Of a stretch of 64,000 nucleotides of DNA, positions 1-64,000 are shown one piece after another; positions within the stretch are counted from its first letter, which is position 1; the number at the start of each line of letters is the position of its first letter. This stretch comes from Holtermannia corniformis. Lineage: Eukaryota; Basidiomycota; Tremellomycetes; Holtermanniales. Under the pieces are notes generated by a model. The model did no database searches. It saw nothing but the letters and a program-made list of their open reading frames with translations, and was not told where the DNA came from. The position numbers and the translations under genes are program-made. The stretch spans positions 62,001 to 126,000 of the forward strand of contig BCIJ01000033.1 in the NCBI GenBank assembly GCA_001599935.1, given 5' to 3'.

Positions 1-2248
1 GCAGTGTAGGACAGCACGAGCCGTGCTTCACCGTCTTTGCACCGCCAGGATGGGTTGACTTCGACTGGGACAAAGTCGCGCTCTTTGCCTGGCTGCACGT
101 GGAGCTGGTACTTGAACAGGACCTGGCCGGGCTTGCCTGCCGTCGACGCCGTCGCCAGCACGTCCGAGTTGAGCAGATACTCTCCCGGCCGTTCAGGGAC
201 TTGAGCCAGGAAAGCCGGGTTCGGCGCGACTTTTTCGAGCTGCTCAAACGCCGTCAGGCGCAAGTGGATCGGTCCAGGCGGGGGCAGGCTCGCATCCGGT
301 CGGAGCGAGAGCACAATCTCGCCGTTAACCATTGCGCGCTGGACGACGCCGCCTTTGGTGATGACGTGGACAGTCTCTGTGATGCTTGCGCGTAGCCCAG
401 AGCCGGCCTGCGCTCCGAAGGGAGAGGACGACTTTGTAGGCGTGCCTGTTGGGAATGGACTGAGTGCGCTGGCCGAGGGCGAGTCGAACGGGTTGAGCGA
501 TGGCCGAGGCGAGCTCGTCGACTGCCTGTTGGGCGTCGCGCGAGGCGAAGCCGTCTGCTCTGATGGCTCCTCTTTGAGAGTGTTGCCAAGCGCGAGGGCC
601 AACGGCACATCGTCACCCGCCTGCATGAAAGTCGTGTTGCGCACATCCCTCCGCCCACGCGCAACAGTGTTTCGCCGCGTTGGCGCCTGTGGTCCGCCGA
701 TGCCCGACAAGAGCTTGGACTGCATGGCCTGTAGCGCGGCTGCCTTGTCTTCTTCCGACTCTTGGATCGGGAGTGGCGCGAGCGAGAGGTTGAGACGCTG
801 CGATGGTGCGGCCAACGAGGGGGCCGAGTCGAGTGACACGGGCGATTCTGAGCGCTCGGCGGGGCCTGACCCGTTTGCTTGCGTTGGGATGAGCTCGGTC
901 GGGTCTTCCCAAGGGTTTCGATGACGGTCCGCGGGAGCGACGGAGAAACCTTCGTCGTCGACCGGTGGTGCCTGCGTTGCGTCAATAGCCTGCTCGCACC
1001 ACCCATTGCACTCACCACTACACTACTCGGTCGCGGCTCTTCGCCAAGCGTCTCGAACCCAGGCCCCGCGACCGATCCACCTCTACTGCGCGCCGTTGCC
1101 GTCGAGCCACTCCGCTCGCGGTTCCGGTCACCCTGCGCCGTCGACTTGGTCCGGCTCAATAACGACTTGAAGTTGCCTGTGAACGAGGACGGAGCGTTGG
1201 ACGTGATGGTCGACTGGTTGTCAAACGTGTGCCGGCTCGGTGTCGTTGGCGCCTGTTGGTTTGCAAACGAGTGGCTTGGCGGCGCAAAGTCGCTGTTCGA
1301 GTGGTTGGTCGCAATGGACGGACGCCGACCTGCGGTGTGAGTTGCCGTCGAGCGTAGGAGGCAAACTCACTTGGCGTACGGACACTGCTGAGAGTCGGTA
1401 GGCCTCCATTTCTGCCACCGGGCGCAACCCCACCAGGCCCAGCGAGGGTCAATCCTACGCTGTCACACTCCTCGCGTGTGTCCCATCCAAGCAACCTGCC
1501 GACCTGGCGTTCTGCTCTTTCTCCCTTTTTCACGCCAATCTCGGCCAACGTCGTACCATACCTGACCGCGGTCTCTTTGAGTGCGGCCAGCCGCGTCTCG
1601 TCCAATTTTTGATACGTCGTGTAGACGAGCGGTGAGAGTGATGCGAGTGAGCCCGCGAGCTCATCGACGTCTGCCTGGGCTGCAGCTTGTTTCGGTCCGG
1701 CCTTTTTGCTGGCCTTTTGGAGCTTTACTTGAGCGCTCTCCCAGCTCTTTATGGTTTTCTCGAGGCTCTGCTCCTGTTGACCGATGCGCTGCCAGGCTGG
1801 GAGCTTTGTCGAGAGCTCTCGCATTGGCGTCTCGAAATCCGTCTTGAGGATGGCCGCGAGAGTCGAGTGGGCGGATTGTGTCTAGCTCGAGCTTGAGCCA
1901 TGGATAGCTAGTAGGACGTCACTGACCTCTTGAACCTCGTTCAACAGCCCATCCCACACGAGCTTCTCCCCGCCTGAACCAATGCCAGCGCTCTCTACCT
2001 TTTTCAAGACCTTCTGCAGGCCCTGTGCATACGCGTGCTCGACGGCCGCACGCTCTTTGAACAAGTCGGCCAATGCATCTTGCGTCTGGGCTGAGCGCTG
2101 GGCTCGAGCTTTCAACGAGGCCAGTAACGGTTTCGGTGGTGTGTTCTAAGCAGGTCATTGATCAGAAACGCAGCGCTTGCTTTTGATAGCCATGACGGAC
2201 CTGGAATGCGTTGAGCCAGGCGTCGTCGGGCAGCATCTCGGCCGCCAT
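1..2248 (-). CDS. SYP1: Muniscin / SYP1-FCHO-type endocytic F-BAR protein (3' end beyond window)
   Basis: The predicted product starts at 2248 with MAAEMLPDDAWLNAFQ and continues through an F-BAR-like coiled coil (ALADLFKERAAVEHAYAQGL, then the exon near 1830-1440) into a Ser/Pro-rich linker. It ends at the window edge in a mu-homology-type region, where YLLNSDVLATAS and FKYQLHVQPGKERDFVPVEV can be read. Muniscins bind membrane as F-BAR dimers and recruit cargo and AP-2 at early endocytic sites. I can place introns at 2200-2146, near 1932-1888, near 1374-1332 and near 1011-968, all GT-AG and 40-55 bases long. The frame changes at the last one, so the long minus-strand open frame at 254-1159 is only partly coding. 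The C-terminus lies beyond base 1. Family assignment is firm; exact splice sites are moderate. Confidence 0.85.
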
Positions 2249-2801
2249 GATGACTGTCTACCTCTTGCTATCCCAAGATGGTCCACGAGAGAGTGTGATG
2301 GCCTTGCCGAGTGCTGTAGCTCGAGCGGCGAGGGAAGCGTAGAGAGCAGCCAGAGGGCCGGTTGATCCAAGAGTCGTCGCCGAGACGCCCCGCGTGCCGT
2401 TGTGTGGTTCGCCCGGTCCGACTATCAAACCTGGGCTACTGGCAATTGTCCAAGTACGTATGAACTGTGTACAGGTGATGCATAGCTTATGACTGTAGTC
2501 CAACAACGGTATTCTCGCGAGCCCCAGTGTGCACGACTGATGCGAGGGATCGCCAATGGCAACACAAAGTGACGCAGCAAACCCCAAGGCGACGCTGACA
2601 GGGTTAGTCTGCGAGCCTACACCATCTCGACGCAAGCCTAACACCGCCACCCACGCAAACCTAACTCCATCGCGCGCACCTATCTCGACCCGATGACGCC
2701 CTGAACCCCTATGCGCGCCGACCCGAGCGACATCCAGAATCCAGCTCTGCTCTGATCACCATCCTCACCACCGCAACACTCCCACCAGCCATCAACAGAC
2801 C
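2249..2801. promoter_or_regulatory. Divergent SYP1/YKT6 intergenic region
   Basis: This is a gap of about 550 bases between two divergent start codons and must hold both promoters. It has a CCTAA-rich stretch near 2630-2665, including GCAAGCCTAA at 2632-2641, which recurs in the HSF1 divergent promoter. I see no convincing coding exon or RNA gene. Confidence 0.5.
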
Positions 2802-4087
2802 ATGAAGGTGTTTGCGCTCTCACTGCTCGCCGTACCCGCTTCGCTCCCAGGCGAGCACGCGACCGCGGCGTTGCTCGGCACTGCGCAGGACCTGAGCTCG
2901 TTCAGCTTCTACCAGCGCGGCTCGGTCGGCGAGTTCATGAGCTTCTTCACAAAGGTCAGTCAGTCGCCGTGTGTAGTCTAGCCGTGCTAGAGTCCCGGAC
3001 AAGCACCGCACTACCGGCTCTAAGATGCGACGCTGGTGCGATTGCGCACAATCGCATCTGGACCCGTAGTGTTCCTACGACAAGTCTAGCAAGATTGTGC
3101 TATCCGGGAAACGTGTGGCTACCTACTTTGTGATGATTGAACCGAACGTTCGCTGCTAGGCGGCAATCTTCAGTGATCAAAGCTGTGGAGACGACGATCG
3201 CAACTCGACAGTCCAGCGGGCCTGCTCAAGACAAGAATCTACCAGGCAGTGTCCCAGTCTTGACGCCCAGCGATCGACCGCACACTCAACTCTACAGCTC
3301 TGTGAGAGCTGAGCTGAATCATGCCGGACTGTCATCAGCTTCGAGCTTCAACGAGGGGTCACCTGCCGACACAGACGTCCAAAACGTTTTGACAACCACT
3401 ACTTGTTGTTCCGCGCTAACAAGACCGTAGACCGTCGCCGAGCGCACCCCGCCCAATGTGCCCTCGAGCGTCGAGGAGAACAACTACAAGGCGCACGTCT
3501 TCCGAACGGCGCCTCAGAACGGCAAGCCCAGTCTCGCAGGTGCGACTCTAATCTCGGCGGACGCGCCGCAGACCACAGCTAACACGTCGCAGCCGTCATG
3601 ATCACCGACTTTGAATACCCTGTGCGACCGGCCTTCTCCCTCTTGACAAAGCTGCTGGACGAGCACGCATCGCTCATCCCGCAATTGCCTAGCGCGCCCA
3701 ACCCATCCACCGCCGCCGCAGGTGGCCTCGGCCCGGCTCAAAAGGGCAAACTCGAGGCGACGTTGATGAGCTACCTCACAAAGTACCAAGACCCCAAGCA
3801 AGCCGACACGATCCTCAAGGTGCAAAAAGAGCTGGATGAGACCAAGATTGTGTTGGTGAGTGGTCAACCGACATGCTCGACTGCGCGGCTGAGACGGCTC
3901 AGCACAAGACGATCGAATCGGTGCTGGAGCGCGGCGAAAAGCTCGACAACCTTGTGGACCGGTCCAACGCGCTCTCTGCGCAATCCAAGATGTTTTACAA
4001 GACGGCCAAAAAGGTGTGTAGCGCGCATCAGGTAGCATGCCGCGCTGACGCGGGTCACAGCAAAACGGCTGCTGCATCGTCATGTAA
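2802..4087 (+). CDS. YKT6: YKT6 R-SNARE (longin domain, lipidated C-terminus)
   Basis: Five exons (2802-2954, 3431-3539, 3593-3855, 3903-4013, 4061-4087) join in phase to a protein of about 220 residues. The N-terminal longin domain contains [17 protein letters not shown] and [19 protein letters not shown]. The SNARE coiled coil contains [20 protein letters not shown], and the protein ends NGCCIVM. The final CIVM is a CaaX prenylation box preceded by a palmitoylatable cysteine, as in all Ykt6 proteins. Ykt6 acts as an R-SNARE in ER-Golgi, endosomal, vacuolar and autophagosomal fusion, cycling between cytosol and membrane. The first intron is 476 bases, far longer than the others here (about 46-54). 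Confidence 0.96.
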
Positions 4088-4545
4088 AGGCCCTAGACGG
4101 CCTCTTGCTCCGGGCAGGTTCCCGCTTTGGGTTGCGCATCGTCTTGGCGCTCGAATGCCGTTCTACACTAATAGTCTTCGCCACGGCGGCGTTGTATCTG
4201 TATCTCGCTGGATGCAAAGACTGAGTCTGCCCGCACCGTACCGTCACGCCATCTCCGCGATCGAGTGAGTGATGGACGGTGAGAGCATGTGTTAGCGAGG
4301 TGCTAGGAGCTTGCTAGCCGCCTCCGTCTTTTGGCGTTTTCTGGCAGTTTCGCCAGAATCACCAAAGGGACGGCTTCGAGATTGGCTCATCGTCTTTCGC
4401 CATCATCAAGAGCGGCTGCAAGCTCAAAGGTCCACCCGCCATCCTCCCCTTCTTCCTCCTCTTTTCCCCTTTTTGTCTGCGCTCCGTTTCAGTCGCCTAC
4501 GAGTTGTACTTTATGGCCTGTTGGAGCCACGTCTTGCATCATGCA
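4088..4545. other. Intergenic gap, YKT6 3' side
   Basis: This gap lies downstream of YKT6 and downstream of the minus-strand orphan that ends at 4546. I see pyrimidine-rich stretches near 4440-4490 but no supported gene, repeat or RNA. Confidence 0.4.
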
Positions 4546-4986
4546 TCACGTGTCTGCCGGTGCGGGTGGGCGGGAACACTCCCTGCACGACGCCAGCCGA
4601 GCTAACAAGTTGGTCGTGGTGGAGATTGAGCTCGCGCGACTACTGCGACGACTGCTCGGTGCCGATCTATACGCCGACGTCAAGTCGTCCATGATTGATT
4701 CGTACGCGATCCCGAGACCGCGCTTCCATGGGTTACCCCGATCGTCGTCGCTGATCGCTGCCATCAGCAGCTGAGCCTCGAGCTGCTCGTCCTCGACAGG
4801 CGACCACGGCGTGCCGCGCGAGTGATGTCGGAACGCGTACTGTGGCTCGCCCGCTTCGTCGAGCGAAATGGTGATGCCTTCGAGGGTGATGTTGCCAACG
4901 GGTGTGGTGGTAGTATACGACCATTGCGGAGTGTACGTCTCGCATGACCTGGACGTGGTCCGCTTCAACGAGTAGTGATTCGGCAT
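4546..4986 (-). CDS. Small orphan protein, function unknown
   Basis: A single open frame of about 146 residues begins with ATG at 4986 (MPNHYSLKRTTSRSCETYTP). Its middle looks like real coding sequence (GNITLEGITISLDEAGEP, then an acidic stretch ending MAAISDDD), followed by a Ser/Arg-rich tail. I recognise no domain, signal peptide or membrane segment. A further 5' exon is possible, because the frame stays open a little upstream through a GTG codon. It converges with YKT6. It could be a fungal lineage-restricted protein; a chance frame is the alternative. Confidence 0.5.
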   Translation of the reverse strand: MPNHYSLKRTTSRSCETYTPQWSYTTTTPVGNITLEGITISLDEAGEPQYAFRHHSRGTPWSPVEDEQLEAQLLMAAISDDDRGNPWKRGLGIAYESIMDDLTSAYRSAPSSRRSSRASSISTTTNLLARLASCRECSRPPAPADT

Positions 4987-5283
4987 CTCCCGAGTGATCG
5001 ATCCCACTGCCGCCGTGTGCTCGATCCATATATCTGACTCTCAAGCCGGCTAGGTGCTTATAGTGACTGTACGCAAATGTGAAACACGCATCACTGTCCT
5101 TTATCCTGAGCCGAGAGCCTCTCGCGATGCCAGCCCATCCTTTGCTTACGCCGAGCAAATGCAGGCGCCGCGCTGCCGAAGTGCGGGCGCAGCGACCGAT
5201 GCACGGAGTTGCAAACGTACATGAGCATAATGACAACCTACAATACGAGTAACGCAGCCACGGATCAAACGAAATCAACCATG

Positions 5284-8031
5284 TCAATCTATCTCAGTGC
5301 ATCGACGAGTCTGCAATGGCGTCAGCGTGAGCCCTTTGTCCTTGCTCAACGTAGCGTCAGACTGACCCGCGAGACCGCCCATGCCAATGCCAATACCAAC
5401 CCCAGCATACCCCTGAGCGTGCTCTGCCTCATCCTTCTCCTCGTCAAAGCCGACGCCGAGGCCTAGCCGCGAGCAGAGGCGGACATTACTATTGGTCGGT
5501 GCAAATGTCACCTTGCCACTGCTGACCCGGCGCCGGTGCCGGTACGGGCTCGGGCTGTTTTGTTGGTTCGAGAGCATACCCGGAAATCGAGGGAGGGGGG
5601 CGAGCTGTAGTGGCGAAAGCGGGAACGCGACCGAGTCGGCTGACGCAAGATGGCTCAGTGCCGGTGTCGGTTGATCACCGCGCTGCAGGTCTCTGAGGAA
5701 ATCCTGACTTGGAGTCGCATAGGACAGCGGATGTTGTCCTGTTGCGCTGACGACGCGCGAACGGGCCGTTGGCGTTGAAAAGATGAACTGAGCCGGGGTG
5801 AGGTCGAGATGCCGCGACGGGGTCGACGTAACGTCAAAGTCACCGTCGTGGCCGTTCAGCAGATCGTCGAACCGAGGAGTAGCGGCACGATGGCTCGTGC
5901 TCGAACTGACGTTGCGCGCGGCCGGTGTCGACGGCGTATACCCGTGGTCGTCGCCGTACGAGAGGATGCGCGAACGACTTCCAGAGGCCGACGATGGGCC
6001 GGGCGTGTCGAGGTCGAGTGGCCGCCCCGTGGACGAAGGGATCCTCGGCGTTTGGTAGCGCTGCGCTGGTGTGCCGAGGCCGCGCAGGCGATCCCTAGTA
6101 GTGAACAATGGCGACGGAGCCAGAGCAATCGAGTCAAAGTCGGCACGGTAGATGCGTGTCGCATCGGCCGTGGCAACAAGTCTTGGCTCATGGGCGGATT
6201 GACGCGGCGTCGCTAGTCCGTACGCGGTCGGAAGCGTGCTTTTACACGCACGACACCACCAGCCCTCACCCGCGCTCTCCCCGACACAGGCAACGTGATG
6301 CCATGTCTTGCAGCCGTCGCACCCGACAAGTGGAGCACGGGCGTCGACCGATCCGCAGTAGCACGCCATGTACATCTCCGCCGAGCTCGTAGTCTGCGGC
6401 GGATACTTGCGGCGTGCGAACAGAAAAGCGGAATGAGCGTCGGCAGGATCGCCCTGCCACGCCGAGAGCGAGGTCGGGTTCATCATAGGGCGTTGGACAG
6501 GAACGAGGGTGGATGTGCTGGCAACGGGTGACGAGGCGAGGTTCCGAACACTCTTGCCGCGACCTCGAGTGGCTGATTGGGCAAAGACAAGGTCGATTTC
6601 ATCCTCGTCCTCTTCGCTCTCTGTCTCGAGGTATTTCGTAAGCAATGCGCGGCGTATTGCTCGGTCGTGGAGGACGTCAATGTGCTCGCCGAAAGAGTTT
6701 GACCACGGCGCACGGTCGTCAGGCCAATTTGGGCGGATGGCAGCCGAGCTCGAGGCCGAGTCGTCATGTACCCATGCTCGCTGGTCATGCTCGAGGCTAT
6801 CGTGACCGGGGATCTCCTCGACGGCCGTCGCCTGATCGTGGAGATCAAACCACTTGATGGCGGTGTCTTTGCCCATTGCAATGCGGCCAATGTGCTCAAC
6901 TCGAGTCGTAATGACGGCCGTCGATGACGACGGGCTCTTTGCCTTTTTGGTCGGGCTGAGCGAAACTTCGGAAAATGCCTCGAGCCGGCGCTTGGTCTTG
7001 ATCGCGCGTGATTCCGAGCCTGGCGAGCCGGGAGATTGGTTTGACGGTGAGGTAGCTAATGGATGTACTGAACGCCCGGAGGTTATGCAGGCTTGCGACG
7101 ACCAGTCGGGTATGGACAACCCAAGCCAGGTGCGATCACTCTTGACGATCTCGGTAGTGGCAAAGCGAGCGATGCCATCGGCGTTGGTGCGTACAGCAGG
7201 GATCGTCTTTGTCCTGGGGGACTGTGACCCAGAGCGCTTAGCCAGCGAGTCGTCTTGCTCGACCGTCTGAGATAATGCACCACGGAGGTCAATACGCCGC
7301 CCGGCTACGCCCTCCGTGGTGACTGGCAGTCGCCGGCGAGAGGGCACCGGCAACGCTTGCATGACAGTGCCGGATCCTCCAGACACCGGACTGAATTGAT
7401 CGCTCATGGTAGATGAAGACGGCACCGGTGGGCTCACATTCTCCCCCTGAGCGGCGTCCGTGCCATCAACCTTTGCAGACTTGCGACACGAGCGACCATT
7501 CCCCCCATTTTCTTTCCAACTGGCGGCCTTTTTCGTGTACTTGCGGGTTCTCTTGGGAGGCTGCGGCACGTCTGCGGGTTCGTCTGCGGAGATGGTGCGC
7601 TGCCTTCCATAGTAGGGAAAGACCATGGGAGCGAGCGGGTGCAAGTCGGGGTGGTAGACGACATATTCGGACATGGGGGGTGATTGAGAAAAGGCTTCAT
7701 GGCCGGTGCTGAGGTTGGGTGATGGATGATAAGAATTCGGCTGTGGTGCAAGAGACGGCTCATCCGCTCTTGGTTGCGGGTACCGTTGTGGCTGAACCGT
7801 CGACATCATTGTGGATGGTAGTTGGTGGCCAGTCGCACTCCTGGGGAAGGGGGGTCAACGTCAACCGGCTGCAGTGGACCGACTGTGAACGTACCCGAGA
7901 CTGTGAGCTTTGCCTTTGCCTTTTTTCGGACAGGCCTTGCCAGGACGGCTCGAGGTGGCCTTGAGAAAGTCGGTCATGAGAGCCTGCGTCTGCGGTTGCG
8001 GTGCGACGAGGGGGCTCGCGAGGGCTGGCAT
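5284..8031 (-). CDS. PHD-finger protein
   Basis: Exon 1 (8031-7895) encodes MPALASPLVAPQPQTQALMT and a Lys/Gly-rich patch. It joins in phase across a 54-base GT-AG intron (7894-7841) to a single very long exon ending at 5284, giving about 900 residues. A PHD zinc finger of C4HC3 type lies at roughly residues 540-590, with CYCG, CDGCKTWHHVAC and WWCRAC visible. Such fingers bind histone H3 tails, so a nuclear chromatin role is likely. The rest is low-complexity, Ser/Pro-rich and probably disordered, with basic KKRR-like patches (RTRKYTKKA; SPTKKAK). No catalytic domain is visible, so the specific role is unknown. Confidence 0.85.
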
Positions 8032-8921
8032 TGCTGTGTAAAGGTTGTCAGCGACTGAATGAACCGGATACACCGGCTACGACAGCGCCCATGCGAGTTC
8101 CATGCAGCGCTCTTTCGATACTGACCTCTGTCTATACTGCTTCGAGCTGCTCTACAAGATCGACACTGACACCGTGCCCGCCGCGAATCCTCTCTCAACA
8201 GGGGTCAAAGGCTGCCCGTGCAGGGGTCTGTGCGGTCGATCGGGGTTTCAAGACCCCTTTTGCGATCTCTGGCCGTGCTCGCTTCGCTGTCGCTGTCGTC
8301 GCTCGTCTATGCTGCAGGCCAGATGGGATCCTGATGGATCTCTGCTGAACCGCCCCGGCGACGAAAGAGGCGGGATGTGCCAAATCTCAGGGCAAGAGAG
8401 CCAGAGCACGCTGCACCGGGCTCGCCCGCCTCGAGGGGTTTGTCTGCGGTTGATTAGGATTCGAATCGGCCAAAAGCTCGGAATCGTAATCCAATTCGAC
8501 CACGGCGGCCAACGAGAGAGTCAGAGGGTCCCGGGTTTCCTGGCAGTGGAGCTGGCCGTCGAGCGTTTATGACCGCTCGCTCGATAGGAGAGCTCTTGAC
8601 CCGGTGCGGGATCAGCGAGCGGTGCGGCTGGGGATCCTATTGTCCTCGGATCCCTCCGCTCGGCAGACAGTGCCCGCGAGCGCCTACGTGATACATGCGG
8701 TAAACAACACAGCTCGCTACTGTAGCTCTACACTGTCGATCCAGACGATCAAACATGGCCTTGGGCCCGAGGCGATCCGTCCCAGCACAGTGCCAGCACC
8801 CGCGCCCGCGCCACGTACCCGGCGCCCACGCGAAGTGTGACACGCGTGACAGGCACAGAATTTCAAAGATGAATCTCGCAATCGCAATCGAACGCCGCAA
8901 ACTGCGGCGGCCCCACCGACC
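8032..8921. other. Intergenic gap of about 890 bases
   Basis: This lies upstream of the PHD-finger gene and downstream of the ABC transporter, both minus strand. Short frames exist on both strands, including one with a signal-peptide-like run (LAVLASLSLSSLVYAAG, near 8275-8325), but it stops a few codons later and has no start I can defend. I report no gene here. Confidence 0.4.
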
Positions 8922-11900
8922 TCAGGCCGCGAGCGCGCGCTTGACGTCGTCCAGCCGGGCCGTCCACTGGCCGACTTCAGAGTCGAGGACGCGCTCGAGG
9001 CGCTCAATCTCGAGCTCGAGCTCGAGCTTCTCCTCGGCCGTGCTCGAGCTCAATGTCGTGAGCTGCCAGCCGTGCGCGGCCAGTGGGGTCGTCGGTGTCT
9101 GTGGCAGCTTTGGGGTCGACGGTCTCGTTGGCGCAATGGCGGCGGGCGCGTCGCCCAGGCGCAGGTGGCGGTTGTGGTACTTGAGCAGCGACGGGCGGTG
9201 GCTGTCGGTGTCAGTGCTCTGCAGTGCCTGTGCGGTTGCTACGCACGAAATGGTCACGAGCGTGATCCCGAGGCTCTTGGCGTGCTCGTACATGAGCCCT
9301 TCGACGTCGGTCGAGACGGCAGACGTGCACTCGTCGAGGATGGCGTACTTTGGGCGGTGGTAGCTGGTAGCGTCAGCACATGCATGTCCATGCACCTCGT
9401 GGACTCACAACAACCGTGCCATGCCCATCTGCGAGCGTCAGCACACACAAGAAGCACGAGTCGAGGCGCTTACCCTCTGCTTCTCGCCACCACTGCACGG
9501 TTCAGTCAGTCTTTGTTGTGTAACCTTCCTGGCGACTCACGACAGGACGTCCTTCCACTCCTTGCGTGTCTCCCACCCACCCTCGCGCTTGGGTAGGTAC
9601 GCGAGGTGGACGTGCTCCAGGATACTCATGAGCTCCGTGTCCGTCCGACCGGCTGCCTTCATCTCGCCGTACGTGTGCGGGCTGTACATCAGCACTACCG
9701 CCGACATGCACTTACACAACGCACTAGATGACTCTACGCGCGAGCCATCAATCAGCGCGTGAAGAGATGCCACGAGTGTTAGACGTACTGATCTCGCAAG
9801 CTTCCAATGCTGAGATACGGTCGCTGAGGCAGGAAGAAGATTGCGCCGTCCACAGGACGCTCCATGACACCCGCCCAGACTGGCCACAGTTGCGCGACGA
9901 TGCGCGCAATCGACGTCTTGCCCACGCCACTGAGACCCGTCAGCGCCGAGTGCTATCGCCAGCAAAGCCTGGAGACGTACTTTGGTCCAGTAATGAGCGT
10001 GTGCTCACCAGCTTCCACTCGCAAGTCCAAGCTCCGCAGAAGCTCCTCGCCTCCTCGTTCGGCACCCGCCGCGCCACCCGCAGGCGCGACAATCGGCACA
10101 CCCTTGAGCAACAGATGGTTCGGGCCAAGAATGACCCGGCCTTGAACGTTGGACATGTCGTAAAACGGCTGCATGGAGTCAGCATGCAGCAGATGCGAGA
10201 CAGCGAGACACGCCTCATCAATTGCCAGTGTCGCCGGTCGGGGGTTCTCCGGGTACTCGTCATTGTTGAGCGCGTGCAGGGACGAGAGCAAGACGTAGAC
10301 TCTGCTCGTGTAGCCTGCGAGCTCGGCGAGGTCTTTGCCAGAGTACATGAGACGACCTCCGGCATCCGCAAGGGATAGCAAGAGGCGGCGGTTTGACACG
10401 TAGCCTGATCAAGTTAGGGATCGCCGATCAGGTCCAGGTGGGTGACGTACTCTCCGTCCGCGATGCGACTGCAGAGTGTGCATGAGAGACAGCAAGCGAC
10501 GACGGTCCTCTTCCGCCCGCAAATAGGATCGGAATCGACATGAGGCCGTAGCCGGCCGCAGACCAGAGGTATTTGATGACAAAGTCTTCCGTCATGGCGT
10601 AAGCGATGCGAATCTGAGAATAGCTCAGCATTGCGTTCTGGCCGACAAAGCAAGGACTGAACTTTGAAGATTGAGTTGATATGCTTGACAAGCTTGAGAT
10701 AGGCACCCCACAGGATTGCCTTTTCCCTCGGACCACCGTTGTAGAACCTACGCGGTGAGACATCAGTGAGACTCGATCTGCATCCAAGCCGGATCACGCA
10801 CGCAACCTCTTCACCATCCCGACCGACCCTGCCCAAGCCCGCGCGGTATTCGCCCTCCAAGCGCGCCTCGAGCGCTGCCATGCGCCCAAACGCCGGTGTG
10901 GCCTTCTTGAGGATCCAGGCCGTGAAGCCATAGTTGACAAACAGGCCGACAGTGCCGATCGGTCCCAGCGATTGACCGAGCTGCGAGGTGAAGATGAGGA
11001 GGTCGAGGGTAGGTTTACCGACGTTCCCGCTGTGACGAATAATCAGCGAGGAATACGGATCAGGTGAATAGGGACGTACTAGAGCGCAGACAGGGTCTCG
11101 CAGAACCGCGCGACGTCCGTCGTGATGAATCTAGGGTCCGTCAGTCTTACTCAGCAGGTCCGGCAGAAGGACGCACTGGTCGGCCCCGCCGCCTCCAGCC
11201 GCCTCGACGGTGTCTCCTTTCTGGGCACCAGCAGCGGGGGGTACGGTCGCCGCGGCACCGAGACCTAGTCCTAGCTTGTAGTAATTGAGCTTGTCATTGC
11301 TACAGGCCCGTCAGTGTTTTGGACCGAGCTTCGACAATGCCGCGCACAGGTACAGATCGTGTACGTATCGCGTGAGCCGGGTGCGGAAGGCGAGTGCAAG
11401 CTTGGACTGCAAGTAGCGGATCTGTCCATATTGTCAGCCTGCGTCGAGGTTGTCCAGCGCCAGGACAAACCATGGCATTCGTGTAGGTGCTCGGTAAAGC
11501 CAAGACAAACCACCAGCCCAAGCCACGGATGAAGCCGTGACCGTTGGCCGAGACCTGTCGAGCGTGAGCCATGCCATGTTGCGGTGTAGGCGGCGGTGGC
11601 ACCCACAAGATCCCGCACGATTCGTCCGTCTAGCCGCGCAACCATCACGCTCAACACCGTTCTTAACACCAAGAAGAAGGTATGGAGAGCGAGGAGCAAC
11701 GCTTCTTTACCCGTAGAGCTGTTTCCTATCAGCTGGAGTTTTGCAAGATTGAAGGTCGCAGGCCTACCTCGGTATGATGATACGCAAGATAGCACGTAGT
11801 TGTCGGAAGAACGACTTGTTGACGCCGAGCTTGGTGCCGGGAGGTAGTGGCTTGAAGTGCTTTGCATGCGCTGCGTACAATTGAGGACTCGTCGGGTCTA

Positions 11901-12342
11901 TCCGGACCTATTCCGGTGCTGAGCTCTGGGTCTGGGCAAGTCGCTAACGACTTGGCGCACCTTGGAGATGCGGCCTCTGTACGGGACAAGAAGGTTTCGG
12001 GAGCCATCGGGTTGGTTCAAATACTCGAGTCACGTCAGATCATAGTCCCTGCAGGCGTGTGACCCACCAGATCCACCATCTTCTTCTCAAGCGCCGGTGT
12101 GTTGCTACTAAGCGTCAGTCTTCGGTCCCTTTGTCGCTCTTTGATACCCACAGCGGCGTTGCCAAGTCTCTTAGCCTTCTCTCCTCTTTCCTCGCTCTTC
12201 TACTGATTGTCCAGCCCGCCATCACGTCCTCAAGCTTGCGGTAAGGCGCACCGCGAGTGACCGACATGACTGCCAGGAGCGCAACGATGAGCGCGCGCAT
12301 CCGAGGGTCCTGCGGGATGACGGGTTTGCTGAGGACTGCCAT
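8922..12342 (-). CDS. Peroxisomal ABCD-family half-transporter (Pxa1/Pxa2/ALDP-like)
   Basis: This is a many-exon gene for an ABC half-transporter that imports long-chain acyl-CoA or fatty acids into peroxisomes. In order I can read a hydrophobic N-terminus ([15 protein letters not shown]), the ALDP-type membrane region ([52 protein letters not shown]), the family motif [19 protein letters not shown], and [20 protein letters not shown]. The nucleotide-binding domain follows, with Walker A (GLSGVGKTS), Q-loop [17 protein letters not shown], signature SGGEKQR, Walker B with catalytic Glu ([12 protein letters not shown]) and the switch His region (TISHRPSLL). It ends in an acidic coiled-coil tail. 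Introns are short GT-AG. The first two or three exon junctions (12342 to about 11900) are uncertain, so the start is provisional. Confidence 0.9.
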
Positions 12343-12753
12343 GATGACGAGGACCTTGCGTCGTGATCTCCTTGCACTCGCACTGTGACTCTTTCCACAG
12401 ATGCTGCTGCTTGATATGGGTTGTGAGCTGCATAGTACGAGCACTGCCGGGTATCACGAGCCGGCAAACGACCTTATCCACGCCCCCCGTCAGGGTTCCA
12501 GGAGTCCTGTAGCAAGCTATCAACGCACGCATTGATGCAATCTCGACTCGTACAGCTCGGCAAGCTCATCCATTGCTAGTACTATGACTCGGGGCACGAA
12601 CACTTGCAGCTTGCTGATCTCAGCTAGCTCTTACCCCGCTGCCGGCGGTAACAGTTATTCGCCACTCGCCACGTGACCGGCACCAGGCACGGCGTTTACT
12701 CGCTGCATGATCCGTGCGTCAGCTTTGCCCCATCAGCCAACACTGTGCGCACC
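12343..12753. promoter_or_regulatory. Divergent ABCD transporter / CBS-like gene promoter
   Basis: About 410 bases separate the two start codons. A CACGTG E-box lies at 12671-12676. If the transporter starts further upstream than assumed, part of this gap is coding. I see nothing else. Confidence 0.4.
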
Positions 12754-14819
12754 ATGAGCACCGCGCAGAACAAGCCCGCATCGCCGGGGGCAAAGTACAG
12801 AGGTGCAGTCGTAGAGGTACGTACATCTGGAGGGACAACCATCGGTCGTGGCTTGGTGACAAAACTTGCGGAAGCCAACGTCTGTGCTGGCCGCGGATGG
12901 CACGATCAGGATTTCGGGCTGCTGTGGCCGTATCTGCAGAGTCAGATAGGGTAGAGTAGGTTCGGATCTTCACCTGTGCCAAGCACCTTGTTGAAGTCAA
13001 CCGTCAATGCGGTCCTGTCCATCAGACATGATGCCAAGGCGTAGTGGACGACATGATCCCAATTGTCGATGTTTGCTTTCTGTCCAGTGTTCTGATTATG
13101 AATGCGAGGGGTAGCTCTTCCATACCCAGACGTGTAGAGCGTAATGCTCGTAGACGTCGTGGAAGATCGCCCGTGATCTGGACTTGCGCGTCTGATTGTG
13201 CATACGCTGTCGGGTATACGAGCAGCTGGATTGTACCCGAGATCCCGTTACAAGCACTGTCGCTGAGACGTGGGTACACCCGATGGTGTCAAGGGCGAGT
13301 TCTTGGTTCCCACGCTGCTGTTGGCGGAGTACTCATAGGTCTGCGAGGCGCCTGGGGGTCTTTACGAATCCGAGCTGAACCGTTCCGCGCTCTGTGCGCC
13401 GGCCGCGCCATGCGTCAGTCCGCTGGGCTGTACGGCTCGACACCGCCGAGAGCGTTAATGGCCCACCTCTGTGCAGGCAACGCCGGACGTCGTCCAGTTC
13501 CCGTCAGCTAAGCCGTACCGGCTTCACATGATGTTCACGAACGACCGCAAAGGCGCCGTACTGATTCTTCATGGATGAAAGAGAAAGTACGGCGTCATAG
13601 CGACCTTCACGAGGACTCGGAATGGTTGATCATCCTCGTCTCTGGTCCCGCAGACTGCAGTACGAGATTGCGCTGTTCCGGTACGTGGGCGCTCCGCGTC
13701 TGCGCATATTCCCGGGCTCTCAGTAGTTGAAAGATCATGCAGATGAGGTTTGTCAAGCGCAATCTGGAAAGTTCGCCTGCATCGTGGAGGGTCAAGCACC
13801 ACACTTTGCTTGGTACCTGGCTTAGCTCATGAGAGCTACAATTGAGCTTGGCAGAGATCTATGGCTGTTCGCAGTGAGCGTGACCAGGCTGACAGCTGTC
13901 AAGCTGGAGACCCAGATCTCGCTGCAATCGCCTCGCGCTCTGGACGGTCGATAGAAAGAGGATTGACTCGGTCCTCGGTGTCTTGACTCCCGCAGGAACC
14001 TTTCTACGGTAACTTACGGGTCCGCGGACGATGGCGGCGCGGATCGCTACCCGCGGAAGGTTGCCTGGCTTGAACCTGGGTCTGCTAGCCTGCATGAGCG
14101 ACCGTCGGCCGGCGCGGTGTGCTCGTGACGTCCATGACAGAGTTACAGGCGCTCGTGACTATCGGGCTCCGGGCCTATCTCAGTAATTGGCATATCAACG
14201 CAGTGTGCTGTACCGAAGCTAATGGCTGACACACTGGGTAGGACCTCCAGCTCCCGCCTGCATTCTGCCTGCCTGAAACGGCTCAGCTCAGTGCAGCGCT
14301 CGAAGCCGCGTACGAGCGCGAGTTCGACCAGCTTCCGTGGGTATATTCGCTCGCGCTGAAGCAGTCCACTGATTCTTCATTAGCGTGCTGAATGAACGCC
14401 GTCGCCCGATCGGCTATCTCAACGTCAAGGCCATCAAGGATAAGTTTGAAAAGGGCTCGGCGAGAGAAGTCCGTCTCAGTTGAGCAATCAGCTGGATAAA
14501 GCTGATGCGCACAGAATGACACGATTGACAAGCACACGACCCACTTTCGACCAAACCCAAAGTCACCGACGCACCCATATGTCGTGATCCACCCGTTGAC
14601 GCCGCTCGAGGAGCTCGAAGAGTTTCTCAAGCTCGAGGAGTTTGCGCTCGGTGCGTCGTTGATGATTGCGTGGTTCCAGGCTGACTGGCGATAGTGACGG
14701 ACCAGGAGAGGAAATGGGTCTTGGCTGTCGCGACGCGGTCCGACCTCGAGGTACGTCGTCCGACCGGATTAACCCAATATACTAAGCAACACCAGACGTT
14801 CGTCAAGCGGAGAGGTTGA
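12754..14819 (+). CDS. CBS-domain-like small protein with a 1.4-kb first intron
   Basis: Exon 1 (12754-12816) encodes MSTAQNKPASPGAKYRGAVV plus E and ends at a GTACGT donor. The next exon I can support starts at 14242 with DLQLPPAFCLPETAQLSAAL. Both junctions are phase 0, and the frame before 14242 is closed by a TAG, so an upstream exon is required. Downstream exons join in phase through PVLNERRRPIGYLNVKAIKD, a linker, VVIHPLTPLEELEEFLK, and LAVATRSDLETFVKRRG at the stop. This resembles a CBS (Bateman) pair, an adenosine-ligand-sensing fold, in a small soluble protein. Linking exon 1 to the rest is an inference from phase and sequence style; the exons from 14242 on are solid. Confidence 0.7.
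12817..14241. other. 1425-base inferred intron with unresolved contents
   Basis: If exon 1 of the CBS-like gene joins the exon at 14242, this is its intron, about 25 times the local norm. It holds only short frames. Two could be exons of something nested: a minus-strand stretch from 14095 (MQASRPRFKPGNLPRVAIR, then a GTAAGT donor at about 14017) and a plus-strand stretch near 13473-13575 reading TPDVVQFPSAKPYRLHMMFT. I could not assemble either into a gene. Confidence 0.35.
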
Positions 14820-15219
14820 GCATTTTGTCCAAGACCAGCATGCATGACGATTGATCCCTATCCACAACAAATGTGCGGGCATTTGTGACCCCTCCTGCAC
14901 GGAGAGCAGCGAAAAGGGGCCAAAGAACGCCCCCTGGCAGTCTAGTCTGAGATCACCGCCCAGAGACTCAGCGTCTCACCCTTCATCCGAGTGCCGAGGC
15001 GCCGTCTGGGGATACGCTTGATGAAGAGCCGGGCGTACGGGTCTGGGTATAAATTAGGTGAGGAACAGGGATGCTTGCTGTTTGTTCTTTATGCGTGAGG
15101 GAGGGGGTTTGGACTGATCGGCATTAGTCATAACGCCGCATCAAGCACATGAACGTTATTGTATGGGGTTTGCAAACCGACTTTTGCCATTCGCCCGCTT
15201 CACCTCTTTGACAATCACC
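14820..15219. other. Intergenic gap before ELP3
   Basis: This is the 3' side of the CBS-like gene and the ELP3 promoter. An in-frame upstream ATG at 15163 would extend ELP3 by 19 residues (MGFANRLLPFARF). I see no other feature. Confidence 0.4.
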
Positions 15220-17369
<2,150 letters not shown>

Positions 17370-17393
17370 GATGGTATTTCTTCACGCTTCGTT

Positions 17394-17759
17394 TTAGTCT
17401 GCTTGCTGCGTCTTGACGACTGAAAACACAGACGTGGTGCGATACGGGTCATTCATCCGAGTCAGATAAGATACGGAGTCTCGTGTGGAACTTCGGCTTC
17501 GCGACACTACTACTGCCGGGGTCTGGAGAAGCTTTGCAGCAAGCAGCGCCTGCACAGCAGCATCGCCTTGCGGATCAGCCTGTTGTCTCGACTCGGAGCT
17601 TTGCTTGATCGTAGCCATAAGCACCTTGTAATTGTCCGCCGCCTCCAAGCAGCTGGCAATCCCATATGTGACACTGTCCAAACGAGATTGACTGTCGAGT
17701 GACGCGACAGCGATGCGTACCTCGTTCATCCGATCGACAAGACTCTGCCAGTCTGACAC
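17394..17759 (-). CDS. Possible small gene, function unknown
   Basis: An open frame of about 120 residues lies between the stops of ELP3 (17369) and the metacaspase (17871). It reads as plausible helical protein ([20 protein letters not shown], then [20 protein letters not shown]) and ends in a Ser/Thr-rich tail. There is no ATG at its left end, so it needs an upstream exon. One option is a start overlapping the metacaspase stop codon (ATG at about 17874) with an intron to about 17771, but this is unproven. No family recognised. Confidence 0.35.
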
Positions 17760-17870
17760 AAACTGCGCCTACATTGTACCTTCTCGGCACCTTGGCTACC
17801 CGATTGCATATCGTCATTTACAGTGTGGAATAGGCGCTCTTGGCCAGCAGAGACAGTGTTCGTCTTACGA

Positions 17871-20209
17871 TCATGCGACAAACTGCAGGTTCATGTCCAT
17901 CGCTGTGCGCGCATAAGTCATCGACCAGAAACATGGCGCAAAAGAGTGATTCGAAAGGGACTCACGGTGGCTCGCGCTTAGCTGCACCGTTTGGCTGTAC
18001 TTTTCCTCGAGCAGGTCGCGGACCGAGTTGAGGAGCTCTTGGTAGCTTTGCGTCGGGTTGGCCGTGAGCGACTTGATGAACGCCTGGGTACTGTGTCAAC
18101 CATCGGCGTCGCATCCTTGTGTGTACGGACCCAGGACATTGCGCCAGTAGCCTTGCCCGCTTCGACAGCGTCTGCACTTGTCTGAGCATCCTTACAGCCG
18201 CTGAGAAGAATGCAGTCGCTAGCAAGAGTGAGCTCGGGCCTTCTGTACCCTTCGTGGCACCTACGCAGGGCTAGTCTTGGTCTTCAAAGCCTTTTGGTGC
18301 GACTTGCGCGCGCCAAACGCCGATTTGGCAACATTCTTGAGAGCCGAAAACGCGCTGCCAGAGTCGCCCCTGTTTGATCAGTCTGGAGCACGGCGAGCAA
18401 GGCACGGGACTGACTGCAAGTACGACATGCCCGCTTTGAGGAGCTCGTTCTCGTCGATGAGATCGGGCTCTTTAATCGCGCCCTTGGTGTTGTAGACGTA
18501 TGGGAGGTCAAGCACGGTGCCGCTTGGATGTGTGAGATATAGTCCGCCTACATATAGGAGAAGCGCACCTGTGGCATGAATCGAAGATGGCGAGCAAGCG
18601 CACGCCGGCGACCAGTGGCTTGATCAAGACGTCGTGTCTGCAGCAGTTTGTCGGCTTATACAAGCGGAGCTGGGACACAGGACTTACACTGTTGCGAGCG
18701 CAAGCGCATCCGTCGATCAGCACTGCTACGAACGTAGAGCCAAGAGCACCCACGCTCATCATCAATGATCATGCCCGCTTCCTGGTAGTCAAGCGGGCAG
18801 ATGGCTTCATCGTCGCCGTCGTGCTCGTCACCGTCTTCATCCTCAACGCTCGCGCCGTGACCCGAGCTAGACAGCCTCAGTAGCAGGCCACTCTTACCAC
18901 AGCGACGTACTAGTGGACCACAAGGGAGTCATCGGGCTGCGCTCCCTGCACGAGCCATTGCATCGCACGGAGAATATTAGCCCGCGTCGGCATCTCGCGT
19001 GGGTCTTGCGAGTTGTCGAGCAGCATGACAATGTCTTCGGGCTGGTAGCCGAAGCGCTCGATCAGGAAGCGTCGCACGTTAAGCGCGTCGTTGATGCAGC
19101 CTGCTAGCTCGCCGTCGCGACCAATGTAGTTGATGCCGATCTTAGTCAAGGTGAGCTCGCGCACGGGAGTTATGAGTGCCCGAGACTGACCAGCAGCGCC
19201 TTCTTCTTGCCCGTGCCTGCCGACTGTCAGATGCGAATGCGGCCAATCGAACGCGAAGAACTCACAGCGAGACCACTGGAACGAGTGCTGGATCATGTTG
19301 CCGTTCGCATCTTGCGAGGTCGGTCCGTAGTACTGCATCTGCGGGCCAGGAGGCTGAGGCGCATAACCCCCTTGGCCACCGTAGGCTTGGCCGTCGCGCG
19401 AGTCGTAGCCGCCCCCACGACCGTAATCAGCTGCGGGAGGGCCACCATAGCCTTGTCCAGAGTAGCCAGACTGTTCGCGCGAGCCATACTCGCCGCCCCC
19501 GTACGGCCCAGCCGGCGGCGCATTATATCCGGGCATGCCGTATCCGGGCGCACCTCCGTAGCCTTGCTGCTGGTAACCCTGCTGTCCGCCGTAGCCGCCG
19601 TAGCCCTGCTGAGCGTAGCCTTGCTGATAGCCTCCAGACTGTACGTTTCCTTTTCTCACGTCAGCACAGTGAGCACAAAGCCTTGGCTCAGTCAGCGCAC
19701 CGGAATAGTCGCGGTTCTCATCTCTACCCCGATGCAATCAGTACCGTCAAGTCGTTGATGAGATCACTCACTTGTCCTTGGATGCGAGTCTGACACCATC
19801 AGCGGATGCTTGTACGGTCAAAGGACCCCTACTCACTTGCCAAACTGCTTCATCAAACCACCCATCATGGCACCTCCTCCGCCGCCGCCACCGCCATGAC
19901 CACCGCCGCCGTGACCGCCGGCGGCGTACCCAGCCAGGCCACCGAGGGCAGCGGCACCACCAAGCTCGCCGACGCCTGCACCGCCATCGTGATCGCTGCT
20001 GTCGTGCTCCGAGGGCGAGTGCGAGCGGTGGCTGCTGCTCCAGCGTCGGTTAGCTTGCGACCTTAGCATGCAGAGCACAGCACTGACCTGCCGCTCGAGG
20101 GCGATACGGACCGCTGCCGCTCATAGCGGTCCTCACGGTCGCTCTCACCGTGCGACGAGGCCGATTCGTAGTCTTGCTGTTCCTCCTCGTAGTACTCTTC
20201 GTCTGACAT
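17871..20209 (-). CDS. MCA1: Metacaspase with glycine-rich prodomain
   Basis: This is a type I metacaspase, a Ca2+-dependent Arg/Lys-specific cysteine protease linked to proteostasis and regulated cell death. The p20 region shows KIGINYIGRDGELAGCINDA, the catalytic His in HYSGHG (near 18880) and the catalytic Cys in FDSCH (near 18600). The p10 region continues through CILLSGCKDAQTSADA and ends MDMNLQFVA at the usual position. The prodomain is rich in Gly, Tyr and Gln (YQQGYAQQGYGGYGG). I include the acidic first exon at 20209 (MSDEEYYEEEQQDYES) and a poly-Gly exon. No ATG is available nearer the prodomain, and splices at about 19800-19840 and 19640-19710 join in phase. A separate small Gly-rich gene at 19770-20209 is the alternative. 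One junction near 18755-18650 is not resolved. Confidence 0.85.
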
Positions 20210-20408
20210 GATGGATATCACTCCCCTACAGACCATGCACTGCTGTCTATCACGGACGGCGCAATGCCCAGAGAAGTCACAGACGGTGCAATGCCGCAAA
20301 GGCGTATTTGCTGTGTTCCTTTGTGGATCGTCGCCGACTGCGGATAGGGGTACTTTGCTTGATGCATCTATGCTACAATGCGCTCGGCCATGCAAATGGG
20401 TTGCTTCT

Positions 20409-22464
20409 CTACTCTACTGCAGCTGGCACCTCATGGCTCTCACTGGCGCTCTGTACGCGGCCATCGTCGATCCACTGACGTTCGACACGCCAAGCTTGCT
20501 CGCCGTTCTCCCGCATGGCGTCCACCTCGCTTTGGGTGAGCTCGTGCCGGGGCACTTCATACTGCATAAAGTCGCGCGAGGTAACAGCGCGGCGTAGCTC
20601 ACCGCCGATAGGGACGGCACTGAAGCGCGTGTGCGGGGCGTCGAGATGTGCGTCCTGTGTCGGTGGTTTTGGTGTGGCGCCGAAGCCCTCGGTGGCACCG
20701 TCAAGAGGTGACGACCAAATCGACGAGATTTGGTTGACGATCGAGGATAGGATCAGGCGGACGTGTAGCTCGGGAGTCGTCAATGGCAACGGCAAGACTT
20801 TGGGAGTCGACGATGCATTGGTTGATGGGATCGGGACGGGGCACGGGTGAGGCGAAGCTTCAGTCAGGATGGACGGGAACGCGTCGCAGCTGTAGAAATG
20901 GGGTGACGGGAACCTGCAAAGCTGCATCAGTAAAGTCTGGCAAAGGCTTTCTCAACCCTCACATTGCCGAAAAGTGGTTGACAGCCACACGCCGAGCTCG
21001 AATCTCGCGCGCGAACCCACCCACTTCATCCGGGGTCGAGTGGCCACGCTTCTTCGCTTTGGCCCTCACGGCAATCTTGCGATCCCGTTCTCTGTCCGCC
21101 AGATCGCTATGATCCTCTACCGGCGGTTCTGCCTCGATCCGCGCGCCCTGCACTCGCATCTTCTCCACGAGGCTCTCCTCGAGTCCACCGATCCGCACTT
21201 CGCGGCCCCTGGCGCCCTTTTCGATCCCTTCGGGGACCCATGCGTTGGTGCATTCGTGCACCAGCAAGCTGGCGTCACGACAGAGCTCGAGGAGGCCCGC
21301 GTTGCGTGTGCCGCCATTGCAGTCGCCAAAGATGACGAGTTTGCGAGGGGTGACGGACAGGATGGCAGGGGGGTCGAGGACGGTACCGTCTGGCAGCGTG
21401 TAGGGCTGGCCAGTTGATTTCAGTATGGATAGGACGGCGCGCGGGTGCTTCATGGGCGGCGAGAGAGCGGCGAGAGCGACAGCGTTGGCGTCGAGGATCG
21501 GGAGTAGGGAGGCAGTGTCTAGCGGAGCGCAGTGGGGAGGTTCTTGCAGTACATAGCCCAAGCTGTTGACTATCGGCCGTCAGCTCGTTTGTGAGCCAGT
21601 GAGCGCACCACACTCACCACGATGCTCGATAGGACCCGCATTCACGCCCCAGCCCTTGCCACCACCATTCATCTCGACAACCCCACGCCAACACCCGTCT
21701 TTGTCGGCAACGATATCCCGCCCGACGGCCTCATTGTCCAGCAGATTGTCCTCCTCGCAGCCGACACTGGGCTCCTGACCGGGGTACAGCAGCTCGTGGC
21801 ATGCATAAGCTCCTCCGAGTGTCAATTCGGTATACTTGATCGTGTTCCGCAACAGGGCACGCAACGGTGCCGGACCGTAAATGTGCATTGTTGGCTGCGA
21901 GACGTTAGATCCCAAGTAGACGACAGCAACGAGGCACACCTTCTTCCTCACGCCCTCCGCCTTGAGCTTGGCCTGTGTATCTGGCGTGCTCATCGTCCCA
22001 CTCATGATGGTGCTCAGGAGCGGCACGAGTCCCAAGACGTGGTCTGCATGCAGGTGGGTGATGAAGATGCGCGAGATCTTGGACATTTTGACGAGCGATT
22101 GCTGCAGGCGGAGCTGTGTCCCGTCGGCGGCATCGAATACTAATGGTATCAGCTCGAGAGTGTCTTGTGCAGGCCTTCCGCAACGCACACCAGACATTCG
22201 AGTCGATCGTCACGGCCAGTGAGCTGCAGTTCCGCGAGACGATAGGGCCTCCCCCTGAAGAGATGAGTCTGTGATCACGTATGGTAGAGACACGACATAC
22301 CACTACATGTTCCGAGCTATCGCATGCGCTAGTCAGTGGACCAGACACAGGTTGCAGGCCAGATGACTCACAAAAGTGACGGTCACAGGCGGTCCGTGCT
22401 CCGCCTTGGCCTTGCGACTCGGCGACGCGGCCTTGGAGCTCTCCGCTTGGCAATCTACGGCCAT
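20409..22464 (-). CDS. tRNase Z-type (ELAC) metallo-beta-lactamase ribonuclease
   Basis: This predicted endonuclease would remove the 3' trailer of precursor tRNAs. The N-terminus from ATG 22464 leads straight into the beta-lactamase fold (PPVTVTFLGTCSGGGP). The metal-binding signature is FITHLHADHVLGLVPLL, followed later by PRKLVIFGDC (Asp ligand), LLVHECTN and AVNHFSAM (His ligand). Because the fold begins within 40 residues, this resembles the short ELAC1-type form rather than the duplicated long form usual in ascomycetes. The C-terminus (about 130 residues, near 20930-20409) has no recognisable motif and ends SHEVPAAVE. The intron between the exons near 22200 and 22150 is not resolved. 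Confidence 0.8.
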
Positions 22465-22704
22465 GTCGTCCCGACGAGCGTGCGTGCTCTTGGTGAGCTC
22501 GTGTGATCTTGGATGATCGTTGGTTACGATTGCGTTGCCGGCGATCGCGATTTCCAAAACGTGGCGTGGCAGGCAGCTCTGGCTATGGATGCAGACGTTG
22601 CGCGGCCCTTGATATCCGTGCATCGTGAAGTCTGACTAGCTACAGTGCGAGGGTTTCGTACGTCTGCCAAGGTCATCGCGAACAAGCACGACCGCGTAGG
22701 TTGT

Positions 22705-23407
22705 CTAACCCCTGATGAAGCTGGAAACGACATTGGGCGTCTTTGCATAGACCAAGCCGGCCTTGACGTAGGTGGTCAAGAAAAGGACTAACAAACAGTC
22801 AGCAGCCAACTCGTCCCGGATCCAATACACATACGGTTGCCTGCCCACCACGCAATCGAGCGGTACCACGACTTTTGCTGCGTCGTGACGTTGATGTAGA
22901 GGTATGCTGGTAGGCGTCATCAGCCAACTACAACTTGCGAGTGGATCACAACGTACTGTACACGATCCGCGTCGCCAAGTAGCCCCACGCGGCAAAGTTC
23001 ATCCATCGCGGTGCCAGACCCGACGTGTTACCGGCGATCTGCGGTCGCATCAGTCACGATGCTCCTACTTTAACCCAGTCCAGACACGCGCAATCGCACC
23101 AACGATCATGCCAATCCCCTCCAGCGCATTCTCGTGCGCAGCTTGCCTCCGCTTGAGCTTGGCGATCAGTCTAGGGCTGATCTTGCCCTCCTTCTCGGCC
23201 AGTGCGAGCTGGTCCCTCGGGTTCACATTCGACGTATAGCCAATTCTGCGTAGGGCGCCGCGGAGAGACGTGCCCTGGGCGAGTAGCCAGATGGGCGGGA
23301 TGGCTAGGTACGACGTGTTGGTGGTGGTGAACGACGCAAGGCTGAGCACCGTGAGTGACTCACACCTGGCCGACCGAGCGCTGCCATGGCACTTACAAAG
23401 ATGACAT
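22705..23407 (-). CDS. MAPEG-like integral membrane protein
   Basis: Five exons join to a protein of about 160 residues from ATG 23407 (MSSFLASFTTTNTSYLAIPP). The MAPEG family signature is visible: NPRDQLALAEKEGKISP followed by LIAKLKRRQAAHENALEG, then three hydrophobic segments including MNFAAWGYLATRIVYTYLYI and SWYRSIAWWAGNRL. MAPEG proteins are small four-helix membrane proteins that include glutathione transferases and eicosanoid enzymes; most fungal members are uncharacterised. The N-terminal hydrophobic stretch is at residues 10-30. Family call is good; substrate unknown. Confidence 0.75.
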
Positions 23408-23929
23408 GTTGGTGGTCAGTACGAGTACTTGCTGCAGTGCAAGGCCAGCCGGAGCTCGGTCGAACCCAGGCATAACGTCATTCTGCGCGTCACCGTTATC
23501 CTGCAACATTCGCACAGCAACGCCGTCAACTCGAGCAACGTAGCATGCATAGCAGACTCTAGTCAGGGCGAACTTCTCTCAGCAGTAGTGTTCCAGCGCC
23601 AAGTGACCGCTCGTCTCTTCGTTCACAAACTGTTGATGCGCACAGATGCTTCGACGGCTCCGCGCCAGCCACGTGCAATCACCCGCAGCGTCTTGACCAA
23701 GGACGCAGCTACATGACATGGGTTGCATACACTGAAGCGACAAGCTCCAATGATGCCAATCCCTAGACTCATAATGTATCCGCCGTTGGCCATCGACAGA
23801 GACGATTGCTCGACGCGACTGCCCCGTTCACGTAAGTAATGCGGCGGCCGATGACGTGGGAGAGCTCGGACGATCAACCGAAACCAGAACACATGTCAGT
23901 CGACAATCATCATCCAAGAGTTCTTACCA
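23408..23929. promoter_or_regulatory. Divergent MAPEG-like / AIG1-like intergenic region
   Basis: About 520 bases separate the start codons. A minus-strand frame at 23623-23892 has no family resemblance and would sit inside both promoters, so I do not call it. Confidence 0.4.
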
Positions 23930-25011
23930 ATGGCGCCTTCAATGCACACAGACTACCCCGACGCAGGCAAGACGCCTCGACCGACCGATGCGCGGCCCAA
24001 GATCTCCCGCGTCGTCTTTCATGCGATCACGGCCGCCGTCATGTATAACGGGTTCTATGGGCTAGAAGTCGATCCGGTAATTAGCAAATGGATGGGCTCG
24101 CAGGTGTGTAGATGGGCGTGAGCAGATTAACACGATGTGGGAGCTGAGCTTCCTCTAGGTTGGCGGTGCGTGGCTTTGATAATGCTTCAGCTGACGGAGA
24201 CTGACGAGACCCAGGTCACTACCAGTTCCTGACAATCATCGGGTCAGTCCTGGGCTGTTCAAGTCCCGGTCCAGTATGCTGACGAGCCTAGTCTATGGGC
24301 CGCGATCCTCACCATGGTCCTCGCGTCAATCTGCGACATGCTCCCTCAGATCCAATGTCAGTCAACTTCCGAATGTCGTCCACCAACTGATCCCCTTGCA
24401 GCGATCAAATTCGTCAAGCGAACCGTCGGGTTGATTGCACTGCCACTGTCCGTCGTCATCTCGAGCATCTACGTGCGCTACATATCATGCTCCAACTGGC
24501 CAACCGGCTGACGCTTTGCTCTACAGTGGACACTGCTCCTGGCTTTTCCCCACCTCATTGTCCATGCCGTGTCCTCGCCTGGCGAGCCATCGTCATCCAA
24601 TGCAACCCCGCAACTCATGATGATCCCCCTCTGGATGGATATCAGCTTACACCTTGTCCCGGCTCTGGCGCTAGCGTTCGGTCAGTTGCGCCCCGTTGGC
24701 TGATCAGAGCTGACCATGCTCAGACTTTTTCGTGCTCGAGCACAAAAAGTACCAGCCGCCAGCCTCAAACTACGGCGCCGCCTTGCTCGCAGTCCTCACG
24801 GCTGTAGGATACGGCTCGTGGGTCGAGTACTGCGCTGGCTTGAACGGAAACTGTGGGTTCTGTTCCAAAGCGTGCTCAGTACTAACGTGAGTAATCAGTC
24901 CCATATCCGTTCCTGACGGTCGCACCGTTTGCGGGCCGTGTCGCAATCTATGCGGGCGCGACCAGCTTTGCCCTGTTGGCTTTCTGGCTGCTGAACGCGC
25001 TGCACCGCTGA
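23930..25011 (+). CDS. AIG1/FAR-17a family membrane hydrolase-like protein
   Basis: Six or more exons give a membrane protein of roughly 265 residues with about six transmembrane helices. After the N-terminus (MAPSMHTDYPDAGKTPRPTD) come VVFHAITAAVMYNGFYGLEV, HYQFLTIIGLWAAILTMVLA, FVKRTVGLIALPLSVVISSI, MDISLHLVPALALAFDFFVL and a C-terminal helix ending LNALHR. Mammalian AIG1/ADTRP proteins hydrolyse fatty-acid esters of hydroxy fatty acids using a membrane-embedded Thr and His. The Thr in QFLTIIG and the His in ISLHLVP fit these positions. The start could equally be the ATG at 23942. It is transcribed away from the MAPEG-like gene. Confidence 0.8.
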
Positions 25012-25148
25012 TGGGTTGCGAGGGTGTGCAGGAAAGCAGACGGCAGCAATGCATGGTCAGTGCTCGCGTCCGGCGACGCGGCGTTTTCATCTCGAAAAGC
25101 CCAAAATGTCATCTCTCTACGTAAAGTCATAGTCCATGTGCCGTCGTG

Positions 25149-26219
25149 TCATACAGCCGTCGCCAGCGCCAGCACAGATACAAGCGCCGCCCGCGTCCAC
25201 AGCGACGCCACCGTTCGCATACCCGCGCTGATCGTCGTGGTAGACTGAGCAGCTACGCTGACAAAGCTGCTGCCGCATTTCGCGTTCACTTGGGTGATTG
25301 CGTTTGCGACCAGGGTCGCGTTGAGGGTCGGGGTCGAGCTCGTTGATGACGCGAGGTGAGAAAGGAGGAGGGCAGAACAGGGAGAGCATGTTGGCGTGGA
25401 GGATCTTGGGAGGCTGCGAGTCGTCAGTTTTGCACGGCGGTTCATCGAGCCACCTCACGCTGTCCCACCGGCCAAGCCCCATAGGTAGCTATCGTCTGCG
25501 CCTCGGACCACGGCATCCACAAAGCAATACCATCCTCCCGTTGGGTCGACCAAACCGGCCGCTTGGCGCATGAGTTCATAGTTGCCGAACCCGCGTTGAG
25601 CCTCGAGTGCGACCGGGTTCGGCTGAGCTTTGGCGATATCGGCTGCGCAATTGGCTTTCGTGTTTAATTTTGCCTTGGCGTCTGCGAACAGGGCGACGCA
25701 GGTCTGTGGGTCTGCCGGCGTCGAAGTGTACGAGAGCAGTGATGTGAGGGTCGTGTAGGATTGATTGGCAATGCTGGAAGAGAGCAGTGATGAGAAGGCG
25801 GACGAGGTGGTGAGCAGGAGGGAGAAGGGAAGGCAGGGCGTGAACGCGTCCGATTTCATCAGATTCGCGAGGTAGAGTAGGCAAGGGGTAGAAAGGGCAT
25901 ACGAGAGCGTCAGGTCAAAGGGGAGTGGGATGGGTTGTGGAGGGCTAGAGGGAGGCGAAGACGGTGCGAGAGGGAGTGAGATTGTCGTCTCGGTACTGGT
26001 ACTGGCTCGCGGGAGCAGCCCAGGCAACGCTAGCCAACTCCAAGAAAGGTCGATTGGGCCGCTTGTCGAGCCTGGCTCCGGATCCTGCTCTGCCGGCAGC
26101 CGATGCCGACCAGCACTTCCCGTAGCCGTCACCAGCGCGTCCCACCGCTCCGTTTCATGGCCCGCTATGCGCTCGACAAACACGAGCGCCGTAAAGACGG
26201 CCCACGTCGCGAGCCGCAT
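25149..26219 (-). CDS. Secreted, probably GPI-anchored protein (cysteine-rich fungal family)
   Basis: Two exons join in phase at about 25460-25420 to give about 340 residues. The N-terminus (MRLATWAVFTALVFVERIAG) is a signal peptide. The C-terminus (RAALVSVLALATAV) is a short hydrophobic tail after a Ser/Thr-rich stretch, the pattern of a GPI-attachment signal. Conserved-looking landmarks are a hydrophobic segment with LLYLANLMKSD, a TCVALFADAKAKLNTKANCA segment, WYCFVDAVVRGADDSYLW, and TPTCSPCSALLL. The spaced cysteines suggest a disulphide-bonded extracellular domain seen in basidiomycete cell-surface proteins of unknown function. No enzymatic motif is visible. Confidence 0.8.
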
Positions 26220-26956
26220 CTCGACAGAGGGTGCTGTCGATCACTGATGGTTCCAAAAGAGGGTCGGTGACTAGAATGTCGATGTCGAGTTCGTTGCGGG
26301 CAAGATGGAGCACGCGGGCAGAGCCAGAACCCTGCCGCACCCGATGAAACGATCAAGCTCGCGCACGGGTGAGCACTGGGTCGATAGGGGTCAGGGCTGG
26401 CTGCCGTGCTGACTCGTTGATTACAGCCGCTGCTGCCGATGCCACCAGACCGTCCGAACGTTCGCAGACAGATTCTCGAACCCGCTGAACGTCCAAAGGT
26501 CTGACCACTCGTCCTCGACTTTCTCGATCTTTGCAGAGGATTTGCAGGAACGATGCAGAGGAACGCGTCGGGGCCAAAACAAGTCAGGGCAGAGCTCGAC
26601 CCCTGTTCCTGAGTGGCACGACGGCGCGCAGATCGTCCGCAAGGTGCTGCGCGCGTAGCTACTTGTTGGCGAGCCGTGGGAACACCGGTGAGCGATCACA
26701 TAAGACGCTAGCAATATACGCGTACGAAAAGGCGTCCAATCCGAAAACGGCCGCTACAGAGACAGCTGCACATGCCTTTCGATCACTTTCGCGCTAGCGA
26801 TCAGCGTTGGTTCTGGCTCGAAGCAGCTGCAACGGGAAGCTCGCAAAGGCAGCTAGGCCGAGCGGAAGCTTTGCGCTAAAGGATGGTGTAGGTTCGGATC
26901 TCAGAGTGCGCCATAGGCGAGCGCTTCGGCGCAATGTTCCATTTGCAGAGCTGTAG
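26220..26956. other. Intergenic gap of about 740 bases
   Basis: This lies between the amidase 3' end and the start of the GPI-type gene, both minus strand. Minus-strand frames near 26353-26714 are open but start without ATG and resemble nothing I know, so I leave them uncalled. Confidence 0.4.
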
Positions 26957-28899
26957 CTAATGTCCGTCTGCGAATGTCCGCCAGTCGTTCGCTCGCTCCC
27001 ATGCACCCGCCAATCGATAGATTGTCTCTTCCGCATAGTAACGGCCGACAATCTGTAGCCCAACAGGCAGCCGCACCGTCGGGTCATGTTCGCCTTTGGG
27101 CGCGAGGAACCCGACGGGGAGCGTGAGCGCCGGGTGGCCCGACTGTACAGCCGGGTCAGTCGGCTGTCGCAGACATGTTCAAGCACGCACAAGATTGAAA
27201 GGGCAGATGTTGAGTGTGATCCCGGCCGTCAACGCCATGTGTTCCGAGGGCGATAGATCGTCTCGCGTCGGGAGCTTGCATGGAAGGTGCGGCAGCGTCG
27301 GCATCACGAGCACGTCGAAGTCTTCTAAAGCTGCATCGTAGGCGTCTCGAAGCTTGCGCGTGAGATTGGTCGCCTTGCCAAGGAGCCGTAAAGGACGTCA
27401 GCCACCGCGGTGATATCTTGTGCCGAAGGAGACATACCGACGCAGGCATGTTTTCGCCTGCCCAGAGGCCGTTGATGAGCGTGTTTGTGACTGCCGGAAA
27501 TAGGTGTTCGAAGCGCTCTTGATCAAGTGGGAGAAGAGCTGACATGGCGTCGTTCAGCGCCAAGCCACGGCGACCGCCAGCGCGGCCCAGCATTGTTTGG
27601 GTGGCACTCAGCCTGCCAACAGTCTAGCAGTACGATTAGCAAGAGGGTTGCGTTGGTTGGACGATGTGCGCTCACAGCCCATAGCGCTGGTGCGGTCCTG
27701 TGCATCGGCACCGACACCTCTTCGACCTCGACTCCCATTTCCGTCCACGTATCCACGGCCCTCCTCACCAGCGTATCGACCCGATGATCACCCGTCGGCT
27801 GTCCGAACCCTTCCTTCAGTACACCGACTTTCAAGCCGCGCACGCCCTCCTCGCCAGCAGCTGCCGCCGCGTAGTCCGGTACGTTTCCGCTCCCAGGGAG
27901 CGGACATCCCGGTAATGCCCGATCATCGATCCCGTCGTAGCCTGCGATGGCAGCTAAGAGGGTTGCGTTGGCACCAACAGTGCGTGTCATGGGGCCTGTA
28001 TGGTCTAGTGTCGGTTCAAGGCTCACGATACCAGTGTACGGAACAAGACCAAACGTTGGCTTGAGCCCAACGAGACCTTGGATCGCACATGGCTTATCGA
28101 CTGGGCGTCAGCACTCTGCAGGACACCGAGTAGGCGCAAGACCCACCGAGCGGATGGAACCACCTTGATCTCCACCAATTGCGCCGTCGACCTCTCCCTT
28201 GGCGACAAGGTAGCCACATCCAGAGCTTGAGCCGCCAGCATGGTACTGCTCGGCATGCACATTCGGAATCGGCCCTATCCACCCATCAGTGCGCATCTCT
28301 CTCAGTAGCAGCGACTCACCCGTCGCAGCCGACCAGGACCCTCCCCAAAGTGAGAGATTCTCGCAAACGGCTTTCCCCGTGATGTGTCCACCAGCTTGCA
28401 AGATCCGCGTGACGACTGTGGCATCTGTGTTGGGCGTCCACGGTCGGATTGCGGTCGTCCCAAGCAAACATGGAACGCCTTTCAACGAGATATTATCCTA
28501 TATGACATCAGCCATCGCACGTAAGTCATCCTCACTACTGCTTCCAACCTTGAGTGCGAGCTTCCAGCCTGCCAGCGATCCCGAGCTATCACGCTGCGTA
28601 TCCTGAACAGAGCATCTCCACGCCCAAGCTCGTCCCGGATTACCGACGACGTCGCCGACTGCGCTTGTGACGTTCTCACGAGGATACCGCGCCTCGTCGA
28701 CAGTCGGCACATAGTCCTCCATCTGAAGCACCTCGTTCCATATCTCCCAGATGCCCGTTAGCAGCCCCGTGTAGTCTTCATGGGCTCGGCTCGTGGGCTC
28801 TTCTATTCTGACCGAAAGTGACGAGAGCGTAGCATCCACCGAAGCTGTCGTTACTGGGTTATCGGAGGATGGCGTGGCGGGGGCAAGGATAGACGACAT
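26957..28899 (-). CDS. Amidase-signature enzyme (acetamidase-like)
   Basis: This amidase-signature hydrolase has about 550 residues, with several short introns. The catalytic Ser-Ser-Lys triad is present: Lys in GWKLALK, the cis-Ser in the GGSSSGCG glycine-serine motif, and the nucleophile Ser in GGDQGGSIR. Other landmarks are the N-terminus MSSILAPATPSSDNPVTTAS, ILQAGGHITGKAVCENLSLW, LEPTLDHTGPMTRTVGANA and the C-terminal GLQIVGRYYAEETIYRLAGA, typical of the family. Members release ammonia from amides, but substrate range cannot be read from sequence; acetamidase and indole-acetamide hydrolase are both possible. It is divergent from the gene at 29257. The ATG at 28899 is well placed. Confidence 0.9.
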
Positions 28900-29256
28900 T
28901 ACAAGTAAACAAGGTAGATGCAGATGACATTCGACAGCAGAAATAGCTGTGTTCGCTATCGTTCGCGAGCGTCGGCATGCCCGGAATCACAGCGGAAAGG
29001 ACCGAGCAGCGTGGTCAGCACGTGTTCATAGTGCAGTTCACACGTGGCAGCCGCGCGAGTGACTTTCCTCGTCCTTGGCCTGCAGCTGCCGTCTGCGGCC
29101 AGGACAGCGAGCACTGACATTGGACAACAACCACTGCACATGCGGGTAGCTCTCCAGCAGTACTCATACTGTAGGACCTCCTGGGATACACGTCTGGGCG
29201 AGAAAACGACAGTCGTGGCATGACCAACGCCTGATCGGAGCGTAGATCACCAAACA
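28900..29256. promoter_or_regulatory. Divergent amidase / coiled-coil gene promoter
   Basis: About 355 bases separate the two start codons. I see no obvious motif and no supported exon. Confidence 0.4.
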
Positions 29257-31362
29257 TGGACGTGCGCGCTCAACCTCCTTTTCACGAAATGGGAGCTGCA
29301 GCGTATGAAGAGGTTGGCCAAGACGCGTTCCCGAGAGAGCAGGTACTCGAAGACGAGGTGCGTCTTACGCTCGTGTCGAAGGCGTAGATTTGCCACCCAC
29401 TGACGCCTGGCAGATCACCCTGCTCAAGCTGCAGAACCACCACCTCAACACGCGATTGATCGATCATGTCCAGATCGAGTGTGCGCGAACAGAGCAAATA
29501 GCGACTGTCGTTGGCGAGAATGAAGTCTTGCGGGAAGAACTAGCGGGGTTGATGGAAACGATCGAGCGGCTAGAGCAGGGCGGCGGTGGGTGTTGATCAA
29601 GTGACGCATACATCTCTGATCATACCACTGTAGGATTGCGACTTTCCCCTGCCCTGCCAGAAACATATTCTCATGGCCTACCCGTCAGGCGCTCTCCCTC
29701 TCCTTCGACCATGACCCAACGCGCTCCATCACCCATGACCTACTCGCGTCCCAACTCGGCATTCGCACGTCGTACACACCAGCGTGCGCCATCCTATACT
29801 GTAGCTGAGAGACCCCAAACGAGCCTCGGGCACACTGCACCCCTCAGGACGCGTAGTTCCTCTCCAAACTCCAACCGCCATCAAGTCGCTGTGCGTGCCG
29901 AGTCACCAACGATTGAGTCCAATGTCGACAACCTTCATCCATGTTTCGAGTCTCCCCCTCCCAGTGCGGGAGTCTCCGTGAATCTCTTCCCACCGACACC
30001 TATACCACCACCCCGCGCCAGTGCAAAGGCTCAGCGACCACGAATTGCGCCGCTCAACCTCGTGTTGGCTTCACTCTCAGACCAGCGTTCGCCAACACCA
30101 ACAAGTGAGACAACATGGAGGCCACGCACGTCGTTTCTGTCATCATCGGAGCGCCTACCGATCTCATCTTCGTCACGGGCAGTACATTCTGCTCGAGACG
30201 TTGGCGGATTCCACCACCAGAAAGCTCGCACCGATTCAAGGGGCTTGCTGCCAAGTCCTGCGTTCCCAGCCCACGGCGAGCATGCACAGTCCCCGACCCT
30301 ACATGGAGAATGGGATGATGACGAGCCCGATAGCGCTGATGTGCATCTCGACGGGCTGCTTGAGCAACTTGGACGCCGAGAGCGATCGGGAAACACTATG
30401 GACGTTCACAATCGGTCCTCATGGGGCAGGGATTGCCGCGAGGTAGCTGCGTGGCCTCCAGACGAGCATGGTGCTCGTCCGTCGATTGCGATGGCAAGAC
30501 GAGCACCTGACGTCCAGTCGGAACGCGACGAGGCCCAGTCACCCGTCATCCGGCTCAGCCCACTGAGCAGCGAGCGCCTCGTCAGTCGACCGACTTCCTC
30601 CCCTTCAACTCCACACAAAGAACCCTACTCTTCCTCCACTACCTCCTTATCCCCACCGTCGTCCTCCACCGACACAGACTCGGCCTCGGAAGTAGACCAC
30701 CTTATCGAAGTCTCATGCAGCAAGTCGAATCCAGACGCAAAGACCCATGGACATGCCAGACGCGAATCAAACCTGCCCGAGCCGCAGGACATGATTTTCC
30801 ACTTGGCGCAGATGATGAGGTTGGAGAGGAAGGCACGTGAAGAGGAACGCGAGCGCTGGGCATTACAGGTAAGTTGTGATTCTAAGCATAGCGAATGGCG
30901 CGCTGCTGAATTTGTATGCAGATCAAAGCTCTGGAGGAGCGCATAGCTGATCTAGCGGCCGCGCAGGCTGTGAGCAACGCGGCTTCAGCCGAAATCCATG
31001 AGCGCATGGTGCAAGACGAGACAACCGAAATGACTAGCAATGACAGCGAGCCTACCTATCACCCTGAAGAGGTCGAAGAGGAGGGGTTTTTGAGCGAGGA
31101 AGTCAGTACCAACAGCACTCCATCCGTCAGCGACTCACCTCTTGGGCAGCTTGCGTACCCTCCGGCATACGACTTTCTCAAGCCGTGGACATATCCATTA
31201 CAGTAGTGAGTCCCCGATAGACAAAACTGGGCGCACACTGACGCACTCAGTGACTCCATCTTAGTGGACCTTGACTCTCGGCTCGCCTCTCTAGATGAAC
31301 AGCGCGAGGGTCTGCGCCGCGAACGACAGCTGTTTCAGGCACTCGGGAGCTCTCATCACTAG
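29257..31362 (+). CDS. Coiled-coil, Ser/Pro-rich protein of unknown function
   Basis: Five exons join in phase from ATG 29257 (MDVRAQPPFHEMGAAAYEEV) to the stop at 31362, giving roughly 620 residues. An N-terminal coiled coil is built from LKLQNHHLNTRLIDHVQIEC and EVLREELAGLMETIERLEQ. A long disordered middle is rich in Ser, Pro and Arg (RRSPSPSTMTQRAPSPMTYS). A second coiled coil comprises AQMMRLERKAREEERERWAL and KALEERIADLAAAQAVS, and a third the C-terminal DLDSRLASLDEQREGLRRER. This architecture is common in cytoskeletal or polarity scaffolds, but I recognise no specific family. The stop lies 96 bases from the stop of the convergent MFS gene. Confidence 0.8.
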
Positions 31363-31457
31363 GCATACCTTCATGACCATCACGACTGATGCACGGAATG
31401 ATAATGTTCCCATTGCCATGCTTCACATCTATGTTCTATGATACCCGTTCATGTCGC

Positions 31458-33298
31458 TCATCGTGACTCGACGTCCTGACTCACCCGCGACTCGACCAGC
31501 AAGGGCGTCGTCTCGTCGACTTTCTCCTTGCGATCTTGTAGCTCGCGTTGCATGCTCCTGAGTAGAGGTACGGGCAGTAGAGTGAGCGCGAAAAGAGCTA
31601 TCCACGCAGTCTGGCGGCCGAGCGTGCCGGCCTCGTACTTGGTTGACAGACCAAAAAGTGCACTGTGGCTGTCAGCATTCAACAAGTAGGCGACAAAGCT
31701 TCTTACCCAAAGGCGATCGGTCCAATTGCACGGCCAACAGCCTGTTATTGCGTCAGCTGAACACGCTCGTCATGATACAGCTAGACTAACACCGAGCATG
31801 ATAAGATACGCGTTGGATGAAGCCAGATGTTGTGGATCTGACAATTCCATCACCAGCAAGTCGTAGAACCTGAGACGGGTCGGTAAGCGAAGCGCCGGTG
31901 ATCCCTGGTGAACTCACGCCCAACAGGACCCGGCACAGACTCGCAAGGTGACCAGCACCAGCAAGCCCACTGGTAGGAACTTGGGGCAAACCCTCGCAAT
32001 GTAGACAACCACGACGAACACGGGCGACAGCAATGGCCATATTTTCTTCAGCTTGATCAAGGCTTCGATCCGGCCATAGCGCTTGTCGAGGTTGCGCATG
32101 ATCGCTGGCGCCAGAAACATGTAGATTGTACCTTGGATGCCGACAATCCACGCGGTCGCTCGCAGCTGATGTGTGTGTCAGAATTCAACCTGGGTCTAGT
32201 ATCACGACATACGGTGAGACCGAGCCCGCCATGGCTTACCGGTACCACAGTAACCAGGGTCACCGCGGCGTTGAGAGCAAAGTCTGATGCTTGACTGACT
32301 ACGTGACATGAGCCATGCGATGTCAGACTAGGGACGACGTACCAAGAAACGCCAGCAGTAGCTTTAGTAGTCCGGGTTGTCGAAGCGCGTGTCGGTTCCC
32401 GCTTTTCTCTTGCGAGCGCACTAGATTGGCGGGTCGGGACTGCACGCAATCAGAAGTCTGCAGCCAAACAATCGTGGCGTACCTCTTTTGTATATCTCAG
32501 TGAGAGAAGGAAGCCGACAAGTGGAAATGTTGCAGCACATAGGCAAGGCAGCCAGTAGGGTCGTGCGCGGAATACTCGTAGTTGACCGAGGAATGGTATC
32601 CGATCAGCCGGCTCAGCGAGGGCGCCGCCGATGAAGACTCTGCTTGCGTCAGCTACTTCGTCACTGTACGTCTCCAAGCTGCCCACCCGACAAGTGACCC
32701 TGTTGTACCAGCCGGCACAAAGATGCTGAACATGCGAATCCGGTTGTGCTCGTTTGACACTTCCGCCAGCATCGTCTTGCTGATCTGGCGCATGGCATTA
32801 ATCCCGCCTGTCGAGCCGGTCAGGTGTCCTATCGACGATACAGAAGGGAGACGAAAACATACTCAATATCCTCCACATGATGACGAGCGCCGGAGACGAG
32901 GCGGTTCCCAAACAGGCGCAAGTGAGACTCAGCCACAGGAGGGTGCCAGTGAACACCGGCCGGCGACCCCAGTTGTCACATATCCGTGCCAGCGGAAGCG
33001 CGAAGATCCCTTCAGTGACCATCATTGCGCTTTCCTGAAGCAGTCAGTGCGGGAACAGCGCTGTGTACAGAGTCGACTGACCGCCATGCCAGTGTAGAGG
33101 GATAAAGTTGCTGGGTCAAGCCCGAACGAGGCAAACATCGAGGCCAGAAACGGAAAGGGGCAGACTGCGACCACCGCTGAACGCGCGTCAGTGTGACCGA
33201 CGAGGGCATGTCGAGAAAGACTGACTTTCAGAGATGCGCCCGATCACCAGAGGCAAGAATGCTCCCCATGGGATCGCCGCCGGATCCTCCACAGCCAT
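31458..33298 (-). CDS. MFS transporter, tandem copy A
   Basis: This is a multi-exon major facilitator superfamily protein. It starts MAVEDPAAIPWGAFLPLVIG at 33298. The loop 2-3 motif reads FALPLARICDNWGRRPVF, followed by LVIMWRILS. Several further hydrophobic segments lead to the last helix, TAWIALFALTLLPVPLLRSM. The cytosolic tail holds DETTPLL, an acidic dileucine signal of the type that directs fungal proteins to the vacuole or endosome. Its closest relative in the window is the neighbouring gene at 33607-35424, with which it shares start, motif and tail. The sequence style fits the drug/metabolite-proton antiporter (ZIFL-like) branch, but the substrate is unknown. Middle exon junctions were not all resolved. 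Confidence 0.85.
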
Positions 33299-33606
33299 GA
33301 TGTTTGATCCAGTCTTGTCTACGTATCAGCATTCAGCCTATTCATATTACTCCCCACTAGAGCGACGTACACGGAACAATGCAAGGTTGGGTGAAAGGAG
33401 CTTAGTGACGGGGCATCCTAAAGGACACTCGGCTGGTACGAAACACCTTTTGCCTGATGGGACAAAGGTGATGCATACCCGTGAGCGGGCCAACTACCGC
33501 CGAGGAGAGTGTACTGTCGATAGCATGTCGCATTTCGTCAACGAGCCACACATGATCAAAAAGCCTGTAAAGATACATACTCGTATGAGTTTGCTGGCAA
33601 CGACTA
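33299..33606. promoter_or_regulatory. Spacer between the tandem MFS genes
   Basis: About 310 bases, presumably holding the terminator of copy B and the promoter of copy A. No other feature seen. Confidence 0.4.
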
Positions 33607-35424
33607 TTACGCCGTCTCGTCCTCGGTATGTCCACTAGCTGCGGGCAATAAAGGTGTTCGCTCGTCGACTGCCTTCTCTGCTCTTGGCATGTCGCGCTTC
33701 ATTCGCCGCAGGAGCGGTAGGGGAAGTAGACTTGCAATAAACATGGTGATCCATGGCCACTGTGCACCGAGCGTCCCGGGCGCATGACGGGTCGCGACGC
33801 CGAACAGTAAGCTATGCCAGAGTGAACACAGCTCCATGTAGGCTTGCACAACCCACCCGATCCCGAACGGCCCTGCGGCACGCCCCACGGACTGGCGGGG
33901 ATCAGTTGGCATCCGCCGATATGTCGTGGGATGAACGCACCCCCATGATGACAAAATAAGCATTAGAAGCAGCCAGATGCTCTGGGCTAGAGAGCTCAAC
34001 AACCAGCATATCGTAAAACCTACGCCAGAGGTCAGCTGCTAACAGACTCGCGATTGGCACTCACGCCCAGCAAGAGGCAGCAATGACCCGAACCGCAACG
34101 AGGATTGCAAAGCCTAAAGGCAGCAGAGTGCGGTGCGTTCGAGCAATCCAGATGATTCCCATGAAAACGGGGGCGAGCAGCGGCCACGCCCACCTGAGTG
34201 AACCCAGCCCATTGACCGTGCCCCTGCGCTTGTGGAGGTAGCGCATCAGGGTCGGCGCTACGAGCATGTAAACTAGACTCTGAGCGCCGAGAATGCATGC
34301 GATTGTGTGCAGCTGCATACGTCAGCGAGCTGAAGCTCTTGCACTGCCCCACTGACGGATAGACCGAGACCACCGTGCTGCACCGAGATGGTGGCGATCA
34401 GCGTGGTGGCCGAGGTGGATCCCATCTCAACTGCCTGGCTGGCTACATAAGTGAGCTGTCGCAGCTGCCGAGGCGGAATGACCAACGTACCAGCGAATGC
34501 AAGCATCATCGAAGCCATGCCGGGTTGGAAGAATGCCGAGGACTTTCGGTGTTCCGGTGAGCTCGTACTCTCACAGAACTTCTTGGTCTGCCAAACATGA
34601 GTCGATTGTAGTCTTCGGATCCTCGCTCACCTCTTTCGAGAACATGAGGGCCATCACGAAGCCAACAAGAGGCAAGACGGCTGTCACCAAGCAGGGCAGC
34701 AGGTACGGTCTCTTGTGGAAAAGCATGACATCACCCAAAATGGGTATCTGTCCTTCTGGCTCCGAGAGTGCCCCCCCAACCGCCGTGCTGTCGGATGTAA
34801 GCCTCGTAAGGATCCAGTATAGGAGACTGACGCCACCAACGCCGCCAGCGTCGTCGTCGGCACAAAGATGCTGAATATTCGGACTCGATTATGCTCATTC
34901 GACATTTCCGCGAGCATAGTCTTACCCAGTTGCCGCATTACATTGAGACCACCTGCCAGTCAGTGACACGGCCGCCGCGTTCGTGCAGCTTACCGAGAAT
35001 ACGCCAGAAGATAACCATAGCTGGACTCGTAGCCGTCCCGAGTCCAGCACAAGTGACGCATAACCAGAACATGTTCATGATAAACAGCGGGCGTCGGCCC
35101 CAGCGATCGCTCATGCGAGCCACGGGTAAGGCAAACAGACCTTCAGTTACGATCATGGCGCTCTCCTGTGGCCGTGAGCGTCGTGGACGTGCCGACCACC
35201 GAGCGGCGACGCACAGCCACACCGGTATAGAATGACAGTGCTGCTGGCTCAAGGTTGAACGACTTCATCATAGAAGGCAAGAATGGGAATGGGCAGACCA
35301 CGACCGCAACTGGGAGTGTTCAGCATTGCTAGCGCACGTACTCGGTTTACGCACCACCCGACATTCTGCCGAGAATCACTGGGATGAAGGGTTTCCATGG
35401 GATTGCTGCTGAGTCCTGCGACAT
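33607..35424 (-). CDS. MFS transporter, tandem copy B
   Basis: This paralogue of the downstream gene begins MSQDSAAIPWKPFIPVILGR at 35424. It shares the loop motif (FALPVARMSDRWGRRPLF), MVIFWRILG, VMRQLGKTMLAEMSNEHNRV, AHRTLLPLGFAI-type hydrophobic segments and the tail helix PWITMFIASLLPLPLLRRMK. The tail has DERTPLL, again an acidic dileucine signal. The two genes lie head to tail on the same strand about 310 bases apart, as expected of a tandem duplication, yet protein divergence is considerable, so the duplication is not recent. The exon in the middle (near 34800-34560) was not fully resolved. Substrate unknown. Confidence 0.85.
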
Positions 35425-35827
35425 TTTGTTTTCGTTGGACAGGTCGCAGCCTGACTTCACTCGAGTTCGGATGCAAGCGAGTTATACCCTGGACGAGATG
35501 TGGAGCTCGCTGTCGATGGCTGTAGAGACGGATAAGAGCCCTTTTTGTAGTATAGAGTAGTGCATCACCGAGCTGCCTGCTGCAGCTGCAGGTCGGCGGT
35601 ATCATGACAAAGGAACCCACAGGACGCCGACGCCAGCAAGACACTCGGCAAGGTGAAACATTTGCTATAGACGCTAGCATCCGCGTAGCAATGTCATGCT
35701 AGCGAGCCCGGTAGTGTCACTCGCAAGCCTTCATCGCAAAAGCTTGGCGGGGACCACGAGCTGTCTAGTGACCGCTAGAGCGTAGACGAGTAGACTCGTA
35801 CTACGCTCAATCTCAGATCTAGACCTA
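35425..35827. other. Intergenic gap upstream of MFS copy B
   Basis: About 400 bases between the MFS start and the stop of the next minus-strand gene. No feature seen. Confidence 0.4.
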
Positions 35828-36744
35828 TCACGCCTCTGCTGCCGCGGCCTTTTTGCGCTTTTCCCGCTCTTTCTGCTTTGCCTTTTCCAGTTCCTGTTTC
35901 GTCTTCTCCTTGAGCTTGTCGCGCTCCTGCTTCTCCTTCTCCTTGAGCTTCTTCTCCTTTTCGCGCCTCTCCTGCTCTTTGGCCTTTTCCTTGTCCCTCT
36001 TCTCCTTTTCCTTTTTCGCCTTTGCAGCGGCCTCTTTGGCTTTCGCGTCGTTGACTTTGATCTCGCGCGCTTCCGCTTCAGCGCGTTCCTTCATCAGCGC
36101 CGTCTTCTCGGGTAGCTTTAGCTCGTCAGCATCCGCCCACCACGCTTACACCACGTCCGCTCACCAGGATCTGCCGTCCATACCATGGGCCGCCTAGGAT
36201 GACGAGCCCGACCGTCTTCCAGATCTCGTATACCCAAGCCCAGGCCGGTCGCACGATCCCGATCCAACCGCCAAGCATGCCGAGGACAGTATAGACTACC
36301 CAGTACAGCTGCCATTGAGCCGCGTCTTTCGCTTTGGGACCGAGTGCGATGGAACGCACCGTGTTCTGTAATGGGATCAAGAGGGTGATTGAGGCGCCGA
36401 GATGCGACGTGATTTGAGGCGGGAGGGAGATGAGCAGCGTCAAGAGCGTTGCGCCGATGACGAGTAGCATTGGGATCAGCGTGGTCCCGATCCCCGCTTC
36501 GCCCGATTGTAACACGAGCGAGCCGAGCCATCCCCCGTGGGATTTGAGCTGTAGCTCGTCAGCTGGCGACCGGGATCGTCTCTGGGCTCACAGAGTCTTT
36601 CAGCATGGTCTGCCATAGCTCGGCATCAATCTCTTCCACTGATCGCTCCTTGGCGGGCTTGTCGCTGGCCTTGGCCTTGGCCTTTTCCTTTTCCTTTCCG
36701 CTTCGGTCCTTGCCATCCCGAGTCTTGGGTCTTTCCTCGGGCAT
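35828..36744 (-). CDS. Multi-pass membrane protein with TB2/DP1/HVA22-like core and a highly charged tail
   Basis: Exons join from ATG 36744 (MPEERPKTRDGKDRSGKEKE) through a basic/acidic N-terminus to a hydrophobic core (TTLIPMLLVIGATLLTLLIS; LIPLQNTVRSIALGPKAKDA; WQLYWVVYTVLGMLGGWIG). The pattern of a polar loop followed by W-x-YWVVY resembles the TB2/DP1/HVA22 (REEP/Yop1) family that shapes tubular ER, though the match is partial. The last exon (36094-35828) encodes about 88 residues that are almost entirely Lys, Glu, Ala and Arg, a probable long single alpha-helix. The start codon is about 140 bases from the hAT insertion, so the transposon sits in or next to its promoter. Confidence 0.65.
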
Positions 36745-36883
36745 GACTGCAGCTCGTGCACTGCAGCAACCACCCACAGGCCGAACGGTCTCCAACGAGA
36801 AAGGATTTCAACAAAGGAGGTGTCAGGATACACGAGCACAGTCAACAGCACTATAAGGATACATCCCAACACCCAAGATCTAC

Positions 36884-36891
36884 GTCTAGAC
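36884..36891. repeat. hAT target-site duplication, left copy (GTCTAGAC)
   Basis: These eight bases directly flank the left terminal inverted repeat and are repeated exactly at 41533-41540. The length and the nTnnnnAn pattern are those of hAT insertions. Confidence 0.97.
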
Positions 36892-36915
36892 CAAAGATGT
36901 TAGCCCGTCATCGGG
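36892..36915 (+). repeat. hAT left terminal inverted repeat (24 bp)
   Basis: The repeat starts CAAAGATGTTAGCC and ends CATCGGG. It is the exact reverse complement of 41509-41532. The first five bases fit the YARNG pattern of hAT ends. Confidence 0.97.
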
Positions 36916-37062
36916 AAATCTGATTACGTAAGCCGTTACGGGCAATTTACGGGCCCCGTCGCCCGTAATTTACGGGCAAATCCCATAAGTCCTTACGGGG
37001 CCCGTAACCCGTAAAGGGTCTAACGCTCATTTACGGGCGAGTTTACGGGTCTTACGGGCGAG
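36916..37062 (+). repeat. Left subterminal TTACGGG/CCCGTAA array
   Basis: About 11 copies of ACGGG or its complement occur in under 150 bases, mostly as TTACGGG, in both orientations. They are probable transposase-binding sites. Confidence 0.85.
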
Positions 37063-37291
37063 CTTTTTTTTTAAACGCAGCAAACCGTCCTGGTTCTCTG
37101 TAGAGCCATTGGGGCTACTCTCAACATCATTTACGTCCACCGTCTTGTCCGGGTTGGCTTGCCCATTGGCCCGTAAAGGCTCTGTGCAGTATTGCCGCGA
37201 AACGCCGTGGCTGGGGGTTAAGCCTCAAGCCTCGTACTACGGCATCTTGATCGTCATCTTTGCCGTCTACAACCACCCAGGCCTTGTCAGA

Positions 37292-40200
37292 ATGTCGGCA
37301 GATGACGCTGCCAAGCTCGAGAATGAGGTACTTGCCCTGGAATGGCAGTTCACCATGCAAGGTAAGTCGAAATCGCTGACAACGGTCTAATCACGATCTG
37401 ACCCAATTTAGAGCTTCAGCACGTCTACGGCATGCAGGACGTCACTGCCTTCCACGCCAATACACGGCTTGATCCCGAGGATCAAGCTGGTTCCTGGCGA
37501 GAATGCCTCCAAAAGCTGCAGGCGCATCTGCTCAAGTATCCAAAGGCGTACTCGGTCCCTGAGCCGGCACCTGAGCTCATGGGCGAGCCCATGAGCAAAG
37601 AGGCTATCACTGCGTGGAACACGGCTCGGGAGGCAGCCCATGCTGCCCTGCCGGCGGCGCAGAAGGCCAAGATCCGTGAGTTTCGAAGCTGAGACAGTCT
37701 GGGTGGCGCGGGTAGTCTTACCAAGACAGGAAAACGCCCCAATCCCCTTGCGCAGCCGCAGCGCTCATCGTCACGTCTTCAAAAGACCAAAAACGCAGGT
37801 CCGTAAAGCATGACGGGTTGACGGGCTTACGGGCTTACGGTCGCAGAGGCTGGTTCCTCGAGAGGCCCTTCTTGGACTGCGTCTCAGCAGCCAGACATCG
37901 AGCTTGGGGAGCTCGTGGATGAGGTGGATGCTCCGCCTATCAAGAATAAAAAAGGCAAGGGTAAAGCAGCGGCGGTCAAACGCAAACCTGCGACACAAGC
38001 GCCAGCCGCGGACGACGAAGAGGACGAGCTCAACAACGTTCTCGACGAGCCTGCTGTCGAGAAGCCGCGCAAGAAGATCAGGCCGCTCAATCCAGTAACA
38101 CCAAGTGACGCTGGGTCAACTCCTTCGGCGCCTACCACTCGCGGCAAGGGTAGTGCCAAGAAGAACAAGGGCCTATGGCAGTACGAAGCGCAGCCGACCG
38201 ACGACGAGCTCCTCGCCCGCCTCCAAAAGGCATGCACGGATCAGATTGGAAAGGGTCAACCGTGCTTTGCCGCTTGTTTCCATCCGCCCCAGCTCTCCTC
38301 GCCTGAAGAAGCCAAAAGGGGCAAGCTGCCGTCGCGTGAGGTGATTGATGAGAATCCGTGGGTCAAACGGATGGTCACATTTCGCTGTAGGTCAGTGCCC
38401 GTAAGCCCGTAAGCCCGTAAAACTGTGGTTGACTCTGAAGTCCAGGCTTTGCAGCTACTTCTTCGTCCGTTCTGCAATCAAAGGGACAGAGGGAGGGTCT
38501 CTGAAGAGCCACTGGCAATCCCATGGCAGCCCATCGCTGTCAACGATCGACGGCTCCCAACAGACCACGCTCACCTCCTCTGGGAGGGTCAAGTCTGAGC
38601 TTACGCACGACTTCTTCACCTACGCAATGGTGACAAGCTTTGCTCGGCACAACAGGCCCTTTTTATGTGCAGAGGACCAAATCGTGAGTCGTTTTACGGG
38701 TTTACGGGTTTACGGGCTGGCGCTGACAGATGTAGTTCACTCTCCTGGGCCAGACACAGTCACCTGCTATCGATCCGCCCTCGCGACAACACGTCGCCGC
38801 CATGACTGTTGAGTTCTACGCGTACATGCGGCCCCTTGTGGCCCGGCGCGTATTGGAGGACATGGGGTCGGGTGTACTGCACATCAGCCTCGACGGCTGG
38901 ACATCGCCCAATCATAGCAGCTTTATCGGGCTATGCGGCACGTACAGGGCGAAGGACGGAACCCTCAAGACGATGCTGCTTGATTTCATCCAGTCAGTAA
39001 CATCGCTAGAATGTTCCACGCTGACTCTACGCAGTAATCGTCGTTCGCACACTGGAGTACACCTTGCAGAGAGCGTGATCAACTCGCTCGTGGATATGGG
39101 TCTCGCATCCAAAGTGAGTCATGCACCCGTAACCCGTAACCCGTAACCCCGTAATGACTTTGCAGGTCTTTTCCGTTACTCTGGACAACGCCTCCAACAA
39201 CAACACTCTTGTCGCGAGTATTGCCGAGCGCAAGGACGCCCTTCCCCTGTTCCCGGGTACCGCGCACCGCATCAGGTGCTTTGCGCACATCATCGCACTG
39301 ACAGTCAAGGTACGAGCGCCCGTAATCCCGTAAATCCATCTGCTGAAGCAAGCAGGCCTTTCTGTCACCGTTTTCGTCGCGCGAGGCTATCCGCACCGTC
39401 ACCAACGGACTTGACGATGCAGAATTTAGCGCTGAGGCCAGCACCACCAATGCTGTCGATCCCAACCAGGCCAAGTTCGTTGCGATCATCGACGCGGCCG
39501 AGGAAGACGACCCAGACGACGAAGACATCGACGGGGAGCTGGCAAATGCCGAAGACGAACTGCGCGACGTGGACTCGGCGGAACAGGCCCATTCTGATCA
39601 AGTCATTGTTCGAGAACTCATCAAAGTCGACGCGCAATTCACCAACACGCCTGACAAGGACAAGCTGGTCGCCGAGTTGAAGGCGGACAAGACTACAATG
39701 TACCGTTGCCAGAATCTGATCATAAAGGTACGCCCGTAGACCCGTAAATCCGTAAATCCGTAACTTACCTATATAGACACGGCTGTTGGCCAAACGTACC
39801 GCTTTGTGGCCCTCATATCGTCAAGCTTGGGTTAGCGCTGCCGCAGCTGTCCAAGCGAGCATGCCGGTACACGAGAGAAGCAAGCTGAGTACGCGGCTCA
39901 TCCCTCGTGACGTTCCAACGCGCTGGAACTCTACGTGTGACATGCTGCTGGCAGCTAAGAAGGCCCAAGCCGTTGTGTGAGTCACCTGCTTTATTACATG
40001 ATCAATGTACTGATTGCATTACGCAGTCAGCATTTCTACTTGCAGTCCTTCGTCCTCGGCACCGATGGTCGTAAGGTGTTCACCAAGGAGACCAAGCTTG
40101 ACGATGAGGACTGGACAATGATGCGCGGACTGCTAGCTGGTCTTTGTGTGAGTTTACGGGTTTACGGGTTTACGGGTTTACGGGTTTACGGTTCTATGGC

Positions 40201-41294
40201 ACGACGGGTTGAAGCGGCTAACCATGCTATCAGCCACTTCAACAGATCACCATGGAGTTCCAGCTCAGCGGCAACAAGGCCAACACTACATCGTCCTTTG
40301 CAACGGTCGCATCTGTCGTGCCCAGGATCGACGGCCTGACTGGCGTCTTCACCGGTATTTGCGTCAATGAGGCCCTGCCGCTAGCGATTCGCCTGGGCGC
40401 CAAACTTGCAGTCAACTGTCTCAACAAGTACTACGCCAAATCGGATGAGTCGACATTGTATCGAGCAGGAATCTGTGAGCTTATCTTACGGGTTTACGGG
40501 CGATGGGATACATACTCAAGCTAATACGGCTGACAGTGCTCCATCCCTCACTTCGCATGCAGTACCTCACCGACCAGAAATGGCCCAAAGCGTGGAAAGA
40601 TGCGGCGTTGGAAACCGTCCGCCAATTGTATACGCGATACCAGCAAGTCGATTCCTCTCCAGTCGAAGAAGTCTTCCCAGAGTCATCGGTAAGTAGCGTA
40701 AGCACGTGATCCCGTAAGCCCGTAACGGTTTACGGGATTACGGGATCACGTGCTTATTGGTGTTTTCGACTGTTGCTGACCATGTTCAGTTGAGGGACGC
40801 CGCAGATGAATTCGGCGAGTTCAACATTGGTACCGTCAAGGCTGCAGGCGCCAGTAAACCTCCCAAAGACCCCTTGCACGTGTTCGTGCAAGGCACACCG
40901 TCGAGTGGTCCAGACGGGAGCATCAGGGACGGTCTTACCTGGTGGAGCAATTCGGTGGTCCCTGGGCAACCTGACTACTCGAACGGTATCCGCCAAATGG
41001 CCTTGGATGTCCTGAGTGCCTGTGGTGAGCAGTTGATACGGGATTACGGGATTACGGGATTACGGGCTGATCAATGTAGCAACATCGGTCGCTCCAGAGC
41101 GGGCCTTTTCGCTGGCCGGTCTGACGGTATCGCAACGGCGTCACCGCCTTTCGCCAGGCTCGATCACTGCCACACAATGTCTTGGCTCGTGGGTACGAGC
41201 AGGCCTGGTGTCTACCACAAACTGGAGGGAGTTCAAAGAGAGCAGTGCAGAGGCGTCTACAGATTCGGAAGCCGGAGACAATAATGCGGAATAG
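37292..41294 (+). CDS. hAT transposase, apparently intact (about 1036 residues)
   Basis: Fourteen exons (37292-37361, 37412-37675, 37847-38390, 38455-38683, 38736-38992, 39035-39113, 39166-39309, 39356-39727, 39777-39976, 40027-40147, 40246-40474, 40537-40688, 40790-41024, 41080-41294) total 3111 bases, an exact multiple of three, with every junction GT-AG and in phase. The N-terminal third has a basic region (NKKGKGKAAAVKRKP) and a possible degenerate zinc finger. The RNase-H-like catalytic core shows the first Asp in ISLDGWTSPNHSSF, the second in VTLDNASNN, the hAT C-x2-H motif in RIRCFAHIIALTVK, and TRWNST. A Glu/Asp-rich insertion (EEDDPDDEDIDGE) follows. The C-terminal dimerisation motif reads ATSVAPERAFSLAGLTVSQR. 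No earlier ATG is in frame. Confidence 0.93.
40699..40756 (+). repeat. 19-bp perfect inverted repeat inside transposase intron 12
   Basis: TAAGCACGTGATCCCGTAA (40699-40717) is the exact reverse complement of 40738-40756, with a 20-base spacer that extends the pairing imperfectly. It would form a strong RNA hairpin inside the 101-base intron 40689-40789, and each arm carries a CACGTG and a CCCGTAA. Confidence 0.9.
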
Positions 41295-41355
41295 ACTGTA
41301 TGCATTGTACGTCAACTACCCGTAAGTTTGATCATACGTGAGCTACCGGCGGTGC

Positions 41356-41508
41356 GCCCGTAAGCTTTTTGACGGGATTACGGGCATTTACGGGTGCTTT
41401 ACGGGAAATGCCCGTAATTTACGGGAATGCCCGTAAACCCGTCAAAATGCCCGTAGTCCGTAACGCCTCTGGCGGTCATTTACGGGCGATCCCGTAACCC
41501 GTAAGCCG
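41356..41508 (+). repeat. Right subterminal TTACGGG/CCCGTAA array
   Basis: About a dozen ACGGG or CCCGT copies in mixed orientation lie just inside the right terminal repeat, mirroring the left array. Confidence 0.85.
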
Positions 41509-41532
41509 CCCGATGACGGGCTAACATCTTTG
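41509..41532 (-). repeat. hAT right terminal inverted repeat (24 bp)
   Basis: Exact reverse complement of 36892-36915; followed at once by the right target-site duplication. Confidence 0.97.
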
Positions 41533-41540
41533 GTCTAGAC
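41533..41540. repeat. hAT target-site duplication, right copy (GTCTAGAC)
   Basis: Identical to 36884-36891. The eight-base target is itself a perfect palindrome. Confidence 0.97.
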
Positions 41541-41564
41541 TCGCACCTCCTCTCACAACCATCC

Positions 41565-42628
41565 TCAGGCCCGCCGTTCGGCCGGGACCCACAGGAAGCC
41601 CAAGATCCCAATGATCCTCAGACCGGCCGCGACGCCCAAGCAGCCATCGCTCCCAATTTTGTCAATGATCGCGCGGCCGATCAGCGCGCCGAGGAAGAGG
41701 GTCAAGACGCCAAGGGATTTCTGATCTCGGACCTTGTTGTACCCTCTGAAGAAGAGTTTTGGGTCGTTGACGAGCTCGACCCAGACGGTGGTCAGGACGA
41801 CTGCGGTCGCTAGCTGGGTGTTGATACGCTGTCGGGGTCAGTGTGGTGCTGTGTGCCTCGAGGTTGGGAGATCTACCTTGCCGATGATGCCCTGCGGTAG
41901 TCATGTTAGCGGTGATGGATGAGTAGACTGAGCGCGACTTACCTGCAGTCCGAGACTTGCCGACGCAAACCCGAGCGCCGTCATACCCAGCGGTGTCTTC
42001 CACGAAGGATCACCTCGGTTTCTGTGGAAGCAATCAGCATCCACCCACGCATCCTAGCCAACACCCACGTCGCATGCGAGCTCTCGCCACTGCCCCAATG
42101 CGCCAAGCTCGCGGCCATCAACAACAATGCCTGAATAAACGTCGCCAACACGAGCCATTTGCGTTTCTTGGGCCCGATCCGATCGCCAATACGGCCCAGG
42201 CTGCTGCCAAGAAGAAACGACAGCAAACTGCAGAGCGCCTGCTGGTCCGGCTTTTCAAAAATGTAGGTACGGAGCGAGAGCGGGGCAAAGTTGCGGGCGA
42301 CGGCGAGACCGAGCTGAGCGACGCCACCGGTCTGGAACCCGCACCAAATGTAGCAAGCCTGCATGGTCAGCCACGGCATTACGGAGGTTGCTTGTTGACA
42401 TACAGTGAAGGAGACGGAGCTGGTGAAGCCGGTTTGGAAGCAAGCATAGATCATGAGCGGCCACGAGCTCTCCTGGTCGACATTCTGGTCCAGGAAGGAT
42501 ACAGAGCGTTGATAGACTGGCAGGTCGGATGATTTATCGACTTGCGGCTCTGGGAGAGTGGACACGGTCGAGTCGGTCGAAGGGTGCGATGGCTCTGTTT
42601 TGGGCTCTTGGACGGCCTGTGCGCTCAT
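41565..42628 (-). CDS. DUF1275 (YoaK-type) membrane protein
   Basis: This multi-exon gene for a protein of about 290 residues starts MSAQAVQEPKTEPSHPSTDS at 42628. After a soluble N-terminus come hydrophobic segments typical of DUF1275: WPLMIYACFQTGFTSSVSF, YIWCGFQTGGVAQLGLAVAR, QALCSLLSFLLGSSLGRIGD, KWLVLATFIQALLLMAASLA. Then TPLGMTALGFASASLGLQ, SLGVLTLFLGALIGRAIIDK and LRIIGILGFLWV follow before the stop. The family is widespread in bacteria and fungi, is predicted to be a six- or seven-helix transporter, and has no settled substrate. The stop codon is only 25 bases from the hAT target-site duplication, so the transposon may have altered its 3' UTR or terminator. Confidence 0.85.
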
Positions 42629-42982
42629 GCTGGGCAGTCAGGTGGTGCAGCAGTTGCAGCTCTCTCGTCGACCTGTCTTTGCGGTCGTTGACTTTGGATC
42701 GACCTGGTGGTGATTGGTTCCGGTGCGAGTCGCCATCAGCGTCGGTGAGCACGACAACAGCGCTCAATCTGGAATGCAGAGCGGCCATGTCAGCGTCGAG
42801 CTGCAGTCAGCACTGGAGTTGAGCAGGGGTAGCACTGTCAGTAGCGAGCACACTGATGCAGCTAGAAGAACGTGCTGGTCTGATGCCAAGCGTTTCGAGT
42901 GATCGCTCAGACGACCACGACTGCAAGCTCACTGGTGTGCTGGATGCTCTAGAGTGCTGCGCAGGGCTGGTGATCAGTCGCC
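42629..42982. promoter_or_regulatory. Divergent DUF1275 / Na+-H+ antiporter promoter
   Basis: About 350 bases between two membrane-protein start codons. Open frames run through it by chance of high GC; no motif stands out. Confidence 0.4.
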
Positions 42983-44632
42983 ATGGCAGCGATGTCCGAC
43001 GCTGGAGCGACCTTGTTCCCCTACCACGAACCATCGATCACCACCCTGCTCATCCTCCTGTCCTTTCTCTTCTTCCTGCCCGTCGCCAATCTCGCCGGTG
43101 AAAAGGTCTTCAAGGCAGCTTTGCTCGGTCCGATCCTCCTCGGTCTGATCTATGGAACGCCTCTAGCTGGCTGGCTCGGATCAACGACCCAAGAGACGTT
43201 CACCTCGCTCGGCTATGTCGGTCTGTTGCTGCTCGTGTTCCAAGGCGGGCTCTTCACCAACCTTGCGCTCGCTCAATCCAACATCCCAATCTCGCTCTTG
43301 ATCGCCGCCACGGGCATCCTCGTCCCCATCGGTCTCTCCTTGCTGCTCCTCTCGGTCGCGTTTGGCTATAACCCGCTACAGTCCTTTTCCGCTGGGGCCG
43401 CATTGTCATCCACCAGTCTGAGCACGACGTTTAGCATCCTGACCAGCGTCGGACTGGCCGAGAGCAGGGTCGGCACCGTCCTGGTCACAGCCGCCATGGT
43501 CGACGATGTGATCGCTCTGATCCTGCTAAAGGTCATCACTGGTCTCGCCCAGTCTGCCAGTCGAGCGTCCGACATTGGTGTCACCATCGGCCGCACGCTC
43601 GGGACATCCCTCGCCCTGCTCGCCGTCTCGTACGTCTCCAGCCGGTTCATTGCCGTTCCCCTCGCTCGACGCCTAGGCAGCTGGCTCCAAGCCAAGGCAT
43701 TCGAAACGCATGCCAAGTTACTGCTCATGGCCCTCGTCGCATTCGCCTACATCTCTGGCGCAGCGTACGCAGGCACATCTGTCCTCCTCGGCGCTTTCCT
43801 CGGCGGTCTAGTCTGTGCAGCAATGGACCAAGCCGCGCAGTCCAACACGCAGTCGCTCAAGGGTCTATACCACTCCTACATCCTCCCGCTACAGTCCTAC
43901 CTGCTCGCTCCCCTCTTCTTTGCCTCGATCGGGTTCTCGATCCCGATCCGATCAATGTTCAGCGGGACGATCGTGTGGCAAGGGATCCTGTATACGCTGC
44001 TCATGACTGTCGGCAAGGTCGTCTGCGGCGGCTGGATCCTCGTCTTTGGGCTGCTTGGAAAGGGCAGGGGCGGAGAGACGGTCGGTGCAGACGCAAAAGG
44101 GCAGGGTGGGGACGCGGTCGAGTTGACCGCTGTTGAACGTAGGTCCTTGACGTTGTCTGACACTCTCGTGGTGGTGACGGGCATAGCGTCTAGCCCTACT
44201 GTTGAAGCTGTCGCCCCACGACGGCACGAGGACGACTGCAGCCACACCGTCGCAACTCCTATCACACCCGACGCGACTCCGTCACCTCCCCAATCGCCGC
44301 TACCGTCTCCAGCGCCCCTTTCGCCTACTGCAGACGCAACGACACCCAGTTACCCCGCAAACCCAGTCGCCGCCCGAGCGAAACCGTCCTTCATCGTACC
44401 CACCCTCCTACTAGGATCCGCCATGGTTGCGCGCGGCGAGATCGGCCTCCTGATCTCCCAAGTCGCCTTCACGGCGTCCACTATCCATCCCAACGAAGAA
44501 GATCAACTACTGCCCGAAAGTCTGTTCCTCGTCGTCACCTGGGCAATCGTCTTGTGCACCGTGATCGGCCCCGTCGCCGTCAGCCTGACGGCCGGGTGGG
44601 GTAACGCCCGGATGCCTATCAGCTGGAACTAA
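42983..44632 (+). CDS. Na+/H+ (or K+/H+) antiporter, CPA2/KefB-like
   Basis: A single-exon gene of 549 residues, unusual here where most genes are split. It begins MAAMSDAGATLFPYHEPSIT and continues with 11-12 predicted membrane helices, for example TLLILLSFLFFLPVANLAG and YVGLLLLVFQGGLFTNLALA. The CPA core motif GAALSSTSLSTTFSIL and the ion-binding region VTAAMVDDVIALILLKVI (paired Asp) are present. An acidic/Pro-rich cytosolic loop of about 100 residues (roughly 370-470) interrupts the helices before SAMVARGEIGLLISQVAF, another conserved CPA segment. It probably exchanges monovalent cations for protons at the plasma membrane or an organelle. The stop is 12 bases from the stop of the convergent multikinase gene. 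Confidence 0.9.
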   Translation: MAAMSDAGATLFPYHEPSITTLLILLSFLFFLPVANLAGEKVFKAALLGPILLGLIYGTPLAGWLGSTTQETFTSLGYVGLLLLVFQGGLFTNLALAQSNIPISLLIAATGILVPIGLSLLLLSVAFGYNPLQSFSAGAALSSTSLSTTFSILTSVGLAESRVGTVLVTAAMVDDVIALILLKVITGLAQSASRASDIGVTIGRTLGTSLALLAVSYVSSRFIAVPLARRLGSWLQAKAFETHAKLLLMALVAFAYISGAAYAGTSVLLGAFLGGLVCAAMDQAAQSNTQSLKGLYHSYILPLQSYLLAPLFFASIGFSIPIRSMFSGTIVWQGILYTLLMTVGKVVCGGWILVFGLLGKGRGGETVGADAKGQGGDAVELTAVERRSLTLSDTLVVVTGIASSPTVEAVAPRRHEDDCSHTVATPITPDATPSPPQSPLPSPAPLSPTADATTPSYPANPVAARAKPSFIVPTLLLGSAMVARGEIGLLISQVAFTASTIHPNEEDQLLPESLFLVVTWAIVLCTVIGPVAVSLTAGWGNARMPISWN

Positions 44633-44643
44633 ACAATGTAGCA

Positions 44644-45592
44644 TTATGCATCGAGCTCGTGTATCCTGTTCTCGACCAGGGTCAGAAACGTCCGCAGGCC
44701 AAGCAAAACACCCTCGTCTGGTCCTTCGCCCGGTACGGGCCTCGCACGGCCAAAATCAATCAAGCGCACCGTGACGCGACGATCGACCTCTTCACCCTCG
44801 TAGATGACCAGCAAGCTTGAGCCGACAAAGCGCCATTCAACGCCTTGAAGCACAGCGATCAGCCTCTCGATTCGCGCTGCTGCATCCCGCAGGATCTCGC
44901 GCATCCTCAGCGTCGGGAGGAAAAACGCTTCAAGACCATCATGCAGCGTGTCCCTCCGCAACGTCCGACCATATACTTTGCCCTCGACGCGATACCGTCT
45001 TACAGCAGGCTGCCACGCCTCGCACCGAAACGTCAGCGTTGCCAGTCGCGCCAGTCACGAACGAGACTGACCTTGAACCCGGCGATCCTGACGCCCGTCT
45101 CCCAAGACGTCGACGTGACGGCCTGCTGGATCATGCGCTTTTTTTTCACGGGCGTCGCACAGGGCTCGTATAGCACCGTGCCGAGCTTGACGTCCATGAC
45201 GCTTGGATGCGAGTATGAGCTCGTGAGGTCTTGCATGACGAGGTACTGCAGATCGTTAGCTGCGGCTGCGGCTGTGGGACGCACGTACGCGCAAGCCTTC
45301 ATCGCTCGGCGGTTCGCGAACAAGCGTGCCGTAGTATACAGGTAGAGAGGCTACTAGCTCACTGAGCTCATGGGCGCTTGACGAGTCTGCAAAAGCAGCT
45401 TGGAAAAAGTCGACTTCGGCTGGGCGTGCTTCCTAGACCGCGTCAGCTGTGGGGTCGACCAGACGGTGAACAGACCTTGATGATTAGCTGGCCTGACGCA
45501 TCGGACTGTAGTGCGCCGTGGCCTGCTACATGGGACATGGGAGACTGTAGGCGATCCAGCGAAGCGGCTTCTAGCTTTACCAGGACGATCAT
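44644..45592 (-). CDS. IPK2: Inositol polyphosphate multikinase (IPMK/Arg82 family)
   Basis: Four exons join in phase from ATG 45592 (MIVLVKLEAASLDRLQSPMS) to a protein of about 270 residues. The family motif PxxxDxKxG is present as PSVMDVKLG, preceded by YYGTLVREPPS and YLVMQDLTSSYSH. It is followed by ATPVKKKRMIQQAVTSTSW, GVRIAGFK, a YRVEGKVYGR segment, the SSLL motif in FVGSSLLVIYEGE, and the metal-binding LIDFGRA. IPMK phosphorylates inositol tris- and tetrakisphosphates and, in yeast, acts with the arginine regulators in the nucleus. Length is short but complete. Introns are at about 45476-45436, 45285-45243 and 45073-45013. All catalytic motifs seem intact. Confidence 0.93.
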
Positions 45593-45754
45593 CGCAACAA
45601 AGGTGCTCACAGTCACAAAGGAGTGTGGAAGCGCAGTTTTGGTCGTTCGCCAGCGCTATTCCCCCTGCAAAAGATACACAATGCATGCTGGCAGGTATAC
45701 AATGCTAGTTGACACTTCTATCGCGGTGCCCATGATACACTGACAGACAGTCAC

Positions 45755-47023
45755 CTAATCATCCGCGATATCCCGCGCCTCGTACGCTTGCGCAAACAAG
45801 GCCTTCATCTCATCGTCTTCCTCCAATCCCGCGTGATCCATCTCGCGCTCCCAGTCCTCCATAGGCGCCACGAAATCCTCATCGTCGCTGTCCTCGCCCG
45901 GGCCCGCCAGTCGCAGCGCCCTGGACGAATTGACGAGCTCGGTTGAGAGGTTGCCTGGTACGGCAGAGGCTGGAACGAGCGAGGCTGAAGAGTTGAATTG
46001 ACGGCGCGCGCGCTCGCGTTCGGCGGGTGAGCGGTATTGGAGTGGTGTGCCGGTACTTGCCGTCGGTGTGGTTATCGCTGTCGTTGCGATGGGTTTGGGA
46101 GGCGTTTTGGGTAATGGAACCGGTGGGAACGAGAGCGAAGGTGCAGAGAGGGAGGGTGGGGCTGGCGCGGTGGTCGGTGTCGGACGTTCGCGAATGACAA
46201 GAGATGATAGCAGTGCCTCGACCTGGTCCTCGGCGACTTTGCCAGGTTTTGCCTTGTCCGCGTCGACAGCATCTCCAGCAGCAGCAGCAGCTGCCGCTGC
46301 CGACCTCCCACTCTCATCTAGCACCCGACCTGTACCCACCACCCCAATCTCCCGCTTCACAATCCCGTTCTCCAAATCAACCTCATCCCGGTCCTCCATC
46401 TCCTCCAACAACTCGAGCTCTTTCACGCCCTCACGCGCCCAAACCGGTTCCGTCGCCAGCCTGCGCTCGACCCACAGACTCCTCGCGTGGCAGACCTTTG
46501 AGCAAAAGCCATCTACGTGGTTACCGTCCTGTTCGGTTATCGTTCTCGTGGCCGCTGAGACGCGATAGATCCTCGCACTGGAGAACGGTTGGAGTGGGTC
46601 GTTGGAGCAGACCGGGTACGAGCACATGTTGGCTAGATGGCGTTCGTGAAGGATCTCTTGATAGTGGTGCGGTTGAAAGTGTCGTGTCTGTTGAGATGAT
46701 TAGCGCTAGCACTGCTGCTCGAGCTTACCTACCGCTCGCTTGAACACGGCCCGTTGTATCCCCCGTTGCTCCATCAGTACATCCGCCCACCGCTCCGTCT
46801 CCCTCTCCGCCCGGACTTTGCCGTCCAGACTGCGCTTCAGCGCATCTCTATCGCTCTCGAGCCTCTGCCTCGGCTGACCGGCCTCGTCGCGATCCACGAC
46901 CGTCAGCGTCACGGGCTGGCGCAGCGTCCTGTTCTCTGGCTTGACGCGGCGCGACGAGCTCGCGACAGCTTGTTCAGGCTCTGAAGGCGGTGGTGTAGGC
47001 GGCTTGATGATGATTCCACGCAT
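45755..47023 (-). CDS. RTR1: RTR1/RPAP2-type RNA polymerase II CTD phosphatase
   Basis: Two exons encode about 400 residues starting MRGIIIKPPTPPPSEPEQAV. The conserved helical segment reads HFQPHHYQEILHERHLAN. The atypical zinc site is built from MCSYPVCSNDPL and FCSKVCHARSLWVERRL followed by EPVWAREG, matching the Rtr1/RPAP2 C-x4-C ... C-x3-H signature. Rtr1 acts on the phosphorylated C-terminal repeat of Rpb1 and helps Pol II assembly or import. The C-terminal half is low-complexity (Ala- and Pro-rich) and ends in an acidic stretch (DSDDEDFVAPMEDWEREMD). The splice at about 46735-46690 joins in phase. Gene is complete. Confidence 0.92.
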
Positions 47024-47170
47024 GATGACTGTCACTGTCGCTGCCAGTTGATCGATTCCGACTTTGCTGCAACATGTTTCACGTGAAGAGCACTCTACAT
47101 TGTCGATGACTATAACCCGGCCGCAACATCCTGTACACCTCTACACGCCATACCCAACTCTCGAACTCCC

Positions 47171-49695
47171 TCAGCGCCGCAGCCCGACCGTCGAGCCCGA
47201 ACTCGTCCGCCTCGAGCCCATCCCAGGCGGTTTCCGCTTCTGTCTTGACTTTGCTTTCCCGCCGCCTCGATACTCGGCATCGCCATCCTCGTCCTCATCG
47301 TCCATCCCATCATCTTCGTCTTCGCCGCCGAGCACCATGTCATCTGCGCCCTCGTCCTCGTCCTCTTCTTCACCCTCGAGCATGTCAATCTCGACCAAGT
47401 CGTCGTCTTCCGCACCCGGCTGCACGCCTGCGATCCGCCGCATGCGCCGCACCTCTTCACGCAGCAGATCGACATACCGATCGCGCTTGTCAATCTTGGC
47501 ATGCAACCGTCCGATATACTCGTTCGAGTACTTTAGCAGCGCGACTTTACTGACCCCTCGGTTCGGGTTATCGTCCGGGACGAGCGAACTCTTGGGTAGC
47601 AGCCGGGGAGCAGACGAGCCCGGGATCGGTTCGCCCGACTCGGGATCGAGCGCTTCAGTGTTGATAGGCGGGAGCAGGAGCCGGAGCTCGTCAAAGCCAG
47701 CTTTGAGCGAATCCCGGCGCTTTTGCTCGGCCGCCTTGTGGGACGATTTCCGGCTATCGGCTGGAACGTCTTGCAGAGCTGCAGCGTTGCGTGCAGCGAC
47801 GGCGCCGCGCTGAGCGCCAGCGCGTCCGAGCCCAGTCTCGGGCCGGATCGCCAACCCACGCTTGCCCGCCGGCAGCGCGCGCTTCTCGGCCGGTGCAGGC
47901 GCAAGCTTGGTCGCGCCTCTGCGTGGTATGGCCTGGTTGTTCGGTGCCAAGACGGGACTGGGCGCTAATCGACGGGAAGCAGAGGGCTGCGGGTGCTGCT
48001 TGACGCCACTCGCGAGGTTCATCAGGCTCGCGGGCGTCATGGGCACCACTCCTGGGGCCGAGTTGGTCGGCACCGGTGGTGGCGGCATCATCTGCGCCAA
48101 ATCCACAGGAGACGGCGTCGATGCTGTCGATGTCGATTTTGCGATCCGCGAGTACTCGTTCTCGACCGGGTACGAGGTCGTGGCAACCAGCGGACTCATG
48201 GGCGGGACCGAGGCGGCACCGTTCCGGTGCGACGGCTTCATCATCGGTGACGGCCTTGATTTCGCAGGCAGCGAATGACGGTTCGGGCCGAGGGCGGGTG
48301 AGTGCGAGTGCATCGACGAGGTTCGGCTGTGCTGGTGCAACTGTTGGTGCGGATGCGAGCTTGCGACCTGCGGACTGTGGTTCGTGTGCGAGCTGGCACT
48401 GGCCGGAGAGTGCGACTTTGGGCCACTGTTGGCACTGTTGTCGAGCATGCCGACGAGGGCAGCAAGGTAATCAGGTGAGGCCATGTCGGTACCCTGGTGA
48501 GGGTTGATGGCGGGTGAAAGCGTTTGCTGGGCACCGCCAGACGAGCCCACCGGGTTGAGCGCAGGCGACGAGAGTGCCGACAATGGGTGGGCCGTCAACG
48601 CACCGTGTGAGGCCGAATGCGTCAAGCTGTGCGAGTGGTTGTGATAGGTATGCCGGCCATGCGGCGTCGGTCCCAGCGCAGGCGATGTCAACGGCGAGAA
48701 GAAGCTCGGACCGGGACTGGGCGAGTTGAACGCCGATGACGGGCCCGATGCGTCATTCTGAATGCGCTGGACGCCGTTGGGGAGGTAGGGAGAGGCCGCG
48801 GGCGTCGAGGACTGGAGCTGTTGTTGCTGTTGTTGGAGGAGCCGGAGCTGTTCTTGAAACTGGCGTTGCTGGAGCTGGAGTTGTTCGAGCTGCTGTGCGT
48901 GCGCTAGCGCTTGCTGTTCACGCGACCCTGGCGCCTGAGCGATCGGGTACGACGCTGACGAGGCTTGGTGGCGATGGTTGCCGTTGTAAAAGTTTGCGAC
49001 CGCGGGTGAAGTCGTCGACGAGAGGGTCAAGGCGGGTGAGAGTAGGGGCGTGAGGTCAAGCTGTGTCCAATCAGCCCACGTCTACCTCGACAGCTACCAA
49101 CGCACATCATCCGAGCCATTGCGGGCCAGCATGCCGAGCTGCATCGGGCTCATCATATCGACCTGACCGTCTGCGGTCGGGAACATTTCGGAGCTTTGCG
49201 CTGATCCTTTGGCGTGAGCACGTTCTTACACCCGCCCTGGCCCCGACCTCATCTCTTGCACAGAGACTGGGCTGGGCCAACACGGTGACTAGACTAACCT
49301 GGTGTTGGCATCCCATGCAGCCCATTGACGACCCCACCCGTCCACTTGCCACTCATCATCTCGGCGAGCAGCGCCTGGCTACCGAGCTGCTGCTGCTGCT
49401 GCTGCTGTTGACCAGCGAACACTAGTGGCGACTGCATGTGGATCTGTTCCAACTGAGCAGCAGTACGTCAGCTCGGACCGAACCCCTCGCGGAGACAACG
49501 TACCCGGTGCAGCATCGCGTCGTCTTGGGCAACCGCCGGGTGCTCGGCCTGCGGACTGTGCAGCTCGTTGAAAAACTCCATCCCGAGTCCTCCACTGGGG
49601 AGCGAGTGCGAGTGCGAGGTAAAGTCGAACAGGTCGAGGTTGAAGTGGTTGTTGCTGGGTGACTGGACGTCGGTCGCCGTCGCCGGGTCGGCCAT
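47171..49695 (-). CDS. bHLH transcription factor, Gln/Ser/Pro-rich
   Basis: Several exons from ATG 49695 (MADPATATDVQSPSNNHFNL) lead into a long last exon. Early exons hold a poly-Gln run (about seven residues near 49390) and further Gln-rich repeats near 48830. The basic helix-loop-helix domain lies near 47760-47440: basic region SRKSSHKAAEQKRRDSLKAG, then FDELRLLLPP, a long loop with LDPESGEPIPGSSAPRLLPK, and VSKVALLKYSNEYIGRLHAK followed by a leucine-rich extension. The His-Glu-Arg pattern (H, E, RR) predicts binding to CACGTG E-boxes. A strongly acidic patch follows (EGEEEDEDEGADDM). The specific regulon cannot be read from sequence. No membrane helices, so not SREBP. Confidence 0.9.
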
Positions 49696-49931
49696 TGGAG
49701 TGAAGCTTGTGCTGGCGTACTGCTACCCACTCGCTGCCTGTACTGTTCTTGTATCCTGCACTGTATCCGATGCGTGCAATCTCCAGTGGTGGTCCTACTC
49801 CATCTTTTGCACGGCTCTCGTTCAACGCCCCCTGAATTCCAAATTGACTACCAAGCCGATTACCATTCTGTTTCTAATCCGATTAGGAAATCGCAGTGGG
49901 CATTAGAAAACTTCATGATGCGGCCCGGTCG

Positions 49932-52900
49932 TCAAGCACGCTCTCCGTCGTCGCCCTCCCTGTCCCCGTCGTCCACCTCGTCCTCGAGCGGGATCACGCG
50001 CCGGGTCGGACTGCGCGCGACCGGGGTATCGAGAATCTGGATGCGAGACCGGATCAGCGCCACGCTCAGCCACAGCGCCGACGTCCAACTGACCTCTTGC
50101 CGGAGCGCCTCGCCCGACTCATCATCGTCGCCGACGACACCGAGCTTGACACCCTTGCGAAAGATCTCACCCTCTTCCTCGACCATGCGGCGCGACGTCT
50201 CTTCTACAGGCGAGAGCACGTCGTCGCATGCAGTGCCGTCTTCGACGACTACCGTTGATCCCGGCTCAATCGGTTCAGCGCCCAACAACCCGCTGGGCTC
50301 CCCGAGCTGACCGAGGCGCGCAGACTGCACCTCTTCGGCATCGCTCTCACCATCCGAATCGCCGATACTAAAGTTTGGGCTCGAGATCTCGACGCTCGGG
50401 ATCCGCATGTGCCGGCGCGATGCTGGGATCGATGAACGCGCAGGCGAGGCAGTGCGAGCGGGTGCAGGCATGATTTCAGATGGGAGCAAAACCCGCGGTG
50501 GAGGCACGTAGCTTGACTCGCGCCCAATCTGAGCAGACAGCGCATCGGCCAGAGCCAACAGCGTCGCGAGCCGCTCAGCCTCGCTCTCGGCAGTAGCTTG
50601 CGCGAGCTCGGCCACGCGCTCACGCAACGCCTTGGCCGTCTCGAGCAGCACGGCAAACGACTCGCTGGGCGGCGGGACCGTGCCCGTATACCACTTTTCG
50701 AGATCGCGCACCGTCTCTTCCGATACGACGGGCACGCGCTCGGGTCGGAGCGTGTACACGCGTTCTCGCGCAACGCCTTCCGGGCTCGTCGCTTCCTGCT
50801 CGCGCTCGCGCTCGGCGCGCGCCTCGTCCGCTGCCTTGACGTGTCGTACCAGCGTGCTCTTCTTGATCGGCGCCCAGATGGCCTCTTGCGCCGTCGCCTT
50901 TGCAGCCGCGACTTCCGTGTTGCGGATACAGCTCTGTAAAATCGACTGCGAGAGCTCGGCCAGCTCGGGATTGTTTGGCGGGATCGAGAGATCCAGGCAT
51001 CGGATCAGCGTGTTCGCTTTGAGCCCGACCGCGAGCGCCATGATGCCGGCCGTGTCGACCGCCGGGTTCTCGGTCAAGTCGAAATGCAGCAAGGTCTTGG
51101 CTTCAGGCAGAAACTCTGCGAGCGCGATCGCACCCTCGGTCGTGAGCTGCGTGTCGGGCAGGAACAGTCGTTTGAGATTGGCATTGACTGTGAACGCGGT
51201 GCGGAGTGCAGCCACCTAAGGTCTAGTCAGCAAAGTGCAGTCCTCGTCAGCAGTACACACCCCATCCAAGCTCGGCCCACAACAAAGGTTGGAGCCGAGA
51301 TCGAGCGTCTCGAGCGTCGAGTTGTATTTCTGTCGCGCCATCAGCCGAGCTTTCCCGCAGCCGTCAGCATACCAAAGCATCCGCAAGTGCGACCAGGCCT
51401 CCAACCTCTATCCGATTCGAACTCAGGTTCAACACCTTGAGCGTCCGATTCCGCTTCAGCACCTGCGCAATGTAGCTCACGCCTGTCTATTGGATTGTCA
51501 GCGCTCGAGCCCTATAGCCGGTCGAGTTGGCGCCGCCGACGTACCCGAATGTCATTCTCCTTGAGATCCAGAGTCCACAGATTGCCTAATCTCTGCACGC
51601 CATCGAGAGCTCGCACACTCCGTTGCAGTGCTAGGCTAGCGCCTGCATTGATCCCGTCCGGCGCAGTCTGTCTTCGTTCCAGAGGAGCATCATAGCCCTC
51701 TGGTATCGTCCGCGTGGTCACGCCTCCAGCTGAGGATGATACGACGAGTGGGATCGGCGGCAGCGCAGCATCACTGTCGACGACCTGCGCTGGAGGTGCT
51801 GTTCTTCGCGCGCGTGGGACGTATGGCGTGTAGGCCGGTGCAGGTGTTGGTGCCGGCGACGTTGATGAGTCTGTTCCAGCCGCGCCCGAGCTGGACGCGA
51901 ATGCGCTGGGGACGGCAGCATCGGGGTAGTCGCGGATCATGAGCGCGATCGCGACAGCACCTAGATTTGAGATGCGGTTCCGTCGGAGGGAGAGGTTTTT
52001 GATGTCCGAATGGCGGATCCCGTGTGCTTGGGAATGTCAGCGAGTGTTTGCTGGGGTATGGTATGCTGGATCGACATTGGTCGGCTGCCAAGAGCACAGA
52101 TGCAAAGTGACGTTCTGACTCGATATCGCCACCATTTGCTCTCGTGCACGGCTGCCACCGATGTCCTAACACCGAGCTATGTATCGACTGTAGATTGCAC
52201 TGCAGAGTACAATCGAATAGATCCCGAGCTCATCGTAGGCATTGGCAGCACGCGATCATCTGAGCAGCGTACAGCCGCTTGGCGTTGGGAATATGGCGAA
52301 AAGTTGCGAGAGCAGACAAGGGCGGCAAAGGCCACGGCAGCCTGTCAAGCAGCACGTCTGCAGTAGACCTCGAGCAGCTCCGTGCAGGACCACGGACCCG
52401 TCTGATCATATGCGCAGCAACCCGGGGTCCGTAGCGACATGGACGGCATGCTCCAACGATTGATGAGTGTGACCTCGGGGGCGCATATCATGCGTCCAGG
52501 CTCGTTTCTCAATTACTGACGCCGAAGCGCAATGCGGTCTGGCACGTCCTATCCGAGAATCGCACCGGATGAACGCTACCGAACCCAACTGCATGTAGAG
52601 CAGTCATGTCCAGTTTGCGACGAGACAATCTTTTAAGCAGCATCCAAAGCCTTTGCCTTGCTGTGCACAGACGCTCGATCCCAGACGCCAGGCACATCAC
52701 AATCCCAAACTCACCAAGGGCTTCCAATACCTGCGGTTTGAGCGCGCACCCATCCATACGTAACGTCTGCAACGCGGCCGCTGGTTGCGCGGTGGCGGTG
52801 GCGGTGGTGAAGCCTTGAACCAAGGATTCGATCGAGCGCTTGTCGAGAGTGTTTTCGGAGAGATCGAGGTATTTGAGCGATTCGGCCTGGTGGAGGCGTT

Positions 52901-54246
52901 AGCGCCGGAAAGTGTGGAGAAGAGAGGTGCGCGAATGGTATTAAGCAGCAGACGAGCGTATGGATACGCCGCTACAAAGCGCGCTAGACAAACACCACCA
53001 GTGCCACTGCCAGATCGAGAGAGACCCACCCGCTTGACAAACAACCCGACCAAGCGCCACCCGCCTCCCTTGAGCTTCCTATTCGCCGCCAATCCCAGAC
53101 TCGCGACCGTGCCAGCTAACAGCAGCGCATGCAACACGGGTTTCAGCGCGTCTTCCGATTCGACCGCGCCGTTTTCAAGCACGAGCTTTGTCAAACCCCA
53201 GTTGACGCTCAGGACGTCTGCTAGCGTTTCGGCCGTGTGTCGGGTGAGAGGTTGGTCTAGTGATGAGGTCGAGAGTGGGGGCAGGGTGAGGTTGGAGGTT
53301 GCGGGGAGGAGGGGGAGGGTGAGGGTGAGGGTGAGATGGCGGGGTTTGGGAGGGGGGACTGCGGCGGCCTGGGTCGAGTGAGTGCTGGCCGTGGAGGACC
53401 GGTCCGTCTAGATCGCTTGACAGGCTAGCCAGCAGCACCCACCTTGAGCGCCCTCTTGATGCCAGGCCTCATCTTCTCCTCTCGTCCCTTACAAGCAACT
53501 TCATACAACCTCTCGATCCTGTCGGCGGTCCAGTATCCCGCGCCCGCGTTCTCGAGCATCAGTGCTCTGTGCGAGCTCTCGACCGCTTGGCGATCGGCGA
53601 CTACTTTACCTGACCACGGTGCGGTTGAGGAACTGATTGGGTAGGTGATGGTGAGAGACGGGAGGATGAATGTGGCGCGCTTGAGGGGTTTGGTGGTGGG
53701 AGTGATGGTGGTCGGGGATGCGTTGGTAGGACCATGACCAGCGGGACTGGTACTGGTGCTGGTACTGGCACTGGCGCTAGGCCCAGCGCCAGCAACGAAT
53801 CGGCCAAACCTCGACCCCCAAGGCGGTTCAACCGCCGCTCCTTCGCCCGGACCGGCATCAAAGAACTTTGGGTTGATGGAACCGAGCACGTCGCGTAGCT
53901 TTGTCGAGATGGACGGCTTGGGGGGCGGCGGCGGTGGTTTGAGGATGGATTTCTTGGGCTGGAGCGTGCGGACCCGGGGTGGCGGTTGGGAGGGTTGGGT
54001 CGGAGCTTGCGAGTTGGTATCTGGGTGTGCTGGTGCTGGCTCTGGAGCTGGTGTTGGCGGTGATGGAGCTGGTCTGGACGATTCGAGTGCAGGGGTCGAC
54101 GGTGCTGCCTCTGGCTCTGTCACTCCCTCGATCGTCCCGTCCGACTCGATCACGGCTCCATCTTGACCCTCGCTCGCGACATTGCTCTGTCCAACGCCAA
54201 CGCCGTCGCCGTCGCCAGTGTCCAATGCTCGCTCGGGCCGTGTCAT
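49932..54246 (-). CDS. PPP1R37-like leucine-rich-repeat protein
   Basis: A large multi-exon gene from ATG 54246 (MTRPERALDTGDGDGVGVGQ). A Pro/Ser-rich N-terminus contains KKSILKPPPPPPKPS and KRATFILPSL, which sits where PPP1R37 has its RVxF-type PP1-docking motif, but with Ala in place of Val. Leucine-rich repeats follow (KYLDLSENTLDKRSIESLVQ; IKNLSLRRNRISNLGAVAIA; LKVLNLSSNRIEVGGLVALA; LKRLFLPDTQLTTEGAIALA). The region ILQSCIRN closes the repeats much as in human PPP1R37. A charged tail follows. The resemblance suggests a regulator or inhibitor of protein phosphatase 1, but that is by family likeness. One intron (52714-52027) is 688 bases long. Some junctions are unresolved. Confidence 0.8.
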
Positions 54247-54689
54247 GCTCGTGCGCCGGTGCTTTCTCGGCCTGTAATGTTATCGATCCGTGCGCATGCG
54301 ATGGAATGGCAAGCAGTAGGTGTGTCCTCAGCTACTACAGTGTGGATACGCAGTGCCGAAGGGGACAGGCCAGCGAGAGAGCAAGCAGGGTGCGAGGGGG
54401 AGCAGGGTGGTTGCTGCGCGGTGTTATTAGGCTTGCCGTCACGTGGCACGTGGGCGCCTAACAGTGTTGGCATGCCTACGTAATCACGTGGCTTGTTCGC
54501 CTACCGTCCGACACGCAAGCCTAATGGCAGATAGTAGGCGCGCTGTACCTTTGAACGTCACGAGATTTCACTAATCAACTTTGACAACGACGACGACCCA
54601 GTGCGCTCTCTCGTTGTCGCATTCGAGTGCAGCTCTGCCAGTGACCAGCACCAGTACAGAGCGCACACTGCACGCTCACCCATCTTTCC
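54247..54689. promoter_or_regulatory. Divergent PPP1R37-like / HSF1 promoter with E-box cluster
   Basis: Three CACGTG E-boxes lie at 54440-54445, 54447-54452 and 54485-54490. They are enclosed by an 11-bp inverted repeat, ATTAGGCTTGC at 54426-54436 and its complement at 54515-54525. I found no clear GAA/TTC heat-shock element. Confidence 0.7.
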
Positions 54690-57062
54690 ATGATGCCACC
54701 GAAACCGCCACCGCAGACTCAAGCCCAATTGCTCGCAAGCGGCGCCATCAACCCAAACGCAATCTCTGGCCCGAGCTCCGTCTACCAGCCCGGCTTGAGC
54801 ATGTCGCCGAGCCCAGAGCTCAAGAATGTGCAGCCGGCCACGACGGGCAGGGTCCAGCCGCAGCCGCTGCCGCTCCCGACCGCGCTCGATGAGAACGGAG
54901 AGGTCCTGAGGGTCCCGGCGTTTTTGCAGAAACTGTATAGGTCAGTGCTGCGCGCGTTGGGGTCGTGATCGGGCGTACAGTATGATTGAGTGGGGTCGCG
55001 CTGGGCTGGGTTGAAGCAGCCGGCTGGCTGTGAGAAAGGACGGTGTCCGCTACGAGGGGTCGCTCGGAGCCAGTGCGGCAGTGATTACAACACGCAAGCC
55101 GCAAGAGTCCAACCATAACCGGCCAGTCCCCGGCAAGAGCACCTATAGCAAGCGTGATCCACCGCAAGGAGCGTACTGTCTCCAAGCGCACCAGCGGCAA
55201 TCCCAGCACCATTGCCTCGTCCATCCTACTTTACTCATTCTCCAAACGACAAACACCGGAACCCAGCTGACACCCCGCAGCATGGTCTCCAACAGCGATA
55301 CGGGCGACCTGATCTATTGGTCAGATAGCGGCACGAGCTTTTACAGTGCGTAGACGCCTCGACCCCATCCCCTAACCGTAGCAGCTGACGCCTCCAGTCC
55401 CAAACTCTGAAGAGTTTTCCAAACTCATCCTCCCGCGCTTTTTCAAGCACAACAACTTTTCAAGCTTTGTCCGGCAGCTCAACATGTACGGCTTTCGTAA
55501 GTGGCCGTAGCTGGCGTAGCGGTCGCTGACGTGGCGCCAGACAAAGTACCGCATTTGCAATCAGGCGTGCTCAAGAACGAGACGAATTCCGAGCTATGGG
55601 AGTTTGTCAACCCAAACTTCAAAAAAGACCAGCAGCACCTACTCCACCTCGTGTCGCGCAAGCACAAGTCGACAGCGGCCGGCGCCAACGCTGCGGCCTC
55701 TAGCTCGCGCGGGCCCAACACGCGCCAGAGTACGGCGCTGTTGACCGACGGCACGACCCAGGGTACGGCCGGGACGATTGCGGGTCCGACGGCGGGTCAA
55801 CTGCTCGATCTCACGGCCATCTCGAATGGGATCAACGCGATCCGCAAGACGCAGCAGACGATCACGGACGATTTGAAACAGTTGCAGACGGCCAACGCGG
55901 CCTTGTGGCAGGAAGCCTCGGCCGCGCGCGAGCGCCACCGCAAGCACCAAAAGACGATTAATCGCATCTTGCAGTTCCTAGCCACAATGTTCAACAAGGA
56001 CCCAATGGCGATGGATCCAAAAGGCAAAGCGAGGGCGCGCGAGGGGGAAGACGAGACGGCCGACGCGGCGGGCGTCAAGCGACGCAGGCTGGGCCTCGAT
56101 CGCATGATTGGTGACGGGACAGAGCACGCGAGCATTGAGCCCGACGACGTCGCCGACGAGGACCTGATGGAGATTTTCGGCAGTCAGTGTTTTGTCAGGG
56201 CTAGGCGCCGTGCGTGGTGCTGACTTCGAGGGCAGACTCGTTCCCAAACATTCAGAACCAGTTTACGACCCCGCGATTGGCGCGCAAGAGCTCGAATCGA
56301 CCGTCGCCGGCGAGCGAGAGCTCGAATTGGACATCGGCACCGCAAAGGTTCACGACCGTCAACACGCCCGATGATGACCCTGGGTCAGGCTCGACCCGGA
56401 TCCAACCCGAGCTCGAGCTCGAGACGGACACGGAGGCCGAGCTCGACCCACTGAACCCGACCGATTTGAACGCGCTCGCACCGTACGCCGGCGGGGCGCA
56501 CAACCCACTGGCCTCGCTCGACAATAACACGTTTGCGTCGTTGCTCAACTCGCCCACGCGCGCCGCCGCGTTCTTGAACAACTATGAGCACTTTCTCAAC
56601 GGTCAGCCCGCCGACAGCAACGCAATGTACGCGCACGCGACCACGTCGAGTCAAACGCTCGGGACCGAACCCTCGTCGCTTTCGCTGTTATCACCCTCAC
56701 CACCGCCGACGAAACACATTGAGAACCTGAGCGCGTCCACGCTCTCACTCCAACAATCGTATCGTGACGCGGCCCAGATCGGGTCCGCGGTTGACGAGAT
56801 TAACGATTCCGTTGAACACTTGGCGCGCAGTATCGGGCTCGACTTGGACGTGCCCGTACCGGAACGTGCGGGTTCTGGGTGCCAAGCGACAGAGCAGACG
56901 GTCATGGACGGGTACGCGGCCAACGCGAGTGTGAATGTGGATGGGCGGACGCCGGGGATTGGCGTGGACGAGGTTGAGCCGTTCAATGTGGATGATTTCA
57001 TGGAGGGCTTTTCGAGGCGATCAGAGGAGGAGAGGACGGCAGAGATCTTGCCGAGCTGGTAG
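54690..57062 (+). CDS. HSF1: Heat shock transcription factor HSF1
   Basis: Five exons from ATG 54690 join in phase to a protein of roughly 600 residues. The winged-helix DNA-binding domain spans [60 protein letters not shown] and YGFHKVPHL, then [20 protein letters not shown]. The recognition helix ([12 protein letters not shown]) is intact. A trimerisation coiled coil follows ([40 protein letters not shown]), then a basic patch KRRRLG and an acidic C-terminal activation region. The DNA-binding domain is interrupted by a 340-base intron (54941-55280), and a second intron follows at about 55350-55400. HSF1 binds nGAAn repeats in heat-shock promoters as a trimer. Complete. Confidence 0.96.
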
Positions 57063-57185
57063 GTGTTGGAGATGGATCTGTGTAGACGAGCGTGTTGGCA
57101 GAGGAATCGTCCGTGCCTCTTTGAACCACCAACGTCGACTCGCTAGCTGTCATCCACGGCCAAAACAGCGTCTGCACCACTAGAC

Positions 57186-58387
57186 ATGTTCATCGCCCTC
57201 GTCGGCACACCGTCGGCCGGCAAGCAGACCATCCTGCGATACCTCTTAGACAAGCACGGGTTCGTGCAGATCCGCCTAGATGCCGGCGCTCAAGTCGACA
57301 ACCTCGTGAGTGTGATCATGCCGAGGCCAAGAATACTGATGCACGCTCGTAGGAGACGCCTGGGCTCGAGATCCCATCCATCGACTCGTTACAGCTGAGA
57401 TCGAGCCCACCGGAGTCGCCTCGCACATCGTTCGCTTCCACCTCGCTCATGCTAGACTACGTTACGCGCTCCTGGCAGAGTCACCATGTCACGACGTCGC
57501 TCACGACGTTTGACGCCATTGCGCCGTTTATCAAGCGGCCGTCGTTTCTGCTCGTCACTATCGATGGCCCGCTCCGGCGCCGGTTCGAGCGCGAGCGTGC
57601 GAGGTCCGTCTCGTCTTGTCCCGTTGCGCCCACGGCTCACCGTACAGACACGACCGTCCACTCGACCTCGAGACGTTTATCACGCAGCACGACGAGCTGC
57701 TGTCGCTATCCGACTTTACGCGCGTCCGAGCTCTCGCCAACGTCGCAATCTACAACGACTACGAGACGATCGAGAGGCTCTACATCCACCTCGACGCCGT
57801 CAACTTGTTGAATGAGGAGCGCCTTAGGCCGGGCTGGGACATGTACTTTATGGTGCGCACTCGCTGTCTGGACAGGCTGACGACACAGACCTTGGCGTCT
57901 CTTGCGTCGCACCGGTCAAACTGCATGAAACGTCGCGTCGGCGCTCTGCTTGTCCGCTCAAACCGCATCCTCTCAACAGGGTACAATGGTACCCCGAGAG
58001 GTCTGACCAACTGTAACCAGGGTGGCTGTGCGCGGTGTAACGGCTCGGCCAGGGGCGGAGAGGCCTGTGAGCTGCGCGTCGGGTCAGCACACGAGACTGA
58101 TCCGAACAGTGGACGAATGCCTGTGCCTGCACGCAGAGGAGAATGCACTGCTCGAAGCGGGGCGGGAACGAGTGGGCGAAGACTCGGTGCTGTATTGTAA
58201 TACGTCAGTCGCGACCCCCTGGCGCCGAGCTCACACCCACAGGTGCCCATGCCTTCGCTGTTCCGTCAAGATTGTGCAAACAGGTGTCCGCGAGGTCGTC
58301 TACAACCAAAGCTACAGCATGGACGCCGCGTCCGCACGAGTGCTCAAGCAAGGCGGGGTACATCTCCGACAGCTCGTGATGCCATGA
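57186..58387 (+). CDS. DCD1: Deoxycytidylate deaminase DCD1 with P-loop N-terminal domain
   Basis: Several exons from ATG 57186 give about 340 residues. The N-terminal third is an adenylate-kinase-like fold with GTPSAGKQTILRYLLDKHG, as in other fungal dCMP deaminases. The P-loop has Gln after the Lys where kinases have Ser or Thr. The deaminase domain begins with FMTLASLASHRSNCMKRRVG and VGALLVRSNRILSTGYNGTP. The catalytic motif is CLCLHAEENALLEAG (zinc-binding His and proton-shuttle Glu), and the second zinc site is CPCLRC (PCxxC). It converts dCMP to dUMP, the main source of dTMP precursor. It follows HSF1 on the same strand by about 120 bases and its stop is 18 bases from the stop of TTI1. 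Confidence 0.93.
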
Positions 58388-58404
58388 TATACATCTGCAT
58401 ACAC

Positions 58405-61400
58405 TCAGCACGCGGCTAGGATCCGTTGCGCATTCCTAGACAGATCCCAGCTCTCCCGTAGATAGCCAAGCGCTTGATGATCACCCTCGAGCTGTCCCGT
58501 CGTCGCGCTCAGCGCGACCCAGACGGCATCGGCGTCTCTGTCGACGAGCCCGAGGTACAGTTCGACCGCGTTGGCCTGCAGCTCGTCGTTTGCTTTCGCA
58601 TCGAGGAACGGGCGGAAGGTGAGGATGATTTGCCACAGGACGTCGTCGACGACCGGGACCTCGTGCACCACATGCGTCATGGTCGCGACGATTGCCATAT
58701 GCAACCGGTGCGAGTTCGAGTACGCCGTCGTGGTGCCGGGCACATGGCCGCCTCGTCGGACCAAAGCCGACTTGCTGTCAGCCAGCGCTTGAGCTTGGAG
58801 CAGGCGCTTGAACGCAGGCCACGCCTCGTCTAGTACTCGTTTGGCCATAAAGTCGCCGACGTGTGCTGCGAGCGCCTCGACAAGAGCAGCCGCCTCGGTG
58901 ACGACGTACGGCTCGGGATCGGTCAGCCGGTTGAGAATGTACGGCCACGCGCTGTTGACGATGGGCAAGAGATCGCTCTCGCGCGTGCCGCTGACGAGCA
59001 CAGGCACAGCGCTCGTAAAGAGCGAGCACACGCGGGCGCGCAGGAACCCAGAGTGGTGCGTGAGGAAAAACGCAGCCTTGCGCAGGATCTGCGTGCACAC
59101 TTGCTGAGCGCGCGTCGGTGCCGTCTCGGTCTCGTCCGGGCCGCCATTCGCGGCCGACTCGGCCTCATCCGCATCCTTGCCCCAAGCGCGATGCGGTGCG
59201 GTTTCGAGGATTTCCTCAATCTCTGTGCGCGCGAGCTCGGCCCGGGCTTGATGCCATTTGACAAAGTTTGCGAAATCAGCCTCTGGGTTGGGTGCGTTCT
59301 CGATCCGGCGCATATCGGCTCGCTTTTGCAAAAACGCTTCACTCGGTGGCTGCGCACTGGCCTCAACCTCCATCGCCTTGATCAGGGTGACGAGAACGGC
59401 AAGCAGAGTCGAGGCCAGGGTTTCGTAGCCGTGAAAGTCGTCGAGGGCGTCAAAGATCTCGTCGATAATGTCGTGCACGAGCGGGACGATGGGTTCACCA
59501 ACCAAGCGGATCATGGCGATCAGCACGAGTGGCGCTTGCGAGCTCAAGCGCTTGTATGTGAGTCGTTGTGAGACGACGTTGATCACGTAGTCGACATTGT
59601 CGATCACGAGGTTCTGAGCAGAGGCGTAGCCCGTGTGATAGGCGACCCGGACGAGCGCGACCTCGGCAAACGACTGGATGAGGCCATGTGGCGAGGCGAG
59701 GTGCGAGAGTAACATGTAGAGCGAGTTGAGCAGCAGCGGTCGAAACGACGTCGAGAGGATACGCGAGGTAACAGAGAGCAACGAGAGCGTAAACGCCGTC
59801 ACGAGGCCTCGTTGCGTTTGGTGATGCCGCCGCCGGGTTTCACTCGCTGCCGCCGACGACGGTCTCGGCGTGCGATCCAGCAACGTCGTGATTGCGTGGA
59901 CTCCCTTGGATCGCTCGACCGGCACGAGCGCGTCCGAGTCTTCAAGTGGTCGATCCTCTTGTTCCGCAACGTCGTCGTCCTCATCCTCGTCGAGCTCGAC
60001 CAGCGTCCGCGCAACGTCCTTTGCGAGCTTGCGCAATCGCTTTTCGGGCTGGGCGAGTACGCCGTCGCTCAGCTCTTGCACACTGTCAAAGATGCCGTCG
60101 AGGACGCGCTCGGCGAGCCAGAGTGCCGAAGCGGCCTTTGCGACGTCGACGCCACGACGTTTGGCTTTGGCGAGACGCACAAAGTAATCGACAGTGTACA
60201 ATGCGCCAGTTCCCGCCGCCTTGCCGAGAGCGGTGAGCATGCGGGCGAGCGCTTTGGCCGTCTGCGCGGACGAGACATGGCGCAGCGGGACAGTAGGGAA
60301 TGGCGTCTGTAACGCATCCAGCGCGGCCGACTGCTCGTTGACGTTGTCCAGCAGGAAAGGCGCCGACGTCCCAAGCAAGCCTTGCTCCCATCCCCTCTGC
60401 GATGTCCGTTCCGCGCTCGCCGCCATCGAGTCCCAGCCGGCCGGCCTGCCAAACTCGAGGCAAGTGAGTAGAGCCCAACCCCATTTCTCAATCCCGCCCG
60501 TGGGACCAAAGATGCCGGCTATCATGCCGTCTGCAAATTCTGCGACTTCGGCAATAGCCGTCACTAGCAGTGTTGTTTGTTCGACCTTTGTGCCCTGCTC
60601 GGTCATGATGAGGCGTGGGAGGTTGTTGATGGCGGATCCGAGGAGGTCGAGCATGACGGGTTCGAGAGCTGCAGCGGTGGCCGAGGACGTCAAGAGGGTG
60701 CGGAGCTGCCTGCGCGCGTGGTGGCGGACTGGGTCAAAGGTGTCGAGACTGGCTGTCAGCATGCAATTGAGCGTGTGCTGATGCAGCTGCGGCAGTGAAT
60801 CGAGACATGAAGTGATCAGCCGGGCTGATAGGTTGATCGCGGCCGTCCGCGCTGTTGTCGACGTGTGCGCCGAGAGGACGTCGAGGATCGATGGGATAGC
60901 GGCTCGTAGCTGAGTCTCAGTGAATGCGAGGTATGAAGGCGTGAGCGCCGGAAAGGGGTCGGCGGCGGTCGATGTCGAAGCAGCCGAAGGCGCTGGTGAC
61001 GCCGGCACAGGCGACGCCTGTTTTTTCTCCCATTCCTCTGCGAGTTGCTCGAGCCCTCCGAGCTTGACATCGAGCACGCTTCGGTCCCGCAGCAGCTCGT
61101 CGCCGAGGGTACCGACGATGACCTCGCCCAGGAGCGCAGCGAGACGTTCTGCAACGTCGCCTTTGAGATGCATGCGTTCGCCAGCGACAAGCTTGCTCAT
61201 GGTACTAACGATGCCTGGTAGCACGCTCGCCAGCATCTCTGGTCTGTCCTCGAGGTAGACGGCGACAAGAGGTTGCAGGAGCTCGAGGGCGGCTAGCTGG
61301 AGCGCGAGGTACGGCGGGGAAGGCATGGTGAGGTCGAGGAGGATGGACAGGGTGGTGAACAGTGTTGGGAGTAGGCTGCCGGTTGCTTTGGGATCTGCGA

Positions 61401-62131
61401 GTCTTGCCAGCATCCCTAGAGTCGGGTGATCGCTTGCCGGCGCGAGTAGAGCTGCAAGGAGCTTGACGCCGGCTAGCTGAGCTTCCTGGCTCATAGCTCG
61501 CTTCTTGCCCTTGTTCCCTGGTGCCGCAACCGCCTGCGATCCACCACCGGTCGGTACAGGCCCACCGAGCGAGAGCACGGTAAAGCGCCAGAGTTGCTCC
61601 CACAGCGCTTGCTCGATCCCCTGTCCCGACGTCTTGCACTTGTCCATCAAGATTGCGAGGACTGTGAATGCGCGGTCGAGAAACGCATCAGGCAAGGTCG
61701 CAGGGTTGGACCGACGGAGGACGTTGGTGACCGGGTACATGATGTATGATACCATGCCCGGTGTGAACGCTTCGAGTGGAAAGGACGGAAGGAGAGCTTG
61801 GATGTTTGCGAGCAGGCGAGCGTGCTGTGAGTACGCTGTAGGCTGGTCTTGTGAGATGCTCATGAGGGCGACGCAGATGGGCTTGACCTGACGCTGTCAG
61901 CTCACCCACTACGTCGAGGGGCCGCGGACCGCGGACCTTGCGAAAGGCGTCCATCTTGGCTCTGTCTGCATCGTTGAGCGGTTTGATGCCTTGTCGCTGC
62001 TGCTGCTGCTGTCTTGGCAGGTCTGGGAGCGGCTGATCCATGCTGGAGGTGGTGGTCGAACTCGGTGGTGCAAACAGTCCCATGTTGCTCAGCCTTGGAT
62101 CAGGCGGGCTCCCTGTCCGTACGGGCGCCAT
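58405..62131 (-). CDS. TTI1: TTI1, subunit of the TTT chaperone complex
   Basis: Two exons give about 1230 residues: a first exon from ATG 62131 (MAPVRTGSPPDPRLSNMGLF, then poly-Gln and FRK) joined across 61936-61890 to one very long exon. The whole long exon reads as HEAT-type alpha-helical repeats. N-terminal landmarks are VKPICVALMS and LPDAFLDRAFTVLAILMDKC. The C-terminal TTI1 region includes ILRKAAFFLTHHSGFLRARV, LLPIVNSAWPYILNRLTDPE and VVTEAAALVEALAAHVGDFM. Tti1 works with Tel2 and Tti2 and Hsp90 to mature PIKK kinases (TOR, ATM/ATR, Tra1) and belongs to ASTRA. The gene appears complete. Confidence 0.88.
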
Positions 62132-62257
62132 GGCTCCTTTGTCTACCTCTCGAGGATGTCGAGTGCTGTTGCTCAACGACTCGTGCAAGTTGAAGTGGTC
62201 GTTGACACTGTGGTCGACCTCTGGCCGGATCACTGGCTGTTGTCAGTCGGCGATCAC

Positions 62258-62328
62258 GCTGATCACTCGTACGGCTCTCAAGCTGATCACTTGTACAGCT
62301 CTCAACTGATCACTTTCACAGCTCTCAA
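62258..62328. repeat. Three-copy tandem repeat (24/24/23 bp) upstream of TTI1
   Basis: Units at 62258-62281, 62282-62305 and 62306-62328 share the core CTGATCACT then a variable base pair and GCTCTCAA. Each carries the palindrome TGATCA. A partial fourth copy follows. It lies in the 260-base spacer between TTI1 and the coactosin-like gene. Confidence 0.85.
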
Positions 62329-62393
62329 GCTGTGATCCATCGTCATCTCAACTCGGTCCCATGCTACGACAAGATGCATTCTCCCGCCGACAT

Positions 62394-63090
62394 CTAGTCA
62401 AACGCAGACCGATCATAGTTTGCCCCGCCCGCACGTCGCAGCCTCTGAACAATATCGTTCTGTGTACGAGTCGATCAGCACAAGGCAGAGAGCGGACACG
62501 CGGACCGACCTCTTTCAAGTCGGCCTTGTTCGAGGCCGAGACTTCGATCGAGTAGGAGCGGAGGACGGCCTTGACGTCGGCTGCGTGGACCGAGACCTGG
62601 GCAATGAGTGTCAGCCGTTGAGCTGGCAGAGATCTCGCGCTTGCGAGTTCACAGGGTGTACCCCTGCTGATCGTACACCGCCTACTGCGCGCCGCGACTC
62701 ACCCTCGCCCGACGCATCACCTTGACCTCGTCCCCGATCCAAACGACCAAGATGAACTTTTCCCGAAACGAGTGATCGTCGTTTGCATACTTTACGCGGA
62801 CGTAGCCAAAGCTAGCGTGGCCCGGCTTGAGCTGGTCTGCGAGCTCGCTCAGGCCACCGTCGCCCGTCCCGGTCAGCCGGAGCGTGTTGCTCTTGTCCGA
62901 CTGCGACGTCAGCAACGTCTGCCAGACGTGTTGATACGGCCGAGAGATACCTCGTAGTCGAGCAAGAGCCAGTTTGTCTCTGTCGCATTGGCGCGCACCG
63001 TCTCGTACGCTGCATCAGCACAGTCAGCATGACGCGGGATCCGAGCACCGACTTGCCGTCTGCAATCTTGGGATCCTTGACGTCGGCCAT
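62394..63090 (-). CDS. Coactosin-like ADF/cofilin-domain protein
   Basis: Short exons from ATG 63090 (MADVKDPKIADAYETVRANA) join to a protein of about 145 residues. The ADF-H fold is recognisable from TNWLLLDYE, NTLRLTGTGDGGLSELADQL, ASFGYVRVKYANDDHSFREK, FILVVWIGDEVKVMRRARVS and VHAADVKAVLRSYSIEVSAS, ending AFD. The LRLTGTGxGGLxEL stretch and the single small domain match coactosin rather than cofilin or twinfilin. Coactosins bind F-actin sides and slow capping. The gene lies upstream of the cysteinyl-tRNA synthetase end on the same strand. Confidence 0.88.
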
Positions 63091-63227
63091 TGTATCCTCT
63101 ACGCTCGAGCCGTGCGCACACCTGATCCAGCTTGTGGATGTCGCTGTAGACGTCGAGAGCGAGCGTCGACGTGCTCACCCACCAGCGAGATGGGTCACGT
63201 GGAGCACTGTCGATGCATCGATGCATC

Positions 63228-64000
63228 TCATCGCCCTCCCTCGGCCTGCCATGCTCGCCACGCAGCATGCGCCTTCTCCTGAACCCTCCACTCTTTCAGC
63301 AAGCGCTTGCTCGCACTCTTGGCCACCTCTTTGCCCTCGGCATCCTTGGTCGGGATCCCCTGCTGATCCCACTCGGTATACGTCCCCTGCGCCACGTTTG
63401 GCGGCTTGAACAGCTCGGTCGGTTCCACTCGACCCTTTTCGAGCGTGGCGATCCGTTTCGCTTCAGCCGCTCGTTGGGCCGCAGCCTTCTTCGCGAGCTT
63501 GTCGGCCGCCAGAGCGGCCTTTTCCTCGCGCTGCTTGATCAGCGTCTCGGGCGGGTACAGCTTGTACAGCGCGCCGCCGTCTGCAAGCGTCAGTCGATCC
63601 CTGATCAACACACTCACCAGCGCCCTGGCCGTCATCCAGCGCGACACCAAGGTTGACCAAGTCTTGATCTCTGAACCGATCGCAGAGCGCCAAAACGTCC
63701 GAATTCGACGAGCCCTCGATCGCCATCTTGCGCACGTCATCGCGGAAAGACGAGAGCGCGCGCAGGTACTTGTCGACCTTGGCCTCGAACTGGCAGCGGA
63801 TCAGCTCGGCATCCCCGCTGAGCCTACAAACTCACTTGGCCACCGCCAGCCTCGTCTCCCTCCTTGCCCCAGCCGATGGCTTCGGCATCACCGAGCGCCG
63901 CGCCCTCGCCGAGCCCAAACATCTTGAGCATGCGCGTGATCCAGAGCGCAACCGCCCGCACGGGCTCAATGTTGTATCCAGCGCCGCGGGCCGTAAAGTA
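63228..64000 (-). CDS. CARS: Cysteinyl-tRNA synthetase, C-terminal part (5' end beyond window)
   Basis: The right edge holds the 3' end of a cytosolic-type CysRS. Readable segments are VALWITRMLKMFGLGEGAAL, LRALSSFRDDVRKMAIEGSS, LALCDRFRDQDLVNLGVALD and DGQGADGGALYKLYPPETLI. These are followed by the Lys/Ala-rich tail helix (KQREEKAALAADKLAKKAAA) and ELFKPPNVAQGTYTEWDQQG typical of eukaryotic CysRS ends. One intron (63619-63577) joins in phase. The join near 63830-63815, between GGQ and GDAELIRCQF, does not resolve with a normal intron: the only GT-AG stretches are 12-18 bases and leave the frame shifted. The catalytic core lies outside the window. Confidence 0.85.

Follow-up and report, generated by a model that had tools for sequence, protein, structure and literature searches.

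Why should the short motif that fills the ends of a DNA transposon also recur, often in tandem, in the introns of that element's own transposase gene? The question is raised by F1, a hAT element of the yeast-like fungus Holtermannia corniformis that lies within the window analysed here, the whole 64,000-nucleotide stretch of contig BCIJ01000033.1.

F1 looks intact, and it is the sole full-length copy in the genome among the matches listed (Table 1). It has the 8-bp TSD and the short TIRs (24 bp, perfect) of the hAT superfamily. A Pfam search of its predicted transposase returned only a C-terminal hAT dimerisation domain (PF05699, E 3.2e-8), with no match to a BED-type zinc finger, and our by-eye reading of the protein alignment found a CxxC...HxxxH zinc-finger pattern in F1 and HxxxC in a second family, F2. 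The C-terminus of Hermes in the PDB was a weak match to the F1 transposase (E 0.0023-0.0035), and 72 protein relatives were found at E up to 0.001 among 7996 candidates scored. The gene model is a computed prediction from DNA, in which the splice points of introns 5-10, 12 and 14 fall within alignable homologous protein without inserts. It has 14 introns, where the initial annotation had 13. The sequence at 37676-37846, formerly taken as a single intron, is more plausibly a pair of introns separated by an open exon of 69 bp. F2, the related family, likewise has 14 introns, and intron phase agrees between the two families at every one of them.

Table 1. Features of the F1 element and its predicted transposase gene (positions in the window; motif copies are exact unless stated)
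Feature	Positions	Strand	Observation
Left TSD, 8 bp (GTCTAGAC)	36884..36891	.	Same letters as 41533-41540
Whole hAT element F1, 4641 bp	36892..41532	+	TIR and TSD; Dimer_Tnp_hAT E 3.2e-8
Left TIR, 24 bp	36892..36915	+	Perfect match to right TIR
Left subterminal TTACGGG array	36892..37062	+	Motif scan; orientation and spacing mixed
Transposase gene	37292..41294	+	Computed gene model; 14 introns, 1062 aa, 0 internal stops
Intron 1	37362..37411	+	No motif; F2 counterpart likewise
Intron 2	37676..37729	+	No motif; fused with intron 3 in the initial annotation
Intron 3	37799..37846	+	1 motif and degenerate copies
Intron 4	38391..38445	+	CCCGTAA x3, period 8 bp
Intron 5	38684..38735	+	TTACGGG x3, period 8 bp
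Intron 6	38993..39034	+	No TTACGGG; F2 counterpart without exact motif
Intron 7	39114..39165	+	CCCGTAA x4, period 7/8 bp
Intron 8	39310..39355	+	CCCGTAA x2
Intron 9	39728..39776	+	1 exact and 3 one-mismatch copies (CCGTAAAT array)
Intron 10	39977..40026	+	No TTACGGG; F2 and F2b counterparts without exact motif
Intron 11 (intron 10 of the initial annotation)	40148..40245	+	TTACGGG, 4 exact and 1 one-mismatch, period 8 bp
Intron 12	40475..40536	+	TTACGGG x2
Intron 13	40689..40789	+	4 motifs forming a long near-perfect palindrome
Intron 14 (intron 13 of the initial annotation)	41025..41079	+	TTACGGG, 3 exact and 1 one-mismatch
Right subterminal array	41319..41532	+	Motif scan
Right TIR, 24 bp	41509..41532	-	Perfect match to left TIR
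Right TSD, 8 bp (GTCTAGAC)	41533..41540	.	Pairs with left TSD

The motif was counted as exact TTACGGG or CCCGTAA, and then with up to one mismatch. Exact copies number 22 in 638 bp of F1 ends (34.5/kb) and 27 in 814 bp of F1 introns (33.2/kb), where 200 dinucleotide shuffles gave a mean of 0.73 and a maximum of 3; the 3189 bp of exons hold none (mean 0.20 in 200 synonymous-codon shuffles). With one mismatch allowed, there are 29 copies in the ends, 36 in the introns (shuffle mean 5.61, maximum 11) and 2 in the exons. The last figure compares with a mean of 5.73 in 1000 synonymous shuffles, 5.6% of which had two or fewer, a marginal deficit (0.056). F1 exons are at or slightly below chance in motif content, and the introns are far above it. 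The per-column motif profile is similar in introns and ends, with A, G and G invariant in both.

These counts, which the initial annotation had proposed in the form of intron, exon and subterminal densities set against shuffles, bear out its central claim that the end motif is concentrated in the introns, and exon density comes nowhere near to equalling intron density. Its tally of ten motif-bearing introns stands, out of 14 rather than 13, as does its remark that orientation varies (five introns in plus, four in minus, one in both). The five near-perfect copies that it listed in intron 11 include one with a mismatch, and the three in intron 14 are accompanied by a fourth with a mismatch. Its remark that no copies were noticed in the exons is correct for exact copies, but "confined to introns" is too strong, since the motif also fills the ends. 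The suggestion that introns provide the room for such sites to accumulate agrees with the arrays, which cover 209 of the 450 bp of free intron body counted and appear to spare splice signals and exons. Freedom from coding constraint alone is nevertheless insufficient for arrays, as the non-coding 5' stretch at 37063-37291, 229 bp long, has one exact motif, where the density of the introns would predict 7.6 (P 0.004). Array-bearing introns are significantly longer than the rest in F2 (P 0.006); in F1 the difference is not significant (P 0.11). The ends and introns of both families show no loss of CpG that would point to methylation (observed/expected 1.2-1.3).

Outside F1, the remainder of the window holds 2 exact matches in 59.3 kb. 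Close TTACGGG pairs number 58 genome-wide, where the reversed pattern gives 3. Of the 58 pairs, 56 lie inside F1 or fragments of F1 ends, and the other two (C4:42736 and C32:1813) fall within 350 bp of F1-matching stretches. Close pairs of the motif occur only in or beside F1-family sequence, and the motif is not, as would have told against the initial annotation, common across unrelated genes. Chance and a genome-wide repeat are ruled out by the shuffles together with these pair counts.

The pattern recurs in F2, another hAT family of this genome, a parallel that had been missed. The F2 protein is 36% identical to that of F1 (359 of 992 columns), and its 14 introns match those of F1, 11 of them in both column and phase and three in phase only. 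The end motif differs, being GCGGATA/GGATATCC, and it too is present in the introns: 14 copies in 938 bp (shuffle mean 0.21, maximum 2), with 10 in 985 bp of ends and none in 3183 bp of exons, for a 7-mer that ranks second in the F2 ends and was chosen after the F2 introns had been inspected. Neither exact motif occurs in the introns of the other family. That F2 carries its own motif in matching introns is the strongest evidence against an accidental pattern. Close GCGGATA pairs number 45 genome-wide against 9 for the reversed pattern, with 27 in the F2/F2b copies retrieved, 10 having the sequence of F2/F2b end repeats (their surrounding loci left unread) and 8 scattered. Eight array-bearing introns are common to the 10 of F1 and the 9 of F2, the latter including intron 5, which lacks the exact 7-mer; this overlap is not beyond chance (P 0.095), and shared intron choice was rejected as proof of common array ancestry.

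Comparison within the F2 group gives some view of how the arrays change. F2b, a relative of F2 with exons 72-86% identical over aligned parts, agrees with F2 at all six introns seen (motif in 9, 11 and 13; none in 10, 12 and 14), and its arrays are laid out differently. Tandem repeats gain or lose units between copies of F2 itself, with a length difference of a single 10-bp unit in each of introns 3, 5 and 13 and of 16 bp in intron 9 (the C10 copy contains single Ns); F1 is represented by its single full copy. A 10-bp unit was also gained or lost between copies in the motif-free intron 14 of F2, so slippage in F2 introns is not restricted to the motif.

Did the arrays make the introns, as in the alternative offered by the initial annotation, that they had seeded or remodelled them? 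Two more distant relatives, F3 and F4, have end repeats and lack intron arrays, and their introns lie at the same column and phase in 8 of 10 cases for F3 (whose join is out of frame near its end, leaving intron 14 unplaced and intron 13 one column off) and in 5 of 5 for F4 (read only upstream of an interruption, with one end counted). Intron creation by the arrays (introner-type gain) is ruled out by these shared positions. Introns 1, 2 and 14 of F5, seen in fragments only, are also free of arrays, and with F3 and F4 they indicate that intron arrays are dispensable for such elements.

The reading that we favour, and to which we give about an even chance, is that the transposase of the element would recognise the arrays as binding sites, which expanded within spare intron sequence and have been retained because they let the element recognise itself. 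It sets out from direct observations: the anatomy, the enrichment, the family specificity, the matching introns and the unit-wise change of copy number in F2. TTACGGG would be the DNA-binding site of the F1 transposase, with many end copies required for transposition, and the same site would have accumulated by in-place tandem expansion within the unconstrained sequence of ten of the 14 introns, exons presumably being barred from such arrays by coding constraint. Double-stranded sites along the gene body, recognised by the element's own protein, would be favoured, and selection would keep the arrays; the orientation differences from intron to intron are expected under double-stranded recognition. 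The most likely benefit may be that bound transposase holds its own gene open against host silencing, in the manner of the VANC proteins considered below, with negative autoregulation as the next choice. The host genome has matches to Argonaute-type (Piwi) and C5-methylase domains.

The main rival, which we regard as rather unlikely, is a neutral expansion driven by the transposase, in which binding or nicking of motifs, followed by repair or fork stalling, would expand functionless arrays that are purged from exons and tolerated in introns. Family specificity, tandem form and exon sparing would then need no selection for function, the unit-wise length changes between F2 copies (once in a motif-free intron) would be expected, and the array-free F3 and F4 could be lineages with a less active transposase. 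Such expansion would nonetheless have had to start from an exact 7-mer in each of ten introns out of 14, where all shuffled introns together yield fewer than one exact copy on average, and it sits poorly with the scarcity of the motif in the non-coding 5' stretch and with the retention by F2b of the intron pattern despite its re-laid arrays.

Negative autoregulation or titration, in which transposase on its own gene blocks elongation or the sites soak up surplus protein, so that activity falls as protein rises, is less probable again. It shares the binding logic of the self-recognition reading, the sites are spread throughout the transcribed region, and the Ac transposase displays both overproduction inhibition and promoter repression. 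Against this, mutations that lose the repression should spread in a selfish element.

It is very improbable that end sequence was copied into the introns by template switching during post-excision gap repair. Gap repair at hAT elements does scramble sequence, and template switching can make palindromes like the long ones in F1 intron 13 and F2 intron 4. Spacings of 7-8 bp in the same orientation, however, account for 16 of 17 cases in F1 introns and for 2 of 20 at the ends, so the arrays do not look like copied end tracts. Motif flanks in the introns do not track those in the ends, and the base beside the 7-mer varies between arrays while the 7-mer itself is constant, whereby the arrays look independently grown. 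A DNA search of the whole of F1 gave, beyond self, only the intron 13 palindrome with itself and one match within the right end. An RNA-level role, with the repeats as pre-mRNA splicing signals or hairpins, has next to no probability: CCCGTAAG resembles a 5' splice site and two introns fold into strong hairpins (as DNA, z -10.0 and -8.4), but both motif strands are used, differing by intron, three of the four F1 introns folded, those with direct repeats, were no more stable than their shuffled versions (z 0.31, -1.34 and 0.11), and the motif differs between families that share a single host.

If the arrays are functional, one-gene cut-and-paste elements would mark their own gene body by intron-borne binding sites, a mechanism of Arabidopsis Mutator-like elements would be extended to another superfamily and kingdom, and two families with matching introns and two motifs in one host would provide a simple test bed. 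A bolder proposal, which we hold to be possible but somewhat doubtful, is that a fungal hAT lineage independently evolved VANC-like self-recognition, with the transposase itself as the anti-silencing factor, and that the motif of the ends and some ten introns changed together with protein specificity between the two families; the introns would then be a readable record of protein-DNA coevolution within one genome. Even if the arrays are neutral, a transposase would be shaping non-coding sequence within the gene that encodes it. Ends and introns offer an experiment-free readout of the motif, and with it a ready source of DNA-binding specificities.

Our literature search recognised no hAT element whose introns carry the motif of its ends, although its coverage was partial and this is weak evidence of absence. 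Parts of the pattern do have precedents. Maize Ac/Ds, like F1 a hAT element with an 8-bp TSD, is described as having transposase-binding AAACGG repeats in its terminal 200 bp, which share the core (A)CGG with TTACGGG; the repeats are located at the ends in that description, whereas F1 also has intron arrays (PMC3260210). Domesticated CGG-binding proteins derived from hAT elements are reported to have diverse, often CGG-containing motifs that match subterminal sequence of the elements they come from, as TTACGGG would if the F1 transposase binds it, although the matches described are to ends and F1 has intron arrays too (PMC8097297). The Drosophila P element has internal transposase-binding sites, and its transposase gene is regulated via an intron, but by RNA-binding proteins on that one intron according to the account consulted, where F1 has motif arrays across introns (PMC7776569). 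Soybean CACTA families in one genome vary in subterminal motif and encoded binding protein; they belong to another superfamily, and intron arrays such as those of the hAT element F1 do not figure in the description consulted (PMC2613891).

The reading favoured here resembles VANC/VANDAL anti-silencing in Arabidopsis (PMC5735166, PMC10398659). VANC21 is described as binding its own element in the introns and in further non-coding stretches, and its motifs sit in fast-changing tandem repeats (PMC5735166). As in both F1 and F2, a short family-specific motif lies in introns and terminal non-coding parts, the motif-bearing element encodes the binder (putative in F1/F2), tandem copy number shifts between copies (here those of F2), and related families have different motifs. 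VANDALs are Mutator-like plant elements, whereas F1 and F2 are fungal hATs. VANC is a separate protein for which binding and demethylation have been shown (Hosaka 2017 PMC5735166, Sasaki 2023 PMC10398659), whereas F1, known from its sequence, has a single gene model occupying the space between its ends, with no separate VANC gene, and its intron motif is also its end motif.

The pattern in which a hAT element carries its own end motif in the introns of its transposase gene is well supported as real and is repeated, with another motif, in a second family of the Holtermannia corniformis genome. F1 is the hAT element of the window (see table). Its transposase has a hAT dimerisation domain (Pfam search, E 3.2e-8) and only weak matches to sequences of solved structure, these being to Hermes (E 0.0023-0.0035). 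The target site of F1 (window 36884-36891) is itself palindromic. As for the tremellomycete host, its protein encoded at 58405-61863 shares 51% identity with one from Kwoniella shandongensis, the top match from a named species; another match reaches 52%.

Elements, gene model and short derivatives, with coordinates in the window or in the named locus
Feature	Position	Size	Properties
F1 hAT element	36892-41532	4641 bp	perfect 24-bp terminal inverted repeats (TIRs); 8-bp target-site duplication GTCTAGAC
F1 transposase, sole gene model in F1	37292-41294	1062 residues	14 introns; 0 internal stops
F2 element	contig 10 copy, locus L034	5106 bp	target-site duplication TGCGGATT
MITE-like F1 derivative	L044 609-1067	459 bp	18 exact motifs
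MITE-like F1 derivative	L045 609-1097	489 bp	19 exact motifs

The initial annotation had proposed comparing introns, exons and ends with shuffled sequence. Counted exactly in both orientations, TTACGGG occurs 27 times in the 814 bp of F1 introns (mean 0.73 and maximum 3 in 200 trials with shuffled introns); the 638 bp of F1 that flank the coding span hold 22 copies. The reported lack of exon copies was borne out, with none in 3189 bp (mean 0.20 in synonymous-codon shuffles). When one mismatch was allowed, exons held 2 copies against 5.7 expected; because 5.6% of 1000 shuffles were equally low, exon content is near chance, the deficit is marginal and strong depletion is not seen. Exact copies are present in ten introns, as first described, although the total is 14 and not 13; eight carry exact tandem arrays of period 7 or 8. 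The motif profile is the same in ends and introns. Neighbouring copies share orientation at a spacing of 7-8 bp in 16 of 17 cases in introns, compared with 2 of 20 in ends. The base adjoining the 7-mer differs from array to array, and array orientation is not uniform across introns.

Two introns, one of F1 (window 40689-40789) and intron 4 of F2 (L034, reverse strand), are long near-perfect palindromes with motif copies and non-motif flanks. Folded as DNA, they gave z values of -10.0 and -8.4, respectively, and 0 of 200 shuffles were equally stable.

The possibility that TTACGGG is common in unrelated genes found no support. The search of the 20.2-Mb genome listed 58 close direct pairs (3 in the reversed control), 23 of them inside F1 (16 in introns) and 35 elsewhere; 56 fall within F1-matching stretches and the other two lie no more than 350 bp from one. 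As no further pair was listed genome-wide, TTACGGG arrays in host introns were not seen.

Among the additional hAT relatives in the genome, F2 is the best preserved family. Its transposase (1060 residues) shares 359 identities with that of F1 over 992 aligned columns. Eleven of its 14 introns match F1 in alignment column and phase; introns 2, 3 and 13 have equal phase, but the alignment is poor there. The F2 end motif differs (GCGGATA, GATATCC/GGATATCC). The 938 bp of F2 introns hold 14 copies of GCGGATA, whereas shuffled introns average 0.21 and never exceed 2; the 985 bp of ends hold 10, and the 3183 bp of exons have none. The intron motif is family-specific: F2 introns contain no TTACGGG, and F1 introns contain neither GCGGATA nor GGATATCC; two GCGGATA lie in F1 exons. 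Eight F2 introns carry exact copies, and intron 5 is a ninth with an array one base off. In F1 and F2 alike, no exact copy is present in introns 1, 6 and 10, an agreement that is not significant (P 0.095). In F2b, a more distant relative on contig 8 (exons 72-86% identical to F2 over aligned parts), introns 9-14 are readable; introns 9, 11 and 13 hold 2, 2 and 3 exact motifs and introns 10, 12 and 14 none, which equals F2 in presence and absence, while array layout differs. Seven F2 copies were compared, 1 to 6 being readable per intron owing to assembly gaps. Between copies, introns 3, 5 and 13 vary in length by precisely one 10-bp repeat unit, and intron 9 varies by 16 bp. A 10-bp duplication also separates copies in the motif-free intron 14, so slippage extends beyond the motif.

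F1 was mobile in this genome in the past. Two of nine F1-end loci examined have perfect TIRs at both ends and an 8-bp duplication; a third has both ends but no matching duplication. No duplication pair was found at L047-L048 and L049-L052, most of which have a single TIR-like end (L050 has none). The short derivatives support the ends alone as sufficient for being moved. The intron arrays are thus dispensable in cis for mobility, which is compatible with a role in gene control or with no role.

In the most likely reading, the transposase would bind the motif, by analogy with Ac transposase, which binds AAACGG (PMC3260210), and with hAT-derived CGG-binding proteins, whose motifs correspond to the end sequences of their own elements (PMC8097297). 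The intron sites would be retained by selection and may serve a self-recognition that protects expression of the element. Domain matches in the host genome include Piwi at two loci and a C5-methylase over the cut-off at one; silencing machinery that would make such protection useful appears to be present. The arrays could also be a neutral by-product of the transposase acting at its sites. The sparse motif in the non-coding 5' stretch of F1 (1 in 229 bp against 7.6 expected) speaks against simple neutral filling, although promoter constraint could account for it.

The initial suggestion that arrays seeded the introns is contradicted by array-free, more distant relatives, F3 (contig 3) and F4 (contig 34), in which 8 of 10 and 5 of 5 introns, respectively, match in column and phase. 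F3 intron 13 is off by one column, and intron 14 is unplaceable, the joined reading being out of frame there. The F3 end repeat, GCGTCA, occurs 14 times in 600 bp of ends versus once in 462 bp of introns; the F4 repeat, AGCCAA, occurs 5 times in the single end examined versus 0 in 230 bp of introns. F5, a fifth family seen in fragments only, has TTACGGA as its end motif (5 copies within 260 bp and another 5 within 200 bp), which is absent from introns 1, 2 and 14 of these fragments. Because these families have introns without arrays, sequence comparison indicates that the introns predate or are independent of the arrays, which are not inevitable. F4 (L054) is apparently broken by unrelated sequence at intron 10. 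The F5 fragments L056 (contig 2) and L057 (contig 15) end in or just past intron 2, followed by retroelement-like sequence and an assembly gap, respectively. Weak hAT dimerisation-domain matches lie on contig 38 (~123.8 kb), contig 22 (~4.4 kb) and contig 18 (~12.3 kb).

The lack of arrays in F3, F4 and the F5 fragments and the marginal exon deficit count against the self-recognition reading. By analogy, its closest precedent is VANC21 of the Arabidopsis Mutator-like VANDAL anti-silencing system. Through a short motif that lies within fast-changing tandem repeats, VANC21 binds its VANDAL element of origin in introns as well as elsewhere in non-coding sequence (PMC5735166; PMC10398659). The F1 arrangement would work like VANC/VANDAL, but F1 does not belong to that system.
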